Shown here: positions 1 through 64,000 of the stretch, piece by piece | Layout of the letters: every line of letters starts with the position of its first letter | Numbering within the stretch: the first letter of the stretch is position 1 | NCBI GenBank assembly: GCA_021815405.1 | Contig: JAKAGV010000006.1 | Location: forward strand, 62,001 to 126,000 | DNA from: Bacteroidota bacterium | GTDB taxonomy: Bacteria > Bacteroidota > Ignavibacteria > Ignavibacteriales > Ignavibacteriaceae | DNA: 64,000 nucleotides | Direction of reading: 5' to 3' | Position numbers and translations under genes: made by a program | The notes under the pieces: model-generated | Databases searched by the model: none | Told to the model about the DNA's origin: nothing | Seen by the model: only the letters and a program-made list of their open reading frames with translations

Positions 1-1604
1 GATAAAGGATGCGTTTTATTTTCACCGAACTCAAGTGTAAACAACTCGAAGATCTCTTCAACCAAATCTAAAAAAGTTGTTAAGCCTTTTACGTTTTCTT
101 CAGGTGAGGACGCATTGTCATTTATCATCCTTTCGGGCACCCTTAACGAATAAATCAAATTCTGAAGAGTTATAAAGAATTCTTCGAGCGTCATTGATTT
201 ATTAAAAGGAGAAAGAATCTTAGATATCTGTTTTATATCTGCCAACGCCTTCTTGAAGATTATTTTATCTTTAATTTTATAGTCGTCGCCATTTTCTTCA
301 AGCTTATCAAGTTTCTCTATTGCATCTTCTAGAGTATTATTCCAATTATCGAAACCGGAAATAATTTTTAAATTGACTGAAGTTTTCAAAAGATTAGAAG
401 CATCAACTTCAGTCAATTCCAGAAATCCGCCGCTCAATGCGCGGAAAATATTTTTATAATAAAAATCGTTTTCAAGTATTTCCAAAAAATTAATTATAGA
501 AATTACAGGCGAAGAAGAATCAAGTGGAATTCTATCAGTCAGGTTAAATGGCAGACCGAATAGCGGAAAAATGTCTCGGATTAAAGGAGAATATTTTTGG
601 ATTAAATTAAAAGCTACGCAAATCCGGTGAGGCTCAACTTTCTTTTCAATAATTAATTCTTTTATCTCCTTAGCAATCAATCTAACCTCAATCTCGCGGG
701 TAGAAGCGGAAATCTTTGTTAAAGAATTTTCGAAAGTGTTCTCTTTCTTACCGGATTTTTTTTTGAAAAGATTTTCTCTTGTTATAGTCTGAAACTTATT
801 TTGAACTGCAGCAGAGATATCTTTTATCGGTGAAAATCCCTTTTTAATAAGCTTACCATAACACTTTTCCAAATGAGAAAAAATCATCTCGTTAAAGTTG
901 TAATAATCAAACAACACAAAAAGCTCGCAGCCTTTTGTTTCCGAAGCTGAATTGATTATTTCAATCTCCGGTGATGTAAATTCATCAAAGCCATTAATAA
1001 TTATCAAGGCAGCATCAGGATAAAGTTTTCTAAAATTCTTTTCAAATGCCCCCTGAGACAGCGAATTTAGCTCGCTGTAAATATCTCCGACCTCTTTTAC
1101 ATTCAGCTTTGAGCATTTCGATTGATAATTTTCATAAACATTTGCAATGTCTTCAGCTTTAATTTTTTCCGAGCCGGTTAAATTCTCAGATTCCAATCTA
1201 AGAAGAGACGGGGTAATTCCCTGCCGTTTATATTCTGAAATTACATCCCTAATTCTCTCCAGCGTTCCATGAGGTATATCGTTTTTGTAAACAGAAAAGT
1301 AATTCGGCTTAGTTTCTTTAAAACTTTGTTTTAGTAAAACAGAAGAGGCAGCTTCGCTCAATGTTCTTAAGGATGAATTTGCATCTGCGAAAAGAATGTT
1401 TGTTGCAAATGATGCAATAGTTTCAAGATTTATTTTGCCTGCTGTCTGTTGAGGTGCATTCGAAATTATCTCTCTTTTTAATGATCGAATTTTTCTATTT
1501 GTAGGCACAACCAGGACAAACTCATTAAGTTTACCGGATTTTATTTTTTCATCCAGCAGTGCATCCAGGTCAATCGATCCAACTTTACTTTTTGTAAGAA
1601 TCAT
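1..1604 (-). CDS. AddB-like ATP-dependent nuclease/helicase subunit, C-terminus cut by window edge
   Basis: An open frame runs from an ATG at 1604 to the window edge, giving about 534 residues without a stop. The N-terminus (residues about 19-35, EFVLVVPTNRK) and a middle stretch reading ASTREIEVRLIAKEIKELI match the pattern of AddB/PD-(D/E)XK nuclease-family proteins, which act with an AddA/UvrD-type helicase to process double-strand DNA ends. The C-terminal nuclease and iron-sulfur cysteines would lie outside the window, so catalytic capacity cannot be judged. The start overlaps the 3' end of the upstream CYTH gene by 20 bp, so the two are probably co-transcribed. The family call rests on fold-level sequence character rather than a signature motif. 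An addA partner would be expected just beyond position 1. Confidence 0.75.
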   Translation of the reverse strand, partial: MILTKSKVGSIDLDALLDEKIKSGKLNEFVLVVPTNRKIRSLKREIISNAPQQTAGKINLETIASFATNILFADANSSLRTLSEAASSVLLKQSFKETKPNYFSVYKNDIPHGTLERIRDVISEYKRQGITPSLLRLESENLTGSEKIKAEDIANVYENYQSKCSKLNVKEVGDIYSELNSLSQGAFEKNFRKLYPDAALIIINGFDEFTSPEIEIINSASETKGCELFVLFDYYNFNEMIFSHLEKCYGKLIKKGFSPIKDISAAVQNKFQTITRENLFKKKSGKKENTFENSLTKISASTREIEVRLIAKEIKELIIEKKVEPHRICVAFNLIQKYSPLIRDIFPLFGLPFNLTDRIPLDSSSPVISIINFLEILENDFYYKNIFRALSGGFLELTEVDASNLLKTSVNLKIISGFDNWNNTLEDAIEKLDKLEENGDDYKIKDKIIFKKALADIKQISKILSPFNKSMTLEEFFITLQNLIYSLRVPERMINDNASSPEENVKGLTTFLDLVEEIFELFTLEFGENKTHPL

Positions 1605-2106
1605 TTCGACTTTCAATCATCAAATTTCGATAAGACTTCCTGATGCTTTCGTACTGATCAAGTTTCAATAATTTAATTATTTCGTAATATCTTTTCTTTG
1701 CATCTAATTTACTATTCAATACTAAGGTTTCAAGTTCCAAAAAATTTCCTAAGCCTTTCACCGAATCTAAATGGACTCGTGTATTATCGTACATAAAAAG
1801 CTGCCTTTTCTTTTCAACGACTGCTTCAGTCTTAAAAATTATATTGAAGAACTTCTCAGCATTTCCATTTGCAATTTGAAGAACTTCATAATTGGAAAAA
1901 CGGTCGCTTCCCTTTTCATCTCTCAAATATTTTATAATGCTTTGTTCGCCATTCTCTAATCGAAGCTTAAGGAGTTCACCGTGGTTTTTGTAATAAACAT
2001 CTTTTTGATTCAGCGTTTTAACGAACTCTGCATTTATTACTTTCAATAACTTTTTCACTCTGGAAAAAGATTTCAATTTGACTTTCAATTCAAGATTAAC
2101 GGGCAT
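1585..2106 (-). CDS. CYTH-domain protein (class IV adenylate cyclase / triphosphatase-like)
   Basis: The 173-residue protein opens with NLELKVKL, a variant of the ExExK signature that starts CYTH (CyaB/thiamine-triphosphatase) folds. The alternating charged strands typical of the triphosphate tunnel follow (KLRLENG near residue 50, SIIKYLRDEK near 60, KKRQLF near 100, HLDSVKGLGNFLELE near 115-125). The GLGxFxELE motif is a CYTH hallmark. Members hydrolyse or cyclise triphosphate substrates, and the substrate here is unknown. The gene overlaps the following AddB-like gene by 20 bp. It is divergent from the gene at 2209. Confidence 0.85.
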   Translation of the reverse strand: MPVNLELKVKLKSFSRVKKLLKVINAEFVKTLNQKDVYYKNHGELLKLRLENGEQSIIKYLRDEKGSDRFSNYEVLQIANGNAEKFFNIIFKTEAVVEKKRQLFMYDNTRVHLDSVKGLGNFLELETLVLNSKLDAKKRYYEIIKLLKLDQYESIRKSYRNLMIESRNDSYKK

Positions 2107-2208
2107 ATGTATTAAAGGTTCCTTTCAAATTAATTTTGGTATTACAATTCAATCTTAATTAAGATGTTGAATTTATTTTTTAAATAGTTATTTTACTGAT
2201 GAATAAAA

Positions 2209-2853
2209 ATGAAAACTTTAGTTTTAACGGCAATATTACTAATTCCATTCCTAAATGTAAACGCACAAGGAATAGGAAAGTTAGCTCCGCCAAAGCCTTT
2301 GGAAAAATTTCCAAACAATGCATGGGGCATTGATGTAATGTTCGGCGAAGGCGGTTTCGGCTTGGGAACTTTTTATCGCAGACAGCTTTCGGACGTTGTT
2401 ACTGCTTTTGGTGACATATCCTTCTCTGAAGCACAAGATCCGCGTGAGTTTACTTTTGTAGATTACTTTGGCAACACCTATGTTGCGGGCAAAGTAAACC
2501 GGGCTTTTATTGTTCCTCTTAACTTCGGAATTCAATACAGACTTTTTGAAAATGTAATTGCCGATAATCTTCGGCCTTATTTGAACTTCGGAATTGGTCC
2601 TGCGCTTGTTTTGTCTGATCCTTACAAGGAAGAATATTTTACTGCATTTAAATACGCGCATGCATACTACACGCTTGGCGGATATATTGGCTTTGGTGCA
2701 AACTTCGGAATTGATAAAAATAGTTTGGTCGGCATCAATATGCGATATTATATTATTCATATGTTCAATCAGGGCATTGAACTTCTGCAGGGGAAATACG
2801 ATAAAGACTTAGGTGGATTTTTTCTAACACTTAATCTTGGTACAATGTATTGA
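2209..2853 (+). CDS. Exported outer-membrane beta-barrel-like protein, unknown function
   Basis: The 214-residue protein has a clean signal peptide (MKTLVLTAILLIPFLNVNAQG, cleavage after NAQ or NA) followed by many short glycine- and aromatic-rich alternating strands (GEGGFGLGTFYRRQL, LNFGIQYRLF, YLNFGIGPALVL, YIGFGANFGID). It ends in a strand finishing with Tyr (TLNLGTMY). This is the pattern of a small 8-12-strand outer-membrane barrel. I do not recognise a named family. Its stop overlaps the TTG start of the next gene by 4 bp, which suggests translational coupling with the DUF2461 protein. Confidence 0.7.
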   Translation: MKTLVLTAILLIPFLNVNAQGIGKLAPPKPLEKFPNNAWGIDVMFGEGGFGLGTFYRRQLSDVVTAFGDISFSEAQDPREFTFVDYFGNTYVAGKVNRAFIVPLNFGIQYRLFENVIADNLRPYLNFGIGPALVLSDPYKEEYFTAFKYAHAYYTLGGYIGFGANFGIDKNSLVGINMRYYIIHMFNQGIELLQGKYDKDLGGFFLTLNLGTMY

Positions 2854-3584
2854 ATAACGCACTTCCTGACTTCAAAGGTTTCAAACCAGAAACGTTTAAA
2901 TTTCTCAAGGATTTATCAAAAGAAAAGAACAACAACACAACCTGGTTCTCTAAAAACCGGGACAGATATGAAGAGAATCTTGTATTGCCCGTAAAATCAT
3001 TCGTTGCAACCATAGGACAATTTTTCAATCATTTGAATCCTGGGATACGAACTGAACCAAAATTTTCTAAGACTATTACAAGAATTAATAAAGACGCTCG
3101 TTTTACCAAAGGCGGACCTTACAGAAATTATATGTTGATTCATTTCGGAAAATTTAAGATGGACAGCGAGTTTTTTGTTTATCTTGATAAAACCGGAATT
3201 GAATACGGACTTTTTCTAAATAATTCTAAAGAAAAAGATTTGTACTTTAATCAGAATCTCTACCTAAGGAAAAACGAGATTATTAATTGCTGTGAGAAAT
3301 TTAAGATTAACAATAAGTTCGGCTTTTACGAAATGCACAAGAATGAGCTTACAGAAATTTCTAAGTTCAATGCAAAGAAAAATTTTGAATTATTTGTAGG
3401 AATGAAATACATAATACTTCAAAAAGAAAGAAAACTTGACGATAAGCTTTGCTATTCGACAAATTTTCTTTCCGAAGCAATAAAAGTTTTTTCAAACTTA
3501 TATCCTCTTTATTGTTTTGCTGTTTCTCCTCAGCCCGAAAAGCTCCTTTATGATTTTGAGGAACGCTTAGGAATAGCAGTCTAA
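2850..3584 (+). CDS. DUF2461 / TIGR02453 family protein
   Basis: The 244-residue protein starts with FKGFKPETFKFLKDLSKEKNNNTTWFSKNRDRYEEN, carries NKDARFTKGGPYRNYM at about 75-95, and has HFGKF. These are the conserved features of the DUF2461 family (TIGR02453), a soluble protein family of unknown biochemical function. The start is a TTG at 2850 inside the stop region of the upstream gene; no in-frame ATG lies near the family N-terminus, so the TTG is preferred. Cytoplasmic, with no signal peptide. Confidence 0.85.
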   Translation: MNNALPDFKGFKPETFKFLKDLSKEKNNNTTWFSKNRDRYEENLVLPVKSFVATIGQFFNHLNPGIRTEPKFSKTITRINKDARFTKGGPYRNYMLIHFGKFKMDSEFFVYLDKTGIEYGLFLNNSKEKDLYFNQNLYLRKNEIINCCEKFKINNKFGFYEMHKNELTEISKFNAKKNFELFVGMKYIILQKERKLDDKLCYSTNFLSEAIKVFSNLYPLYCFAVSPQPEKLLYDFEERLGIAV

Positions 3585-3607
3585 TAAATCATAGTCAAAT
3601 AAAAGTA

Positions 3608-3638
3608 TTATGCTTATTTTGGGGCATAAATTTTTTTT
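3608..3638 (+). terminator. Probable rho-independent terminator
   Basis: A short stem TTATGC / GCATAA with a T/G-rich loop is followed by a run of eight T. It lies 24 bp after the DUF2461 stop and before the M14 peptidase start. Confidence 0.55.
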
Positions 3639-3659
3639 ATCATTCATTATATTTTCTAC

Positions 3660-5042
3660 ATGACCTCAGAAATTGAGTTTGCTAACAGGATTTATTACAA
3701 CTACGAGCACTACAAAGAAAAAAGTCTGATTAACCGCAGGTTCAAACACTCAGACATAATTCCATTGATAGAACATTTAAATAAATCGGAAGTCTTTTCA
3801 TTGACTATGGCTGGTGAATCTGCACAGAAACGTTCAATTAATCTTATCAAATTCGGCAATGGTAAAACTAAAGTATTTCTATGGTCTCAGATGCATGGCG
3901 ACGAATCCACCGCAACAATGGCGTTATTTGATATCTTTAATTTCCTTGGTGCATTTGACGGATTTAATGATGTACGAAGGCTTTTTGCAGAAAATCTGTC
4001 CATATATTTTATGCCGATGGTAAATCCGGATGGAGCTGAGGTTTTTCAAAGAAGAAACTCTCTTGAAATAGACTTAAACAGAGATGCCGCAAAGCAGCAA
4101 TCGCCTGAAAGCAGAATTCTTAAAGAAACTTTCGACAATTTAAAAGCCGACTTCGGATTTAATTTGCATGACCAAAACATACTTTATTCTGCCGGTCATA
4201 CATTTAAGCCTGCAACTCTCTCCTTTCTTGCACCGCCTGTTGATTATGAACAGACAATTGATGATGCCCGCTCAAACTCGATGAAGCTAATCAGCCATCT
4301 TTATGAAGTACTTTCCGTTTTTATTCCCGGTCATATTGCAAAATATAAAGATGATTTTGAACCAAGAGCTTTCGGCGATAATTTCCAGAAAGCGGGTACG
4401 AGTACAATTCTTATTGAATCAGGAGGCTGGAAAGATGATCCGGAGAAACAGTTTGTGAGAAAATTAAATTACACTGCTTTGCTCGTCGCTTTGAAAAGTA
4501 TCGCCGAAAAAAATTACACTCATGAGAAAATAGAGATCTACGAAAACATTCCATTTAATGAAGAAGATTTAATGGATATGATTATCCGGAACGTTACCTT
4601 CAAGAATAACGGAATAGAATATAAAATTGATATCGGTATAACACGCACAGAGTCAAACTTTAACGGCGCAAAAGAATTCCATCATGAATCTGCCATAGAA
4701 GACATTGGCGATCTATCTATATATTTCGGTTATGAAGATTACGATTTTAACGGCATGGAAATATTTCCCGGAAAAACTTACTCGAAGAAATTCAGTTCCA
4801 TTTCCGAAATAGAAAAACTTAACCCGCATGAAATGTACAGCCAGGGATATACCAATATAATTGTTAATTCAGACAGCAGCGGCTTTTATCAAAAAGGATT
4901 TCCATTTTTTATTATTAATCCGGGACAGCAGAATCCTTCCGAAATAAAAATTGGGAAGACACCGAATTTCATTTTAAAAATGAATGATAAAGTTAGATAT
5001 GTAGTTATTAATGGCTTCTTAATCGATACGGAAGAAATTTAA
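3660..5042 (+). CDS. M14-family zinc carboxypeptidase
   Basis: The 460-residue protein carries the M14 zinc site: H79-x-x-E82 within SQMHGDEST and the third ligand H170 in GFNLHDQ. It also has substrate-site MVNPDGAE (about 120-127) with LNRDA (about 139-143), and the probable catalytic Glu253 in ILIESGGW. The C-terminal about 190 residues are an extra domain of unknown role. No signal peptide is visible, so it appears cytoplasmic. M14 enzymes trim C-terminal residues from peptides or cell-wall peptides; the substrate is not deducible. The ATG at 3660 follows the putative terminator at 3608-3638. Confidence 0.88.
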   Translation: MTSEIEFANRIYYNYEHYKEKSLINRRFKHSDIIPLIEHLNKSEVFSLTMAGESAQKRSINLIKFGNGKTKVFLWSQMHGDESTATMALFDIFNFLGAFDGFNDVRRLFAENLSIYFMPMVNPDGAEVFQRRNSLEIDLNRDAAKQQSPESRILKETFDNLKADFGFNLHDQNILYSAGHTFKPATLSFLAPPVDYEQTIDDARSNSMKLISHLYEVLSVFIPGHIAKYKDDFEPRAFGDNFQKAGTSTILIESGGWKDDPEKQFVRKLNYTALLVALKSIAEKNYTHEKIEIYENIPFNEEDLMDMIIRNVTFKNNGIEYKIDIGITRTESNFNGAKEFHHESAIEDIGDLSIYFGYEDYDFNGMEIFPGKTYSKKFSSISEIEKLNPHEMYSQGYTNIIVNSDSSGFYQKGFPFFIINPGQQNPSEIKIGKTPNFILKMNDKVRYVVINGFLIDTEEI

Positions 5043-5120
5043 AAGATTATGACCATTCTGTTTCCTTATTTGTAAGAGAAGAGATCAAAAATCAAAATAA
5101 GATGGCAGAATACAATTACC

Positions 5121-5510
5121 TCGTTTAAAGAGAATGGATTCTCACTACCAGAAATTGAAATTTTACACTTAGAATTGAAAAATCCATTATTGGATAAAGG
5201 ATAACCACTCTCCAAATTGAAAATTCAAGTCACAACAAATGAATTCCATGACTGGAAACGAAAAAATCAGGACAGAAATATAATTTCCAAGACAGGGAAT
5301 AGAAAATCCAGTACAAGAAATTAGGTTTCATTGCTTGGAAATGTAAATTCCTATCATAGAAAATGAAATCCAAGACAGGAAATTTAAAATCCAGTACAGG
5401 AAATGAGGTTTCTAAGCTTGGAAATCAAAAATCCAGTACAGGAAATATGATTTCCAAGCTTGGAAATTAAAATTCCAAGCATGGAATTTTAATTTCCGAT
5501 CAAATAAATT
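5121..5510. repeat. Array of about nineteen 21-bp imperfect palindromic repeats
   Basis: The TCC core recurs at about 5121, 5142, 5162, 5183, 5204, 5225, 5245, 5267, 5286, 5307, 5328, 5349, 5369, 5390, 5411, 5432, 5453, 5474 and 5495, with steps of 19-22 bp and nearly always 21. Two subtypes are visible: ATCCAGTACAGGAAAT (5307, 5390, 5432) and TTTCCAAGCTTGGAAA (5453; 5411 is close). The second is a perfect 16-bp palindrome. The 5' units are more decayed; fainter copies may reach back to 5063. There is no long open frame on either strand and there are no unique spacers. The whole gap 5043-5767 holds this array plus a promoter-like site and no gene. Confidence 0.85.
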
Positions 5511-5704
5511 GCTAATTTTGAACAAAAACGCACTTTTCCATTCAAATTTTGAATAATTGACAATATGAAATAAATAAAACTCTCAGTTAAAAACTTTATC
5601 CAGCCTAAGAAATTAACTTTAATGTTAGAATTATCTGGAATATTTAATCTGTTTATTTTATCAACATCCGGGAGGCATTTTATTAAAACAGTGATTAAAG
5701 ATTC

Positions 5705-5735
5705 TTGATTATAGACTAATGTTTACCTATTTTTG
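5705..5735 (+). promoter_or_regulatory. Candidate Bacteroidota-type promoter of the zinc-ribbon/rpsU operon
   Basis: TTG at 5705-5707 is followed after 20 bp by TATTTTTG at 5728-5735. This fits the Bacteroidota -33 TTG / -7 TAnnTTTG pattern with an allowed spacer. It sits about 32 bp before the ATG at 5768. Use of this pattern in the source organism is assumed. Confidence 0.4.
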
Positions 5736-5767
5736 AGTCTTAGGTTTTTAGCATAGGAAGTTTTATC

Positions 5768-6148
5768 ATGGCACGTGTAAAGAATATTGAAGCGTTTTGT
5801 TCTTTTTGTAACGCTGTTAAAAAGATGGAATTAGCCGGGGAAGTTTTAGGATCAGATAAACCAAACAGATATTGGGCTAAATGCAAAAAGTGCAAACAGA
5901 CCATGATAATTGATTTAACTGAAAATGTAAAAATTACAAAGCCTTCACTTGAAGGAATTGAAAATGAAGATTGCACGATTTATTCACCTGACAAATCCTT
6001 TACCGTAGGCGAATCTATATATCATAAGAACTGGGATGACTTTGGCAAGGTTGTTTCTAAAGAAACTCTTTCGAACGGTCAAAGTTCAATCGCGGTAGAG
6101 TTTCAGAAATCAGGATTAAAAAAATTAATTGAATCATACACAATTTAA
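5768..6148 (+). CDS. Zinc-ribbon protein with C-terminal small beta-barrel (tudor/SH3-like) segment
   Basis: The 126-residue protein has two Cys pairs (CSFC near residues 11-14, CKKCKQ near 39-42) that make a zinc ribbon. A C-terminal segment, FTVGESIYHKNWDDFGKVVSKE, resembles the VGDxVxHxxFGxGxVV barrel found at the ends of PcrA/UvrD and in other nucleic-acid or RNA-polymerase-binding proteins. I do not know a named family with this exact architecture. It is 24 bp upstream of rpsU on the same strand, so a role near translation or transcription is inferred from context only. ATG at 5768 follows AGGAAG. Confidence 0.75.
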   Translation: MARVKNIEAFCSFCNAVKKMELAGEVLGSDKPNRYWAKCKKCKQTMIIDLTENVKITKPSLEGIENEDCTIYSPDKSFTVGESIYHKNWDDFGKVVSKETLSNGQSSIAVEFQKSGLKKLIESYTI

Positions 6149-6172
6149 AATACCAGGAAAAGAGGTGATAGT

Positions 6173-6364
6173 TTGGTAGGGATTACGGTTGGAGAGAATG
6201 AATCCATCGATAAAGCTCTTAGAAGATTTAAAAAGAAATACGAACGTTCCGGAGTACTAAAAGAATTTAAGAAAAGGACCTTTTTTGTTAAGCCTTCTAT
6301 AAAGAAAAGAATGGAAAAACTTAAAGCTGCACGACGCGCTCATAGAATTGACAATATGGAATAA
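6173..6364 (+). CDS. rpsU: 30S ribosomal protein S21
   Basis: The 63-residue protein is highly basic and matches bS21 throughout: GENESIDKALRRFKKKYERSG at the N-terminus, then KEFKKRTFFVKPS and KKRMEKLKAARRAHR. bS21 binds the 30S subunit near the anti-Shine-Dalgarno region and assists initiation. The start is a TTG at 6173 preceded by AGAGGTGA. A strong hairpin terminator follows directly, so this ends the operon with the zinc-ribbon gene. Confidence 0.95.
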   Translation: MVGITVGENESIDKALRRFKKKYERSGVLKEFKKRTFFVKPSIKKRMEKLKAARRAHRIDNME

Positions 6365-6371
6365 GTTTAAG

Positions 6372-6405
6372 TCCCGATTTACTTAAAGGTAAATCGGGAT
6401 TTTTC
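6372..6405 (+). terminator. Rho-independent terminator after rpsU
   Basis: The stem TCCCGATTTAC / GTAAATCGGGA encloses a short loop and is followed by TTTTTCATTTT. It lies between convergent rpsU and the LOG-family gene, so it can serve the plus strand and possibly both. Confidence 0.85.
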
Positions 6406-7261
6406 ATTTTAAAGCTACTCTTGGTTCAAGGGGCTCAGGTTCTTTCTTAGTCAGATAATGCTTATCAAAATGCTTCACAATGCAATCAAATGCATCATCC
6501 ACGCTATTGCAGAAAGTAAAATAATTCATATCACTTTTATTGATTGTTCCATTCTCAATCAATCCATCAAAATTGACAATGCTTTTCCAATATTTTTCAT
6601 CATAAACAAGAAGCAGCATTTTCTTTTTAATTTTTCCAGTTTGAACTAATGTCAGAATTTCAAAAAACTCATCCATCGTTCCGAACCCGCCTGGAAAAAC
6701 AACGAGGCATTTTGCAAGATAAGCAAACCAGAATTTTCTCATAAAGAAATAGTGAAACTCGAATCTTAATTCGGGTGAGACATATTTATTAATGAACTGT
6801 TCAAACGGAATGCTGATATTTAATCCAATTGAATAACCACCTGCAAGACGGGCACCTTTATTTGCCGCTTCCATAATGCCGGGACCCCCGCCTGTACAGA
6901 TTATAAAACGGTTTGCAAAAGTTCCCAGGCTCATCGACCATTCAGTTAATCTTTTTGAAAGATCAACGGCATCCTCATAATATTTTGACATATGCACCGA
7001 ATGCTGGGCTTTCCGCAATTCTTCGGCAAGTTTTGGAGTAGCAGGATTAATGGTTTTAAATTTATTTAATTCGGATTGGGCTTCCTTGCGGGATTTTAAT
7101 CTTGCCGAGCCGAAAAAAACTATTGTATCTATAATTTTATGCTTTCTAAATTCTTTCTGCGGCTGCAGAAACTCGGAGAGTATTCTTAAAATTCTTGCAT
7201 CTGCAGAATTTAGAAATTCGATGTCTTCGTATGCCTTTAGTACATTTTTATCTTTTGCCAT
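6404..7261 (-). CDS. LOG-family (TIGR00730) nucleotide-sugar hydrolase
   Basis: The 285-residue Rossmann-fold protein has GGGPGIMEAAN at about 124-134 and PGGFGTMDE at about 190-198. These are the two signatures of the LOG family, long mis-named lysine decarboxylases. Characterised members hydrolyse nucleoside 5'-monophosphates (cytokinin riboside phosphates or purine nucleotides) to base and ribose 5-phosphate. About 80 residues precede the core, longer than the minimal approximately 190-residue LOG, so it belongs to the extended class. It converges on rpsU across a shared terminator. Confidence 0.88.
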   Translation of the reverse strand: MAKDKNVLKAYEDIEFLNSADARILRILSEFLQPQKEFRKHKIIDTIVFFGSARLKSRKEAQSELNKFKTINPATPKLAEELRKAQHSVHMSKYYEDAVDLSKRLTEWSMSLGTFANRFIICTGGGPGIMEAANKGARLAGGYSIGLNISIPFEQFINKYVSPELRFEFHYFFMRKFWFAYLAKCLVVFPGGFGTMDEFFEILTLVQTGKIKKKMLLLVYDEKYWKSIVNFDGLIENGTINKSDMNYFTFCNSVDDAFDCIVKHFDKHYLTKKEPEPLEPRVALK

Positions 7262-7379
7262 GATGATTTTGCTTTAATCAATTTTGATATAAAAAAAGTT
7301 GTACTTCCCTAAAAGTCTTTTATTTCTTTTTGAAAATTTTATATTTGCCAGATATTATTTTAAATAATAATCAAGTCCG

Positions 7380-7487
7380 CTCTAAAAAGGTTATTCTCGT
7401 GAAAAACGGGAGTCCAAAAAGTTTTGATCATCGAATTGATTCCCACTTTTGTGGGAATGACATTTCGTTTTTTTTAGCTTTTTAGAG
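7380..7487. mobile_element. Non-autonomous inverted-repeat element, CTCTAAAAAG family, copy 1
   Basis: A 108-bp segment is bounded by CTCTAAAAAG (7380-7389) and CTTTTTAGAG (7478-7487), perfect 10-bp inverted ends. Inside, ATTCCCACTTTTGTGGGAAT (7439-7458) is a hairpin, and a second, weaker one starts at TTATTCTCGTG. A second copy with the same ends and internal order lies at 33423-33529. No coding capacity. The rest of the gap 7262-7615 shows no gene. Confidence 0.75.
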
Positions 7488-7615
7488 TATACTTACAAAT
7501 AAGAATTAAATTTTCCCGGAATTTAAATTCCGTTTTTCATTTGATTTAAATATAGATAAGTTAATTTATATTACAAACAAGAATTGTTACTCAAGGATAC
7601 AGAACCAGGTACTCG

Positions 7616-8884
7616 ATGATTAAAAGCTTATTACTATTTCTACTGCTCTGCAGCATGGAAGTTTTTTGCTCAACTAAAGAATTTGTAAAAAATAAAATTG
7701 AAGATGTTCTTGCAAAAATTCCACCGGATACAAAAACTGCTATACTCATTTACAATCCACTGACACAGGATACAATATTCAAAGAGAACCATACCGTTTC
7801 GATGGTACCCGCATCAAATACTAAGCTGTTTACTACCGCAACGGCACTTTCACTTATGGGCGGAGATTATAAGCTTAGCACTAAAATTATGACCACCGAT
7901 AAAAATATTAGAGACGGGATAATAAATGGAAATCTTTATATAAAAGGTTTCGGAAATTCTTTATTTACCATAGACGACCTGGATGAGATGGTACGGCAAT
8001 TAAAAAGAATGGGCATAAAAAGAATTGCAGGCAATGTTGTAGGAGATGATTATTACTTTGATGAGCTTTATACACGTACCGATTGGATTGATGATGAAGA
8101 GCCAAATGTAAATTTACCTCCAATCTCTGCTTTAGTTATTGATAGGAACAGAGAATTCGTTCGTCGAAAAATAAAGATGCGCAGGAGAAAAAAAATCTAT
8201 TATAGAATAATAAATTCATATCAAAATATCAGCAATCCGCCACTATATATTGCAGAACTATTAAGAGAAAAGTTGATTGAAAATGGAATTAGGGTTGAAC
8301 ATCCGGCAATAAAAGGACATACTCCGCAGGATGCGGTTACCTTGTCAGAATCCAGTATTTTATTAAAGGATTTGATCAGAGTTATTAACAAGCATAGCGA
8401 TAATTTTTTAGCTGAATGTCTATTTAAAACTCTCGGAGCTTATGCATCAGGAAAAGAAGGAAATTCGTTTTACTCTACCCAAACAATTTTGAAGTTTCTT
8501 AAAGATAATGGCATTTATTCAGATGGTACTTCAGTTGTTGATGGTTCGGGAATTTCAAAATATGATCTTGTAACTGTTGGTGCAATTGTCGGACTTTTAG
8601 ATAAAATGTATTTTAATCTTAGGGATTTTAAAGACTTTTACAATTCGCTTAGTATTGCCGGAGTTGATGGTACACTTCGTTATCGCATGCGAAGCAGTTC
8701 TGCCGAAAATGAATTCCACGGGAAAACCGGAACTCTGCACAACGTTTCTTCTCTTTCAGGATATTTGAAGACTCAGAAGGGTGATGATTTAATTGTCAGT
8801 ATCATTTTCGATTTCAAATCAAAATATCCTAATTATTATAGAGGAATTGAGAATCAAATCGTAGAAATACTTGCTAATTGGTAA
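7616..8884 (+). CDS. dacB: D-alanyl-D-alanine carboxypeptidase/endopeptidase (PBP4, peptidase S13)
   Basis: The 422-residue protein has a signal peptide (residues 1-18) and all three penicillin-binding motifs in order: S67-NT-K70 in VPASNTK, an SDN triad in NKHSDNFLAE, and KTG in FHGKTGTLHN. The residues between the first and second motif fit the S13 extra domain. PBP4-type enzymes cleave D-Ala-D-Ala termini and cross-links of peptidoglycan in the periplasm. Length is near the usual 450-480. ATG at 7616 is preceded only by a weak purine stretch. The gene stands alone between an inverted-repeat element and a large hairpin. Confidence 0.92.
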   Translation: MIKSLLLFLLLCSMEVFCSTKEFVKNKIEDVLAKIPPDTKTAILIYNPLTQDTIFKENHTVSMVPASNTKLFTTATALSLMGGDYKLSTKIMTTDKNIRDGIINGNLYIKGFGNSLFTIDDLDEMVRQLKRMGIKRIAGNVVGDDYYFDELYTRTDWIDDEEPNVNLPPISALVIDRNREFVRRKIKMRRRKKIYYRIINSYQNISNPPLYIAELLREKLIENGIRVEHPAIKGHTPQDAVTLSESSILLKDLIRVINKHSDNFLAECLFKTLGAYASGKEGNSFYSTQTILKFLKDNGIYSDGTSVVDGSGISKYDLVTVGAIVGLLDKMYFNLRDFKDFYNSLSIAGVDGTLRYRMRSSSAENEFHGKTGTLHNVSSLSGYLKTQKGDDLIVSIIFDFKSKYPNYYRGIENQIVEILANW

Positions 8885-8930
8885 AAATGTGTTGGTAGGA
8901 TTTTCTCTTACAACTTCTTGCTGTTAATAA

Positions 8931-8976
8931 TAATCTTACGCTTAATCGTTTTTGAATTCGATTAAGCGTAAGATTA
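8931..8976. terminator. Perfect 18-bp hairpin between convergent dacB and secG
   Basis: TAATCTTACGCTTAATCG (8931-8948) pairs perfectly with CGATTAAGCGTAAGATTA (8959-8976) across a 10-nt loop. There is no clear T-tract, so it may be a factor-dependent bidirectional terminator or a protein-binding palindrome. Confidence 0.6.
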
Positions 8977-9007
8977 AGTATATTCAACTTATCTTAGAAG
9001 CGAAAAA

Positions 9008-9373
9008 TTACTTCTTCGGCTGATTATTACTTTGTGCTGGAGGAATAGATTGAGTCTGCGGCAAAGTCGGCGTTTGTGGAATCTGCTGCTTGCCTGATTG
9101 CTGAATTATACTTTCACGCTGTGTGGCATTTATTTTACCGGGCAGAAATAACAAGTTAATTGCTATTGCTAAAACAGCAAGACTTCCTGCAAGCCACCAA
9201 GTTGATTTGCTTAAGAAATCAGCAGTTCTTCTTGCCCCAAACATCGTTCCCATTGAACCAGCAGCACCACCGAATGTTCCGGATAATCCATCACCTTTAC
9301 TAGCCTGCATCAAAACGACTATCATCAGCACAATTGAAATTATCGACGATATTACAACTAAAAACATATACAT
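9008..9373 (-). CDS. secG: Preprotein translocase subunit SecG
   Basis: The 121-residue membrane protein has the two SecG transmembrane segments (residues about 3-22 and 57-77) flanking the conserved QASKGDGLSGTFGGAAGS and MFGARRTADFL stretch. The C-terminal about 35 residues are low-complexity Q/P-rich, longer than in minimal SecG. SecG joins SecYE and assists protein export through the inner membrane. ATG at 9373 follows GGAG; the alternative ATG two codons on lacks that spacing. It lies 27 bp downstream of the tRNA gene on the same strand. Confidence 0.93.
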   Translation of the reverse strand: MYMFLVVISSIISIVLMIVVLMQASKGDGLSGTFGGAAGSMGTMFGARRTADFLSKSTWWLAGSLAVLAIAINLLFLPGKINATQRESIIQQSGKQQIPQTPTLPQTQSIPPAQSNNQPKK

Positions 9374-9399
9374 TGTTTTTCTCCTTATATCTTTTTTAG

Positions 9400-9473
9400 T
9401 AGCGGGGGAGGGATTCGAACCCCCGACACGTGGATTATGATTCCACTGCTCTGACCGACTGAGCTACCCCGCC
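9400..9473 (-). tRNA. tRNA-Met (anticodon CAT)
   Basis: The minus strand folds as a full cloverleaf: acceptor GGCGGGG / CCCCGCT (terminal G-U), D-arm GCTC...GAGC, anticodon stem GTGGA/TCCAC around loop ATCATAA, and T-arm GGGGGTTCGAATCCCTC. The CAT anticodon could also be lysidine-modified Ile2. The overall body resembles elongator Met. CCA is not encoded. Confidence 0.9.
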
Positions 9474-9529
9474 AAATTACAATTTTAGCCAGCAAATATA
9501 TTAACATTCGCTTGGATTTACAAAAATTT

Positions 9530-10519
9530 TTAACTTTTTGTTATAGAATTCCACAAAAAATCGATTAGCGCATTTATTCCTTGGTTGGTTGCCGAGGAAA
9601 TTGGAATTGGCAGAGAATCGGAATTCTTTAGCTTCTTCTTTGTTAATTTTTTTAATTGTGCTTCCTCAATCAAATCTGTTTTTGTAAAAGCAACTAATTT
9701 CATCTTTTTCGCCATAGCCGGGCTGAAACTATTCAATTCATTCAAAAGGATATCATAGTCCCTCTGATAATTTTCGGAGGTTACTTCAATTAAAAATAAA
9801 AGAATTTTTGTCCTTTCGATATGCTTTAAAAATTTATGACCGAGCCCTTTGCCTTCATGAGCACCTTCAATAATTCCTGGAATATCGGCAACTGTAAAAC
9901 TCTGATAGTCTTTATACTTAACAATTCCAAGAACCGGTTCAAGGGTAGTAAAAGGATAGTCCGCAATTTTGGGTCTAGCGGCTGATATTTTAGAAATCAA
10001 CGTTGACTTTCCGGCATTAGGAAAACCTACCAGCCCAACATCCGCAAGTAATTTTAATTCCAAAATAATTTTTTTCTCTTCTCCGGGCTTGCCAGATTCT
10101 GCAAATCTCGGAGCTTGATTAGTCGGCGTTGCAAAGTTGCTGTTTCCTTTTCCACCTTTACCTCCTTTTGCTATTACAAATCTTTTTCCGTCTTCATTTA
10201 AATCAGCCAGAATTTTTTGCGATTGATTATCCTTAATAATAGTACCAACAGGCACTTTAATTAAAACGTCATCGCCGTTCTTACCATCTTTTAGTGCGCT
10301 GGCACCAGGCTCGCCGTTTTTAGCTTTATAATGTTTCTTATATCTGAAATCCAGAAGTGTAGAAAGGTTATGATGAGCTTCTATAATAATATCGCCGCCC
10401 TTTCCACCATTGCCGCCGGAAGGTCCTCCTTTCGGAACATATTTTTCTCTTCTAAAAGTTACCGCTCCGCTGCCCCCATCTCCAGCTTTTACATCGACCT
10501 CAGCATAATCAATAAACAT
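9530..10519 (-). CDS. obgE: GTPase ObgE/CgtA
   Basis: The 329-residue protein begins with the glycine-rich Obg fold (FIDYAEVDVKAGDGGSGAVTFRREKYVPKGGP and onward to about 155). The G domain follows: GFPNAGKST (G1), DYPFTTLEPVLG (switch I), DIPGIIEGAHEGKGLG (G3), TKTD (G4) and SSATNQGI (G5). Obg binds the 50S subunit and couples ribosome maturation to nucleotide state. It lacks the extra C-terminal OCT domain of some Gram-positive homologues. It starts 11 bp after the upstream hypothetical gene, forming an operon with it. Confidence 0.95.
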   Translation of the reverse strand: MFIDYAEVDVKAGDGGSGAVTFRREKYVPKGGPSGGNGGKGGDIIIEAHHNLSTLLDFRYKKHYKAKNGEPGASALKDGKNGDDVLIKVPVGTIIKDNQSQKILADLNEDGKRFVIAKGGKGGKGNSNFATPTNQAPRFAESGKPGEEKKIILELKLLADVGLVGFPNAGKSTLISKISAARPKIADYPFTTLEPVLGIVKYKDYQSFTVADIPGIIEGAHEGKGLGHKFLKHIERTKILLFLIEVTSENYQRDYDILLNELNSFSPAMAKKMKLVAFTKTDLIEEAQLKKLTKKKLKNSDSLPIPISSATNQGINALIDFLWNSITKS

Positions 10520-10530
10520 ATTTCAACTTC

Positions 10531-12144
10531 TCACGCTTGATTGAAAAAATTAGCAACCGAATTTGTCAATACAACAGCTTCCTTGGAATAAGGATTAACC
10601 CGGTATGTTAGAAAAACACTTTTCAAAATCTCAGTTGCTTCTTCATAATTTTTGCATTCGCCTATTTTGTCAACCGTACCTAAAAAATCATCCCTGTCAT
10701 TATTGAAAACAACAGAAATTATTTTTCGTATATCTTTATCGCTTATAAAATCGAAGAGATATTTTTCCGGTACTGTTTGTTCATAAGCTATTTCCTCCTG
10801 ATCGTCATCTTGAGAATCCGATTCTTCCTCAATATATTCTTCGGAAATATTATTATCGTCCGCTTTCATAAAATCATCAACAAGCAAAGTTGAATCTTCG
10901 TGTTCTTCAGTTTTTTCCTCCGATTCAAGTGCCACAGTTTCTTGTTTATCTTCCAAAATATCCTTCGTAATGGCATCATCAAAATCTTTTAAAAGTTGAT
11001 TTGTTTCTTCTTCAAAATCATAAAGAGAATCAAGATCATTATTTTTTGTGGAATCAAGTTTTGTTTGTTCTAATTCATGTTCTATCTCAGCACTTTTATC
11101 TTCGTCTTCCTTAGGTTCTTCTTGATACAAAGAGAGAAGTTCTTCATCAAGTGAAGCATCAAAATTTAATTCTTCCTGCTCATTCTTTTCTTTGATAATT
11201 TCTTTCGATTTTTCTTCAGCATCCTTATCCACAAGAAGGGCTTCATTTCCTTTGTCCTCACGTTCTGAAAAATTTAATTCCGGCAATTGTTTTTCCGGTA
11301 CTTTATTTACTCGTTCTTTCGGAATAGATGCAACTTTCTCTTCCATATTTATAGTCTTAATATCCACCGGGACATTAGAATAAATTGCTTTTCGGATATC
11401 TTCAACTCCAAGTTTCATTTTAGAATCATCAGGGAAAATTTTCTTAAGCTTTATAAGATATTCCATTAAATTCTTTTCTTTTAGGAACATCTCGACTCCG
11501 CTTAAAGGAAGTAAATTTTTACTATTATTTGATAATACTGTTTGGCGGCTTTCCTGGTTAAAAAACTCCGACATTTCGTACAGAGAATAATCAACTATTT
11601 TCTGTTGACCGGCTGATAAAATTTCTTTATCAATCTTATTAATTATTAATTCAAATTCAGTAAGACTAAGCGCATCCAGCTTTCTCTTAATTAAATATGA
11701 CGAGAAAATATTCTTTAGATAATCATTATAATAAATGTAATTCAGCGTAAGCTTTATCTCGCTTGTCGATTTGTTATCTGTTTCATTAAAGATAAGTTTT
11801 GCCAGAGACCATCGCGGTCTGACTAAAAAATTTATGTTGAAAGATACAGCTTGGATAATCAGCTTCTTCAAATCTTCAAAAGCAATCTTTTTATTCTTCT
11901 TTATTTCTTGTGCGATTAGATTAAAATACTTCGCAATTTCGGCGCTTGTGTAATCAAAAACTGACTGCTGCAAGAGCTTTTTTCTATCTTCGGTAATAAG
12001 GTAATCCAGCTCTGCAGAAATATATTGAACTATTGCGGGATGCATACCGCTTCCCGCCAACTTTTCAAAGCTGATAAACGAGCCGAGATTTTTTATCTTG
12101 TTAAGATTATAATCTACTATAAACTTTATTTCTTTTTCAAACAT
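10531..12144 (-). CDS. Unknown acidic protein co-transcribed with obgE
   Basis: I do not recognise this 537-residue protein. The first about 240 residues are helical and mixed-charge (FEKEIKFIVDYNLNKIKNLG, then LIIQAVSFNINFLVRPRWSLAKLIF). Residues about 265-460 are very acidic and low in complexity, rich in Glu, Asp and Lys. A compact C-terminal helical block (about 460-537, LFDFISDKDIRKIISVVFNNDRDDFLGTVDKIG) closes it. No signal peptide or transmembrane segment is apparent. The 11-bp gap to obgE suggests a functional or expression link; the acidic linker looks like a scaffold. Function unknown. Confidence 0.7.
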   Translation of the reverse strand: MFEKEIKFIVDYNLNKIKNLGSFISFEKLAGSGMHPAIVQYISAELDYLITEDRKKLLQQSVFDYTSAEIAKYFNLIAQEIKKNKKIAFEDLKKLIIQAVSFNINFLVRPRWSLAKLIFNETDNKSTSEIKLTLNYIYYNDYLKNIFSSYLIKRKLDALSLTEFELIINKIDKEILSAGQQKIVDYSLYEMSEFFNQESRQTVLSNNSKNLLPLSGVEMFLKEKNLMEYLIKLKKIFPDDSKMKLGVEDIRKAIYSNVPVDIKTINMEEKVASIPKERVNKVPEKQLPELNFSEREDKGNEALLVDKDAEEKSKEIIKEKNEQEELNFDASLDEELLSLYQEEPKEDEDKSAEIEHELEQTKLDSTKNNDLDSLYDFEEETNQLLKDFDDAITKDILEDKQETVALESEEKTEEHEDSTLLVDDFMKADDNNISEEYIEEESDSQDDDQEEIAYEQTVPEKYLFDFISDKDIRKIISVVFNNDRDDFLGTVDKIGECKNYEEATEILKSVFLTYRVNPYSKEAVVLTNSVANFFNQA

Positions 12145-12191
12145 AAATTAATTTCCTTCTAAAACAGGAATTGAAGTGCCGCTATTAAAAT

Positions 12192-12245
12192 AAAAAAATC
12201 CCGGTTAAATTACCTGCCTATTTGCAGTTAATCAACCAGGATTTG
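12192..12245 (-). terminator. Terminator of the sdhCAB operon
   Basis: On the minus strand an imperfect stem (AAATCCTGGTTGATTAA with TTTAACCGGGATTT) is followed by a run of T (TTTTTTTATTTTA). It lies 25 bp after the sdhB stop. Confidence 0.75.
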
Positions 12246-12269
12246 AAAATCAATCTTAAAAAAGATAGC

Positions 12270-13040
12270 TCAAACTTCTACATTTTTAGATTTTATTTTA
12301 GCCAAGCGATATTCGTGATTAAGTTTTGCGATGTTTACAACTGAAATTCCTTTCGGGCATTCGGCTTCGCATGCATAAGTGTTTGAGCAGCTTCCAAAAC
12401 CAAACTCATCCATCTTAGCTACCATTGCTTCAACACGTTTTTGCCTTTCGGGCTGACCTTGTGGAAGTAATGCAAACTGAGTAACTTTTGCACTAACAAA
12501 CAACATTGCAGAACCGTTTTTGCAAGCTGCAACACAGGCACCGCATCCTATGCAAGCCGCAGAATCAAATGCTTCAGATGCAATCTCCTTTGATATAGGA
12601 ATTGAGTTCGCATCCGGCACACCGCCTGTGTTAACGGAAATATAACCGCCAACTTGAATAATTTTATCAAAGGCTGAGCGATCAACAGCAAGATCTTTAA
12701 TAACCGGGAAAGCCTTCGCACGGAATGGCTCTACCCAGATTGTCTGTCCGTCTTTGAAATTACGCATATGCAACTGGCATGTGGCTATCTTGCGCAATGG
12801 ACCATGCGGCTCGCCGTTAATTACCATTCCGCATGTGCCGCAGATGCCTTCACGGCAATCGCTTTCAAATACAATTGGGTCTTGATTATTTTTTTCAAGA
12901 CTGTTGTTTAACTCGTCAAGCATCTCAAGGAAAGATGCATCAGGTGAAATCGAAACATTGTAATCCACAAAAGAACCAACGGTATTTGGTCCGGATTGAC
13001 GCCATATTTTCAATTTTATATTTAATTTCTTCTCGTCCAT
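12270..13040 (-). CDS. sdhB: Succinate dehydrogenase/fumarate reductase iron-sulfur subunit
   Basis: The 256-residue protein has the plant-type [2Fe-2S] cysteines C62, C67, C70 and C88 (CREGICGTCG). Ferredoxin-type cysteines C162, C165, C168 and C172 (CIGCGACVAAC) and C217, C223 and C227 complete the [4Fe-4S] and [3Fe-4S] sites. It carries electrons between the flavin of SdhA and the quinone site in SdhC. Its ATG shares one base with the sdhA stop (TAATG), so the two are translationally coupled. Direction in the cell (succinate oxidation or fumarate reduction) cannot be told from sequence. Confidence 0.95.
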   Translation of the reverse strand: MDEKKLNIKLKIWRQSGPNTVGSFVDYNVSISPDASFLEMLDELNNSLEKNNQDPIVFESDCREGICGTCGMVINGEPHGPLRKIATCQLHMRNFKDGQTIWVEPFRAKAFPVIKDLAVDRSAFDKIIQVGGYISVNTGGVPDANSIPISKEIASEAFDSAACIGCGACVAACKNGSAMLFVSAKVTQFALLPQGQPERQKRVEAMVAKMDEFGFGSCSNTYACEAECPKGISVVNIAKLNHEYRLAKIKSKNVEV

Positions 13041-14977
13041 TATTTGTAACTCCTCTGAGCTAAATGTAAGAATTCAAACTCAAGCTGTTCTTTATGAAGA
13101 TTCCATTTCCCAACATTTTCAAACTCCCAGGCGGCAACATAACGATAGTTCTCATCATCGCGTTTTGCTTCGCCCTCATCTGTCTGATATTCTTCGCGGA
13201 AGTGACCGCCGCAAGATTCATTTCTGTTTAAAGCGTCGGTCGCCATAAGCTCGCCAAGTTCAAGGTAATCCGCAACGCGTCCGGCACGCTCCAAAGTTTG
13301 ATTCAAATCTTCAGCCTTACCAACAACGTTAACATCTTTCCAGAACTCTTCACGAAGTGTTTTTATTTCACCAATTACTTCTTTTAATCCTTTTTCGTTT
13401 CTTGCCATTCCGACTTTGTTCCACATCAATCTGCCAAGTTTTTTATGAATTTCGTCAACAGTAGATTTTCCTTTAATTGAAAGGAGCTTCTTAACAAATT
13501 CTTTTATTTCTTCTTCTGATTTTTTGAACTCATCATGCTCTGTTGAAATAGATGTAAATTTATGACTCGCAAGGTAATCGCCAATTGTATAAGGAATAAC
13601 AAAGTATCCGTCCGCTAGACCTTGCATTAAAGCGCTTGCGCCTAATCTATTCGCTCCGTGGTCTGAGAAGTTCGCTTCTCCTAAAACAAAAAGACCTGGG
13701 ATCGTGCTCATTAAATTGTAATCTACCCACAAACCGCCCATCGTATAATGAGGTGCCGGATAAATTTTCATAGGAACCTCATAAGGATTCTCTCCGGTGA
13801 TTGTCTGATACATATCAAACAAGTTACCATACTTTTCTTCTATCGCTTTTTTACCAAGACGTTTTATTGCATCAAAACAATCAAGATAAACAGCTTCACC
13901 GCCGTTTACTCCTCTACCTTCATCGCAAACCTCTTTTGCACTTCTCGAAGAAATATCTCGAGGCGCAAGATTTCCAAAAGAAGGATATTTCCTTTCAAGG
14001 TAATAATCTCTTTCGTCCTCAGGTATTTGATTCGGCGGACGATTATCGCCTTTCTTTTTCGGAACCCACACTCTTCCATCATTTCTAATACCTTCACTCA
14101 TCAAAGTCAATTTCGATTGATTGTCTCCGTGTAATGGCAGGCATGTCGGATGAATTTGAGTATAACAGGGATTTGCAAAGAAAGCACCTCTTTTGTGTGC
14201 TCGCCAAACGGCAGTAGCATTGCTGTTCATCGCATTTGTCGATAGAAAAAACACATTCGAATATCCCCCGGTTGCAAGTATAACAGCATGACCTGAGTAT
14301 CTTTCAATTGCACCGGTAAGTAAATTTCTTACAACAATACCACGTGCTGCTCCGTCAATAGTAATCAAATCAAGCATTTCTCTGCGGTTAAACATTTGAA
14401 CTTTTCCAAGATGAATCTGCCTGCTTAGAGCGCTATATGCACCGAGCAAAAGCTGCTGACCTGTTTGTCCTCTTGCATAGAAAGTTCTTGATACTTGCGC
14501 ACCGCCGAAAGAACGGTTATCGAGCAAGCCGCCGTACTCGCGTGCAAACGGAACGCCTTGAGCAACGCATTGATCAATAATGTTTCCGCTTACTTCGGCA
14601 AGCCGGTAAACGTTCGCTTCTCGTGAACGAAAGTCGCCGCCTTTGACAGTATCATAAAATAATCTGAAAGTTGAGTCGCCGTCATTCGGATAATTTTTTG
14701 AGGCATTAATTCCACCTTGCGCTGCAATGCTATGAGCGCGCCGAGGACTGTCATGGAAAGAAAATGACTTGACATTGTATCCAAGTTCAGCCAGTGTAGC
14801 TGCTGCTGAAGCACCTGCTAAACCTGTACCGACAACAATTATATCGTATCTTCTTTTGTTTGCCGGATTGACCAGTTTCAAACTAAATTTATGATTTGTC
14901 CATTTGCTTTCTATTGGTCCTTCAGGAACCTTTGAATTAAGCTTAAAATCTTTAGAGGTTGAATTTATATTGCCCAT
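13040..14977 (-). CDS. sdhA: Succinate dehydrogenase/fumarate reductase flavoprotein subunit
   Basis: The 645-residue protein has the FAD dinucleotide fold [20 protein letters not shown] near residue 47. The FAD-histidine-attachment region [11 protein letters not shown] follows, then substrate-site motifs around IHPTCLP and [10 protein letters not shown], and the C-terminal helical domain. It is the long approximately 640-residue form paired with b558-type SdhC. It oxidises succinate or reduces fumarate on the cytoplasmic face of the inner membrane. The gene lies 3 bp after sdhC and overlaps sdhB by one base. Confidence 0.95.
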
Positions 14978-14980
14978 TTG

Positions 14981-15637
14981 TTACCTCCCGTGGAAATATA
15001 AAAAGTAAATCGGCAGTGAGGCAAATCCAACTGCCATTAATATCGCATAAATAGTCCCGATCTTTTGAATCAACGGAAAATATTTTTTATGGTTCCATCC
15101 CATCGTCTGAAAAGCACTCTGGAAGCCATGGTTTAGATGGAAGCCTAACAGCACCATTGCAAAAATATAAAACCAAGAATAGAGAGGAATTGCAAATAAA
15201 CTGGTAACAATTCCGTAAAGATTTTCTGCGCCGGTTCCAACGTTGTATGGGTACCAAATAGTATCCAGATGAATTACAAGAAAAATAAAAATAATGCTTG
15301 CAGATTGAATCATAGTGCGCGAGAATATGCTGCTATTTTTAAATTTAGCATTTATCTTATAGTCTATAGGCTTTGATTTTTTATTTCCCCACCAGACTCG
15401 AACTCCGTTAATAATGTGAAAGATGAAAACGAGAGCAAGTAAAACTTCTATTATTCTTATTAAAGGTTTGAGTAACTCAAGCGTACCAGCGTAAGTAATA
15501 AACGCTTTCTCGCCCCAGTATAAGGTAAGATTACCTGCAAGGTGTATTATTAAGAAAATGATTAGTAAAATTCCAGTAATAGACATTACCAGTTTTTTAC
15601 CTATTGATGAATTTGTAAACTTCCAAAACCAACCCAT
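14981..15637 (-). CDS. sdhC: Succinate dehydrogenase cytochrome b558 subunit
   Basis: The 218-residue membrane protein has five hydrophobic helices and the b558-family features: KLVMSITGILLIIFLIIHLAGN near the start, HIINGVRVWWGNKK at about 95-108, and FHLNHGFQSAFQTMGWNH near 165-182, with histidines suited to bind two haems. This single large anchor (type B) transfers electrons to or from quinone. There is no separate sdhD. First gene of the sdhCAB operon; AAGGAG precedes its ATG. Confidence 0.92.
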   Translation of the reverse strand: MGWFWKFTNSSIGKKLVMSITGILLIIFLIIHLAGNLTLYWGEKAFITYAGTLELLKPLIRIIEVLLALVFIFHIINGVRVWWGNKKSKPIDYKINAKFKNSSIFSRTMIQSASIIFIFLVIHLDTIWYPYNVGTGAENLYGIVTSLFAIPLYSWFYIFAMVLLGFHLNHGFQSAFQTMGWNHKKYFPLIQKIGTIYAILMAVGFASLPIYFLYFHGR

Positions 15638-15839
15638 TAGTTTACTCCTTTGTTTAACAATTTCATGGGATATTTATCTTTCGATGTGAAGCTGCCATAT
15701 CAGATTCGAATTTTTTCCCCTTCGAATTTTAAAGCGGTTAATAAAAAAAATAACTTCAACAAACGAGCCTAGATAATGTGTTCTAAAATACTTAAATGAA
15801 ACTTATCAAATATTGTTTTTAAAATCAATTTTTGTTGAA

Positions 15840-17801
15840 TTAGTTAACATTACCGCTCAAATAATTCATCGCATCGTCTACAGTTTTATGAGTACCGGTA
15901 ATAACCAAAGTATCTTTCTCTAAAATCTTTTCATCGCTGGAAGGATTTGTAATTGTTTTATCATTTCGAACTATTGCTATAATCGTAACGCCTGTCTCTG
16001 CTCTCAAGTTAAGTCCCTTCATCGATTTCCCGACATGAATATTATTTTCATCAACATAAAAAGTTTCCGTCAATCCGGCAGCTAAAATTTCATTTAGATT
16101 GACAAGTGATGCAGCTGTTCCCTCTTCTCTCATCAAGCTGTAAGATTCACCTCGCAAAAGTGCAGCCTGTTTCATAATTATATTCAGAGGGATATGGAAT
16201 CTTTCCAGAACTTTGCTGAAAATCTGCAGCGATGTTTCAAACTCTTCGGGTATTACTTCATTGGCACCAAGAACTCTTAACTCATCAATCTCTTTTGTGT
16301 AACGGGTTCTAACGACAGAATAAATTTCCGGATTAATTCGCTTTGCATTCTTCAATGCTACTTTAGTTGCAAACGGATCTGAAATTGCAAAGACAATTAC
16401 AGAAGCATTTCTTATCCCTGCAGCATGTAAAATTTCTTCGCGGGTACTATCACCATAAATTATATTTTCGCCTTTGGATTTCTCTTCCTTTACCGTTTCA
16501 GGATTTATTTCTACAACTATGTATTCGATACCGGTTTCTTTCAATACTCTTGCGAGATTTTTACCATTCAATCCGAAGCCGACAATTATAACATGGTTTG
16601 TCAAACCATGCCCAAGTTCGGCTTTTCCTTTTGATACCTTTAATCCGCCCGCACCGTACCCAAGCATCGGTGCAAACTTAATCAACAGCGGTGTAAGCAG
16701 CATCGAAAAAATTGATGCAGCAAGGAATGCGTTATAAAAATCATGACCAATAAGATTAAATGTCAAACCTGACTGTGAAAGCACAAAAGAAAATTCTCCA
16801 ACCTGTGAAAGACTAAGTCCGGCAATGATAGCAATTCGGAATGGATATTTCATCGCTTTTATTAAAAGGAGTACAACCGAAGTTTTCAGAAGAATTATAC
16901 CGACAGTTAGAGCTATCATTAAGAAAAAATAATCGTAAACAAATTTTAGATTTAGCAGCAAACCGATTGATACGAAGAATATGCTGTTGAAAGCATCCTT
17001 AAAAGGTAATATATCCGCAGTTACCTGGTGGCTGAAATCTGATTCGGATAAAATAAGTCCTGCAATAAAAGCACCTATTGCAAATGATAACCCAATGAGA
17101 TGAGTTAAATAAGCAGTTCCGAGCAAAAGTAAAATTGTCCCGACGGTAAACGCTTCTCTGATTTTTAATCTTGCAAGCTGATACAAAACTTTCGGCATCA
17201 GGAATTTTGCTAGGAGAATAATAACTGCAATTGCAGCGGCGGCATAAAATAATTGTAAAAGAATTTTTGAAATTGTAAAACTCCCGCCGCTGAGTATTGG
17301 TAAAAGTATCAGCATCGGAACAACTGCAAGATCCTGGAAAATTAAAATAACTATAGAAATTCTGCCAAAAGGAGTTTCAAGTTCGTCGCGGTCCTGAAGA
17401 AGCTTAAGCACAATTGCTGTGCTCGAAAGGCTGACAAGCATTCCATAAAAAATTGCTTTGTTCAACTGGATGCCAAACAAATAAAAAATTAAAGCCGTAA
17501 AAAGAATCGTAAATACAATCTGAAAGAATCCGGCATAAAAAAGCATCCGCCGCATCTTTACTAAGCTGCTGAATGATACTTCAAGTCCAATTGTAAATAG
17601 AAGAAGAATGACACCAACTTCTGCCATTACCTGAATGTTCTCGATATCCGAAATTAAATGCAAGCCATAAGGACCTATAATCATTCCTGCCGCAAGAAAA
17701 CCAAGTATGCTCGGTACATTTATCTTTTTTAAAAGATAGATAATCGGCAGAGAGACGAGAAGGATAATTACTATTTCTTTTATTATAGTGAACTGGTGCA
17801 T
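15840..17801 (-). CDS. Kef-type monovalent cation:proton antiporter (CPA2) with TrkA-N and TrkA-C domains
   Basis: The 653-residue protein has about 12 transmembrane helices (residues about 7-385) with CPA2 motifs such as GFLAAGMIIGPYG, EVGVILLLFTIGLE and SSTAIVLKLL. A cytosolic Rossmann TrkA-N domain follows (VIIVGFGLNGKNLARVLKETG near 410, GDSTREEIL near 455), then a TrkA-C regulatory domain in the last 100 residues. Such proteins exchange K+ or Na+ for H+ and are gated by nucleotides or thiols bound to the TrkA part. It stands alone on the minus strand; about 230 bp upstream of it holds nothing I recognise. Confidence 0.9.
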   Translation of the reverse strand: MHQFTIIKEIVIILLVSLPIIYLLKKINVPSILGFLAAGMIIGPYGLHLISDIENIQVMAEVGVILLLFTIGLEVSFSSLVKMRRMLFYAGFFQIVFTILFTALIFYLFGIQLNKAIFYGMLVSLSSTAIVLKLLQDRDELETPFGRISIVILIFQDLAVVPMLILLPILSGGSFTISKILLQLFYAAAAIAVIILLAKFLMPKVLYQLARLKIREAFTVGTILLLLGTAYLTHLIGLSFAIGAFIAGLILSESDFSHQVTADILPFKDAFNSIFFVSIGLLLNLKFVYDYFFLMIALTVGIILLKTSVVLLLIKAMKYPFRIAIIAGLSLSQVGEFSFVLSQSGLTFNLIGHDFYNAFLAASIFSMLLTPLLIKFAPMLGYGAGGLKVSKGKAELGHGLTNHVIIVGFGLNGKNLARVLKETGIEYIVVEINPETVKEEKSKGENIIYGDSTREEILHAAGIRNASVIVFAISDPFATKVALKNAKRINPEIYSVVRTRYTKEIDELRVLGANEVIPEEFETSLQIFSKVLERFHIPLNIIMKQAALLRGESYSLMREEGTAASLVNLNEILAAGLTETFYVDENNIHVGKSMKGLNLRAETGVTIIAIVRNDKTITNPSSDEKILEKDTLVITGTHKTVDDAMNYLSGNVN

Positions 17802-18033
17802 GCCGGACGACTTTTCATCCTTTTGATAAATAGAATTTTATTCTCAAATTAAATATAAGAAATGGCAAAGTTAATTATATCAGTTAGCATAGAATGAATT
17901 TGAAAATTCTTTAAGATACAAAGTCTCTTAAGAATGAGTAAATGTTTACCTGATAGCAGGTAACATTCATAACCTTTCTTCCATACAATCATGTTGTCAA
18001 ACTCTAATGAGGCATCAAATTTTATTTAGCTTT

Positions 18034-19614
18034 CTATTCCGTTGCCGGTTCTCTCTTCTTCCAATAGTCCGCATTAATTTCTTTCTTAACTAACTTAGCG
18101 TTATTGGTTATGTTCCCTTTCATAACAACATTTTTCATTTCGTCTGGTGAAGCTGAAAGAAAAATATCTGTTCCCGGATAAGTTATGCAGTCGCGGACTG
18201 TAGCAGCCGGACTCGAATCAATTCTAATTACCGGTGTATCCTTCAACGGTTTTGTCGTCGAAACATTATCCAACTCCAGTTCTTTAGATTTGTGTACTCA
18301 AAATGCCGGACCACCTTCAGCATTAATTCTAACGTTGTGCAATTCAAGATCAATCGTGTTGGATGCTTTCATTCCAATCTTGCCTGAGCCAATCAAATTA
18401 GAAATTGTTAATCCTTTAATCGGCATTTCAGGAAGCCCGTCAACATTGATAACAACTCTTGCATTTCTAACAGTAATGTTGCTGATAGCTATGTCATCAA
18501 ATCGCGGGGTGCGGTTGGAGACGGTAGTATCTCCGTGATAAACTTCTCCTTCCATCGAATAAAAGTTTGTAACGTTGATTGCCTGGCCAACACTATCCAT
18601 AACCCAATTATCAAATCGAACGTCTTTAATATATCCTCCTCTGCCGCGGCGACTTTTTATTCGGATGCCAATCTGAGTATCATCGCAAACCATGTTGCTC
18701 ACAACAATATTTTTTAATCCTCCTGCAGTTTCACTACCAAGCGTAACTCCACCGTGAGCACGGCGTATATTACAGTTTGTTATCGCTACATTTTCAGTAG
18801 GACGGTTTACACGCAAGCCGTCTGCATCTTTGCCTGATTTAATTACAATACCGTCATCGCCGGTTTCGATAAAGCAGTCTGAAATTCTAACGAATGTGCT
18901 TGAATCTAAATAGATGCCACCAGTATGAACTCCCGGATAAGTTTCTACGGTTATTCCATGCACAACAACATTATCTGAGTAAAGAATATGGACTGGCCAC
19001 ATCGGCGAGCCGATAATATGTATTCCTTCGATTAAAACATTTTTACAATTCATAACTTGAATAAATGGAGGGCGAAGCTCAGCCGCAGCATTTAAATATA
19101 ATTCTTTGGATGCCGGAGTTTTTTTCTCAAGAGATTCAAGTAGATGCGCCCAATTTGGTCCTGCAGCAGAACCGCCGTATCTTGGTTTCAATTTCATCCA
19201 ATCTGCATTGCTGGTAGTTATTGTTCCGCCTCCTCTAATAGTAACATTTTCAAGATTGTGTCCGCCAATTAAAGGAACCGGCGCAAGGCATTCAATTCCC
19301 TGGTTTCTTCCCCAGGTATATGGAAGATTCTGAGCCGGAAATTTCAACACTGCGCCTGCTTCAATATAAAGTTCAAGGTTGCTTACCAGCTTAATTGGTC
19401 CGCATAAATAATTTCCTGCCGGAATATAAACAATTCCTCCGCCTGCATTTTTTGCAGCTTGTATCGCCGCATTTATTCCAATCGATGCTGTATCTGTTCC
19501 ATCGTTAATGGCGCCGTAATCAAGTACATTAAAAAAAGCATTTTTATTTTGTGCATGAATGCTGACGATGAAGAGAAACATTAATACAAATATAAACCGT
19601 CCCTGAAAATTCAC
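18034..19614 (-). pseudogene. Glycoside hydrolase family 28 (polygalacturonase-like), interrupted by an in-frame TGA
   Basis: A signal peptide (to about residue 22, HAQNK) is followed by N-FFNVLDYGAINDGT and a right-handed beta-helix with GH28 marks: GDDGIVIKSG (catalytic Asp pair), AHGGVTLGSE and IGIRIKSRRG. At 18298-18300 a TGA ends the 438-residue frame, but the same frame stays open from 18297 to 18034 and continues the helix-like sequence (KELELDNVSTTKP, AATVRDCITYPGTDIFLSA). So one nonsense change truncates a roughly 526-residue enzyme. The first acidic residue of the usual NTDG motif is replaced (HTGGI). The truncated product may still fold; it is called interrupted rather than surely dead. 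A sequencing error is possible. Confidence 0.8.
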
Positions 19615-19811
19615 TTTACCTCCGGTTTTATTTTTTTTGAAGTCAAATTACGAAATAAAATTGTTATCAAAACTTAAGAACTAGGGGGAAAATTAAAAAA
19701 TTCTTTTTCAGATGTTAAGTTTTCTGGAAGACTAATATTACTTCAGTAGAATTTCCTTCTTAATTAATTTTGATTTTTAGTCTAGAATTCATGTAACATA
19801 TTTTTAAGCAC

Positions 19812-21035
19812 TCATGCTTTCTTCTTATGACAAGTAATTTCTGCAATCCAAAGTATTATCGCAGTAAGGGAATATATTCCACCCAATGCACAAACCCCAA
19901 TCCATCCATAAGTACCAAATGCAGCCGCAGATGTTAAACTTCCTATCGACCCGCCGATAAAGAATGAGGTCATGTATGCGGTAGTCAATCTGCTTCTCGC
20001 CTCTGGGCTGAGCTTGTAAATTTCGCTTTGATTTAAAATATGGGTACCTTGAACACCAAGGTCAAGTACTATAATGCCAGCAATCAAAGGAACCAGCATC
20101 GTCTCGCCCATCGCCATCAATATAAATGAAATTAATATAGAGCTAAGAAAGAATCCCGTCGCAGCATTTGTATGACCTTTGTCTGCGAGCCTTCCTGCAA
20201 CAGTAGCGCTCGTTGCACCGGAAGCTCCCACTAATCCGAACAGACCAATAATAGCATCGTTATAATTATACGGCGGATGAGCAAGTAAAAAAGTTAAACT
20301 CGTCCACAACACGCTGAAGTTTGCGAACACAAGCGCACCATACAATGATCTTTTCCTAAGCAGCGGCTCTGTCTTAAACAGATTCCAGACAGATTTAAGA
20401 AGCTGTTTATAGGTAAGTTCAATCTTTGTTTTGTATGACGGCAATGCACTTAACAAAATCAGAGAAAGAATTAAAATCACAATGGAAGCAATCCAAAAAA
20501 CTGCCCGCCATCCTTCATACGCTGAAATAAATCCACTAAGAGTACGTGCTAGAAGGATCCCTAAAAGAAGTCCGCTCATTACTTGCCCAACTACTTTGCC
20601 TCGTTCATGGTCAGGTGCTAACGTTGCAGAGAACGGAACAAGAATCTGCGCAACAACTGAAGTAAATCCAATCGCAAGAGATGCTGCAAAGAAAATAAAT
20701 ATTGAAGAAGAAACTGCCGCAGCAATTAAAGAAATTACAGCAACAAGTAATACAGAGACTATCAATCTTCTTCGTTCAAGTACATCTCCAAGAGGAACAA
20801 GCATTACCAAACCTGCTGCATAACCTAACTGTGTCAGTGTTACAATCAAGCCTGCAGTAGTTGTACTTGCGTTAAAAGTATGCGCAATCGAATCGAGCAG
20901 AGGCTGAGCCCAATAAAGGTTAGCTACAGTTAAGCCGCTTGCGACAGCTAGTATGAAAACGAACCTCGGATTCAGTGATTTAATCCCACCTGCTTTCTCA
21001 ATATAAATTCTATTCAGAATTTCAGTCTTATCCAA
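19812..21035 (-). CDS. MFS transporter (12-helix, drug/metabolite exporter-like)
   Basis: The 407-residue protein has 12 predicted membrane helices and MFS signatures: NLYWAQPLLDSIAHTF near residue 40, GDVLERRRLIV in the first cytoplasmic loop, and GRLADKGHT in the second half. It resembles the YgaY/YnfM group of putative effluxers. The substrate is unknown. Single gene, with no linked regulator visible; gaps of 197 bp before and 223 bp after show no gene. Confidence 0.88.
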   Translation of the reverse strand: MDKTEILNRIYIEKAGGIKSLNPRFVFILAVASGLTVANLYWAQPLLDSIAHTFNASTTTAGLIVTLTQLGYAAGLVMLVPLGDVLERRRLIVSVLLVAVISLIAAAVSSSIFIFFAASLAIGFTSVVAQILVPFSATLAPDHERGKVVGQVMSGLLLGILLARTLSGFISAYEGWRAVFWIASIVILILSLILLSALPSYKTKIELTYKQLLKSVWNLFKTEPLLRKRSLYGALVFANFSVLWTSLTFLLAHPPYNYNDAIIGLFGLVGASGATSATVAGRLADKGHTNAATGFFLSSILISFILMAMGETMLVPLIAGIIVLDLGVQGTHILNQSEIYKLSPEARSRLTTAYMTSFFIGGSIGSLTSAAAFGTYGWIGVCALGGIYSLTAIILWIAEITCHKKKA

Positions 21036-21258
21036 TAATTATGATATTAAAAATTTGAAGTGTAAAATTAAAAAAGAAGGAAGAAAAAACTATTAACCGA
21101 CATGACAATGTAGTCAGAAAATTAATTCGCCTGACTTCAGAAGATGGTAAATCGAATATGCTGAACAATAGACTAAAAAAACATAATATGCTTTGCCAAA
21201 TCCCCTACAAAATGTACCATGGGAAAAGCTGCAAATAATCTAATTCTAAGACCGGTTT

Positions 21259-21678
21259 CTATTTCCCGGTAACGGCTATTACAATCTTGCCGGTATAATT
21301 TTTCAAAGTTAAATTAATAGTTTTGGGAATATGGGTTATTCTAATAACATCCGAAGATACTATATTGCTTCCAAGATCTTTTTGGTAAATTGTAGTATCA
21401 CTGCTGTCTTTAATTACAACGCTGCCGCTGCCGGATGAGTATCCGCTAATAGTCATAGCGACTGCCATAGTATAAGCATTAAACTGAAGTTGAAGCGCTT
21501 CGGAATAATAATACAGACTGGCATCGACTACAAAAGAAAATGAGTTCGGTTTATTTGTAATAACAGTTGAGTTGTTAGAAGCATTTGTTTGAACAACTAA
21601 ACTATCATTTTTACAGCAGGAAACAGAAAGGACTAATAGAACAACTATCGAGAAAAGTAATGGGCGTAAATTTTTCAT
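21259..21678 (-). CDS. Small putative lipoprotein, unknown function
   Basis: The 139-residue protein has a hydrophobic leader (LLFSIVVLLVLSVSCC) ending in a plausible lipobox (LSVSC). The rest is Ser/Thr-rich and beta-like (SFSFVVDASLYYYSEALQLQFNAY, VVIKDSSDTTIYQKDLG). I recognise no family. Probably anchored in an envelope membrane. No clear operon partner; GGGGGAAG precedes the ATG. Confidence 0.65.
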   Translation of the reverse strand: MKNLRPLLFSIVVLLVLSVSCCKNDSLVVQTNASNNSTVITNKPNSFSFVVDASLYYYSEALQLQFNAYTMAVAMTISGYSSGSGSVVIKDSSDTTIYQKDLGSNIVSSDVIRITHIPKTINLTLKNYTGKIVIAVTGK

Positions 21679-21806
21679 TTTACTTCCCCCTTAAATTTAA
21701 TTGAACAGTATGTTTTTTATTTTACTAATCTCCTTTAACAAAGAAACAATAATTGAAAATCAGCTAATGAAATCAAATATTTTTCTTCAATACATACAAC
21801 TAAATA

Positions 21807-21917
21807 ACTGATGTTTCGTAAGAATATAAAAATATCATGCTTAACTTGTTTCACCATCTAAAAAACTTCACAAAAAGAAATTTGGAATGACATAAATTTA
21901 TTTTACCAAACTTTAGT
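21807..21917. repeat. Decayed copy of the TGAAGTTACGCAA inverted-repeat element
   Basis: The left end ACTGATGTTTCGTAA and right end TTACCAAACTTTAGT are mutated versions of the ends seen at 22751-22874 and 46081-46204 (3 and 4 mismatches of 15). The internal CATGCTTAACTTGTTTCACCATCT and TGGAATGACA match the same core order. Length 111 bp versus 124 in the good copies. Confidence 0.55.
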
Positions 21918-21926
21918 AGATAAATA

Positions 21927-21963
21927 AAAAACCGCCACTGAAAGCTATCAATGGCGGTTTTAG
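21927..21963 (-). terminator. Rho-independent terminator of the rubrerythrin gene
   Basis: On the minus strand AACCGCCA pairs with TGGCGGTT across a short loop, followed by TTTTTATTTAT. It sits 23 bp past the rubrerythrin stop and overlaps no gene. Confidence 0.9.
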
Positions 21964-21985
21964 TTGTGTTAACTTTTTATGTTAA

Positions 21986-22612
21986 CTATTCAATTGTAAT
22001 AAATCTATCTCTTGGAGTCATAGAGATTCCGCAGCGACTCGGAGCTTCGCCATCATATGTATTTCCGCATGTTGAACAGACCATATACTTTGATGCAAGC
22101 GTATTCTCTTTATTTGCATTCAGCACATCAAGGGCATGCTGGTAAAGAGCCTTATGCTTCTTTTCTGTTTGGTATGCATAGTTGAAAGAGATTAATGCAA
22201 TATTTACTTGATTCTTATTAGCTGTTTTTATAAAACCCGGATACATCGTTGCAACTTCATAAGACTCGCCTTTAATCGCATCCTCAAGATTTTCCTTTGT
22301 TGATTTTACTTCAAATTTCGGGGTAACTTTTTCCATTGTTACTCCAAGCTGTTCTAGCGCCGCCCTGTGGTTGCCGGCATGTATGTTTTCAGATTTGGAT
22401 GCAGCTTCGAAAAGCAAAGCAATCTTTGCATAGCCATCCTCTTTGGCTTTCTTTGCATATGCAGCGTACTTTGCGCTTGCAGTTGATTCACCGGTTATTG
22501 CAGCCTTCAAATCGTTGATAGTAGCTTCATTTCCTTTGGGCGCTGAAGCAAAGCTCAAAAAAGTCATGGCTAAAAAAGCAACAAGTAGTGTGAACAAAAA
22601 ATTTGATTTCAT
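21986..22612 (-). CDS. Exported rubrerythrin-like protein with an incomplete rubredoxin site
   Basis: The 208-residue protein has a signal peptide (residues 1-24). A ferritin-like four-helix domain follows with the diiron ligands visible in AITGESTASAKY, ENIHAGNH, AIKGESYEVATMYP and YQTEKKHKAL. The rubredoxin-like tail has C179-x-x-C182 and C194 but Ser197 where the fourth Cys is expected (RCGISMTPRDRF). Rubrerythrins reduce hydrogen peroxide; export to the periplasm is unusual. A direct-repeat site identical in design to one upstream of the nearby two-component operon lies about 75-100 bp upstream. AAGGAG precedes the ATG. Confidence 0.88.
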   Translation of the reverse strand: MKSNFLFTLLVAFLAMTFLSFASAPKGNEATINDLKAAITGESTASAKYAAYAKKAKEDGYAKIALLFEAASKSENIHAGNHRAALEQLGVTMEKVTPKFEVKSTKENLEDAIKGESYEVATMYPGFIKTANKNQVNIALISFNYAYQTEKKHKALYQHALDVLNANKENTLASKYMVCSTCGNTYDGEAPSRCGISMTPRDRFITIE

Positions 22613-22687
22613 ATTTTTCTCCTTGATATAATAATTAAAAAAACATGTGCTAAACTATTATGGCAAGTCTAAAGTGATCTTTAATTG

Positions 22688-22711
22688 ATTCTTAAAAACA
22701 GCTTAAAAAGG
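22688..22711. promoter_or_regulatory. Putative response-regulator operator upstream of the rubrerythrin gene
   Basis: CTTAAA at 22691-22696 and again at 22702-22707 are 11 bp apart, flanked by ATT and AAGG. The 25-bp site matches the one at 25522-25545 except for four central bases. Tandem half-sites one helical turn apart are what OmpR/PhoB-type regulators bind. Confidence 0.55.
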
Positions 22712-22750
22712 AAGTGTGTGATCTATGGTAGGAATAAAAATAAATTATTA

Positions 22751-22874
22751 AGTGAAGTTACGCAAGAGCTTATAAATGTCATGCTAAACTTGTTTCAGCA
22801 TCTAAAAACTGGGCAAAAAAGAGATTCCGAATCAAGTTCGGAATAACAAATTCATTTCTTTGGGTAACTTCAGT
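22751..22874. mobile_element. Non-autonomous inverted-repeat element, TGAAGTTACGCAA family
   Basis: A 124-bp element has ends AGTGAAGTTACGCAA (22751-22765) and TTGGGTAACTTCAGT (22860-22874). The core holds CATGCTAAACTTGTTTCAGCATCT and GATTCCGAATCAAGTTCGGAATAAC, two hairpins. It has exactly the same length as the copy at 46081-46204. Its right end overlaps the 3' end of the sensor kinase gene and supplies that gene's TGA stop (22870-22872). Confidence 0.8.
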
Positions 22875-24252
22875 TAATAAATGAAACGATAAAGACTGTC
22901 CCTTTTTCCACCTGACTTGAAACCGATATTGAAATGTTCTGAAGATCAGCTAACTTTTTTACAATGGCAAGACCAATGCCATTTCCTTCAGTTCTAGAAT
23001 TTCTAGATTCATCACCGCGATAAAATCTATCGAAAATCCTGGATGCCTGCTCTTCAGTCATCCCTAATCCGTTATCTTGAATATAACACGTGGCCTTACC
23101 GTCGATGCTTTCTATCTTAATGTTAACACAGCCATTTTCATTTGAATACTTAATGGCGTTTGTTAAAATATTTTCAAAAATCGTTCCTACCATTGAAGAA
23201 TCTGCGTGAACAGAAACTTTCACATCGTCATCATATTTAATAGAAAGCTTCTTCTCATCGGCAAAGCTCTTTACCCGCTGAATGACAGCCTGCATTGCAG
23301 TATTCAAATCTATTTCATTAATAACCGGAATTACTTTCCCACTTTCAAACCGTGCAAGCATTAAAAGCTGTTCGATAAGCAGTGTCATTCGGTCAACTTC
23401 GCTAATGCAGTATTTAATTTTGCTTTCATATTCATTCACATCGCGAGGTTTTCTTATCAATACCTCAAGAGTTCCTTTTAGAACTGCAAGCGGCGTTCTG
23501 AGTTCATGCGATGCGTCAGAAGTAAATTGCTTTTCACGAAGTACAGCATCTTCAAGACGATTCAACAAATCATTTATTGTCGAAGTAAGTTTATAAATCT
23601 CATCTTTATGTTCGGGAAGTTCAATTCGCTCATCAAGATTTTCTTTTGTAATTCTTTCGGCAGTTGAAATCACTTTGTTGATAGGAGAAATACTTTTACC
23701 GGCTATGTATCTTGTTATATAATAAAGGGCTAAAAGTACAAGCCAAAACGTACCAAGAAGAATAACAAATAAATTGTTTAGAACAGTGGATGATTCTGAC
23801 AGCGGCATTGCAACAATTATATATCCTAGTATAACGCCGGATGGGTTTTTTATCGGAATCTGTACCTGTCTAATCTGCGAGCCTGAAAGTGAAGTGTTAA
23901 AATAATATTCGGTTTTAAGCTGTGAATCGAAGTTCAATTTGCCGTTTAATAGGTTTCCTGTTTTCTTTATAATTTTGCCGGAGGCATCAATTATCTGAAT
24001 AAAAACCGGATTGACTTCTATCTGTCCGTGTTCACGCTCGTTCCATTCAAATGCATTTGCAATGATAAATTGGTCATTCAATACAACAAGATTTTTTTCT
24101 ATTTCATTCGATTCTGCATCGAGGTCTTCATCCATATGCCGGTAAACTGTTTCGCTTACAGAAAAATAAATTGCAATAAAGATTATACCGGTTAAAATAG
24201 CTGTGCTTATCAAATAAAAAAATGAAATGCGGTTTCTAAGATTAAGCTGCAT
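22870..24252 (-). CDS. Sensor histidine kinase (HAMP, HisKA, HATPase; CusS-like architecture)
   Basis: The 460-residue inner-membrane kinase has transmembrane helices at about 10-32 and 157-178 enclosing a periplasmic sensor of about 125 residues. HAMP is at about 180-235, the phospho-acceptor H249 is in SDASHELRTPLAVLKG, and the ATPase boxes are intact (NILTNAIKYSNENG, DNGLGM, GNGIGLAI). The signal is unknown. It is the last gene of DUF2231-regulator-kinase, overlapping the regulator by one base. Its final codon is followed by a TGA that belongs to the terminal repeat of a mobile element, so the original C-terminus may have been slightly different. Confidence 0.92.
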   Translation of the reverse strand: MQLNLRNRISFFYLISTAILTGIIFIAIYFSVSETVYRHMDEDLDAESNEIEKNLVVLNDQFIIANAFEWNEREHGQIEVNPVFIQIIDASGKIIKKTGNLLNGKLNFDSQLKTEYYFNTSLSGSQIRQVQIPIKNPSGVILGYIIVAMPLSESSTVLNNLFVILLGTFWLVLLALYYITRYIAGKSISPINKVISTAERITKENLDERIELPEHKDEIYKLTSTINDLLNRLEDAVLREKQFTSDASHELRTPLAVLKGTLEVLIRKPRDVNEYESKIKYCISEVDRMTLLIEQLLMLARFESGKVIPVINEIDLNTAMQAVIQRVKSFADEKKLSIKYDDDVKVSVHADSSMVGTIFENILTNAIKYSNENGCVNIKIESIDGKATCYIQDNGLGMTEEQASRIFDRFYRGDESRNSRTEGNGIGLAIVKKLADLQNISISVSSQVEKGTVFIVSFIN

Positions 24253-24920
24253 CAGACTTCCTTTGCGATATAACCAACGCCTCGTACTGTATGGATAAAA
24301 CTTTTCCCGCTTCCGTCATCAAGCTTTTTCCTAAGAAAGTTTATGTAAACGTCAATAACGGAAGTATCGGCGTCAAAGTGCATATCCCATACATGCTCGA
24401 TTATTTTCGTGCGCGTACAAACTTTTCCTTTATTACGGATTAAGAATTCCACTAAAGAAAATTCTTTTTGCGTAAGCGTAATTTCTTTTGAGTTGAGAAA
24501 CACTTGATGAGTTGAAAGATTTAGTTCAATGCTTCCGAGCTTTAAACTTGTTTGTTCGATCTCTTTAGTTCGTAACTGAACACGAATGCGGGCAAGCAAC
24601 TCTTCAAACTTGAATGGTTTTTTAATATAATCATTTGCACCGGAATCTAAGCCAAAAACAGTATCGTCAACTGTATCCTTGGCAGTTAGGAAAATTATTG
24701 GTATTGTTGAATTGGACTTTCGAATCTGCCTGCAGACTTCAATACCGCTTACGCCGGGAATCATCCAATCGAGCAGAATTAAATCATACTCGTTGATAAA
24801 AGCCAATTCCAAAGCTCTTTTCCCGTTATCGACAACATCGACAGCAAAGGACTCTTCAGTTAATCCATCTCTTAAAAAGTTTGTAATGCCGGGTTCATCT
24901 TCAACAATTAATAATCGCAT
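24252..24920 (-). CDS. OmpR/PhoB-family response regulator
   Basis: The 222-residue protein has an N-terminal receiver with phospho-acceptor D51 (LILLDWMIPG), conserved acidic pair EDE at 7-9 and FLTAKD (K near 101). The C-terminal winged helix follows (LTQKEFSLVEFLIRNKGKVCTR, DTSVIDVYINFLRKKLD, VRGVGYIA). It is the partner of the kinase it overlaps by one base. The paired CTTAAA sites at 22688 and 25522 are its likely targets, implying self-regulation and control of the rubrerythrin gene. Confidence 0.93.
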   Translation of the reverse strand: MRLLIVEDEPGITNFLRDGLTEESFAVDVVDNGKRALELAFINEYDLILLDWMIPGVSGIEVCRQIRKSNSTIPIIFLTAKDTVDDTVFGLDSGANDYIKKPFKFEELLARIRVQLRTKEIEQTSLKLGSIELNLSTHQVFLNSKEITLTQKEFSLVEFLIRNKGKVCTRTKIIEHVWDMHFDADTSVIDVYINFLRKKLDDGSGKSFIHTVRGVGYIAKEV

Positions 24921-24943
24921 TAAAAAATAATATCCCTTTAATC

Positions 24944-25459
24944 TTAGTCGTTTCCTTTTTGAACTTCAGTGCTCTGGCTATCAGTAATTTCCGAACTTCC
25001 CGACTCTAAATCAGCTCCTAAATTAAATTGAATCCCCGCAGCATGCTTGAAAACAAGTTCGCCGCCGTAAAAGCCGGTCCGGGCAATCGAAAGAACTCCT
25101 GCTAAAAATATAATTAAAGAAACCCATTTGAAAGCTCCTTCATATTTTTTCAGAACGACTAATCCTAACCTAACCACTGAAGCAATTATCATTAGCCAGA
25201 GAGTAAGAGTTGCAGCATCTTCATGAGTTTCGATTGCCTGTTTCAAAGTGCCTGCTTCGGCAATGCCTTCGCCAGCAATATTTCCGGTTATGTACGCAGC
25301 AACTACTCCTAACGTTCCCAAAATTAATAAATAGAAACCTGTTCTACTAAAAAATTCTTTCTTTACAAAAACTCCAACCAAATCGAAAAGAAAGCCGACA
25401 ATTAAAAGTGCAATCGGGAAATGAATTATCATCGGGTGAATATGTGTGGTATCAAACAT
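24944..25459 (-). CDS. DUF2231 membrane protein
   Basis: The 171-residue protein has four hydrophobic helices and the DUF2231 opening IHPMIIHFPIALLIVGFLFDL; histidines in helix 1 (HIHPMIIH) suggest metal or haem binding. The C-terminal 25 residues are polar. It is first in the operon with the response regulator and kinase (24-bp gap), preceded by AAGGAG. Family members often sit beside redox and metal-stress genes; the exact role is unknown. Confidence 0.82.
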   Translation of the reverse strand: MFDTTHIHPMIIHFPIALLIVGFLFDLVGVFVKKEFFSRTGFYLLILGTLGVVAAYITGNIAGEGIAEAGTLKQAIETHEDAATLTLWLMIIASVVRLGLVVLKKYEGAFKWVSLIIFLAGVLSIARTGFYGGELVFKHAAGIQFNLGADLESGSSEITDSQSTEVQKGND

Positions 25460-25521
25460 TTTAATCTCCTTGAATTTATTTGATGCAAATTATTCTTTCC
25501 AGTCTTAATACTTTCTAAGGA

Positions 25522-25545
25522 GATTCTTAAAGTTTGCTTAAAAAG
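25522..25545. promoter_or_regulatory. Putative response-regulator operator between divergent DUF2231-TCS and sco genes
   Basis: CTTAAA at 25526-25531 and 25537-25542, 11 bp apart, within GATT...AAGG. It matches the site at 22688-22711. It lies 62 bp upstream of the DUF2231 start and about 97 bp upstream of sco, so it could serve either or both. Confidence 0.55.
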
Positions 25546-25641
25546 GTGTTGTCATTCACAATCAGGTTTCGCAAGGTTTATATTAGGATAATAATTTTAT
25601 AAAATTGTATTGGCATTTAAATATAATATTCGATAGAAAAA

Positions 25642-26247
25642 GTGTTTAGTTTTAAAATTGAAAAATACCTTTTAGTAATTTCCTTTCTCTCAATCATTTT
25701 AATTTACGGCTGCAGTAAGAAGCTTCCAATGGATAAACAAATTGGTTTTGATTCGATAACTTTGCTGAATCAGGACAGCAGCCAGGTTGTTTTTCCTGAT
25801 GAATACAAAAATAAAATTCTTCTTCTTACGTTTATTTATACCAACTGCCCGGATATTTGTCCGATGACTACACATAACATGCAGCTTCTTCAAGAAGAAG
25901 TTAAGAAAGATAACTTGAAGAATGTCCAATTTGCCGAACTGAGCTTTGACCCGGAAAGAGATGTACCATCTGTTCTGAAAGAGTTCGGAGATATTAGAAA
26001 TATTAACTATAACAACTTTACCTTTCTTACAGGGAAAGAAGCTGATGTTAAAAAAATCTTAAACAATATGGACATACTTGCTCTGCCGGGAGATACAACT
26101 AAAACAGAAAGCGGAAATGTCTACTTCTTTACCCATACCGATAGAATTGATTTAATCGATCAGAATGGAAGAATAAGAAATGAATATCGAGGCAGCAAAG
26201 CTAATATTCAAGAAATTATTAAAGATATAAAAGCCTTGGAAGACTGA
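25642..26247 (+). CDS. SCO1/SenC-family copper chaperone lipoprotein
   Basis: The 201-residue protein has a lipobox (LIYGC24S) and a thioredoxin fold with C69-x3-C73 (YTNCPDICPMTT) and the copper-binding His in YFFTHTDRIDLI. Sco proteins deliver copper to, or reduce the CuA site of, haem-copper oxidases at the outer face of the inner membrane. A GTG start at 25642 is used because the leader begins there and no ATG precedes the lipobox. It is one base upstream of the PCuAC gene. The family call is firm; no oxidase genes lie in the window. Confidence 0.9.
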   Translation: MFSFKIEKYLLVISFLSIILIYGCSKKLPMDKQIGFDSITLLNQDSSQVVFPDEYKNKILLLTFIYTNCPDICPMTTHNMQLLQEEVKKDNLKNVQFAELSFDPERDVPSVLKEFGDIRNINYNNFTFLTGKEADVKKILNNMDILALPGDTTKTESGNVYFFTHTDRIDLIDQNGRIRNEYRGSKANIQEIIKDIKALED

Positions 26248-26248
26248 C

Positions 26249-26650
26249 ATGATTATTTTACTTTCTCTACTTACTTTTCTTACACACAGCCCTAAAATAA
26301 AAATTGAAAATGCATGGGTTCGTCCTGCCGGTAAAGGTATGAACAGCGCGCTGTACTTTAATATTGAAAACAGTAACACTAAGCCGGACGTCCTTTATAA
26401 AGTATCCTCGCCTGTTGCAGAGCTCGTTCAGATGCATAAGACGGTGGAGACCAATGGTCTAGCAGAGATGAAGCAAATTAAGTCTGTAACTATTCCGTCA
26501 AACAAGACTATTGAATTCAAACCAGGCAGCTACCACGTAATGCTGATAAAATTAAAGCGAGACTTAAATGTAAGTCAGAAGATAGATTTTGTTTTCTATT
26601 TCAAAAAAGCTGGGAAGATAAATGTACAAGCTGAAGTAAAAGGTCAATAA
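26249..26650 (+). CDS. PCu(A)C-family periplasmic copper chaperone
   Basis: The 133-residue protein has a short signal peptide (residues 1-14) and IENAWVRPAGKGMNSALYF. The copper-site pattern H-Met-Met-H-Met is spread over QMHKTVETNGLAEMKQI and PGSYHVMLIKLK. PCuAC binds Cu(I) and works with Sco to build CuA in cytochrome oxidase. Start ATG lies one base after the sco stop, so this is a coupled pair. Confidence 0.9.
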   Translation: MIILLSLLTFLTHSPKIKIENAWVRPAGKGMNSALYFNIENSNTKPDVLYKVSSPVAELVQMHKTVETNGLAEMKQIKSVTIPSNKTIEFKPGSYHVMLIKLKRDLNVSQKIDFVFYFKKAGKINVQAEVKGQ

Positions 26651-26688
26651 TCACTCAAACTATTCATTCTTTAATTAATTAAATTCTA

Positions 26689-27573
26689 TCAACTAAAAAT
26701 TACAGTCCTATTATCATAGATCAGAATTTTTCTTTGGATATGATTCCAAACTGCACGGGACAAAACTACTTTCTCTAAGTCTTTCCCCTTCCTGATTAAA
26801 TCAGAAATTGAATCTGCATGACTGACTCTTACAACATCCTGCTCTATAATCGGACCCGCATCCAAATCAGCGGTAACATAGTGACTTGTCGAGCCTATGA
26901 CTTTCACTCCCCTTTCATAAGCTGAATGGTAAGGTTTGGCGCCCGGAAATGCCGGAAGAAATGAATGATGAATATTAATTATTTTATGAGAAAACTTTGA
27001 AACAAAATCTTCGCTTAGAATTTGCATGTACCTTGCAAGCACTACAAAATCAATCCTTAATTCTTCAAGCAGCTTGAGCTCCAACATCTCTTGTTCGTGC
27101 TTGTTGGATTTATTGATAGGATAATATTTAAAATCTATACCGAACTTTTCTGCAATTGGCTGAAGTGTTTTATGGTTGCTTACAATTACAGGAACTTCAA
27201 CACTCCATTCGCCTGAATAGCATCTTGACAATATATCGTAAAGACAGTGAGGCATCTCGGAAACGAAAATAGCCATCCGTAAAACTTCATCGGAAAAGTG
27301 AAGCTCCCGCCTCATTTGGAATTTATTTCCAGTGGAAGAATCAAACTTCTCGCCAATTTTCTCATCCGGTATAAGAAAGCCGGTTAAATCCCATTCAACG
27401 CGCATGAAAAAAACTTTCTTTTCCATGTCAACATACTGTTCAAGATAAAGTATGTTGCCGTTGTTTGTGCCGATAAAATCAGTTACGCTTGCAACCAATC
27501 CTGTGCGATCTGGGCAATGGATTAATAGAATTGCAGAACGTTTTTTCGAATTATTATTTTCTATATTACTCAA
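26689..27573 (-). CDS. purU: Formyltetrahydrofolate deformylase
   Basis: The 294-residue protein has an N-terminal ACT domain (HCPDRTGLVASVTDFIGTNNGN at about 19-40). The formyltransferase-like core follows, with NIHHSFLPAFPGAKPYHSAYERGVKVIGSTSHYVTADLDAGPIIEQD carrying the catalytic Asn, His and Asp. It hydrolyses 10-formyl-THF to THF and formate, supplying formate for purine synthesis. It converges on the copper-chaperone pair with a 38-bp gap. Confidence 0.93.
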   Translation of the reverse strand: MSNIENNNSKKRSAILLIHCPDRTGLVASVTDFIGTNNGNILYLEQYVDMEKKVFFMRVEWDLTGFLIPDEKIGEKFDSSTGNKFQMRRELHFSDEVLRMAIFVSEMPHCLYDILSRCYSGEWSVEVPVIVSNHKTLQPIAEKFGIDFKYYPINKSNKHEQEMLELKLLEELRIDFVVLARYMQILSEDFVSKFSHKIINIHHSFLPAFPGAKPYHSAYERGVKVIGSTSHYVTADLDAGPIIEQDVVRVSHADSISDLIRKGKDLEKVVLSRAVWNHIQRKILIYDNRTVIFS

Positions 27574-27802
27574 TTTGTATTTTAAAATCCTTATTGATTT
27601 TTCATTACAAAGATAAAAATTATTAGAACGATTAAATTAAATTCAAAGAATTTTTTATTCGAAGAAATGAAGAAATTTCGTTGTGTTGAAAATATTTCGT
27701 ATTGACAATTTATTTGAGGCACAATAATCGATTTTTTTAATGGCATTATAATTGAAAATTATTCAGTAAGTTCAGAACATAATTCTAATTTTGGAGGGCA
27801 AA

Positions 27803-28597
27803 GTGAAAAATTTATTTCTCGGACTACCAGTTATTTTTATACTCTTATTTTACGGTTGCAGTAAAGACAATCCGGTTTCGCCATCGGGCAGCGGAGAAAT
27901 GAGGATGTATATGGTAGATTCCCCGGCAAACTTCGATGCGGTACTTATCAACGTTACAGAGGTTGACGTTCATTCGGCAACCAGCGATTCCAACGGTGGG
28001 TGGTTTGTTCTTAACAGCACTCCGCATGTTTATGACCTACTTTCCTTAAGAAACGGATTATCTGCTGTTCTTGGGGATACGATGTTACCAGCAGGACAAT
28101 ATTCCCAAATAAGACTTATACTTGGCGCCGGAAGCAGCGTGGTAATTAATGGAATAAGTTACAGCCTAACTATACCGAGCGGATTTCAAACTGGTATTAA
28201 GCTAAATGGAAATTTCAATATTCAAGCAAATGCTACTTATCAGCTTACGCTAGACTTCAATGCGGCAAAATCAATCATCCAAACAGGTAACGGAAAATAT
28301 ATGCTTCAGCCTGTAATCAGGGTTGTAGCTAATATTACCTCTGGCACAATTTCAGGAACAGTTTTGCCAATTACGGCAAATGCAATAGTCTGGACAGTTT
28401 CAAATAGCGATACCGTGACAGCATATGCCGATGCTGTAAGCGGCTACTTCAAATTGATGGCTTTACCTTCGGGTAGTTATACTTTAAACATTCAAGCATC
28501 AGATACAAGCGCTTTCAAGAGCACTGCAATTCAGAACATAGTTGTAACAAGCGGTCAGAATACTGATGCCGGAACCATAACTCTTTCCCCTAAATAA
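27803..28597 (+). CDS. DUF4382 lipoprotein with C-terminal carboxypeptidase-regulatory-like domain
   Basis: The start is the GTG at 27803, six bases after GGAGG (27793-27797); a TTG at 27791 would overlap that ribosome site. The roughly 264-residue lipoprotein has a lipobox (LLFYGC), then a DUF4382 domain (MRMYMVDSPANFDAVLINVTEVDVH, FVLNSTPHVYDLLSLRNG, LPAGQYSQIRLIL). A short beta domain GTISGTVLPIT...LPSGSYTLNIQASD closes it, of the carboxypeptidase-regulatory type. Likely anchored in the outer membrane; molecular role unknown. Confidence 0.87.
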   Translation: MKNLFLGLPVIFILLFYGCSKDNPVSPSGSGEMRMYMVDSPANFDAVLINVTEVDVHSATSDSNGGWFVLNSTPHVYDLLSLRNGLSAVLGDTMLPAGQYSQIRLILGAGSSVVINGISYSLTIPSGFQTGIKLNGNFNIQANATYQLTLDFNAAKSIIQTGNGKYMLQPVIRVVANITSGTISGTVLPITANAIVWTVSNSDTVTAYADAVSGYFKLMALPSGSYTLNIQASDTSAFKSTAIQNIVVTSGQNTDAGTITLSPK

Positions 28598-28632
28598 ACC
28601 TTCTTTCCTTCTCTCTCTCTCTACGGTTAGCT

Positions 28633-28668
28633 AATCGCTGTTCTGCAACTGCAGGCAGCGATTTTTTA
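28633..28668 (+). terminator. Rho-independent terminator
   Basis: AATCGCTG pairs with CAGCGATT across a 14-nt loop, followed by TTTTTATATA. It lies 36 bp after the DUF4382 gene. Confidence 0.85.
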
Positions 28669-28806
28669 TATAGTCATCATTGAAAATGTTTTAACACTAT
28701 CCGAAAAGTGCAAATCGAAGGTATATGATTAATAACAATCTCCCAGAACCTTGGAATGATTTATTCGTCTATATAAACGAAATACTAATTTTTATAGGAG
28801 AAAGAG

Positions 28807-29565
28807 ATGTACTACTTCAAGAATTATATCGGTTCTGGTTTAATTACCATTATTATGTTAATACTTATCAGTATTAATTCAGAATCATACGCTTCCAATA
28901 ATTCAGTAAAATTATCCCAGCGTGTTCAGTATGCTTTGTCAAAACATTTTAATAATAATTTTACAGTAACATCATCAAATAAAGGTGTTGTTACAATTAG
29001 GGGAAGTGTAAAAAGGCTTTATGACAGATATAGAATATTTGATATTGCGGAAAAGGTAAAAGGCGTGAAAGAAATTAAAGACCTTGTTGCAGTTAATACC
29101 AAATCATTACCCGATGATATTATCAAAGCAAATTTGATGGAAGATTTGAGAGTTGATAACTCAATCATGGAACCAAACAGAATCAAGGTGGCGGTTAGTA
29201 ATGGAGTAATTAAATTAAGCGGGACAGTTAGCTATCCGAGGGAAAAACTATTGGCAGAAACTTTGGCTTCCTGGCAGAAAGGCGCATTAGGCGTTGTCGA
29301 TCAAATCAAAGTACTATCACCACAAGCTGCCGAAAGCAATCGCAATATGAAAATACTTTTGGGAGATATTTTGAGATACAAATTTCCTTTGCAGAGCAAG
29401 AAAATTCGATTCACTGTCCATAACGGGATTGTCAAGGTTGAAGGACATACAAATTCAGACTGGGCAAAAGACCACCTTGTAAAGGATTTTAGCAGAATCA
29501 AAGGTGTAAAAAAATTAATCGATGACCTAGGTCCTAACCGAAGTACAACTTCCACTATAGCTTGA
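28807..29565 (+). CDS. Exported protein with three BON domains
   Basis: The 252-residue protein has a signal peptide (to about residue 31) and three BON repeats. Each is recognisable by a VxIxGxV-type core: VVTIRGSVKRLYDRYRIFDIAEKVKGVKEI, VIKLSGTVSYPREKLLAETLASWQKG, and IVKVEGHTNSDWAKDHLVKDFSRIKGVKKL. BON domains bind phospholipid or membranes and stabilise the envelope under osmotic stress. Single gene with its own terminator. AGGAGAAAGAG precedes the ATG. Confidence 0.9.
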   Translation: MYYFKNYIGSGLITIIMLILISINSESYASNNSVKLSQRVQYALSKHFNNNFTVTSSNKGVVTIRGSVKRLYDRYRIFDIAEKVKGVKEIKDLVAVNTKSLPDDIIKANLMEDLRVDNSIMEPNRIKVAVSNGVIKLSGTVSYPREKLLAETLASWQKGALGVVDQIKVLSPQAAESNRNMKILLGDILRYKFPLQSKKIRFTVHNGIVKVEGHTNSDWAKDHLVKDFSRIKGVKKLIDDLGPNRSTTSTIA

Positions 29566-29594
29566 TAATTATTTGATAAACTGAATGTGAATGG

Positions 29595-29624
29595 AATGCC
29601 GGTATATCTTGCCGGCATTTTTAT
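29595..29624 (+). terminator. Rho-independent terminator after the BON gene
   Basis: AATGCCGG (29595-29602) pairs with CCGGCATT (29612-29619), followed by TTTTATA. Confidence 0.85.
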
Positions 29625-29701
29625 AAAGGCAAGTAATTATATTATTTCACTTTGGATAAAATAATCTTTAATTTGAAATAACATTTTGCCAAAGAGTTAT
29701 A

Positions 29702-30316
29702 ATGAAGAAAAAATGGGTGTTTTTTGCCAGTATAATATTTTTATTTACACTTGAAAGCTGCGCGCCTACAAAAGCAACTTTTAACTCTACAGTAAATCCT
29801 GATATTTCTCGTGAGAAAATTTTTAACATAGCGATAATGCCGTTTACCGGAATTGAATCCGATAAAACTAATCTTGGAGAAATAGACACAACTGTAATGA
29901 AAGCTTTTGATAAGAAAAAGATAAAAATAAGAGTTATAGGTAGCTATTTTGCCTCCAATAAATTAGATCAAAGTTTGTTAAGGGATTGGAGCAACTTCTC
30001 AGAAAATTATGCTCAGGGTAAAAGTGTCAATGTAAATTTGATTTCAGAAATTGGAAAAGATTTGAAAACTGACGTAATTGTTCTAGGTAAAGTCTATAAT
30101 ATTGTTATGCATAATGCAGAATACGGCGCAAAATTCGGTGACACAAAAGCTACTTTAACAATAAACTTGTTCTCTGCTACAACTGGCAAATTATTATGGA
30201 CGGCAACCAGCCAGGGAACAGTCGGCACTCTAACTACAAATGATCCGGCACCGCCTGTTATAAATGCAGTGACGGCAGCAGTCAAAGAAATATTTTTGAA
30301 CTTCCCGATTAAATAA
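29702..30316 (+). CDS. Putative lipoprotein of the CsgG/GNA1162-like fold
   Basis: The 204-residue protein has a lipobox (LESC20APT). A globular part follows with IAIMPFTGIESDKTNLGEID near residue 43 and LISEIGKDLKTDVIVLGKVYN near 117. It then has LFSATTGKLLWTATSQG at 158-175 and a C-terminal AVKEIFLNFP. That order resembles the alpha/beta lipoproteins related to CsgG and GNA1162 that sense or build outer-membrane assemblies, but I cannot assign it to a named system. It converges on the 16-residue-repeat gene 8 bp away. Confidence 0.65.
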   Translation: MKKKWVFFASIIFLFTLESCAPTKATFNSTVNPDISREKIFNIAIMPFTGIESDKTNLGEIDTTVMKAFDKKKIKIRVIGSYFASNKLDQSLLRDWSNFSENYAQGKSVNVNLISEIGKDLKTDVIVLGKVYNIVMHNAEYGAKFGDTKATLTINLFSATTGKLLWTATSQGTVGTLTTNDPAPPVINAVTAAVKEIFLNFPIK

Positions 30317-30324
30317 CCCGATAA

Positions 30325-31569
30325 TTATTCAAAATGAACATTGAGGAAGGGAAGAACTTTTGTTATGCTGGAGTTATTTTTGGCAATATTTATTAAGCCG
30401 ATTTGAAAACCATTCAAATTCTCAGTAAAGTTTAATATTCCAATTGCCAAGCCTTGCTGCTCATGGCTGAAATTGTTATAAGCTGAAATAGACACACCTT
30501 GCATAACATTTACTTTTGTCCAGCATGCTGCAACATTAAGTCCGTTAAATTCATCTGTTTCAGTTTTGAAGCCGGTAAAATTTATTCCCGTAATTAATTT
30601 TTCTCCAATAACTGCAAGGGCGGCAATATTAATACCATTTATGCTGCTCTGGCTAACAATTCCTAAACCACCAAAATTAATTCCTCTTAAATTTCCTTGG
30701 GAAACAACTGCAAGCCCACCGAGATTTATTCCATACATATCTTTTTGGCTTACTACAGCAATACCTCCGGCATTTATACCTTTCATTTCACCTTGAGAAA
30801 CAACTCCAAGACTCGCAAAATTAATTCCGGTCAGATCCTTTTGGCTGACAACAGCACCGCCTCCAAAATTAATTCCGGTCATATCACCTTGCGAAACGGT
30901 TGCAAGCCCGCCGAAATTTATTCCGCTTAAATCTTTTTGAGAAACGATTGCTAAGCCGCCAAAGTTTATGCCCGACATATCTTTTTGCGATACTGCCGCA
31001 AGTCCGCCTGCATTTATTCCAAATTGATTACCCTGAGAAACCGAAGCTAAGCCGCCGATATTAATTCCGGCAAGTTCTTTTTGCGAAACGACTGCAAGTC
31101 CTCCTAAATTAATTCCCCGCATATTTTTCTGTGAAACAACAGCCAAGCCGGCAAGGTTTATTCCCTCAGCATTTCCGCCTGAGACTACGGCTAAGCCGCC
31201 AATATTAATTCCGCGAGTATTTTCCTCTGCTATACTTGCAGCTATTCCTAATGATATTCCCTGCATTGTACCGGCTGACGGAGACAATCCGAATGCAATT
31301 CCATTGACTCTTGAGCCTGCAAGATTCCCCGGTTTCCATATAGTAATATTTATTCCATTTATTTCTTCAACACCGCAATCTGAAAAATTAAATCGAATGC
31401 CATCCCACCTTTGCGAGTTTCCAAAACTTAAACCACTGTTTGATGCACCTAAGTTAAAGCTTGAATATGAGCATTCCTGCTCAGCAGTATCGCTTTCAAA
31501 AAAATTTATTTGTGCAAAGCAAGTTGAATAAAAAATTGTTAACGCAAATAATAAGATTATACTTTTCAT
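30325..31569 (-). CDS. Exported surface-repeat protein with about fourteen 16-residue repeats
   Basis: The 414-residue protein has a signal peptide (residues 1-19). Then, from about residue 105 to 335, runs a regular 16-residue repeat with consensus INxGGLAVVSQKDxxG, for example INLGGLAVVSQKELAG and INFGGLATVSQGDMTG. Variable positions alternate QK(D/E) and QG(N/D/E). It resembles the LA_2272-type surface-repeat proteins known from spirochaetes, which are predicted outer-membrane or solenoid proteins of unknown function. The C-terminal 80 residues diverge but keep the rhythm (INFTGF, LNVAACW, GLAIGILNF). Single gene. Confidence 0.8.
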   Translation of the reverse strand: MKSIILLFALTIFYSTCFAQINFFESDTAEQECSYSSFNLGASNSGLSFGNSQRWDGIRFNFSDCGVEEINGINITIWKPGNLAGSRVNGIAFGLSPSAGTMQGISLGIAASIAEENTRGINIGGLAVVSGGNAEGINLAGLAVVSQKNMRGINLGGLAVVSQKELAGINIGGLASVSQGNQFGINAGGLAAVSQKDMSGINFGGLAIVSQKDLSGINFGGLATVSQGDMTGINFGGGAVVSQKDLTGINFASLGVVSQGEMKGINAGGIAVVSQKDMYGINLGGLAVVSQGNLRGINFGGLGIVSQSSINGINIAALAVIGEKLITGINFTGFKTETDEFNGLNVAACWTKVNVMQGVSISAYNNFSHEQQGLAIGILNFTENLNGFQIGLINIAKNNSSITKVLPFLNVHFE

Positions 31570-31855
31570 TTATTTTCCCTTCTGAAAATGAAGTTGTTAA
31601 AAGTTTAGACCGAAAAAATTGTTTTAGGTTACTTGTTAATAGAAGTTATACTTATTTTAATTGACAGCTTAACTTTATAAGCTTTTCTAATTTAACTTAG
31701 TTCTTTAATTGATTAGCTTCTGCTCAAGTTATATTAATGTAAGCAGAGGGTTGAATAAAGCAGTAAACAATATTATAACGCTATCATTCAACTTATATAG
31801 TATATGAGTCCGCTGTTATGTAAAAGGTCAAGTAATTAATTGTTGACTTTATAAC

Positions 31856-31935
31856 TTTTGACTAATTATTGTGTCTTGGTTGAAAATTCAGAATTGTCTT
31901 ACAGATTTGTTCCAAGACATAATAATTAGTCAAAA
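31856..31935. repeat. 80-bp hairpin with 24-bp near-perfect arms
   Basis: The left arm 31856-31879 begins TTTTGACTAATTATT and ends TCTTGG; the right arm 31912-31935 is its reverse complement with one mismatch, enclosing 32 bp. A weaker outer pair (AAAGGTCAA at 31823, TTGTCCTTT at 31943) nests around it. The gap 31570-32215 holds this and nothing else I recognise as a gene. It could be a small transposed element or part of the IS110 end. Confidence 0.6.
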
Positions 31936-32215
31936 CAGATATTTGTCCTTTAACTTAAATTAAAAGTATATCGTTCAGCATCCTTATCTGCTTTCTTTTA
32001 TAAGTCTTTTTTTATAATTAAATCAGCCTGTTATGAACAGTCATCCTCATAATGATAGCTTTGGTTGAACAGAGGAGCTGCAGTATATTATTAAATTATT
32101 TATTAAGGTGTTGCCGCAATCTTTAAAAAAACAAAAGTTGTCTTTGCAGCGGACTCAGAACGGTCAACACAGAATATTTTTATTAAAAAAGACTCCTTTT
32201 ATAAATATTTCTTTG

Positions 32216-33288
32216 TTACGATACTACTGAAAAAACATAATCTTTCTGATTAGCCCAAACATACATTATACGGCTTAATAATTTCTTTGCTATTCTTATG
32301 ATGGCTCTTTGCTTACTCATTCTTTGAGTTAAGTTAGCGAAGCAGGCTGTCATAGCCGGGTCTTTCCTTACCGCCATCCAGGCTGCCTCTATTAACAAAT
32401 TTCTTAGGTAGCCTTGTTGTCGCTGGGTTATCCCAAGTATGTTATCATTCTCTCCACTTGAGTCTATATCAGGTGCAAAACCTATGTATGCAACAAACTT
32501 ATCAAATTTTCCAAAACGCCTGATGTCCATAATTTCAGTAAATAACGTTAATGCTGTTGTAAAACTTATTCCCGGTATTGTTAAAAGATGCCCTATGATT
32601 TTATTTATTCCCTGGTCTTCTCTTACCAATATTCTTAGTTCTTTGAGCACTTTAACCAATTGTTCCCTGATTTGTTTTAAGCTCTCAAGTAATAAATTAA
32701 CAGTTATCTTCTTTTCTTTATGATTGAGGTCTAACTCCGATAGGTACTTTATGAAATTAGCGCTCCAGTGCTTAAGCTCGCTGTTTTCCGGAAGTTTAAT
32801 TCCGGAAAAGTATAATAGTGATTTTATCCTGTTCTTCATTCTGGTCTGATCCTTTGTTAACTATACACGCAGCCGGCTTAATGCTCTTATTGATTCGCCT
32901 TCTTCACTTGGTATATATATATACCTTCCAGATGACCAACACTTAGTTACTTTGCTAATTTCCTTGAATCTATTTTATCAGTCTTTCTTCTTTTTTCCTT
33001 ATGAGTAGTTGGTACATCTGCAGGATTGACTACTATATTATTTACTCCTGCTTTTCTTAATGCTCTGTCTATCCAGTAGCCACAAAAACCAGCCTCGTAT
33101 ACTGTATGGTAGATGGCTCCCGGATTATTCTTCATTAAATATTTTATCAACTCTCCGGGATACGGGTCCATTGAAATTGTCTTTAGCTGCATTCCCAGAA
33201 ATATTATTGTTACTATCCATCTTTTTTGGTGTACATCTATTCCTATATATAGATGTTGTCCTTGAAATTTTAGTTTTGTATTTTCCAT
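32216..33288 (-). pseudogene. Inactivated IS110/IS116-type transposase
   Basis: The N-terminal part (33288 to 32947) has the DEDD nuclease motif: D18 (IGIDVHQKRW), E65 (YEAGFCGYW), D104 and D107 (RKTDKIDSRK). The C-terminal part (32839 to 32216) has the Tnp20-like domain with SGENDN, which includes the expected serine, and NLLIEAAW. Three separate lesions break the reading frame: TAA at 32947-32949, an extra TA in a (TA)6 run at 32912-32923 that shifts frame, and TAG at 32861-32863 in place of a probable CAG. Translating across them restores EGIYIPSEEGESIRALSRLRV and LTKDQTRMK. So the element is dead and has been so for some time. Confidence 0.92.
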
Positions 33289-33290
33289 AC

Positions 33291-33373
33291 GGCATCCTTT
33301 ACTGTTTGTTTTTAATAAAATTAATTAGATGGTTTTATTATAATCATTAAATCTAATTTGCAGAAAGGATGCC
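33291..33373. repeat. Inverted repeat in the leader of the IS110-type element
   Basis: GGCATCCTTT (33291-33300) pairs with AAAGGATGCC (33364-33373), and an inner pair AATTAGAT / ATCTAATT sits within. It lies directly upstream of the transposase start. IS110-family elements encode a structured bridge RNA in non-coding ends, so this may be a remnant; that is inference. Confidence 0.5.
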
Positions 33374-33422
33374 TTTATTTTTTTTACCTCACTTTCTTAT
33401 TTCCTCTTTTTAAACATAATAT

Positions 33423-33529
33423 CTCTATAAAGGTCATTCTCGTGGAAACGCGAATCCAAAAAGTTTTGATTATCGAATAGATTCTCTCTTTCGTGGGAAT
33501 GACATTTCGTTATTTTTAGCTTTTTAGAG
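33423..33529. mobile_element. Non-autonomous inverted-repeat element, CTCTAAAAAG family, copy 2
   Basis: A 107-bp element runs from CTCTATAAAG (33423-33432) to CTTTTTAGAG (33520-33529) with internal order like 7380-7487 (CCAAAAAGTTTTGAT, then TCGTGGGAATGACATTTCG). The left end carries one change. The surrounding gap 33289-33775 otherwise shows only the IS110 leader repeat. Confidence 0.75.
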
Positions 33530-33775
33530 CAGACTCAGATAATCATTACTGATTTATTCGTGCAGTAATTCTTTAATTCAATCAATTTTAGAATATCACC
33601 CACGGGCTTTTAAAACTTCGCGGCTAATAATTAAATCTTCTATTTATTCTATACCAGAAATATTTCTTAATAAAATTTTTAAAATAGAATGTGCCGATTA
33701 ACAATGAAATGAAATTAATTTATTCAAAGTTTTCGATATAAAATTCTAATCTTACTTTATATAAATTGAAAACAA

Positions 33776-34813
33776 ATGAAAACCATATTAGTAATTATCT
33801 TAATTTTTTCTTTCAATCTTTTTTCGCAAACAAAAGATACAACCCAAACCTACAACGTAGATTATTTATCATTATTTAAGGATTCATTAAAGGTAATACA
33901 ACTTCAAAATCAATTAAATATCTTAAAACTTAATGCCAAACTTGATTCAGTTCAAAACGCAGTTAAGGAAATCAGCAATTTTAAATCAAAACTAATTACT
34001 TTAGAAAAGCAGGTAAATTCCATAAATATAAAGGACCAGCTAATCAATGAAGGGCAAAAGGATCTAATTGCAAGCAGATACAAGCTCGGTGAAAATATAC
34101 TAAATCAAATGATCGAAGGAACAGGTTATATCCAAAATTTAAATGATTTATTAATAGTGCAGCCCGAACAAGATACTGCTTCTACTTCCGATATTTTAAG
34201 TCGACTTCATCTGCAGAATTTTTGGGATAAAGTTAACAATTACACTCCTATTTTCGGATTAGTTATATCCGGCGCATCGGCAATCTTTATTCATGATCCA
34301 AGGACAGCATCTATTATAGGATTAAGCAGCGTTATTGTCCCGGGCTTATTTAAATTGGCATTTGGTCATGTAAATGTCTCTGATTTCATAAGCGCACTTG
34401 GATATATTGGTCCAACTAAAAAACTTTATGATGAATTTAATCAAAGGACTTTTCAAATAAGAGAGTTGATTGCACAAAACAATTCCCTTAGAGATACTTT
34501 AATTTCTTTTGAAAATAAGTACGATAACATCCCCGATGTAGACTCAGTAAAAAATTTATATTATTTGAAATTGCAAGACAAGATTTCAGAATATCAAAGC
34601 ATGGATAGACAAATCCTTTTGACAATAAACCAGATATCGGATTATTTTAATAAATATAAAGACAGCCCGGGATTTTCTTATGTCTATAATAAATTTGAAA
34701 ATTATTCGAATGATTTTTTAAATGAATATATTCAGAAATACAGCCAATCGTTCAGAAGTCTGAACGAAAAGAACAAAGAGATGTTATTCAAAAGTACCTT
34801 AACCCTAATGTGA
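33776..34813 (+). CDS. Unknown exported coiled-coil membrane protein
   Basis: I do not recognise this 345-residue protein. A signal peptide (residues 1-17, FNLFSQT) is followed by an Asn/Leu/Lys-rich coiled coil (about 38-80) and a polar region. Two hydrophobic stretches follow near 158-172 (YTPIFGLVISGASAIFI) and 177-198 (ASIIGLSSVIVPGLFKLAF), then a second long coiled coil (about 225-345). Low GC and flanking repeats suggest an accessory gene. Function unknown. Start ATG at 33776 is the first in frame at the leader. Confidence 0.65.
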   Translation: MKTILVIILIFSFNLFSQTKDTTQTYNVDYLSLFKDSLKVIQLQNQLNILKLNAKLDSVQNAVKEISNFKSKLITLEKQVNSINIKDQLINEGQKDLIASRYKLGENILNQMIEGTGYIQNLNDLLIVQPEQDTASTSDILSRLHLQNFWDKVNNYTPIFGLVISGASAIFIHDPRTASIIGLSSVIVPGLFKLAFGHVNVSDFISALGYIGPTKKLYDEFNQRTFQIRELIAQNNSLRDTLISFENKYDNIPDVDSVKNLYYLKLQDKISEYQSMDRQILLTINQISDYFNKYKDSPGFSYVYNKFENYSNDFLNEYIQKYSQSFRSLNEKNKEMLFKSTLTLM

Positions 34814-34903
34814 ATTTAACTTACAAGTGTTTCGTAGTTGTTCAAGGGTAGCAATATCGAGCTTCACTCCGTTAAGAGTTGCAGTATGAAAACGATATGA
34901 ATA
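34806..34903 (-). other. Gene-poor gap with a possible short gene remnant
   Basis: Between the coiled-coil gene and the MFS gene (34814-35141) no full gene is visible. On the minus strand 32 codons stay open and read SYRFHTATLNGVKLDIATLE in part, protein-like in composition and ending at a TAG at 34806. A stop precedes it at 34904. This may be the tail of a lost gene or chance. Confidence 0.3.
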
Positions 34904-35141
34904 CTAAGTAAGTTGCAGTATAACTTCATGCAGATTTGCGAGACTGACCGGGAAGTAATATTTTTCTGAAAAATTGAATGCGGATACCGCTGATTGAAAA
35001 AGAGTTCCACAGAATTTAAAATAAAAAATTACACTACTAACCGACAAAAAAAGACTCATACTAAGTTAGTTTATACTTCTGGTCACTGTTCGATTTTATC
35101 TATAATTCCGCTGCCTTTATAGTCTGGATTTCCAGCATAAT

Positions 35142-36512
35142 TTACTCACCAGCCTTTTGTAATTCTACTGTTCTTGCTTTAAGACCGAAAGAAACAAAAA
35201 TTAATATTGCAGAGAATATCCCCACTATAAGAAAAGCAAATTGCAATCCGGTGCTTCCACCGCCGCCGGAGCTTGCAAGTGCGCCGACAACAGCCCCGCC
35301 GAAAAGCTGTCCTATTCCGGTAAACAATCTCAATGCACCTTGAGCCGAGGCTCTTTCTGATTGTCTGGATTCATTAAGCATTATATAACGAAGAGGTGCA
35401 CCGATAAGGAATCCGCTTCCAAGTCCGATTAATGAAGCAGAGACATAAAACCCAGTTAATGTTGATGAGATATGAGCAAGACCTAACATACCGGCGGTTA
35501 GTAAAGTAGTCCCGATAATTAAGACAATCTTTGAACCGGCTTTGTCAAGCATTCTACCGGCAAGCGGCGAACCAATTGCCATAGCAAGTACAATCGGCAC
35601 AAGCATAAAGCTTGCTTGAGATGCGGTAACGTTAAAAGTAGATACAAGCAGCGGAGGAATAAATACAACCGCAGCTTCAGTTAAACCGGAACCGATGGCA
35701 AGAACGCTGACAAGACTTACCTGTCTTGAAGTCAACAGCTTTATTCTTAAAAGAGGATCATCTTTCTTCTTCTCTACTCTAATAAAAACCGGGACTAAGA
35801 TTATAGATAAAAGTATAAACGGCAGAATCGCACTCGAGGAAATGCTTGTGAAAAACTCAGATGAATTTATTTGATTGAATCCGTACGAAAGAAAAACCAA
35901 AATAATTGAAAGCAGTATTGTCCCGTTCCAATCAAACTTGCTGGTACCGTGAGATTCTGCAAGCGGTATGTATTTAAACGAAAGTAAAATAATAATTAAA
36001 GCAATCGGAATGTTTATGATAAACAGCCAATGCCAGCTTAAAAGTAATAATACTCCGGCAAGTGCCGGACCGATTATAAATGCAATTCCAAACACAGCGC
36101 CAATTAATCCAAGAGCGCTGCCGCGCTTATCTTCAGGGAAAGTATCGCCAATAACAGCGCTTGCTACAGGGAAAATTCCACCAGCACCAAATCCTTGGAT
36201 AGATCTTCCTATTAATAAAACAGAAAAGTTTGGTGACAACGCAACAACCAAAGAACCGGCAGCGAACATGAGTACATCAATAATATAAATTACCCTTCTA
36301 TTCATTATGTCAGAAAGCTTTGCCATTAAGGGAGTACTGACAAGATTGAACAGAACATAAATAGCGAATATCCACGCGGCTGCTCTTTCATCAATACCAA
36401 ATTGTTTTTGTATTGCAGGCAGTGCCGGACCAACAATAGCAATATCCAGAGCGCCCATCAGCACTCCGATAAACAATACCGTAAGAATTTTATTTCGTTG
36501 TTTACTATCCAT
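35142..36512 (-). CDS. MFS transporter, DHA2-like multidrug efflux family
   Basis: The 456-residue membrane protein has MFS signatures GALDIAIVGPALPAIQKQFG at the start, AKLSDIMNRRVIYI in loop 2-3, SIQGFGAGGIFPVASAVIGD near helix 4 to 5, and SPLAGRMLDKAGSK in the second half. It resembles the EmrB/QacA (DHA2) group but is shorter than the usual approximately 500 residues. Likely exports small toxic molecules with proton exchange. No periplasmic adaptor or regulator is adjacent. Confidence 0.88.
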   Translation of the reverse strand: MDSKQRNKILTVLFIGVLMGALDIAIVGPALPAIQKQFGIDERAAAWIFAIYVLFNLVSTPLMAKLSDIMNRRVIYIIDVLMFAAGSLVVALSPNFSVLLIGRSIQGFGAGGIFPVASAVIGDTFPEDKRGSALGLIGAVFGIAFIIGPALAGVLLLLSWHWLFIINIPIALIIILLSFKYIPLAESHGTSKFDWNGTILLSIILVFLSYGFNQINSSEFFTSISSSAILPFILLSIILVPVFIRVEKKKDDPLLRIKLLTSRQVSLVSVLAIGSGLTEAAVVFIPPLLVSTFNVTASQASFMLVPIVLAMAIGSPLAGRMLDKAGSKIVLIIGTTLLTAGMLGLAHISSTLTGFYVSASLIGLGSGFLIGAPLRYIMLNESRQSERASAQGALRLFTGIGQLFGGAVVGALASSGGGGSTGLQFAFLIVGIFSAILIFVSFGLKARTVELQKAGE

Positions 36513-36706
36513 TTCTATAATTTCTTTTTTAATTGATATTACAAATTTATCTCATAATCATGCTTACTCATCATACCTTTGATTATAATCTTATACTTTC
36601 TCTTCATCGTAATAGAATTAAAAACTTGCGAAAAGAAAATTATGATTAAGATGATGCTTAACCTAACTTAAATATTTTTGTTACTAAATAATAGAAGATA
36701 TTCTTT

Positions 36707-37693
36707 TTAAAAAGAGAACGGTTTTTCCCTGTTCCCATCAAAATCAGGTCTATAAGTTTCCTGGCTCTCCATTTCTTGAGTCCAGCCGTTTTTTAAATCA
36801 TATTTATCGAGCAATCTTAAAACCTTATCATATTCGGATTCACGAATTGTTCTGTCCAGCAATATATCTTCCTTTGCTTTAAATACCGGATAATACTGCG
36901 ACATTACGGATAGATGAACATTCGTGCTTAATTCCTTTGCTAGAAACTTTAACACCTCTTCAGATTCGGCAAGATCATTTGGAAGAACGAGATGACGTAT
37001 AATTAAACCTCTTGCTACAACATTGTTTTCGTAAGTCAGTTTATCGCCGACTTGCCTAAACATCTCTTTAACCGCAAGCTTTGCCTTTTCAAAATAGTTT
37101 GGAACTTTTGAATATCTTTTTGCATACTCATCGTTGCCGTATTTTATATCCGGGAGATAAATATCAATTACGCCGTCAAGAAGCTTAAGTATCTCAACCG
37201 AATCATAAGCGTTGGTGTTATAAATTATCGGAAGGCGAAGTCCCTTACCGGCTGCAATATTTATTGATCTTAAAATCTGAGATGCAAAATGAGTAGGCGA
37301 AACCAGTCCGATGTTGTGGCAGCCTTTCTCCTGAAGCTCAATCATAATATCTGCAAGCCGTTCGAAAGTGACTTCATTTTTTCTTTCAACTTTCCAGTTC
37401 TGAGAGATAATAAAGTTCTGGCAGTAAAAACATCTAAGATTACAATTGCCGAAAAAAATATTTCCCGCTCCGTTAGTACCGCTAAGTACAGGCTCTTCCC
37501 CAAAGTGAGGAGTATACGAAGAAACAATCGGATGATATCCGCTTACACAGTAACTTATTTCGTCTTTGGTTCTATCAACATGACAATCTCGCGGACAAAT
37601 ATCGCAAGACTTAAGCATCTCATCGGCAAGTTCAACTCTTTTGGCAAGCTCGCCTGATTCATATAATCTAATGTATGACGGTTCAAAACTCAT
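36707..37693 (-). CDS. Radical SAM protein, PflX-like
   Basis: The 328-residue protein has the radical SAM cluster motif C84-x3-C88-x2-C91 (GNCNLRCFYCQN) and an extra N-terminal cysteine group C30, C33, C37, C49. This layout matches the PflX family, annotated as pyruvate formate-lyase activating enzyme-like but of uncertain substrate. It uses SAM and an iron-sulfur cluster to make a radical. No glycyl-radical enzyme gene lies near it. Confidence 0.87.
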   Translation of the reverse strand: MSFEPSYIRLYESGELAKRVELADEMLKSCDICPRDCHVDRTKDEISYCVSGYHPIVSSYTPHFGEEPVLSGTNGAGNIFFGNCNLRCFYCQNFIISQNWKVERKNEVTFERLADIMIELQEKGCHNIGLVSPTHFASQILRSINIAAGKGLRLPIIYNTNAYDSVEILKLLDGVIDIYLPDIKYGNDEYAKRYSKVPNYFEKAKLAVKEMFRQVGDKLTYENNVVARGLIIRHLVLPNDLAESEEVLKFLAKELSTNVHLSVMSQYYPVFKAKEDILLDRTIRESEYDKVLRLLDKYDLKNGWTQEMESQETYRPDFDGNREKPFSF

Positions 37694-37811
37694 TTGTAAA
37701 AGTAAATTTTAGTGTCGACAAATTTACTTAAATCATGCAAATGGAAACAAGATAAATATCACTACAAAATTAACTGCAAGAATCTTTTAACACTTGAATT
37801 AAAAAAATGGC

Positions 37812-37933
37812 GGTGTCCTAATTCAACTAAGTCTGAATTCAATATTTGATTTCATTCTGAATTTATTTCAGAATCTTTTAAGCTCACTAGATCCCGAAAC
37901 AAGTTCGGGATGACAAATTCAAATTAGGACACC
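37812..37933. mobile_element. Non-autonomous inverted-repeat element with GGTGTCCTAATT ends
   Basis: A 122-bp segment is bounded by GGTGTCCTAATT (37812-37823) and AATTAGGACACC (37922-37933). Inside, TTCATTCTGAATTTATTTCAG and GATCCCGAAACAAGTTCGGG are the same core as in the TGAAGTTACGCAA elements. So the core is shared but the ends differ. It fills most of the 312-bp gap 37694-38005; no gene there. Confidence 0.7.
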
Positions 37934-38005
37934 ACTAAAAAAATTAACCGTTAAAGTATGGATGCACGTCAGTATATAAATCATATGCCTTCATGCTTAT
38001 AATTG

Positions 38006-39892
38006 TTAATCCATTTTCTCTTTTGAAAGAATCTCTTCCATCTGATCCATTACTTTATTCATTCTTGCCATTGTTAAATCGAACGGCTCGGATGACATGG
38101 GATCTAAACCGGCTTTCTCAATCAGATCGATTGGATATTCAGAACTGCCGCCTTTCAGAATATTAAAATATTTATCAACGGCAGGCTGTCCATAATTTAT
38201 AATCTTCTGAGCAAATGCTGTAGCATAGATCAAAGATGTTGCATACTGGTAGACGTAATAATCATACATGAAGTGAGGGATATATTCCCACTCATAAGCA
38301 ACATACGGATCAACCACACAGTAGCCTTCGTCGTTTCCATAATATTCTTTAACAAGATTAAAATACATCTTGCTTAAAGCTTCGCCGGTAATCGGCTCAC
38401 CGCTCTCTGCCATCTTATGCATTGCTAATTCAAATTCTGCAAACTGCGTCTGACGGAAAACGGTTGTTCTCAATAATTCAAGATAACTGCCGAGCAGATA
38501 TAATTTTTCTTTATCGCTCTTTGCATTCTTAACCATGTAGTCATTAAGAAGGCTTTCATTTAAAGTTGAAGCAATCTCTGCAACGAAAATAGAATACTGC
38601 GAGTTAACGAAAGTCTGATTTTTATTGGAAAGATAACTATGCATCGTATGCCCCAACTCGTGAGCTAAAGTAGAGACCGACTCATAATCGCCGTTCCAGT
38701 TTGTTAAAATATAAGGATGAACATCATAAGCTCCGCCGGAAGAATAAGCGCCGCTCCTTTTTCCAACGGTCGGCAAATAATCAATCCACCGGCTGTCGAA
38801 AGCCTTCTTTATTGTTCCAACGTAACTTTCTCCAAGCGGTTTCAACGCAGCTAAAATTGTATCCTGACCTTCCGGAAGATCAAACTTCATATCAACTTTT
38901 TTAACGATTGGAGTGTAGAGATCATAATAATGAAGAGTATCAACTCCCAGCATTTCTTTCTTCAGCTTTAAGAAACGATGGAGTGTGGGAAGGCTTTTGT
39001 GAATCTGCTTAACTAAATTTTCGTAAACAGATACCGGGATATTATTAACACTCAGCGCAGCTTCGAGAGATGATTTGTAATTCCTATCTTTCGCATAGGT
39101 CCAATCAAGTTTCATTTTACCGCCAAGATTCGCTCCGATTGTATTCTGAAACTCGCCATACTTTCCGAAAAATGCTTTAAATACTTTTTCTCTATCTGCG
39201 CGGTTGGCAACGGAGCGATATTTAGTAAAAGCCGCAGAAGTCAATTTAACTTCCTTTCCATCGGAAAGAGTAATGCTTGCATACGGAAATTCTGCATCGT
39301 TAAAAATACTGTAAACATTTTCGGGCGTGCCTGCAATTGAATTGAAGCTGGCTAATATTTTTTCTTCGGTTTCCGGAAGTGTATGATTTCTCAGCCGCTG
39401 AATATCTTCAATGAACATTTTATACTGCGTTAGACCTTTATCTTCTTCAAAGAATGCCTTAATCTTTGAAGGATCAATTCTTAAAATTTCCGGATTTAAG
39501 AATGCAGTCTTTTCGGAAATTTCTGTTCCGATATGCGAAGCCTGCTGAATTAAGGCTTGATAATTAGAGTTGCCGAGGTCCTGATTATAAAGATTACTTG
39601 CATACTCGGAGAAGCGATAAAATTGTTTAATCATATCAAAATATAAATCCAATGCAGAGTTTAAAGTCTTTGCATTTTCTGCCAGTTGTCCTTTATATTT
39701 TGCAACTTCATCAAGTTTTTGAACTATATCGGTTTTAGCGTTATTCCAGGATGCTTCATTCGGATAGAGGTCGGATAAGTTCCATTTATATTTTTCAGGA
39801 ACATCTTTCCTTTCAACGTTTTGAGCAAAGTTCTGAATTGTCAGAAGTGGAATAATAAAAAATACAGAGAAGAGAATTTTGAATTTGGTCAT
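38006..39892 (-). CDS. pepF: Oligoendopeptidase F, exported (M3 family)
   Basis: The roughly 628-residue protein has a signal peptide (MTKFKILFSVFFIIPLLTIQ) and an M3 zinc site HELGH in STLAHELGHTMHSYL, with a downstream ligand Glu in FVAEIASTLNE. PepF cleaves short peptides; export points to a periplasmic role. I prefer the ATG at 39892, which follows AAAGGGA and opens the leader; an upstream ATG at 39919 would add nine residues ahead of the signal peptide. Single gene. Confidence 0.92.
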   Translation of the reverse strand: MTKFKILFSVFFIIPLLTIQNFAQNVERKDVPEKYKWNLSDLYPNEASWNNAKTDIVQKLDEVAKYKGQLAENAKTLNSALDLYFDMIKQFYRFSEYASNLYNQDLGNSNYQALIQQASHIGTEISEKTAFLNPEILRIDPSKIKAFFEEDKGLTQYKMFIEDIQRLRNHTLPETEEKILASFNSIAGTPENVYSIFNDAEFPYASITLSDGKEVKLTSAAFTKYRSVANRADREKVFKAFFGKYGEFQNTIGANLGGKMKLDWTYAKDRNYKSSLEAALSVNNIPVSVYENLVKQIHKSLPTLHRFLKLKKEMLGVDTLHYYDLYTPIVKKVDMKFDLPEGQDTILAALKPLGESYVGTIKKAFDSRWIDYLPTVGKRSGAYSSGGAYDVHPYILTNWNGDYESVSTLAHELGHTMHSYLSNKNQTFVNSQYSIFVAEIASTLNESLLNDYMVKNAKSDKEKLYLLGSYLELLRTTVFRQTQFAEFELAMHKMAESGEPITGEALSKMYFNLVKEYYGNDEGYCVVDPYVAYEWEYIPHFMYDYYVYQYATSLIYATAFAQKIINYGQPAVDKYFNILKGGSSEYPIDLIEKAGLDPMSSEPFDLTMARMNKVMDQMEEILSKEKMD

Positions 39893-40039
39893 TGGAGTCC
39901 CTTTATTAATATTTAACATTCACTTGGTGTGAAAATTAAATTATAATTTTACAATTTACAATAGATATTCTCAATAAAAATATGGGAATGATAATCTGTA
40001 TCTTTCCCATATTCTAAAAATTATCCGACGAATAGAATT

Positions 40040-42619
40040 TCAATATTCAATTTGAACTTTTTCTCTGTCTAATTTCTGATTCGTTCTAACATTGGTCTGG
40101 TAAACCCCATCAGTTTTCTTACTTGACCAATTATCAGATAATTTTTCTCCATCAACATAAATTGCCTTAGGTTGAGTTGATGAAATAATTTTCATATCAG
40201 TTTGATGACCGGCGAAGGATTCCAACTCGAACGTTAGTTTATGTTTTGATTTTTCAAATAAAGAATAGACGAGAGAAGAATTTGTCTGTGCAAGGTAAGG
40301 CGTTTCAGGTTTACCTAAAATTATCTTAACATCTTTTATTCCAGTTAAATCTTCCGGTATTACGGATGAGGCTGAATACTTTTTCCCAAATTCAATTGAC
40401 TTAATATATTTTCCTTTGCCGGTAACATTAACAAGCAGCGGCTGTCCATTTGCATTCAAAGTGAAAGTACATGACTTTTGTTTTACTGAAAGGAAAGGCT
40501 CAAAGTTTATGTTCCAATCGTTCTCATCAATTCCATATAGATGATAGATAGTATAAAGATACCAACCTGCCGCCCACATAAATTGCGGCTTATCAACGGT
40601 ACCGTAAAGCGATGGATTTTCTGTATCGGGAATCCTTACTTCATAATATGCCGGCTGTCCGTTAGGACCATGCATAATTCCGTCAAGAGACATTGTCGTC
40701 TTAACAAAATTTAACGCGCTTTCTTTCTGACCACCGTGCATCAGCGCTATTGCATACCATGCATTATCCTGCGACCATATTCCCCCGTTAAAATAATTAT
40801 ATACCGGTCCAACTTCATCGCCAAAGCCAAGCAGCTTTTCATACTTTAAGAAGTCCATAGGATAAGCAGTGTAAACGCCAAGTTTTTTATCGAGCAGAAC
40901 GTTTTTAGTTGTTTGAATAAGTTCGGTGGTATGTTTTGCATCTAGCATTCCGTAATCTGCTGCGAGCAAAGAGCCGACATAATAATGTGGATCTTCAGAG
41001 CCATCGCTCAAAAAATTCATCAGATAATTTTTCTTCGGATCCCAGAATTTTTTTGTTATCTGTTCTTCCATCCGGTTGGCAAGCTTATCTCTTTCAATTA
41101 ATTTATTTTTATCCTTACCAAGCACCGAAGAGATAAAATTAAAATCCCGAAGTGCTTTTGTAAAAAGAATCGTCATATAAGCCCGCGGACCGTAGTTATT
41201 CCCAATATCCCACCAGTCCGGGCGATATGAATACATTATGTCATCCTTCTCCGTCTTCATTGCATTGTTGATACTTTCAGTAAGATATGGATATAAGTAT
41301 TCGAGCAATTTTTTATCGCCAGAATGTCTTAAATAGCTGGACGATGTAATTACAAACCAGAAGTTATTCCAGTTATCTGAGCTTGCAAACTCAGTAACGT
41401 AAGCGGAATCTTTCCAGTAATATGCATGAGGAATTATTTTTTCTGCATTCGAGTGTTTGGCAATAAAAGTAAGATCATGCTTAACGCGAGGAAGATCAAA
41501 ATTTACTGCGGCAAGATCCGTGAGCAGAACATCATGTGTAAAATAGAAATTATATTCAGCAGGACACGGCATCGGCATTACGTCACCATCGATATAATGC
41601 TTGTTTACTGCAAGTACAGCCTTTGCCCAATGTGTTGAATGATCAATCCATTTATCTCCGGTTTTCCAAACGCTTTCATTATAAGATTTGTTTAAAACAT
41701 AATCTTCATACTGTGCAATTTCCTTCTTATAATTTTGAAGAAGATATTTTACAATGTCTTTAGCTTCATCCTGTTTGCATGATCCGATAATTTGAACGAC
41801 TTTCATTTCCTGTCCCGGAGCCAGCTCTTTTTTGTAAAGAAATTCTGCCGCCGGAATTCCGGGATTTTCTTTTGAGAAAGTTTTTTCAGGTAAGTTTCCT
41901 TCGTGATTATACCACCAATCACCGTCCGGTTTTTTTGATGAGTTTAAATCTCCGGCTGTATTGAAGCTGACCGGAGCTTCTCCTGCATTTGCGGCAAACA
42001 CATCAGCGTACTGAGTTTCAATATCGTTAAAGTTGGCATAGACTGCATCGCCGGTCTTATCAAATTCCGTAGAAGCTTTATCCATCAACGCATAGGTATG
42101 ACAGGTTTTGAGTGAAGTTTCCAGATGAGTATAAAATTCAAATTCTTCTTTTTTGCTACCGAGATTTTTTATGATAAAAGTAACTACCATTGCAGGTTTG
42201 TCTTTGCAAAATTCATAAGAAACATTTATTGATTTTCTATTGCCGGCTTTTTGGAAAGAAACAGAAAACGGAGTCAGATCAAATTTATAAGGCTTTAATC
42301 CGAGCCATTCTTTTTTCCCGCTGCCGATTTTAAGTCCGGCTGCCATAATGAAAGTCGTATCGCGGTGCCAGTAATCGGTGCTTAAATCAATGCTGTTGGC
42401 AACCGGATAGTAAAAGCTGATTCGCTGCGGCAGTATGCTGCTATGATGATACTCTACACCGACAAACTCATTGCCGATTTCAATTTTAGCATCTTTATTA
42501 AATTTAACCTGTAAATCTTTTTGCAATTGATTATAAGATTTTTCTCCCTGGCCAAAGCATGCCGAGGCAAGCAACGAAATAAAAATGAAGCAAATTAATA
42601 GTTTTGAATTTGTTTTCAT
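40040..42619 (-). CDS. Exported six-hairpin glycosidase-like hydrolase
   Basis: The 859-residue protein has a signal peptide (residues 1-23). An N-terminal beta-sandwich follows (to about 280), then an (alpha/alpha)6-barrel-like region from about 310 to 700 with NFYFTHDVLLTDLAAVNFDL, YSYRPDWWDIGNNYGPRAYM and FNGGIWSQDNAWYAIALMHG. A C-terminal beta domain closes it. The layout recalls amylo-alpha-1,6-glucosidase or GH94/GH63-type enzymes, with likely acid residues in YRPDWWD and in WSQDN. Sugar substrate unknown. Single gene; probably periplasmic polysaccharide breakdown, alongside the interrupted GH28 farther upstream. Confidence 0.75.
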   Translation of the reverse strand: MKTNSKLLICFIFISLLASACFGQGEKSYNQLQKDLQVKFNKDAKIEIGNEFVGVEYHHSSILPQRISFYYPVANSIDLSTDYWHRDTTFIMAAGLKIGSGKKEWLGLKPYKFDLTPFSVSFQKAGNRKSINVSYEFCKDKPAMVVTFIIKNLGSKKEEFEFYTHLETSLKTCHTYALMDKASTEFDKTGDAVYANFNDIETQYADVFAANAGEAPVSFNTAGDLNSSKKPDGDWWYNHEGNLPEKTFSKENPGIPAAEFLYKKELAPGQEMKVVQIIGSCKQDEAKDIVKYLLQNYKKEIAQYEDYVLNKSYNESVWKTGDKWIDHSTHWAKAVLAVNKHYIDGDVMPMPCPAEYNFYFTHDVLLTDLAAVNFDLPRVKHDLTFIAKHSNAEKIIPHAYYWKDSAYVTEFASSDNWNNFWFVITSSSYLRHSGDKKLLEYLYPYLTESINNAMKTEKDDIMYSYRPDWWDIGNNYGPRAYMTILFTKALRDFNFISSVLGKDKNKLIERDKLANRMEEQITKKFWDPKKNYLMNFLSDGSEDPHYYVGSLLAADYGMLDAKHTTELIQTTKNVLLDKKLGVYTAYPMDFLKYEKLLGFGDEVGPVYNYFNGGIWSQDNAWYAIALMHGGQKESALNFVKTTMSLDGIMHGPNGQPAYYEVRIPDTENPSLYGTVDKPQFMWAAGWYLYTIYHLYGIDENDWNINFEPFLSVKQKSCTFTLNANGQPLLVNVTGKGKYIKSIEFGKKYSASSVIPEDLTGIKDVKIILGKPETPYLAQTNSSLVYSLFEKSKHKLTFELESFAGHQTDMKIISSTQPKAIYVDGEKLSDNWSSKKTDGVYQTNVRTNQKLDREKVQIEY

Positions 42620-42896
42620 TACAAAAACATCCTTATAAATTCTGAAAATAATTTTTTTATGGCAAGAATTTCTTCGAGACTAAATTACTTTCAATAATTT
42701 TTCTGAACAAGTATTGATGAGAGTTAAATTTGGTTAAAGGTAATATTAATTGAAACTCGTCACGACAAGTAATTTAACAGTTAAACAATTTCATCTGCCC
42801 TTTAATTCTTAAAAGCATCTAACGTAATTTGGTGCTGCTGATTTTAATATGATGAAGTCGTAAATTCGCATTCAAAAATTTACAGAGATAAATAAG

Positions 42897-43334
42897 ATGA
42901 GTAAATCATACGACCCCAGGATGCACTCGGCAGAGCATATACTAAACCAGACCATGGTAAGAATGTTTAACCGGGGCAGATCTTTCAGCGCACATATCGA
43001 AAAGAAGAAATCAAAGTGCGACTACCGCTTCGACCGTAATTTAAAGCAGCAGGAATTGGATATAATCGAAGAGAAAGTAAATGAAGTTATAAATGCGGAC
43101 ATGAAGGTTACTGAAGAATTCATTCCAAGAGAAGAAGCTCAGAATAAATTTAATCTTGAAAGACTGCCTGATGAAGCCGGCGATAACATTAGAATAATTA
43201 AAATCGGCGACTATGATGCCTGCCCTTGCATTGGAATGCATGTAAGTTCATCTAAAGAAATCGGCGGCTTTAAAATTATTTCGTCAAGCTATGAAGATGG
43301 AATTTTAAGAATTAGATTCAGACTAAATGAATAG
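42897..43334 (+). CDS. AlaX-type alanyl-tRNA editing protein
   Basis: The 145-residue protein contains the tRNA-editing zinc site H10-x3-H14 (MHSAEHILNQ) and C111-x3-H115 (CPCIGMHV), as in the second additional domain of alanyl- and threonyl-tRNA synthetases. AlaX hydrolyses mischarged Ser- or Gly-tRNA(Ala). It is short, without the aminoacylation or C-Ala parts. It converges on the PAS kinase gene 13 bp away. Confidence 0.88.
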   Translation: MSKSYDPRMHSAEHILNQTMVRMFNRGRSFSAHIEKKKSKCDYRFDRNLKQQELDIIEEKVNEVINADMKVTEEFIPREEAQNKFNLERLPDEAGDNIRIIKIGDYDACPCIGMHVSSSKEIGGFKIISSSYEDGILRIRFRLNE

Positions 43335-43347
43335 CTGCAATTGAATC

Positions 43348-45252
43348 TTATACAACGGTCTCTTTCAAGTTTGGGAAAAATATCTTGACTGTGGTCCCAT
43401 TATCCTTTTCACTTTGTATATCAAACTCCCCGCCGAGAAGCTTTGTTAGTTTGTAAGCAACAGTTAAACCGAGACCGGCACCTTCATAACTGCGGACATA
43501 AGCTTCTTCTTCCTGCACAAATGGTTCAATTAGCTTTTTAATTTCAGTCATATCTATTCCTTTACCGGTATCTGAAATTTGAATTACTACCTTGCCTTCT
43601 TTGATCATGGAAATTATACTTACTTCACCATGATCGGTATACTTAATAGCATTTTCTACAATTGAAGAGATTATTTTTTCAAACTTAACCCAATCGGTTT
43701 TAATTATAATTTCCTCTGAGTCGGAGTTAAAATAAAAATTTAACTTTTTGCTTGCAGCGTCCTCTTGCATTTTATGAAATACAGCCTTCAACACCTGGTT
43801 GCAGTTCATCTCAACCATTTCAAGCTCAACTTCACCGGATTCAATCTGCGATACAATAACAATGTTGCCGAATAATTTCAGAACCCGGTTAAGTACATCT
43901 TTAAACGAAAATACTAAATCAAGAATTGTGTTGTAATCCTTATCCACAACACATTCTTCAATAATTTCGGAATAACCGCTAATTGCATTTAACGGAGTTC
44001 TAATCTCATGCGACATATTTTCAAGCAAAGCGGTTTTTAGCTTATGCAGGCTCAATTCTTTTTCATATGCTTTCTTTAATTGCTCCTCATATAAAACTTG
44101 ATCTGTAATATCATTCATACTGACGATAAAAATTTTCTCTTCCTCAATCTTATCGTCTACTGAAGCAATTTTTATTTTGTATTCACGCCCATTTTGAGAA
44201 TAATTAAATTCTGCGATCCCTTCACCTTTGATATCGTCACCCGCTTGTACCTCGCTTTCGAATCCAAGATTACGTACGGACATTTTAATAAACTCAAAAA
44301 ACTTCTTCTCGAGTATATTCCCAATATTCTTTCTAAGTGATTTATTTTTATCGATCGAAAATATTCTGCAGAAATTGTCATTGGCATTTTCGAATAAAAG
44401 CTCGTCATCTTTTTCCTTAAAAATGAATAAAAGATCCGATGTATTGTTGATGATCGATTTAAGTCTTCTCTCGGATCTTTTAATAAACTGGTTTTTGAGG
44501 ATGTAGTTAGTAATGTCATTAGCGGTTAAAATGAATTTCAAATTGTCTTCACCTGTTCTAAAAACAGGGTTTAGTTTAAGCTCAAGATAATGCACGCTTT
44601 CATCAATATCCGTAAATGAAATTGTCTTCATCCAGATTCTGCAGTTATCTATACTTTCATCGAGCTGACGTTTTTCTTCCTGTGTAAGATAAAATGAAAG
44701 TGCATCCGAAAGGTTAATATTATATATTGATTCAATCCCTTTTCTTAGTATTCTTTCAAAAGAATTAGTAGAGTAGGTAACCCTGCCTTCCGAATCGGTA
44801 GTTAATATCGGCACATGCCCGTATTCGAGTGCATTGTGAAGGTTGTTTATCTTCTCCTCGAGTTCAGCCTTTTCCTCAAGCGATTTGAAAATCAAGACAA
44901 AATATTCTTTCCCGTCGATTAGGATCCTCTCGGCTTCTACATTGTAATTGTAATTTTTCATTTCATGTTCCGGCGAGAAGTATAAATCAAAGTGGAAATT
45001 ATTGTAATTGCTTCCGGTAAGCGCTATTAAAAGATATCCGAGATCAGGTTCGGAATTCAAATCAAAAAAAGTCTGAGTCTCCTGAAGAGCAAAATTATTT
45101 TTGAATGTGTTGTTCGAGAAAATTATTCTACATGCAGAATCCACAATCATCAGAGGATTACCTTCCGGTAAATTGTAAAAAGAAGTTAACTCTGATAATG
45201 ATAAAAAGTTTTTCCGTTCCGTAAAATTGCCCAAGTTAAGGTCGTTATGCAT
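43348..45252 (-). CDS. PAS-domain sensor histidine kinase, soluble
   Basis: The 634-residue protein has three PAS-like segments (about 28-125, 140-245, 262-385), each ending in the usual LTANDIT or VSMNDIT strand. HisKA follows with H415 (LENMSHEIRTPLNAISGYSE) and a complete ATPase domain (IVENAIKYTDHG, SDTGKGID, GAGLGLTV). No transmembrane helix, so it senses a cytoplasmic cue. It overlaps the hypothetical gene upstream by 8 bp and may be co-transcribed with the motility region. It could feed the receivers upstream; no dedicated regulator follows it. Confidence 0.92.
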   Translation of the reverse strand: MHNDLNLGNFTERKNFLSLSELTSFYNLPEGNPLMIVDSACRIIFSNNTFKNNFALQETQTFFDLNSEPDLGYLLIALTGSNYNNFHFDLYFSPEHEMKNYNYNVEAERILIDGKEYFVLIFKSLEEKAELEEKINNLHNALEYGHVPILTTDSEGRVTYSTNSFERILRKGIESIYNINLSDALSFYLTQEEKRQLDESIDNCRIWMKTISFTDIDESVHYLELKLNPVFRTGEDNLKFILTANDITNYILKNQFIKRSERRLKSIINNTSDLLFIFKEKDDELLFENANDNFCRIFSIDKNKSLRKNIGNILEKKFFEFIKMSVRNLGFESEVQAGDDIKGEGIAEFNYSQNGREYKIKIASVDDKIEEEKIFIVSMNDITDQVLYEEQLKKAYEKELSLHKLKTALLENMSHEIRTPLNAISGYSEIIEECVVDKDYNTILDLVFSFKDVLNRVLKLFGNIVIVSQIESGEVELEMVEMNCNQVLKAVFHKMQEDAASKKLNFYFNSDSEEIIIKTDWVKFEKIISSIVENAIKYTDHGEVSIISMIKEGKVVIQISDTGKGIDMTEIKKLIEPFVQEEEAYVRSYEGAGLGLTVAYKLTKLLGGEFDIQSEKDNGTTVKIFFPNLKETVV

Positions 45253-45901
45253 TTACTACTTTTATGCTTTTAATTGTTATCGCCTTGTTAAATTCTAATT
45301 CTTTAACAATTCTGTTTTCTTTTTTAATGTTTAACAGTTTATCTAAAAAGATAAAGATCTGATTGTTCAACTGTTCGAATTCATTATTAACGCCGTTGGA
45401 AATTCCGTTTAACAATTCTTCAAAAATGTACGAATCGCTTCTATTCAACTCCCGCCTTGTCTCCAGACCAACAACACGCCTAAAAAAAACATTCATAGAA
45501 GAAAAATTAAGTAACGCCGGTTCCGAGTAATAATTAATTTCTCCAATTACTGAGGATAAATCGATATAGATTTTGGGGAAAGATCCTGCAGCATTTTCTT
45601 CTTTGATCAAATTGAAATCCAGCGCGTTGATAAGACTTATGTTTTCAAGATCAATTGTTGTCCGAAACTCAATATTAGATATAATAAAATTGAGAATTAA
45701 TTTTTCATTGGCAACGCGTTTAAATTCCTTAAGTTTCCAGTTGACCTGATTAAGAAACTGTAGTGCCGGAGAAATATTTACAGAGTCATGAATATCTGCC
45801 CTCCGGTTATAAGCGGATGCAGCATTTATTCCGAAACCTGCCGGTTTAGTTGACTTGCTGTACTCGCTTCCAGCACTAATATTATCGATTTTATTTAACA
45901 T
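45245..45901 (-). CDS. Unknown protein, operon partner of the PAS kinase
   Basis: I do not recognise this 218-residue protein. The N-terminus (MLNKIDNISAGSEYSKSTKP, then RRADIHDSVNISPALQFLNQ) has the Asp-x-Val-x-Ile-Ser-Pro pattern seen in short flagellar and FlgM-like proteins. The rest is helical and charged. No signal peptide or membrane helix. Eight-base overlap with the kinase suggests a joint role, perhaps sensing motility state; this is inference. Confidence 0.6.
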   Translation of the reverse strand: MLNKIDNISAGSEYSKSTKPAGFGINAASAYNRRADIHDSVNISPALQFLNQVNWKLKEFKRVANEKLILNFIISNIEFRTTIDLENISLINALDFNLIKEENAAGSFPKIYIDLSSVIGEINYYSEPALLNFSSMNVFFRRVVGLETRRELNRSDSYIFEELLNGISNGVNNEFEQLNNQIFIFLDKLLNIKKENRIVKELEFNKAITIKSIKVVNA

Positions 45902-46080
45902 GCCAATTCCTCAACTTATAATCGAAAAATTTGGCAGAGAATTGAGTCCCTTTAAGGTTAGATTTCACAAAGATAAGGGAAATGAGTAGTATCTATCAAT
46001 AAAATTCATAGATTAAAGTTAAGATACACCTGAAATAGTCTGTAACTTTATTATTCCCCTTAAGAACTAATTTATTATTT

Positions 46081-46204
46081 ACTGAAGTTACGCAAAATGA
46101 ATAAAATGATCCATTTGTCATTCCAAACTTGTTTCGGAATCTTAATTTTTAAGCTGTTTTTAGATGCTGAAACAAGTTCAGTATGACAATTGCGTAACTT
46201 CGGT
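46081..46204. mobile_element. Non-autonomous inverted-repeat element, TGAAGTTACGCAA family
   Basis: A 124-bp element has ends ACTGAAGTTACGCAA (46081-46095) and TTGCGTAACTTCGGT (46190-46204), 14 of 15 bases complementary. The core holds GTCATTCCAAACTTGTTTCGG and GCTGAAACAAGTTCAGTATGAC, two hairpins. It has the same length and order as 22751-22874. It fills most of the gap 45902-46271; no gene there. Confidence 0.82.
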
Positions 46205-46271
46205 TATTTAGTATCTAACTGATTTGAAAGCCCAATTTCAAAAATTCTTCCTGCTTTTAACCATCATCAAA

Positions 46272-46925
46272 CTAATCAAGTTTTATCATCTTACTGTCAT
46301 CAGTATATTGAACAAGTTCCGGATTTTTAAGATGGGCTAAATCATTAGCTAAAACTTTTATCCTTTCAACCGATTCGTTGATTACTTTAAAGTCTTCACT
46401 TAAAGAATTTGATCGTTCGGACTTTAGCTCATCCTCAATATTTTTTATAGCTATCAAAAGACTGCTCAATGGATTATTTATCTTATGACCAATAGTACAA
46501 GCCATCTCCACAAGTGCCTTGCTGTGTTCAATATTTTTCAGCTCGTTCTGAAGGTTATGGATCCTAATTCCCGATCTAATTCTAGCAAGAAGTTCCTGGT
46601 TCTGAACCGGCTTAACCAAAAAATCATCTGCTCCGATATCCAATCCGGTAACTCTATCTTTAAGTGAAGCGCGAGCAGTAAGGATTATGAAATAAATTAA
46701 TTTAAATTTTTCGTCCTTCTTAACAATATTGCATAACTCAAGTCCGTCCATTACCGGCATTGTCCAATCTGCAACTATAACATCGGGAATTTCTTTATCC
46801 AGCATTTCAAGAGCTTCCTGCCCATTGGTTGCAGAAAAGACTTCAAAATTATTTTTTGTCAGCAGTTTGTTTAAGATAAAGAGAGTATCTTTCTCATCTT
46901 CAACAACTAAAATTTTATTGCTCAT
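46272..46925 (-). CDS. Receiver domain fused to a HisKA (DHp) segment, no ATPase domain
   Basis: The 217-residue protein has a receiver with D53 (VIVADWTMPVMDG) and K105. A helical tail follows with H147 in MACTIGHKINNPLSSLLIAI, an H-box of the HisKA type, ending at residue 217 without the N or G boxes of an ATPase. So it can be phosphorylated on Asp and perhaps on His, but cannot phosphorylate itself. It is the last gene of the motility cluster before a mobile element and overlaps the preceding receiver by one base. Confidence 0.87.
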   Translation of the reverse strand: MSNKILVVEDEKDTLFILNKLLTKNNFEVFSATNGQEALEMLDKEIPDVIVADWTMPVMDGLELCNIVKKDEKFKLIYFIILTARASLKDRVTGLDIGADDFLVKPVQNQELLARIRSGIRIHNLQNELKNIEHSKALVEMACTIGHKINNPLSSLLIAIKNIEDELKSERSNSLSEDFKVINESVERIKVLANDLAHLKNPELVQYTDDSKMIKLD

Positions 46926-47317
46926 TAATTTGCTACCAAATCATTTACTTTTTCAATCAATATATTGAAATCAACAATAGGCTTCGTTATATAATCGTCC
47001 GCCAGGCTTTCTTTATAAAACTCATTACCTTTGATAGAAGGAGAATAAGCGGTTACGAGCATTACAGGAATCCGTGAAAATTTTTCATTTCGCTTTATAA
47101 GCCCTGATAATTTTACACCGTCGATTTTATCTCCCTTAAGATAAGTATTCTTTAAATTTATATCCATAATAATCAAACTTACATCAGTTGAGTCTAAAAT
47201 ATCAAGCACTTTATCACCGTCTTCCATCACAAGTGGATTATAACCCGCTCTCTTAAATATGAAACGATAAAAATCCACAGTAAAAGGATCATCTTCTACT
47301 ATTAAAATATTTCTCAT
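46925..47317 (-). CDS. Stand-alone receiver (response regulator)
   Basis: The 130-residue protein is a single receiver domain: acidic pair ED at 8-9, phospho-acceptor D52 (LIIMDINLKN), VTAYSP, and K near 116 (DYITKPI). There is an insert (LKNTYLKGDKIDG) after the Asp, longer than in CheY. No output domain, so it acts by binding a partner, such as the motor or the DHp protein. Overlaps motB by 4 bp and the next gene by one base. Confidence 0.88.
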   Translation of the reverse strand: MRNILIVEDDPFTVDFYRFIFKRAGYNPLVMEDGDKVLDILDSTDVSLIIMDINLKNTYLKGDKIDGVKLSGLIKRNEKFSRIPVMLVTAYSPSIKGNEFYKESLADDYITKPIVDFNILIEKVNDLVAN

Positions 47318-48090
47318 TGTGATTTATCCAAGTATTTTACTATAATACTAATTCTTCTATTTACAAAGCTGAAGGGATCAGCTTTGTCGCGGAGCCTTCT
47401 ATCTGCATAGCCTCTAACCTGATCAATTTGCCCTTCGTTTAATTTATCAGATGTCAACGCACGCCTGGCAGAATTAGCCCGGTCGGCACTTAGGTCAAAA
47501 TTATTATATCCATCTTTACCATTGACATAAGGTCTGGAATCAGTGTGTCCTTCAATTATAATTTTGTTAGGAAGTGTTGAAAGCTCGTCGCCAATCTTTT
47601 GCAGAAGCATAAATGCCTCTTTAGTAAGCTTTGCGGTGCCAATTTCAAAAAATAAATTCCTTGCTGAGTCTATTATCTCAATCTTAAGTCCCTCTTTAAC
47701 AAATTCAATTTTAATTTGTCCTGAAATATTTTTAAATGCCGGATTAGCAGAGATCTCTCCCATTAATTTATCTCCCATTTCCTTTAGTATTTTCATTTCG
47801 GTTGCCCTTGCATCCTGAATACTATTATTTTCAATTTTAATTATACTTTTACTATCACCGGATAAAATATCCTTTCCTTTATTTGAAAAACCAATTGGAT
47901 TCTTAAAATAGTTTGCCACCATTTTCTGCACTTTTTCACTCTGGCTCATAACCCAAAGAACGATAAATAAAGCCATCATTGCAGTGACAAAATCAGCGTA
48001 AGCCACTTTCCAGGCTCCGCCATGTGCACCGCCATGCTTTTTTACTTTTTTTATAATCCGCGGAGGAAGGTCATTACCGTCGGAGATCAT
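47314..48090 (-). CDS. motB: Flagellar stator protein MotB (pair 1, proton-type)
   Basis: The 258-residue protein has the MotB leader KKHGGAHGGAWKVAYADFVT with essential D33 in the single membrane helix (to about residue 48). The plug region follows, then an OmpA-like peptidoglycan-binding domain (IIIEGHTDSRPY near 165, LSADRANSARRAL near 190). The AYADFVTAMMALF sequence resembles proton-driven MotB of enterobacteria. Overlaps the receiver gene by 4 bp and follows motA by 1 bp. Confidence 0.93.
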   Translation of the reverse strand: MISDGNDLPPRIIKKVKKHGGAHGGAWKVAYADFVTAMMALFIVLWVMSQSEKVQKMVANYFKNPIGFSNKGKDILSGDSKSIIKIENNSIQDARATEMKILKEMGDKLMGEISANPAFKNISGQIKIEFVKEGLKIEIIDSARNLFFEIGTAKLTKEAFMLLQKIGDELSTLPNKIIIEGHTDSRPYVNGKDGYNNFDLSADRANSARRALTSDKLNEGQIDQVRGYADRRLRDKADPFSFVNRRISIIVKYLDKSQ

Positions 48091-48091
48091 T

Positions 48092-48946
48092 TTAACTCTT
48101 TCCTCTTACATAATTTTCAAGTTCGGAGAAAGTTGGTCTGTCGTCCGAAAAAATTGTACGCCTTGCTATCTCAATTGCAATGATTGGCGGATTACCTTTT
48201 GCGTAAGCAACAATACATGCCTTTATTGTATAAAAAACTCTAATCCTATTTTCAATATTATGCTCAAGGTTTGCAGCCAATGGATTTACGAAACCATAAG
48301 CAGTAAGAACACCCAGAAAAGTACCAACTAATGCAGCTGCAACGTGCTCACCAACCACTTCAGCTCCTTTATCAATTGAAGCCATCGTTACAATAATTCC
48401 AAGTACTGCTGCAACAATTCCTAAACCGGGAAGAGAATCGCCTACTCTTGAAAGTGTAGCCGGAACTGGCTTTGATTCAATTTCATAAGTTTCAATTTCC
48501 GTATCTATCAGATCCTCAAGCTCGTGAGGTGGTACTCCGCCGGAAAGCATTACCTTCATCGTATCGGCAAAAAAGTTTCGCATCATTTCATTTCCAACAA
48601 ATTTTTTATTCTGCGAAAGGATATCGCTTTCAAGAGGATTCTCAATGTGCTTTTCAATTGCAAGCAAGCCGTCCCTTTGAGCTAAAAGGAAAAGCTCATT
48701 GAATGATTTTAGCAATACCAGATAATCCTGCTTTGTAAAATGATTCGGTTTTAACGCCTTAGGAATTTCCGCTATAATTTTTTTTACTAATGAAAGCGGC
48801 GAGGCAATTAAGATGCTTCCGATTGCGGCTCCGCCGATAATCATTATCTCCGACCACTGTAAAAGAAGGATTAAATTTCCTCCGGCAAATAAAAATCCGG
48901 CAATAACTGCTATAACTACTATTGCTATTCCAATTAATAAAAACAT
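48092..48946 (-). CDS. motA: Flagellar stator protein MotA (pair 1)
   Basis: The 284-residue protein has four membrane helices and MotA signatures: LLLQWSEIMIIGGAAIGSIL at the start, VGDSLPGLGIVAAVLGIIVTM near 170-190, VAAALVGTFLGVLTAYGFVNP near 205-225. The longer form matches the enterobacterial-type MotA of about 290 residues. It forms the ion channel with MotB that drives the motor. Starts 1 bp after the receiver-Hpt gene. Confidence 0.93.
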   Translation of the reverse strand: MFLLIGIAIVVIAVIAGFLFAGGNLILLLQWSEIMIIGGAAIGSILIASPLSLVKKIIAEIPKALKPNHFTKQDYLVLLKSFNELFLLAQRDGLLAIEKHIENPLESDILSQNKKFVGNEMMRNFFADTMKVMLSGGVPPHELEDLIDTEIETYEIESKPVPATLSRVGDSLPGLGIVAAVLGIIVTMASIDKGAEVVGEHVAAALVGTFLGVLTAYGFVNPLAANLEHNIENRIRVFYTIKACIVAYAKGNPPIIAIEIARRTIFSDDRPTFSELENYVRGKS

Positions 48947-48947
48947 A

Positions 48948-49670
48948 TTATTTTTCTATTTCCGAAATCGATTCTTCTATTTCACTCACTATTTTAAAAA
49001 TCTGGCTGCACATATTTTTCATTTGTTCCCAATTTATAATCGTGCCTCCTAATTGATCTTCGACTATTCCGCTGATAACGGTTAATTGCGGATAGCCGAT
49101 GGAACCGCCTGCGCCTTTAAATTCATGAACAATAAACCTTAATGCATCTTTGTCGTTTCTCTCAAGAGCTTCTAAAATTGCTTCTTTCTTTACCGGATAG
49201 CTTTTTAAGAACAGTCCGACTAGCTTTTTTCTAATTTCATCAGTCTCCGAATTTGAAAACGTCTTTGCTTTTTTCGCCTTCTGCAAAAAGCCCGGACCGA
49301 GAAGCTCAGTAACATTTTTAATAATTATTTCCTTTTGAAGGGGCTTAGACATTACCCTGTCTGCACCCGCTTCAATTGATGCAAGTACGTTGGTTCGGTT
49401 CGTATTTCCGCTTATTACTATTACCGGAATCCTCTTTACTTCTTCAATCATCTTAATTACTTGAAGCATTTTTACTCCATCAAGATTAGGCATCATAAGA
49501 TCAAGAAAAATAATTGAAGGCTTGTGCTCTTGGGCTTTCTGGATACCTTCAAGACCGTCTGTGCAAGTAATTACTTCAAAATTATAATCGCTGAAAAAAT
49601 TTTTCAGTGAAAACCTAATAATATCGGAATCGTCAACTACAAGGATCTTTATTTTATTTTCATTGCTCAT
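48948..49670 (-). CDS. Receiver-Hpt fusion protein
   Basis: The 240-residue protein has an N-terminal receiver (D57 in IIFLDLMMPNLDG, K109) and a C-terminal Hpt domain with H182 in IVHEFKGAGGSIGYPQL. It can therefore accept a phosphoryl group on Asp and pass it by His, the middle step of a phosphorelay. It is flanked by csrA (11-bp overlap) and motA. No kinase is fused, so phosphate must come from another protein. Confidence 0.9.
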   Translation of the reverse strand: MSNENKIKILVVDDSDIIRFSLKNFFSDYNFEVITCTDGLEGIQKAQEHKPSIIFLDLMMPNLDGVKMLQVIKMIEEVKRIPVIVISGNTNRTNVLASIEAGADRVMSKPLQKEIIIKNVTELLGPGFLQKAKKAKTFSNSETDEIRKKLVGLFLKSYPVKKEAILEALERNDKDALRFIVHEFKGAGGSIGYPQLTVISGIVEDQLGGTIINWEQMKNMCSQIFKIVSEIEESISEIEK

Positions 49671-49914
49671 TCGAAATCTTTCTGATTTGATTTGCTTTTA
49701 ACTTCGAAGAATCAATAGGCTTAACGGTGCTTTGCTTTGATGCCTCAATAGTTACCTGTTTTACCTTCTCATAAACTTCATTTCTAAAAATCTCAACATT
49801 CGCAGGTGCACTTATTCCTAGCTTTACCTGCCCTTCAGAAATCGATAGAATTTTTATTGAAATTTCTGATCCTATTTTTATTTCTTCATCTAATTTTCTT
49901 GTTAATATTAACAT
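49660..49914 (-). CDS. csrA: Carbon storage regulator CsrA
   Basis: The 84-residue protein has the CsrA core MLILTRKLDEEIKIGSEISI and GQVKLGISAPANVEIFRNEVYEKV. The C-terminal about 25 residues are an extension beyond the usual approximately 60. CsrA binds GGA motifs in mRNA leaders, blocking translation, flagellin mRNA in particular. It lies next to fliW, whose product sequesters it; the pair usually couples flagellin translation to export. Overlaps the receiver-Hpt start by 11 bp. Confidence 0.93.
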   Translation of the reverse strand: MLILTRKLDEEIKIGSEISIKILSISEGQVKLGISAPANVEIFRNEVYEKVKQVTIEASKQSTVKPIDSSKLKANQIRKISNEQ

Positions 49915-49929
49915 ATTCGTCCCTGCCTT

Positions 49930-50316
49930 CTAATCTTTAAAAAGATTGTAATTTACAGGGTACTTTTCAGTATCGAGTATTTTCTGGAAACCGCTCTTTC
50001 TTGTCTGATCAATATAAACCGGAGCTTTCATGTTAACTGTTATTTTAAGGATTTCCGGATTCATTGTCACAATTCCGAATGCCTCGTTATCTTCTTCCTG
50101 CGGAAACTTATCGTCAATCAAACGCAGACCGACTAATGGGAAAACAATTTCCGGGACATCAATCGAAGTCAGCCAGTAAAATAGTTCATCGTCAACTTTG
50201 ATCAGAAGAAAATCTTTAAGGTTCTCGAAGCCGAACAGCCCCGCTCCGAACTTAATTATAAGATCTCTGTCAAATTCTATTTCGCCGAACTGGCGTGTTT
50301 TTATTTTCATAGACAT
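49930..50316 (-). CDS. fliW: Flagellar assembly factor FliW
   Basis: The roughly 128-residue protein has the FliW core: TRQFGEIEFDRDLIIKFGAGLFGFENLKDFLLI and YWLTSIDVPEIVFPLV. FliW binds CsrA and flagellin, relieving CsrA repression when filament is exported. I start at the ATG at 50316, which overlaps the motB stop as TGATG; a GTG one codon before is possible. 15 bp before csrA. Confidence 0.92.
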   Translation of the reverse strand: MSMKIKTRQFGEIEFDRDLIIKFGAGLFGFENLKDFLLIKVDDELFYWLTSIDVPEIVFPLVGLRLIDDKFPQEEDNEAFGIVTMNPEILKITVNMKAPVYIDQTRKSGFQKILDTEKYPVNYNLFKD

Positions 50317-51164
50317 CACTTTTTTATTATAACAATATCAACTCTTCTGTTTAATGCTCTCCCTTCGGGAGTATCATTCGAGGCAATTGGCTTATATTCC
50401 GAATAACCAACAATTGAAACTTTATCCGGCTTAAGTCCTTCAGTCTTTATTAAATCATATGCCGTATTTAAGGCGCGTGCAACCGAAAGATGCCAGTTTG
50501 ACGGAAAACTTTTAGTGTTAATCGGAACATCATCGGTATGCCCTTCAACTCTAATATCGTTGGGCAGCTCTTTCAGCAAAGTTGCCAGCCTATGAAGAAC
50601 GACCTCAGAATTTGTCGTCAAATCCGCGCTACCTGATGGAAACAAAACATCATCAAGAATATGAATAGTAACGCCTCGTTTATTTTCTTCCAGCCTGATT
50701 GAATTGTTATAATGATATTTTTCAATCAGACTGTTTAGTTCCGATTTTAAATTTCCCTCCGGACCCGGCATAACGGCGGAAGTTCCGCTTGTTTTAATAG
50801 CAACAATTTTTCCTTTATTCCCAAAAACATCCCCCATCACAGTAATCATTTTATGATACTTGTTAACATCAATTTTCGAGATCGCATATAAAATGATAAA
50901 CAGACCCAGAAGCAGCGTAATTAAGTCTGCATAAGTAATCAGGTATCTGTCTTTATCACCTGATTCTACAAAAGGATTCTCCTCAGCATCTAAGAACTCA
51001 TCAACATTAATTGTTCTCTTTGTGGCAGCAGGCTTATCAGCCTTGCCTTCACCACCGAAGGAATCTCGCCGCTCTGAAGAGCTAGAATACCCTCCAAAGA
51101 AATCTCCATCATGTGCTTTTCTTCTAAGTGGCACTTCTTTAGTTTGTCGCCTATTGGTAACCAT
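50316..51164 (-). CDS. motB: Flagellar stator protein MotB (pair 2)
   Basis: The 282-residue protein has essential D80 in the membrane helix (YLITYADLITLLLGLFIILYAIS). The OmpA-like domain follows (IRVEGHTDDVPI near 200, LSVARALNTAYDLI). The sequence around the Asp is more like PomB/MotS than enterobacterial MotB. The only in-frame ATG is at 51164, which overlaps the end of motA pair 2 by 175 bp; no other ATG, GTG or TTG occurs between it and the helix. The first about 58 residues are thus overprinted on MotA or an unusual start is used. Confidence 0.9.
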   Translation of the reverse strand: MVTNRRQTKEVPLRRKAHDGDFFGGYSSSSERRDSFGGEGKADKPAATKRTINVDEFLDAEENPFVESGDKDRYLITYADLITLLLGLFIILYAISKIDVNKYHKMITVMGDVFGNKGKIVAIKTSGTSAVMPGPEGNLKSELNSLIEKYHYNNSIRLEENKRGVTIHILDDVLFPSGSADLTTNSEVVLHRLATLLKELPNDIRVEGHTDDVPINTKSFPSNWHLSVARALNTAYDLIKTEGLKPDKVSIVGYSEYKPIASNDTPEGRALNRRVDIVIIKK

Positions 51165-51769
51165 AAAATATTAGCGCTGAACACGCCCCACAAAGTTGCA
51201 ATAAAAGCCGAAGCTATATTTTTAATTAACGAATTCGGATCGCCGCCTGCGTTAGCAAGCGTCATTATCAAGCCCATAACCGTACCGATAATTCCCATTG
51301 TAGGCGCATATCCGCCCATCTTGCTGAAGATAAAAATATTTGAGTAATGCCTTTCCTGCATCGCCTTAATTTCCAGTGCAGCAAGATTCTGAACTGAATC
51401 TGCGTCGCTTCCATCTATTACATATCTTAGAAGCTTCTTCGGAAAAAGGTACTCAAGGTTATCAACTCTCTTTTCGATTGATAACAATCCTTCTTTTCTT
51501 GATATTATCGAAAAATCTACCAGATTATTTATGAGTGATTTGAGATTATATTTTCTAGGGAAGTATGCCAGAACAATCAGGTGGAAAATATTTTTAAATC
51601 TGTCGAGACCAAATCCAATAATAACAGCAGCAAATGTTCCTCCGAAAACTACAATTAGAGGTGGAATCAGGAACAGCTTTTCGAAAGCGCCGCCTTCCAT
51701 AAAGAATGCGCCGAAGATAGAAAAAATTCCAAGCAGAAGCCCACTTATTGTAGAAAATTTTCTGCTCAT
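50990..51769 (-). CDS. motA: Flagellar stator protein MotA (pair 2)
   Basis: The 259-residue protein is the shorter MotA form with four membrane helices: LLLGIFSIFGAFFMEGG, IPPLIVVFGGTFAAVIIGFG, GGYAPTMGIIGTVMGLIMTL, SAFIATLWGVFSANILWLP. The C-terminal EGILALQSGEIPSVVKARL, which MotA family members normally carry, lies inside the overlap with motB, so that end is real. Start overlaps flgL stop by 4 bp. Confidence 0.92.
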   Translation of the reverse strand: MSRKFSTISGLLLGIFSIFGAFFMEGGAFEKLFLIPPLIVVFGGTFAAVIIGFGLDRFKNIFHLIVLAYFPRKYNLKSLINNLVDFSIISRKEGLLSIEKRVDNLEYLFPKKLLRYVIDGSDADSVQNLAALEIKAMQERHYSNIFIFSKMGGYAPTMGIIGTVMGLIMTLANAGGDPNSLIKNIASAFIATLWGVFSANILWLPIGDKLKKCHLEEKHMMEISLEGILALQSGEIPSVVKARLISLLPQREQLMLMSS

Positions 51770-53022
51770 ATATAATTCAACAAAGATTGAGTTGAAACCA
51801 TCCCAGCCATTTTATAAATCATCTGCAAAAGAGTTTCCTGATTTTGAAGATCCATAACAGACTGTGCAATGTCGACTCCTTGCACATTGGAAACCATTGT
51901 TTTTAACTGCGTCTGCTGGTTGGTTAATAAGTTCTTAGTATTTGATAATTGATTTTCAATATTTCCGGCTTTTGAAATGTTATTTGTTAAGCGGCTGTTA
52001 AAATTAGATACACTTTGCACCAGCGAAGGATCAGGAGTTTTGCCTGCCTTTAATTGATTTACAATTGAAATCAGAGTGTTAAAAATATCTGTCTGCTGAT
52101 TAGCAGAAAAGTTCAGAGAAGTAGTACCGCTTACTTCACTAACTGTGGTAGGATCAAAAGAGAAGTCGATATTTTTACTTCCTACTTCAATATGAATCGG
52201 TGCAGGCGTTTGATTATTAATTGTTTGAAGTTTGCCGGTTGATGAATTAAAAACCATCGTCTCTGCAGCAGGCGGTGCTGAAAGAACCGAGTTGTTACTG
52301 CTGTCTAAGATATCATAAGTCATTCTGTAAGTATCAGCTGCTGTCTTTGTATAATTTACTTTAAAATTATATTGATTGCCCTGAGCATCATAAACGTTTG
52401 TTTGACTGCTAACAGTTCCGCCTATTGCTGTACCGGAATCTATGGTTCCGTTTTGAGTAACAATTGTTCCGAATACTTCGGTGCCGGTCATGTTTATCTG
52501 CTGCTGTATATTATTTGAGGTTGTGATTTTCTGGGCTCCCGAAACATCGCTTACCTGAACGGCAACCGCAGTATTACTAGCATTCATTGCATACGGCGCC
52601 GCTGAAAAATCTGTCCCGCCAAAAACATATTTGCCGTCTGATTGGGTATTGGCAAGATTTATAATAGTCTGGAGAGATTGATTTATTTGATCGGCAAAGC
52701 TGTTGAGATTAGTACTATTGGCTGCATTGTTAACACTTGTTAAGTCATTCAGTACATTAGTAATTTCCGATTGGATGTTCTGCATTGTACTTGTTGTATC
52801 CTGAATAAAGGAGCTGCCGTTATCAATGTTCGAAAAATAAGTATTCATTTGTTGAAGCTGTGTATTCCATTGAATGATATTAGAAGTACCGCCGGGAGAA
52901 TCAGACGGTTGTTGAATTTTATTGCCTGTAGCAATTTCATTCTGCAAATTATCTACTTTACTTTTTGCCGCAGTTAGATTATTTAGATAATCCGTTGCTA
53001 ATGTTATATCCGAAACTCTCAT
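51766..53022 (-). CDS. flgL: Flagellar hook-associated protein FlgL
   Basis: The 418-residue protein has a flagellin-like N-terminus (RVSDITLATDYLNNLTAAKSKVDNLQNEIATGNKI) and C-terminus (MDLQNQETLLQMIYKMAGMVSTQSLLNYI), with a variable Ser/Thr-rich middle. Longer than the typical approximately 300-residue FlgL because of that insert. HAP3 joins hook and filament. Four-base overlap with motA; 4 bp after flgK. Confidence 0.9.
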   Translation of the reverse strand: MRVSDITLATDYLNNLTAAKSKVDNLQNEIATGNKIQQPSDSPGGTSNIIQWNTQLQQMNTYFSNIDNGSSFIQDTTSTMQNIQSEITNVLNDLTSVNNAANSTNLNSFADQINQSLQTIINLANTQSDGKYVFGGTDFSAAPYAMNASNTAVAVQVSDVSGAQKITTSNNIQQQINMTGTEVFGTIVTQNGTIDSGTAIGGTVSSQTNVYDAQGNQYNFKVNYTKTAADTYRMTYDILDSSNNSVLSAPPAAETMVFNSSTGKLQTINNQTPAPIHIEVGSKNIDFSFDPTTVSEVSGTTSLNFSANQQTDIFNTLISIVNQLKAGKTPDPSLVQSVSNFNSRLTNNISKAGNIENQLSNTKNLLTNQQTQLKTMVSNVQGVDIAQSVMDLQNQETLLQMIYKMAGMVSTQSLLNYI

Positions 53023-53026
53023 AACT

Positions 53027-54388
53027 TCACTGGATAATGTTAATTAAATCTTCTATCATCTGGTTTGCGATTGACATCATTTTAGCCGATGCTTCATAAG
53101 CTTTCTGGTATTGAAGTACATTCGACATCTCTTCGTCCACAGAAACACCGGAATAAGACTGCTTCTGCGTCTGAAGCTGGTTTAACAGCAATTGATAAGA
53201 TTGCGCAGTGTTCGATGCATATTGCTTATCGCTTCCTATTTGGGAAACAAGCGTTGTATAATTATCAACCACTGTATTTCCATTTGCATCTTTCTGGTTT
53301 ATTAGCCCTCCTATATTTACTGCAATATCGCCATTCCCAGAAGTTCCATCACTGGAAGCGGCGATCATATTCGGATCATTTAAAACTTGCGTATTTATAG
53401 AAAGAACGCCGTTAGTGTAATTATCGAAAAAATTTACTCCGGTTTGAGGAGGATTTGTCCCAGTGTATCCTTTTGATGTCTGAGAGTTTACTCCGTTCAT
53501 AATCTGGTTGATAACATTATCGAAGGATGCCTGATATGAAGGTATTTTATTATTAAAGATGTCAGTCAAAGCATTAAGCTCACCGCCGGAAAGACCGTTT
53601 AAAGTTGTACCGCTTGAATTTTTAATGACAATTTTTCCGTTAACCATGCTTGCAGAAAATTGAGTTGCGGTTGATTTATCTACCGCAAAAGTTCCTCCGA
53701 CAGAAATTACTGCTGATCCGCCGGAATCATAAGTTACGTTAATATTTGCAAGCTTGCTTACAGCATCGATTAACTTATCTCGCGTATCCATTAAATCGTT
53801 TGGCTGCTGACCAGCACTTTGAGCGGTAAAAATTTGCTGATTCAATTGCTGTATTTGCTGCAGATCGCTGTTGAGTGTAGTTAAATCGCTGTTCACATTG
53901 CTCAAAACATCGGATTTAATAGAACTTATCCCAGAATTTATACTTTGAACCTGGTTGCTCAAGCTCTGCGCTGCCTGGATAACATTATTTCTCAGCGAAG
54001 TTGAATTAGGTGTTACGGCAAGCTGCTGCCATGAATTATAAAATGCCGAAATGGTATTGGACAATCCTGTATCGGAAGGTTCCGAAAAAAGTGTTTGAAT
54101 ATTTCCAGTGATTGTATCGCGCTCATTATTATCAGCATATTTTTGATTGTTGTCTCTTATCTGAGTATCGGTTAGCGTATCTCTTACTCTTTGAATATCC
54201 TGCATTTGTGCACCGTTACCCCAGACTATGTTGGAACTTTGTGTTGTTGGTGCCGATGTAATTATCGCGCGCTGTCTCGAATAATCCGGATTTGATGCAT
54301 TGGCAATATTATTTGAAGTTACGTCTAACGCATCCTGGTAAGTCGCAAGACCGCTCTGCGCAATATCGAATGTTCTTGATATACTCAT
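53027..54388 (-). CDS. flgK: Flagellar hook-associated protein FlgK
   Basis: The 453-residue protein starts with the rod/hook motif FDIAQSGLATYQDALDVTSNNIANASNPDYSRQRAI and ends EEMSNVLQYQKAYEASAKMMSIANQMIEDLINII. Both are diagnostic for HAP1. A short central part compared with enterobacterial FlgK (547 residues). Overlaps flgN by one base. Secreted through the flagellar type III apparatus. Confidence 0.93.
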   Translation of the reverse strand: MSISRTFDIAQSGLATYQDALDVTSNNIANASNPDYSRQRAIITSAPTTQSSNIVWGNGAQMQDIQRVRDTLTDTQIRDNNQKYADNNERDTITGNIQTLFSEPSDTGLSNTISAFYNSWQQLAVTPNSTSLRNNVIQAAQSLSNQVQSINSGISSIKSDVLSNVNSDLTTLNSDLQQIQQLNQQIFTAQSAGQQPNDLMDTRDKLIDAVSKLANINVTYDSGGSAVISVGGTFAVDKSTATQFSASMVNGKIVIKNSSGTTLNGLSGGELNALTDIFNNKIPSYQASFDNVINQIMNGVNSQTSKGYTGTNPPQTGVNFFDNYTNGVLSINTQVLNDPNMIAASSDGTSGNGDIAVNIGGLINQKDANGNTVVDNYTTLVSQIGSDKQYASNTAQSYQLLLNQLQTQKQSYSGVSVDEEMSNVLQYQKAYEASAKMMSIANQMIEDLINIIQ

Positions 54389-54840
54389 TAGATTTTCCTA
54401 TCAAGAATTTGATTTTGATTATTGATTAACAATGCGGATACAGTTTCCTTAATAAAATTTCTTGCCTGATCCACAAGCATCTTATTCTGATTATTAATAA
54501 TCACTATCTGAGCCATCAGCTTCTGCATAGATGATTGAATCTTGATAAAGTTTTTAGGATTGAATTCTCTTTTGCCTTTCAGAGTGTTGACGAAATCATT
54601 TAGCTTTCCGCTTGAAGCTTTAAGAGAATATTTTTCAGAAAGCTGTCGTATCATTTCCGTCATGTGCCTCTCATAATGATCAAAATTGATCATCAGCGCG
54701 CCTTCAGTTTTAATTGAGTCTTCGAGTCCTTTCAAATCGCTTTCGATAATTGCCCGCTGCTGCAAAACAATGGTATCTAAAAAAGCCTCAAGAAACTGAT
54801 GCTGTTCTTTAAGTAAATTAAAAAGATCTATCATTTCCAT
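54388..54840 (-). CDS. flgN: FlgN-like export chaperone
   Basis: The 150-residue, all-helical protein with QHQFLEAFLDTIVLQQRAIIESDLKGLE is in the FlgN position, between flgJ and flgK. FlgN chaperones FlgK and FlgL. Sequence identity between FlgN proteins is low, so this call rests on size, helix pattern and place. Start overlaps flgJ by 23 bp. Confidence 0.8.
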   Translation of the reverse strand: MEMIDLFNLLKEQHQFLEAFLDTIVLQQRAIIESDLKGLEDSIKTEGALMINFDHYERHMTEMIRQLSEKYSLKASSGKLNDFVNTLKGKREFNPKNFIKIQSSMQKLMAQIVIINNQNKMLVDQARNFIKETVSALLINNQNQILDRKI

Positions 54841-55666
54841 AATTCTCTCCGTTAAAATGATTCAAATATCCAACAACTCTTTTTACATAATTTTGAGTTT
54901 CATCGAACGGCGGAATACCGCCATATTTATCAACATTATCCGGACCGGCATTGTACGACGCCAATGCAAGCTTTACATTCCCATCATATTTTCGAAGCAT
55001 TTCAGAAAGATATTTAGTGCCGCCGAAAATATTTTCTCTGGGATCGAAAACATTACCTACTCCCATCTGGGATGCTGTAGAATCTATTAACTGCATTAAA
55101 CCCTTGGCTTTAGCGCTGGAAACTGCTTTGTCGTTGGCTGCTGATTCCGTAAGGATAACCGATTTAATAAGATTTTTATCAACACCATAATATCCGGAGG
55201 CTTCATCAATTATGCCTTCATATTTGCTAAGTCTATCCAATGCTTTTGAATTGGGAGATACCGCCGGCAAACTTTGCAGCGATTTGTTTACTTCTATTTT
55301 ATCAAGATTTAAAGGCAACATGCCTTCCGGCTTTTTAAAACTTTGTTCAAGATTTTCACCTGTTATCTGCTTGTAAAGGACATCGGCAATACCGAGGCTT
55401 TTTTTCTTCGACATCATCTCTGCCATCTGGCTTTCAAATATCGTACTGAAATAATCGCCGCCGAATCCGCCGTCATTGGAATCACCGCCGAACATGCCTC
55501 CGGAAGTTTTATTCATACTCTTCAACATCATTTCAGTTAATAGACTTTCAAACTGCTTTGCTGCATTTGCAATCTTTGCTTTCTGAGCGTCACTGTAGCG
55601 GCTGTTTATTTCAGCAGGCTGATCGATTTGCCGCGGATTCGTTATTTTCAGAGGAAGACCTGACAT
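54818..55666 (-). CDS. flgJ: FlgJ rod-binding domain fused to a lytic transglycosylase
   Basis: The 282-residue protein has an N-terminal rod-capping region (AAKQFESLLTEMMLKSMNKTSGG to about residue 105). The C-terminal SLT/GH23 domain follows: probable catalytic E174 (SVILTESAAND), AKGLMQLIDSTASQMG, and ALASYNAGPDNVDKYGG. In enterobacteria FlgJ instead carries a glucosaminidase. The SLT part opens peptidoglycan for the growing rod. One-base overlap with flgI. Confidence 0.9.
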   Translation of the reverse strand: MSGLPLKITNPRQIDQPAEINSRYSDAQKAKIANAAKQFESLLTEMMLKSMNKTSGGMFGGDSNDGGFGGDYFSTIFESQMAEMMSKKKSLGIADVLYKQITGENLEQSFKKPEGMLPLNLDKIEVNKSLQSLPAVSPNSKALDRLSKYEGIIDEASGYYGVDKNLIKSVILTESAANDKAVSSAKAKGLMQLIDSTASQMGVGNVFDPRENIFGGTKYLSEMLRKYDGNVKLALASYNAGPDNVDKYGGIPPFDETQNYVKRVVGYLNHFNGENYGNDRSF

Positions 55667-56766
55667 CAGATTATCACCAACTCTCCAATCAATGCACCGG
55701 CTTTCTTCAGCGCCTGGAAAATTTCAATTATATCCTGCGGGGATACTTTTAATGAATTCAAAGCTGCCGCAACTTGCTGTACCGTTGATGCACCCTGGAT
55801 TGCAATCGTGTTTGTAGAATCTTGAGTTACATACGGTATTTGGTTGTTGAATACCTGTGTTGTTCCATTAGAAAAAGGACCCGGCTGAGAAATAATCGGA
55901 TAAGCTCTTATCGTGATATTTAAATTGCCGTGTGTAATGCTTGCCGGAAGTATCTTCACATTACTGCCGGCTACAACTGTACCGGATCTTTCATCAAGAA
56001 CAACTTTGGCTACTTCATCGGTCTGAACATTTATTGCCTCCAACTGGGCAAGAAATCCGATAATATTATTCTGCTGGTTTGCCGGAACATTTACACTTAT
56101 CTCAGCGGCATCTTTAGCAATCGAAGTATTATTTCCAAACTTCGCATTAATAGCATTAGCAACATTATTCGAGGTAGTTATATCCGGTTCGCGCAAATAA
56201 ATATTCACTTGCTTATTTGATAAACTGTCGGTCTCAAGCGGATGTTGAAGAATTCCCCCCATCGGAACTCTTCCTGCAAGCGCTTGGTTTTTTGCAATGC
56301 GGTTTCCCGAAGGCGTTCTAAAATCAAATCCGCCGACAGAAATTGAGCCTTGAGCAAATCCATATACTTTTCCATTCATAGCCGAAAGCGGAGTCATCAA
56401 CAAAGTACCGCCGAGAAGACTCGATGCATCTCCCATCGAAGAAACCGTAACATCAAACTTAGCTCCTGGCTTTAAATAATCATTCAATGTTGCTGTTACC
56501 ATTACTGCTGCAACGTTTCTTGTTTGAAGATTGTCCGGTGAAACAGTAATGCCGAAACGCTTTAACATACTTGTTATCGACTGAATAGTAAAAGTAGAAC
56601 GATAAGTATCGCCGGTTCCCGATAATCCGACAACCAATCCGTAACCGATAATCTGTTCCGAACTTTGACCGGTTATGTAGGCAATGTCTTTTATCCTTTG
56701 CGCAAGGATGAAACTGCTGCAGCTAAGAAAAATCAATATTGAAATTACAACTCTTCGCATTTTCAT
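55666..56766 (-). CDS. flgI: Flagellar P-ring protein FlgI
   Basis: The 366-residue protein has a signal peptide (residues 1-22) and FlgI signatures: RIKDIAYITGQSSEQIIGYGLVVGLSGTGD near 23-52, NVAAVMVTATL near 85, and LDERSGTVVAGSNVKILPASITHGNL near 255-280. It forms the P-ring in the peptidoglycan. Length is as usual. Follows flgH by 17 bp and overlaps flgJ by one base. Confidence 0.95.
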   Translation of the reverse strand: MKMRRVVISILIFLSCSSFILAQRIKDIAYITGQSSEQIIGYGLVVGLSGTGDTYRSTFTIQSITSMLKRFGITVSPDNLQTRNVAAVMVTATLNDYLKPGAKFDVTVSSMGDASSLLGGTLLMTPLSAMNGKVYGFAQGSISVGGFDFRTPSGNRIAKNQALAGRVPMGGILQHPLETDSLSNKQVNIYLREPDITTSNNVANAINAKFGNNTSIAKDAAEISVNVPANQQNNIIGFLAQLEAINVQTDEVAKVVLDERSGTVVAGSNVKILPASITHGNLNITIRAYPIISQPGPFSNGTTQVFNNQIPYVTQDSTNTIAIQGASTVQQVAAALNSLKVSPQDIIEIFQALKKAGALIGELVII

Positions 56767-56783
56767 TTTTCTCCTGACTGCAT

Positions 56784-57359
56784 TTAAAAAATCCAGTGTA
56801 AAAATTTAGTAAGCCAGCCGGGCGATTGAGAACTGTTGATGCTGCCTTTGCCAGTAAAAACTATTTGAGCATCTGCAATGTTATAGGAAAGAACAGAATT
56901 GTCCGGGTTTATATCAGATGGTCTTACAACGCCTTTAATGAAGACCGTCTGCTCTTCACCATTAATTGTAATTTTCCGGTCGCCATTAATTACTAGATTT
57001 CCGTTAGCAAGTACTGAATCAACCGTAGCGCTGATTTTTGTCTGTACCATTCCTTCAGTTTTTGTTGAACCAGTACCGCTGAAATTATTCGTCGTTCCAA
57101 GGTTTACATCAGCAGAAGGAGGATTTACTGCATTACCTAAATTTGCTTTGCCGGATAAGCCTAAGTTGCTCGTTCTTCCGGTAGATGTCTGAGCATCATT
57201 AGATGCCTGCGATGATTCCATAACAATAATGGTAACCGCATCGCCGACTTTACTCGCTTTCTGATCCGAGAATAAAGATGAGAATGCGTTCTGCCTCATA
57301 TCCTGTGCAAAAATACAAGAGGCTGTCAACAAAAAAATTATGATTAATTTATTTTTCAT
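56784..57359 (-). CDS. flgH: Flagellar L-ring protein FlgH
   Basis: The roughly 191-residue protein has a signal peptide (MKNKLIIIFLLTASCIFAQD) and FlgH signatures SLFSDQKASKVGDAVTIIVMESSQ, then GNLVINGDRKITINGEEQTVFIKGVVRP and PSDINPDNSVLSYNIADAQIVFTGKG. The usual lipobox is weak here (TASC). I start at the ATG at 57359, after the flgA stop; a TTG at 57371 would overlap flgA. It forms the L-ring in the outer membrane. Confidence 0.93.
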   Translation of the reverse strand: MKNKLIIIFLLTASCIFAQDMRQNAFSSLFSDQKASKVGDAVTIIVMESSQASNDAQTSTGRTSNLGLSGKANLGNAVNPPSADVNLGTTNNFSGTGSTKTEGMVQTKISATVDSVLANGNLVINGDRKITINGEEQTVFIKGVVRPSDINPDNSVLSYNIADAQIVFTGKGSINSSQSPGWLTKFLHWIF

Positions 57360-57363
57360 ACTG

Positions 57364-58014
57364 CTACTCAATAATATTTACATCGTGCGAATCAATTACC
57401 TTCGCCTTAAAAAGTTTTTTATTTTTTGTTATAATTGTTATCGTCTCACCCGGTACGCCGTCCTGCCTTGATATTGCTTCAAACGAAATGAAAACACTAC
57501 CATATTTATATTCAGCATTTACCGGATCACCGGCAAGTATTACCGGTTTCAATTCCAGGTCATCTTTTGTCAATGCATCACCGGCATTTATAAAATTGCT
57601 GCTTCTGTATAAACTTAATTCCTTTAGTGATGTCACTGGTTTGCTGTTCAGCTTAGTAACATCGTATTTTTTCAATTCAAAATCCGAAGCAGAAAGATTT
57701 TCATCTTTTTGAATTGTTTTTACAGCAACATAAATTTTTTTGTATAGCTTTAATCGTATTGAAAGAATAGTTCTGGAAACTCTTCCATTTTTTCCGGTCA
57801 TTCTAACAGGAAGATAAACCATATTGCCACTCATGTTGAAATCATCCTTAGAGATGATTTCCATCTTTTTATAATCTACAGGCATCTGCATTATTTCATA
57901 CTTGTAATCATCATAACCGGAAAGATTTTTTTTCAAGTAAGAATCAAGCTCGTTCTTAAATGAACCCACCGGCTGACTCAACACAGATAATATGAATAAT
58001 ATAGCGGTTAACAT
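57364..58014 (-). CDS. flgA: P-ring assembly chaperone FlgA
   Basis: The 216-residue protein has a short signal peptide and the SAF-type domain: TIQKDENLSASDFELKKYDVTKLN near 105-130, SSNFINAGDALTKDDLELKPVILAGDPV, and a final IITKNKKLFKAKVIDSHDVNI. FlgA assists FlgI polymerisation in the periplasm. Sits in the order flgG-flgA-flgH-flgI; 2 bp after flgG. Confidence 0.9.
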   Translation of the reverse strand: MLTAILFILSVLSQPVGSFKNELDSYLKKNLSGYDDYKYEIMQMPVDYKKMEIISKDDFNMSGNMVYLPVRMTGKNGRVSRTILSIRLKLYKKIYVAVKTIQKDENLSASDFELKKYDVTKLNSKPVTSLKELSLYRSSNFINAGDALTKDDLELKPVILAGDPVNAEYKYGSVFISFEAISRQDGVPGETITIITKNKKLFKAKVIDSHDVNIIE

Positions 58015-58016
58015 TT

Positions 58017-58814
58017 TTATGAATTCTTCAGATTATTTGCTAACTGCATCATCTGCTCAACAGTTTGAACAGTTTTAGAATTTATCTCGTAAGCCCGCTG
58101 CGCCGTTATCATGCTGATCATTTCTTGAACGATGTCTACGTTCGATGATTCAAGATATCCTTGATTAACAGAGCCAAAACCGTTTTGATCCGGAGATCCG
58201 ATAATCGGTGTTCCAGATGATTCTGTCTGTGCATACAAATTGTCTCCCAAAGCAGTTAAGCCGCCGGGATTCATAAATCTTGCAAGTTCTATATTTCCAA
58301 TTACCTGGCTTGTGCCGCCGACTTTCTGTGCGGTTACTGTTCCATCCTTGGCAATACTTACGGTTAAGGTATTATCATCAAGAGTAATCGGAGGATCGAG
58401 AAGATATCCGGTACTGGTTACAATTCTTCCTTGTGAATCTACCTGGAAAGAACCATCGCGCGTATATGCATACGTTCCGTCTGGCTTTTTAACCTGAAAG
58501 AATCCGTCGCCTTGAATTGCAAGATCAAGCTGGTTGCTTGTTTGAGTTATGTCTCCTTGAGTAAATATTTTTTCAGTTGAAGTCGGCTGTACACCGTTTC
58601 CAATCTGCAGTGTATTTGTAGAAACACCGGTGGTATCCTGCTGGGCATTAACCGGACTTACATTTACCTGCTGGTACATCAAATCCTGAAATTCAGCTTT
58701 ATTCTTTTTAAAAGCAGTGGTATTTATGTTCGCAATGTTGTTCGAGATGACTTCGATGTTCAGCTCTTGCGCATACATTCCTGATGCTGCTGTGCTTAAG
58801 GCTCTATTCGGCAT
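58017..58814 (-). CDS. flgG: Flagellar basal-body rod protein FlgG
   Basis: The 265-residue protein starts ALSTAASGMYAQELNIEVISNNIANINTTAFKKNKAEFQDLMYQ, carries DLAIQGDGFFQVKKPDGTYAYTRDGSFQVD, and ends SNVDIVQEMISMITAQRAYEINSKTVQTVEQMMQLANNL. These are distal-rod FlgG signatures. 17 bp after flgF. Confidence 0.95.
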   Translation of the reverse strand: MPNRALSTAASGMYAQELNIEVISNNIANINTTAFKKNKAEFQDLMYQQVNVSPVNAQQDTTGVSTNTLQIGNGVQPTSTEKIFTQGDITQTSNQLDLAIQGDGFFQVKKPDGTYAYTRDGSFQVDSQGRIVTSTGYLLDPPITLDDNTLTVSIAKDGTVTAQKVGGTSQVIGNIELARFMNPGGLTALGDNLYAQTESSGTPIIGSPDQNGFGSVNQGYLESSNVDIVQEMISMITAQRAYEINSKTVQTVEQMMQLANNLKNS

Positions 58815-58831
58815 AACTAGTTTCCTTTCCT

Positions 58832-59539
58832 CTAAACTTTTCCAATCTGATTTGCTTCATCAAGCGACTTATCAAGATAAGTAATCATCTTACTAGAAGA
58901 AGTATATTCATTATTTATCTGAATCATATCTTCCATTTCTTTAATCGCATTAACGTTTGATTCTTCCAGATAGCCTTGCTTAATCTGGTACTGATTCTCC
59001 GGTGCTATCCTGAAGCCGCTATTTTCAACAGAGAAATCGACACCTGTTGTCCTGCCAGCTTCCTGCGGATCATTTAACTCTCCGATCATTAACTTATCAA
59101 CAACGATATTTCCCATTTTAATTTCACCGCTGTTAGAAATTGAAATGGTATTCTTCTTGTTGAGCAAAAGAGAGTTCAAATTAATAGCTCCATTGCTGCC
59201 CATTACTTTGTTCCCGGCTTGATCAACAAGAAAACCATCCGTGGAAATTTGAAAATTGCCGTTACGGGTAAGCACCGGTCCGTTCTGAGTTTGAACTACA
59301 AAAAAAGCGTTGCCGGAAATTGCCAGGTCAAGCGGATTGGAAGTCTGATAAAAATTTCCTTCGCGGAAATCAGTCATCTGCTGCACTTGTACATTTCCTG
59401 CCTGACTCAAAACTTCCGAAAAAGGAACCTGGCGCTTGTAACCGGTTGTATTCAGGTTAGCAAGATTGTTCGCAACAATTTCAAGGTTCTTCATTCTTGC
59501 ATCTAATCCGTTTGCCGCTGTGTAAATTCCTTTAACCAT
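58832..59539 (-). CDS. flgF: Flagellar proximal-rod protein FlgF
   Basis: The 235-residue protein starts VKGIYTAANGLDARMKNLEIVANNLANLNTTGYKRQ and has LAISGNAFFVVQTQNGPVLTRNGNFQI. It ends ESNVNAIKEMEDMIQINNEYTSSSKMITYLDKSLDEANQIGKV. It is a rod/hook protein, distinct from the next-gene FlgG. 15 bp after the unknown gene upstream. Confidence 0.92.
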   Translation of the reverse strand: MVKGIYTAANGLDARMKNLEIVANNLANLNTTGYKRQVPFSEVLSQAGNVQVQQMTDFREGNFYQTSNPLDLAISGNAFFVVQTQNGPVLTRNGNFQISTDGFLVDQAGNKVMGSNGAINLNSLLLNKKNTISISNSGEIKMGNIVVDKLMIGELNDPQEAGRTTGVDFSVENSGFRIAPENQYQIKQGYLEESNVNAIKEMEDMIQINNEYTSSSKMITYLDKSLDEANQIGKV

Positions 59540-59554
59540 AATTTCTCCAGAATA

Positions 59555-60304
59555 TTAATTTTTTCTGCCGCCTGCTCTTTTCATCTCATGAGATTTAATT
59601 CTTGCTGCTAAATAAATTTCGCCTTTGGAAATATTCATATCCCGCGCATTTCTAGCGACTGCCCTGTTGGATAATTCGTAAGTTGATGCCGCACCGGATA
59701 ACTTAGTTCTTAATCCGCTAAGCTTCTTATCTTTTTTACTAAAGATTTTTTCTTCTCTTAAAAGCCTGATATTTTTTTTCAAATCGGTTTTGGCAGATTT
59801 TTTTCTACCGCGAAATCTTCTAATGAAAATAAAGAGAGAAGTTAAAACTGCTGCGGAACTAAGGATAGATATCTTCATCAATAAATCATCAGATAGAGGA
59901 ATTGTCTTTCGTAAATTTGCTAAGACGTATTCAAAGCCTCCTGCTTTATTCTCTTTCGCTTTCAATACCACGTTCAAAGAAGCTTTCTGTTGTTCTTCAA
60001 GCTGCTTCTTTCTGGCAGCATCGATTTGTGCTTGCACCATCTGGCTGATATTTACACTGTCGCTACTTGTCAGGCTGTCTGAAACATTTGAACTATCATT
60101 GACCATTGTCTGAAGAGAAGAGAACTCGGTTGCAAAATTCTGTGCATGTGTTCTTGAGGTAAAAAGGATAATACAAATCAAGAAACTTAATCTTAGTGCA
60201 TTATGGAATAATGGAGAAATGGAGTATTGGAATATTCCGCTATTCCCAAAATCCATTACACCAAATATCTTTTTATGATTTATTGAATAAACCGGCTTTT
60301 TCAT
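59555..60304 (-). CDS. Unknown membrane protein in the motility operon
   Basis: The 249-residue protein has a hydrophobic leader (about residues 37-55, ALRLSFLICIILFTSRTHAQ), a Ser/Asp-rich stretch, then a single membrane helix near 142-160 (KISILSSAAVLTSLFIFIRR) and a basic tail with many Lys/Arg. The first about 35 residues (VYSINHKKIFGVMDFGNS, then SISPLFHN) are encoded by a repetitive TGGAA-rich DNA stretch (60200-60262) and look like an added lead. I recognise no family. ATGA overlap with the upstream gene suggests coupling. Could anchor or regulate the basal body; unknown. Confidence 0.65.
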   Translation of the reverse strand: MKKPVYSINHKKIFGVMDFGNSGIFQYSISPLFHNALRLSFLICIILFTSRTHAQNFATEFSSLQTMVNDSSNVSDSLTSSDSVNISQMVQAQIDAARKKQLEEQQKASLNVVLKAKENKAGGFEYVLANLRKTIPLSDDLLMKISILSSAAVLTSLFIFIRRFRGRKKSAKTDLKKNIRLLREEKIFSKKDKKLSGLRTKLSGAASTYELSNRAVARNARDMNISKGEIYLAARIKSHEMKRAGGRKN

Positions 60305-61602
60305 CTTCCAATCTTCCTTTTAATTGGGAAAGTCAAAATGACGATAGTGCCTTTTGATTTATTGGAATCAATGAACAACTTTCCTTCGTGTTTTACCAAA
60401 ATGTTATTGATTATTTTAAGACTGATATCCGGATTTTTCTTAGCAGCTTCTGAATTTAACTCTTCAGCATAGTCAGTTGTCAGCAGCCGGATAACCACTT
60501 TCTCTTCTTTAAATCTTGTTTGAATAAAAATTCCACCGCCCTGGCTTTTATTTTTTCTTAAAAGAGTAAATACATTAGTTAAAAGCTGTTGGATTTCATT
60601 TGGCTGCGAAAGAATGGGTGGTAGATTTTCTTCCAGATCCAAAATACATTCGTAGTTATCATTCTTTAATGATGAGTTGATAACATTGTATAACTCCCTG
60701 AGCAGCTCATTTATTTGGCAAGGTTGAACTTTGAATTTTGAATCGTTATTACCTGCAAACTTTACAAGACTGTTGATTGCAGTCTTCACTTTCCTCACCT
60801 GGTTGTTTATTGTGTCGAGGGCTTCTGTGTCTGCATATTCGTTTTCGTTACGGAGAAATTCCGTTGTACTTAAGATTACCTGCAGCGGAGAAAGTATCTC
60901 TTCAACTATACCGGAGGTAAGTTCACCAATAGCAGATAGCTTATAATCGTTCGCAAGCTTGCTCTGGTACGCCTGCATTTCTGTAAGCGACTTATTCAGC
61001 TCTTCCTGTTTTAATAAAAATTCAATTTTCGAAAGCACAATTTGCAGACAAAGTCTGATGATATAAATTTCCTCTGAGTCCTCAATATTCTTATTCAACG
61101 GCATCAAAATGGTGAAAAGCTTTTTATCTTTATTCTCCTCCAGGACTGGAATTATAAGATAAAATGATTTTGAGCCGTCTATGTTATTTAAAAATGAATC
61201 ATTAAAAAGTTTGGGTACGCCGATGGTAAAAATTTTATTCAGAACTTCTGCTGAAAATGTTTTGTTGATAAAAAGCTTTGTCCGCTCCGAAACCGGTTTT
61301 AAATATGGGAAAATCTTGTTGTCCTTTTGTGCAAAAAAATTTATTTCTTTGAATCGGATCAGCCGCTTTAACAAAGCCTCAAATTGGTGTAAAATTAAAT
61401 CTGTGCTATTTAAGCTTGCAATAGTTCTCTCAAATTCAATTACCTGCTTAAGTTTTATTGACAGAGTTCGGTTCTCAGTTAAATATTCTTCTCCGGAATA
61501 ATCAGACTGCATGAATTTGCCGCTTCCATCATCCTTTGTAAGATATGGCAATGATTTGTTGAACGGTTCGTAAGCCAAAGTTGTCTGCTTTATTACTCTC
61601 AA
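60301..61602 (-). CDS. Degenerate histidine-kinase-like protein lacking the phospho-acceptor His
   Basis: The 433-residue protein has a GAF-like N-terminal region (about 50-195) and a coiled linker. A DHp-like segment GELTSGIVEEILSPLQVIL (226-244) has Glu234 where HisKA has His. The C-terminal ATPase-like region (LSQPNEIQQLLTNVFTLLRKN; ending GTIVILTF) lacks a DxGxG box. So it likely cannot autophosphorylate and acts as a binding or scaffold protein. Starts with TTG in a TTGA overlap with the HDOD gene. Located between fliA/HDOD and flgF, so a motility role is inferred. Confidence 0.82.
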   Translation of the reverse strand: MRVIKQTTLAYEPFNKSLPYLTKDDGSGKFMQSDYSGEEYLTENRTLSIKLKQVIEFERTIASLNSTDLILHQFEALLKRLIRFKEINFFAQKDNKIFPYLKPVSERTKLFINKTFSAEVLNKIFTIGVPKLFNDSFLNNIDGSKSFYLIIPVLEENKDKKLFTILMPLNKNIEDSEEIYIIRLCLQIVLSKIEFLLKQEELNKSLTEMQAYQSKLANDYKLSAIGELTSGIVEEILSPLQVILSTTEFLRNENEYADTEALDTINNQVRKVKTAINSLVKFAGNNDSKFKVQPCQINELLRELYNVINSSLKNDNYECILDLEENLPPILSQPNEIQQLLTNVFTLLRKNKSQGGGIFIQTRFKEEKVVIRLLTTDYAEELNSEAAKKNPDISLKIINNILVKHEGKLFIDSNKSKGTIVILTFPIKRKIGR

Positions 61603-62483
61603 CTTAAATACCTAACAGATTTTGCCTGATGAATGAACAATTCTTCGTAACTCTGGATAAAATGATTTATCTCTTCTTCTGTCCGGAAACGCAATGTTTC
61701 CATTTCAATTATATTTAGTTCAATATCTTTATCCCAGTAAAAATTTCCTATATTAAGTTTTTTCGTCATGTAGTCAGCTAAATGTATAATAGAAGGAAGA
61801 ACCTTGTTCACCGAAGAAGCTTCAGGGTTGTGATGATTTAAAATTGCTTCGCACAAAATTTCCGGGAAGCTCCATCTTTCAACAAGATAACTGCCGATTT
61901 CCTGGTGGTTCATTCCGAGTACTTCAAATTCGGTTTCATTAAAACCGATATTTTTTTCCGTTACATTTTCATAAATCTCAATAAACTTAGAATGAAAATA
62001 CTTATGGATAACAGAAATGCCCATATCATGCAGAAAGCCGGCAACAAAAGCCTCGCCTTCATTCGGAAAATCAAGATCTTCCGCAATTCTTTTAGCGGCA
62101 CATCCGGTAAGATAAGAGTGAAGCCAGAATTCTTTTTGATCAAGATATTTGTCGGTTTTATTCTTAAAAGACTCGACAAGTGAAAGCACAAGAATAATAT
62201 TTTTTAACTCATTAAAGCCGAGGACCATAATAGCAAAGTCTATAGACGTAACTTTTCTCTGCAGCCCATAAAGCGGTGAGTTTGCAATAGTTAAAATTTT
62301 TGTAACAAGTCCTTGATCTTTAGAAATAACTGCCGACAATGATGGAATACTAACTGCGGAGGTTTCAAGTAATCCCAATGCGTCTTCGAGCGGCTTAGGC
62401 ATTACCGGTAAATTGTAAATATTGGACAAAACTAATTCAGTCTTCTCTCTCTTTTGCTGTTGTTCCGTTGCTAGTGCTACCAT
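61599..62483 (-). CDS. HDOD-domain protein (downstream copy)
   Basis: The roughly 294-residue protein has the HDOD core: ISKDQGLVTKILTIANSPLYGLQRKVTSIDFAIMVLG, AAKRIAEDLDFPNEGEAFVAGFLHDMG, and EVLGMNHQEIGSYLVERWSFP. HDOD proteins are regulatory, often linked to signalling and motility. I start at the ATG 62483; a GTG three codons earlier is possible. It is a tandem paralogue of the next one. Overlaps the kinase-like gene by 4 bp. Confidence 0.9.
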   Translation of the reverse strand: MVALATEQQQKREKTELVLSNIYNLPVMPKPLEDALGLLETSAVSIPSLSAVISKDQGLVTKILTIANSPLYGLQRKVTSIDFAIMVLGFNELKNIILVLSLVESFKNKTDKYLDQKEFWLHSYLTGCAAKRIAEDLDFPNEGEAFVAGFLHDMGISVIHKYFHSKFIEIYENVTEKNIGFNETEFEVLGMNHQEIGSYLVERWSFPEILCEAILNHHNPEASSVNKVLPSIIHLADYMTKKLNIGNFYWDKDIELNIIEMETLRFRTEEEINHFIQSYEELFIHQAKSVRYLS

Positions 62484-62492
62484 TTTACACAC

Positions 62493-63371
62493 TTATATTA
62501 TTACTGCATCTAATTGACTTTTAAAAAGATCTTTATGCTTATCTATAAAGCTGTTTAAATTTACCTCATTACCGAATTTCAGTATTTGAATTACGCTTTC
62601 ATCAAACTCCATATTTTCATCCCAGTAAAAACTTCCAATGTTCAGCTTCTGCGTCATATAGTCCGCTAGATGAACAATCGAAGCCGTAATTTTATTTCCC
62701 TCTGCTTCAGAAGGACGATGATGACAGGCGATGGTACTGCCTAAAATTTCAGGCAGATTCCAGCGATTAGCCAGAAGCTGCCCAATTGTTTGATGGGTCA
62801 AACCGAGCACCTGTTCTTCTGCTACTAAATATCTCATCTGCTGAGAATCTACAAGATTGTTTATCGTATTAAACTCATCATTAAAATATCTGTGAATAAT
62901 TGAGATACCTAGATCGTGAAGCAGACCCGCCGTAAAAACCTCTCCGGACTTCTGATAGCCGAGCTCGTCGGCAATTCTTTTTGCCGCGCTGGCAGTCATT
63001 ATAGAATGCACCCAGTATGAGGTGTTGTCCCAGTTCTTTCCTCCGCCCTTCTTAAATGCCTCGATCATCGAAAGAGCCATTACAATATTTTTTATATGAT
63101 CGAATCCTAAAATTACTATGGCGAATTCGATTGTCGATACTCGACGCGGTATTCCGTATAAAGGAGAATTTGCAACTGCCAGAATTTTTGCCACAAGTCC
63201 TTGATCTTTGCTGATAGTTCTGCCAAGTTCACTGGCGCTGGTCATGGGATTGCTCAGCAGTTTAGATACTTCAATCATCACCAATGGCATCGATGGAAGA
63301 TTCCTGATGCTCGATAATAATTTCAGATAAGTCCGCTTTTCAGGTAATATTTCCACTTCTTTTTTATTCAT
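62493..63371 (-). CDS. HDOD-domain protein (upstream copy)
   Basis: The 292-residue protein is closely similar to its neighbour through the whole length: ISKDQGLVAKILAVANSPLYGIPRRVSTIEFAIVILG, AAKRIADELGYQKSGEVFTAGLLHDLG, and EQVLGLTHQTIGQLLANRWNLPEIL. So the two arose by tandem duplication. Function unknown beyond the family; co-transcription with fliA (8-bp overlap) points to flagellar gene control. Confidence 0.9.
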   Translation of the reverse strand: MNKKEVEILPEKRTYLKLLSSIRNLPSMPLVMIEVSKLLSNPMTSASELGRTISKDQGLVAKILAVANSPLYGIPRRVSTIEFAIVILGFDHIKNIVMALSMIEAFKKGGGKNWDNTSYWVHSIMTASAAKRIADELGYQKSGEVFTAGLLHDLGISIIHRYFNDEFNTINNLVDSQQMRYLVAEEQVLGLTHQTIGQLLANRWNLPEILGSTIACHHRPSEAEGNKITASIVHLADYMTQKLNIGSFYWDENMEFDESVIQILKFGNEVNLNSFIDKHKDLFKSQLDAVII

Positions 63372-63999
63372 TTATGAAAGCAAGCTTTGATTTAAGCATG
63401 TCAATTATTCTAGTATGCACCTGCGAAACTCTGGATACAGTAATGTTAAGCATCTTGGCAATTTCTTTATAGTTTAGATTTTCAAAATAGTATAAGCTTA
63501 TTATTATTCTGTCGCGTTCTTCAAGCTCTTTAATTGCCTTTATAAGAATTTCCTTCGATTCATTTTTCTCAGCTGTCTCAATTGGTATTTCAGAATCGTC
63601 CGGGATTACTTCATACAAATAATATCCGTCTTCCTCATCAACCGGACTATTTAGAGAAACATTAGAATATGAATATGAAGCGTGCAATTGTTTTTCTGCT
63701 GTAGTAGCCCTTGGCTTTATTTGAAGCTTGCGGAGCTCATCGATTATTTTTCCACGTATTCTTTGAATAGCATACGTCTCGAACTTTGTTCCGAAGTCGG
63801 GATCGAAACGATCTATTGCTTCGCTCAAGCCTTCCACGCCGAACTGGAAATAATCTCTGTCATCAAGAATTTCCAGGTTGATAAATTTGGAATTGTGAAT
63901 AACATAATGAACCAGTTTAACATAGTTCAAAATGATCTGCTTCTTAAGACCGGCTGTCGGCTTCGACTTGAATTCTGCCCACAAGCTTGCATTACTCAT
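63364..63999 (-). CDS. fliA: Flagellar sigma factor FliA (sigma-28)
   Basis: The 211-residue sigma factor has region 2 (DYFQFGVEGLSEAIDRFDPDFGTKFETYAIQRIRGKIIDELRK), a region 3 beginning KPRATTAEK, and region 4 (DRIIISLYYFENLNYKEIAKMLNITVSRVSQVHTRI). This is the FliA pattern and order. It is somewhat shorter than the usual approximately 240 residues. It directs late flagellar genes. ATG at 63999; any upstream genes lie outside the window. Overlaps the HDOD gene by 8 bp. Confidence 0.92.
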   Translation of the reverse strand: MSNASLWAEFKSKPTAGLKKQIILNYVKLVHYVIHNSKFINLEILDDRDYFQFGVEGLSEAIDRFDPDFGTKFETYAIQRIRGKIIDELRKLQIKPRATTAEKQLHASYSYSNVSLNSPVDEEDGYYLYEVIPDDSEIPIETAEKNESKEILIKAIKELEERDRIIISLYYFENLNYKEIAKMLNITVSRVSQVHTRIIDMLKSKLAFINE

Positions 64000-64000
64000 C

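Follow-up and report, generated by a model that had tools for sequence, protein, structure and literature searches.

A 21-bp quasi-palindromic array in an Ignavibacteriaceae genome and a class of arrays that share its period

A gap between two genes on contig JAKAGV010000006.1, in a genome of 4.97 Mb and 31 contigs, contains a run of short quasi-palindromic units. We asked what kind of element this is, whether it stands alone, and which of several readings best accounts for it. The window is the 64,000-nucleotide stretch of this contig that was analyzed.

The window array and its locus

A sequence-only reading of the window had placed nineteen 21-bp palindromic units at 5121–5510, with two subtypes alternating, and had suggested a phased protein-binding array, curved DNA or a decayed coding repeat. 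The repeat proved to be real. A tandem-repeat finder, a check proposed in that reading, detected the region at periods of 42 bp (5214–5477, score 137) and 83 bp (score 213) and also at 21 bp (TRF). For lag 21 the identity in 200-bp windows rose to 0.56 and for lag 42 to 0.61, in both cases the maximum of the whole 64-kb window; the next-best sites reached 0.415 and 0.42 (mean 0.29, sd 0.04). A cyclic 21-column fit, with two 1-bp shifts at the units 5265 and 5348, placed the array on the forward strand at 5139–5514 and gave the consensus tTCCaAgacagGAAAT..aAA and 18 full units, one fewer than the nineteen counted before. Identities at lags 21, 42, 63 and 84 were 0.49, 0.53, 0.45 and 0.51 (best of ±1). 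Lag 42 exceeds lag 21 because two subtypes alternate, as had been proposed. In palindromicity the unit profile outscored all 300 column permutations. A TTTCCA..TGGAAA half-palindrome had been ascribed to every unit; the palindromic profile stands, but the first six units (5139–5264) are much decayed or irregular. The best-kept block, at about 5244–5496, overlaps a segment with an in-register alignment to an array on contig C29 (70% over about 257 bp). Two other identities were tried and rejected. A heptamer sub-repeat gave a lag-7 identity of 0.346, below those at lags 5 and 21, and a CRISPR does not agree with contiguous, degenerate units and four surrounding genes in which a scan found no cas family.

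The array lies in an intergenic gap (5043–5767) of 729 bp, compared with 68–307 bp in 10 relatives of the same genus. The description of the site as gene-free held, since no open reading frame of at least 60 amino acids overlaps 5121–5510 and each of the six frames of the array contains 5–9 stop codons in 132 codons. The flanking genes, both on the forward strand, provide context: on the left (3660–5042) a gene with a Peptidase_M14 domain, on the right (5768–6148) a gene for a 126-amino acid protein with conserved synteny, which is outside the array-linked families found here and matched no Pfam family at E 0.001. The latter protein had a weak match to UvrD-type helicase models, in their C-terminal part (E 8e-4, far below the cut-off).

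The two flanking genes were adjacent in 10 of the 12 same-genus relatives searched. Gap lengths in these relatives were taken from coordinates, and the gap sequences were examined in all but one (G010). The array was missing from the gap in 10 of 10 relatives with both genes at a threshold of 0.48; one of them (G003) scored 0.424. The same result was obtained for a second array, at C11:315k, which lies between two genes of what is presumably a cytochrome-c-biogenesis operon: it was absent in all 11 same-genus relatives that have both flanking genes, two of which have a long gap and no array. Either this lineage therefore acquired the two arrays, or they were lost several times in others. Absence from related strains had been named as grounds for giving up the element, and at the window locus that absence was found. 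It does not refute the class, however, because a search with the consensus, also proposed beforehand, recovered the same unit elsewhere in the genome, and related genomes contain further 21-bp arrays.

A class of 21-bp arrays and their neighbors

A census of repeats with periods of 10 to 40 bp (identity of at least 0.48 over 147 bp) covered 1.664 Mb, about a third of this genome, made up of the window and 80 further stretches, each 20 kb long. The stretches were chosen rather than randomly drawn, and one of them, C23:120-140k, was already known to contain an array. Period 21 accounted for 17 calls, and no other period for more than three. Four of the 17 (L146, L156, L160 and L243) fell inside open reading frames of at least 130 amino acids. 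We judged L160 to be the only real coding repeat among them; the frames at the other three were taken as chance because each array is directly upstream of a small-family gene. Sixteen arrays remained after L160 was dropped, mostly with unrelated units and with two near the threshold (L235, 0.485; L147, 0.49), which would correspond to about 48 per genome. The profiles of 30 arrays, including all of the 16 except L113, had a mean pairwise correlation of 0.42 (sd 0.12, 435 pairs), and nine pairs exceeded 0.8. This is a class in which the step is held and the sequence of the site varies between arrays; the window array, with its period of 21, degenerate unit and intergenic position, belongs to it. 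No clean array came from five other genomes of the order (four 20-kb stretches each), where two calls exceeded 0.48; these looked by eye like low-complexity coding DNA and were high at many periods. Two related genomes contain 21-bp arrays with units unlike most others (L069, 11367–11856; L074, 977–1219), and no gene of the families F1–F5 described below was recognized alongside either. The highest count in the census after 21 was at 11 bp, with three calls, and an intergenic array of 11-bp period and AGTATAAAATC type was seen in L161 at 7925.

The census and other searches brought the arrays known in this genome to 23, of which nine are upstream of a small-family gene, two are just downstream of one and 12 are neither. 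The F1 genes of this genome are paralogs of 207 amino acids whose products combine an N-terminal helical part with a fibronectin-III domain; the AlphaFold model of this fn3-type protein has a long helix and a fibronectin-like sheet at low confidence (pLDDT 59.7). Named F1 relatives are from Bacteroidetes or Ignavibacteria bacteria. Each of the six close members of F1 is preceded by a 21-bp array, and by eye these arrays fall into three unit types. F2 is a family of 126 amino acids and has, close to the end, a sequence resembling DSDEYELLGGTKRSDRK. The case for a shared origin of the helical parts of F1 and F2 is weak, as hhalign gave probabilities of only 1.5 (A6) and 35 (A3). F3 arrays are upstream at C14:189k and downstream at C23:129k, and one F3 member matched DUF6261 below the cut-off (E 0.018). 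For F4 the array is upstream at C1:78k, and in G038 another open reading frame separates array and gene. F5 is a single instance, with the array just downstream at C10:98k. The neighbor of the array at C2:102k is a gene for 205 amino acids with a weak fn3 match below the cut-off. No DNA-binding domain was found at the cut-off in the array-linked proteins scanned. Among 391 genomes of the taxonomic class, nine have a full-length F1, seven have an F3 match and five have both (hypergeometric P 3.5e-8, kinship ignored); without two partial F3 matches, three are common to sets of nine and five (P 8e-5, kinship again ignored).

The association with F1 and F2 was quantified with 19 full-length F1 and six F2 genes; ten short fn3-only matches and an F2 gene that lies at the start of a contig (G253) were excluded. 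Period 21 ranked first of 18 periods within 600 bp upstream in 19 of 25 cases, compared with two of 24 downstream. Leaving out the genes that had first been found through their arrays (C10, C29, and F2 on C23 and C11), the upstream figure was 15 of 21. Six genes were exceptions. The G019 array is present and mostly lies beyond 600 bp, L093 is a partial gene with an array about 1.5 kb upstream, and at G171 a period of 20 bp ranked first and 21 second. The remaining three (G156, G082 and G073), all from genus g73, have no upstream array, which may have been lost there as a genome-level trait.

Some sequence features recur between genomes. The units of the F1 arrays of C30, G012 (same genus) and G019 (another genus) correlate at r 0.82–0.84, and by this comparison the unit is kept across two genera. 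C10, C29, G012 and G019 yielded a tail motif, GAAAATnGAnnAAAAnCG, situated between the array and the gene. With at most two mismatches it was present on the forward strand in 8 of 28 regions: C10, C29, C30, G012 and G019 (F1), C16 and C11 (F2), and L235. It is on the reverse strand in the F2 region of G038, and the best the window offers is three mismatches (p 0.13). By stretch, a motif of this type is near the 3′ ends of the arrays in L065, L064, L086, L087, L088, L275, L259 and L235, which precede genes of two different families.

The window array is an orphan, with no small-family gene alongside. When four orphans (window, C14:113k, C23:73k and C11:315k) were searched against the whole genome, each returned a second array of the same unit, and in four of four cases this partner was beside a small gene. 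The partners are upstream of the gene for the window array (F1, two partners, at C29:6145–6381 and C10:67905–68145, both just upstream) and for C23:73k (F4), and just downstream for C14:113k (F3) and C11:315k (F5). Starting from gene-linked arrays, C14:189k had an orphan partner on C9 and C2:102k had none at E 0.01 in the genome search; in G008 one unit is common to an orphan and an F1 array. Seven further orphans were compared with 1.73 Mb of sequence, where L235 gave a weak match and the other six none. In-register alignments of nine pairs were set against 40 unit-shuffled controls each. Five pairs were clearly above all controls, two exceeded the control maximum by no more than 0.01 and two did not exceed it. 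Most pairs therefore look block-copied.

Geometry of the units and a possible binding platform

Palindromicity is a frequent property of the class: 19 of 27 arrays, related ones included, exceeded column permutations at p<0.05, and eight, C14:113k among them, did not. Curvature is not. In a wedge model the window array was no more curved than column-shuffled controls (p 0.71), which gives no support to the curved-DNA half of the earlier proposal, and four of 27 arrays reached p≤0.05. The A/T content had no enrichment in the 10.5-bp harmonic (share 0.095, 0.1 expected), and its 7-bp harmonic was raised on average (share 0.215). If the units acted as hairpins or cruciforms, the arms of a unit should match each other better than they match the arms of other units. 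Over 25 arrays the arms did not covary (mean z −0.44, Stouffer −2.19), and the units thus fit protein sites rather than hairpins.

The two-turn step, the dyads with independent arms, the motif common to two genera and the place before genes together lead us to read the arrays as platforms for cooperative protein binding. We favor, tentatively and with slightly less than an even chance, a class of dyad-symmetric protein-binding sites two helical turns apart that are linked to small-protein genes and copied as blocks. The window array has the constant whole-turn step and dyad-symmetric site of phased operators and iteron-like arrays, and the phased protein-binding array of the sequence-only reading is the suggestion that best fits its step, its palindromic units, its lack of an open frame and its non-covarying arms. 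It would be a cis-acting DNA platform of about 18 putative sites, along which one dimeric, sequence-specific protein might load side by side, and perhaps cooperatively, on one face of the helix. The common form of the class would be an array directly before a small helix-rich gene, or, twice, just behind one. The window array would then be a distant copy, without a gene of its own, of the sites in front of two fn3-type genes; block copying within this lineage is its most likely origin. The same protein may recognize such orphans, and its binding could affect expression or chromosome folding. Several results weigh against this reading: the eight arrays without a significant palindrome, the 10.5-bp harmonic that is not enriched next to a raised 7-bp one, the two orphan partners downstream of their genes, the single F5 case, the frame between array and F4 gene in G038, the array-linked proteins scanned in which no DNA-binding domain came up at the cut-off, the array-free genes of genus g73, and, as set out below, the loss of register in the window array and the average phase of the arrays. 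A more elaborate version, which we regard as doubtful, is a modular address system for the chromosome, in which genes for helix-rich small proteins have private arrays, remote orphans share the address, and a protein bridges or coordinates the matching loci, with the step fixed and the sequence free to vary.

If the platform reading is true, one genome would carry some tens of cis-elements alike in geometry rather than in sequence, and this would suggest why motif finders that look for shared sequence miss the class. That several element types are beside small-protein genes would give a first handle on orphan families (fn3-type, DUF6261-like and others). The arrays would also be a natural test bed for selection on helical spacing rather than on sequence. 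About half of the arrays are beside small genes, a hint of a DNA docking system not described before.

Alternative explanations and known systems

The main rival, in our estimate somewhat unlikely, is a mutational product without function, in which local copying (slippage, or template switching at quasi-palindromes) was followed by decay and occasional copying elsewhere. Such a process agrees with the presence of arrays at two loci in this genome only, when compared with close relatives, and with the pairs that were copied as blocks. In 23 arrays the mean identity at exact multiples of 21 fell from 0.55 at one unit to 0.41 at nine units, a profile that resembles simulations with about 50–100 substitutions per indel, for arrays found with a detector biased towards those that keep phase. 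The window array loses register, with an identity of 0.31 at lag 126 (six units), and this copy may be decaying, as the mutational account would have it. Several arrays, however, stay near 0.5 out to nine units, as simulated with 300 or more substitutions per indel, and slippage would not be expected to leave identity nearly flat with distance. (The raw indel count was rejected as proof of selection, since it did not discriminate in simulation, and the lag profile was used instead.) The mutational account also leaves unexplained a single period across many unrelated units, the upstream placing at two gene families in many genera, and the unit kept between two genera.

We consider it quite unlikely that array and small gene form a mobile or amplifying unit of which the orphans are array-only derivatives. 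The pairs of orphan and gene-linked arrays and the lineage-specific presence at two loci would follow naturally, and by eye C10 and C29 have array, gene and upstream flank in common. Yet no transposase or recombinase family was found in the small genes scanned, no F1 or F2 relative was confirmed in IMG/VR, nor any F1 or F3 relative in plasmids, and no target-site duplication could be defined. Moreover, 13 orphan loci, the window included, contained no clear relic of an F gene (best tblastn E 0.024).

Action as RNA, with hairpins strung along a transcribed leader or small RNA, appears very improbable. The window array folds far better than its shuffles (z −7.85), but a non-palindromic array of the class folds no better than shuffles (z +0.77), the arms within units have no compensatory changes, and Rfam returned nothing close to a gathering score over 4900–5800. 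A decayed coding repeat of seven codons is scarcely credible: the period is a multiple of three, some arrays have a stop-free frame (C2:102k and G038 (L079), for example) and three arrays treated as noncoding sit inside frames of at least 130 amino acids, but every frame of the window array is interrupted, and in 20 of 27 arrays no frame is free of stops.

The platform reading invites comparison with known systems. Plasmid iterons and partition centromeres are arrays of tandem sites about two helical turns apart, on which proteins load cooperatively on one face. The arrays described here are alike in their tandem two-turn sites, for which we propose such loading, and differ in that more than twenty of them, mostly with unrelated units, occur in a single genome. 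Among the array neighbors scanned, none was recognized as a replication or partition gene. Replication iterons were rejected for the window array, whose neighbors are a peptidase and the 126-amino acid protein without a Pfam family, and the array-linked genes scanned are not initiators. REP/BIME palindromes are intergenic, belong to one conserved sequence family, are tied to RAYT genes and have copies away from the gene. The present arrays resemble them as intergenic palindromes that are tied to a gene family and have copies elsewhere, and differ in being tandem, with array-specific units and no recognized transposase.

Two printed systems are also close. As described in PMC4679880, TAACTGA-type heptamer direct repeats are intergenic, lie before genes, are reported also from some Bacteroidetes and Cyanobacteria, and have one fixed 7-bp sequence, whereas the unit here is a free, degenerate and often palindromic 21 bp. 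The tandem repeats of Borgs, as described in PMC9879509, occur at many loci per genome, some of them intergenic, and have independent origins; they are perfect, and only 14–38% of intergenic unit lengths are divisible by three, unlike the degenerate units of one length found here. We did not find such arrays described in the open-access full-text literature, a coverage outside which most subscription journals and bioRxiv fall. As the nearest printed systems do not match either, we regard the kind of array as new, with a putative function.

Other repeats were seen in the window. At 46075–46206 and 22745–22880 there are copies of a MITE-like element, about 136 bp long and ending in TAACTGAAGTTACGCA/TGCGTAACTTCAGTTA, with dozens of matches in the part of its own genome that was covered, many of them above 95% identity. 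Further copies are in L246 (12239–12383), L152 (15139–15274) and L115 (13372–13507), and by coordinates the element abuts three 21-bp arrays. A tandem repeat with a 96-bp unit is present in 2.8 copies at 30667–30939 of the window.
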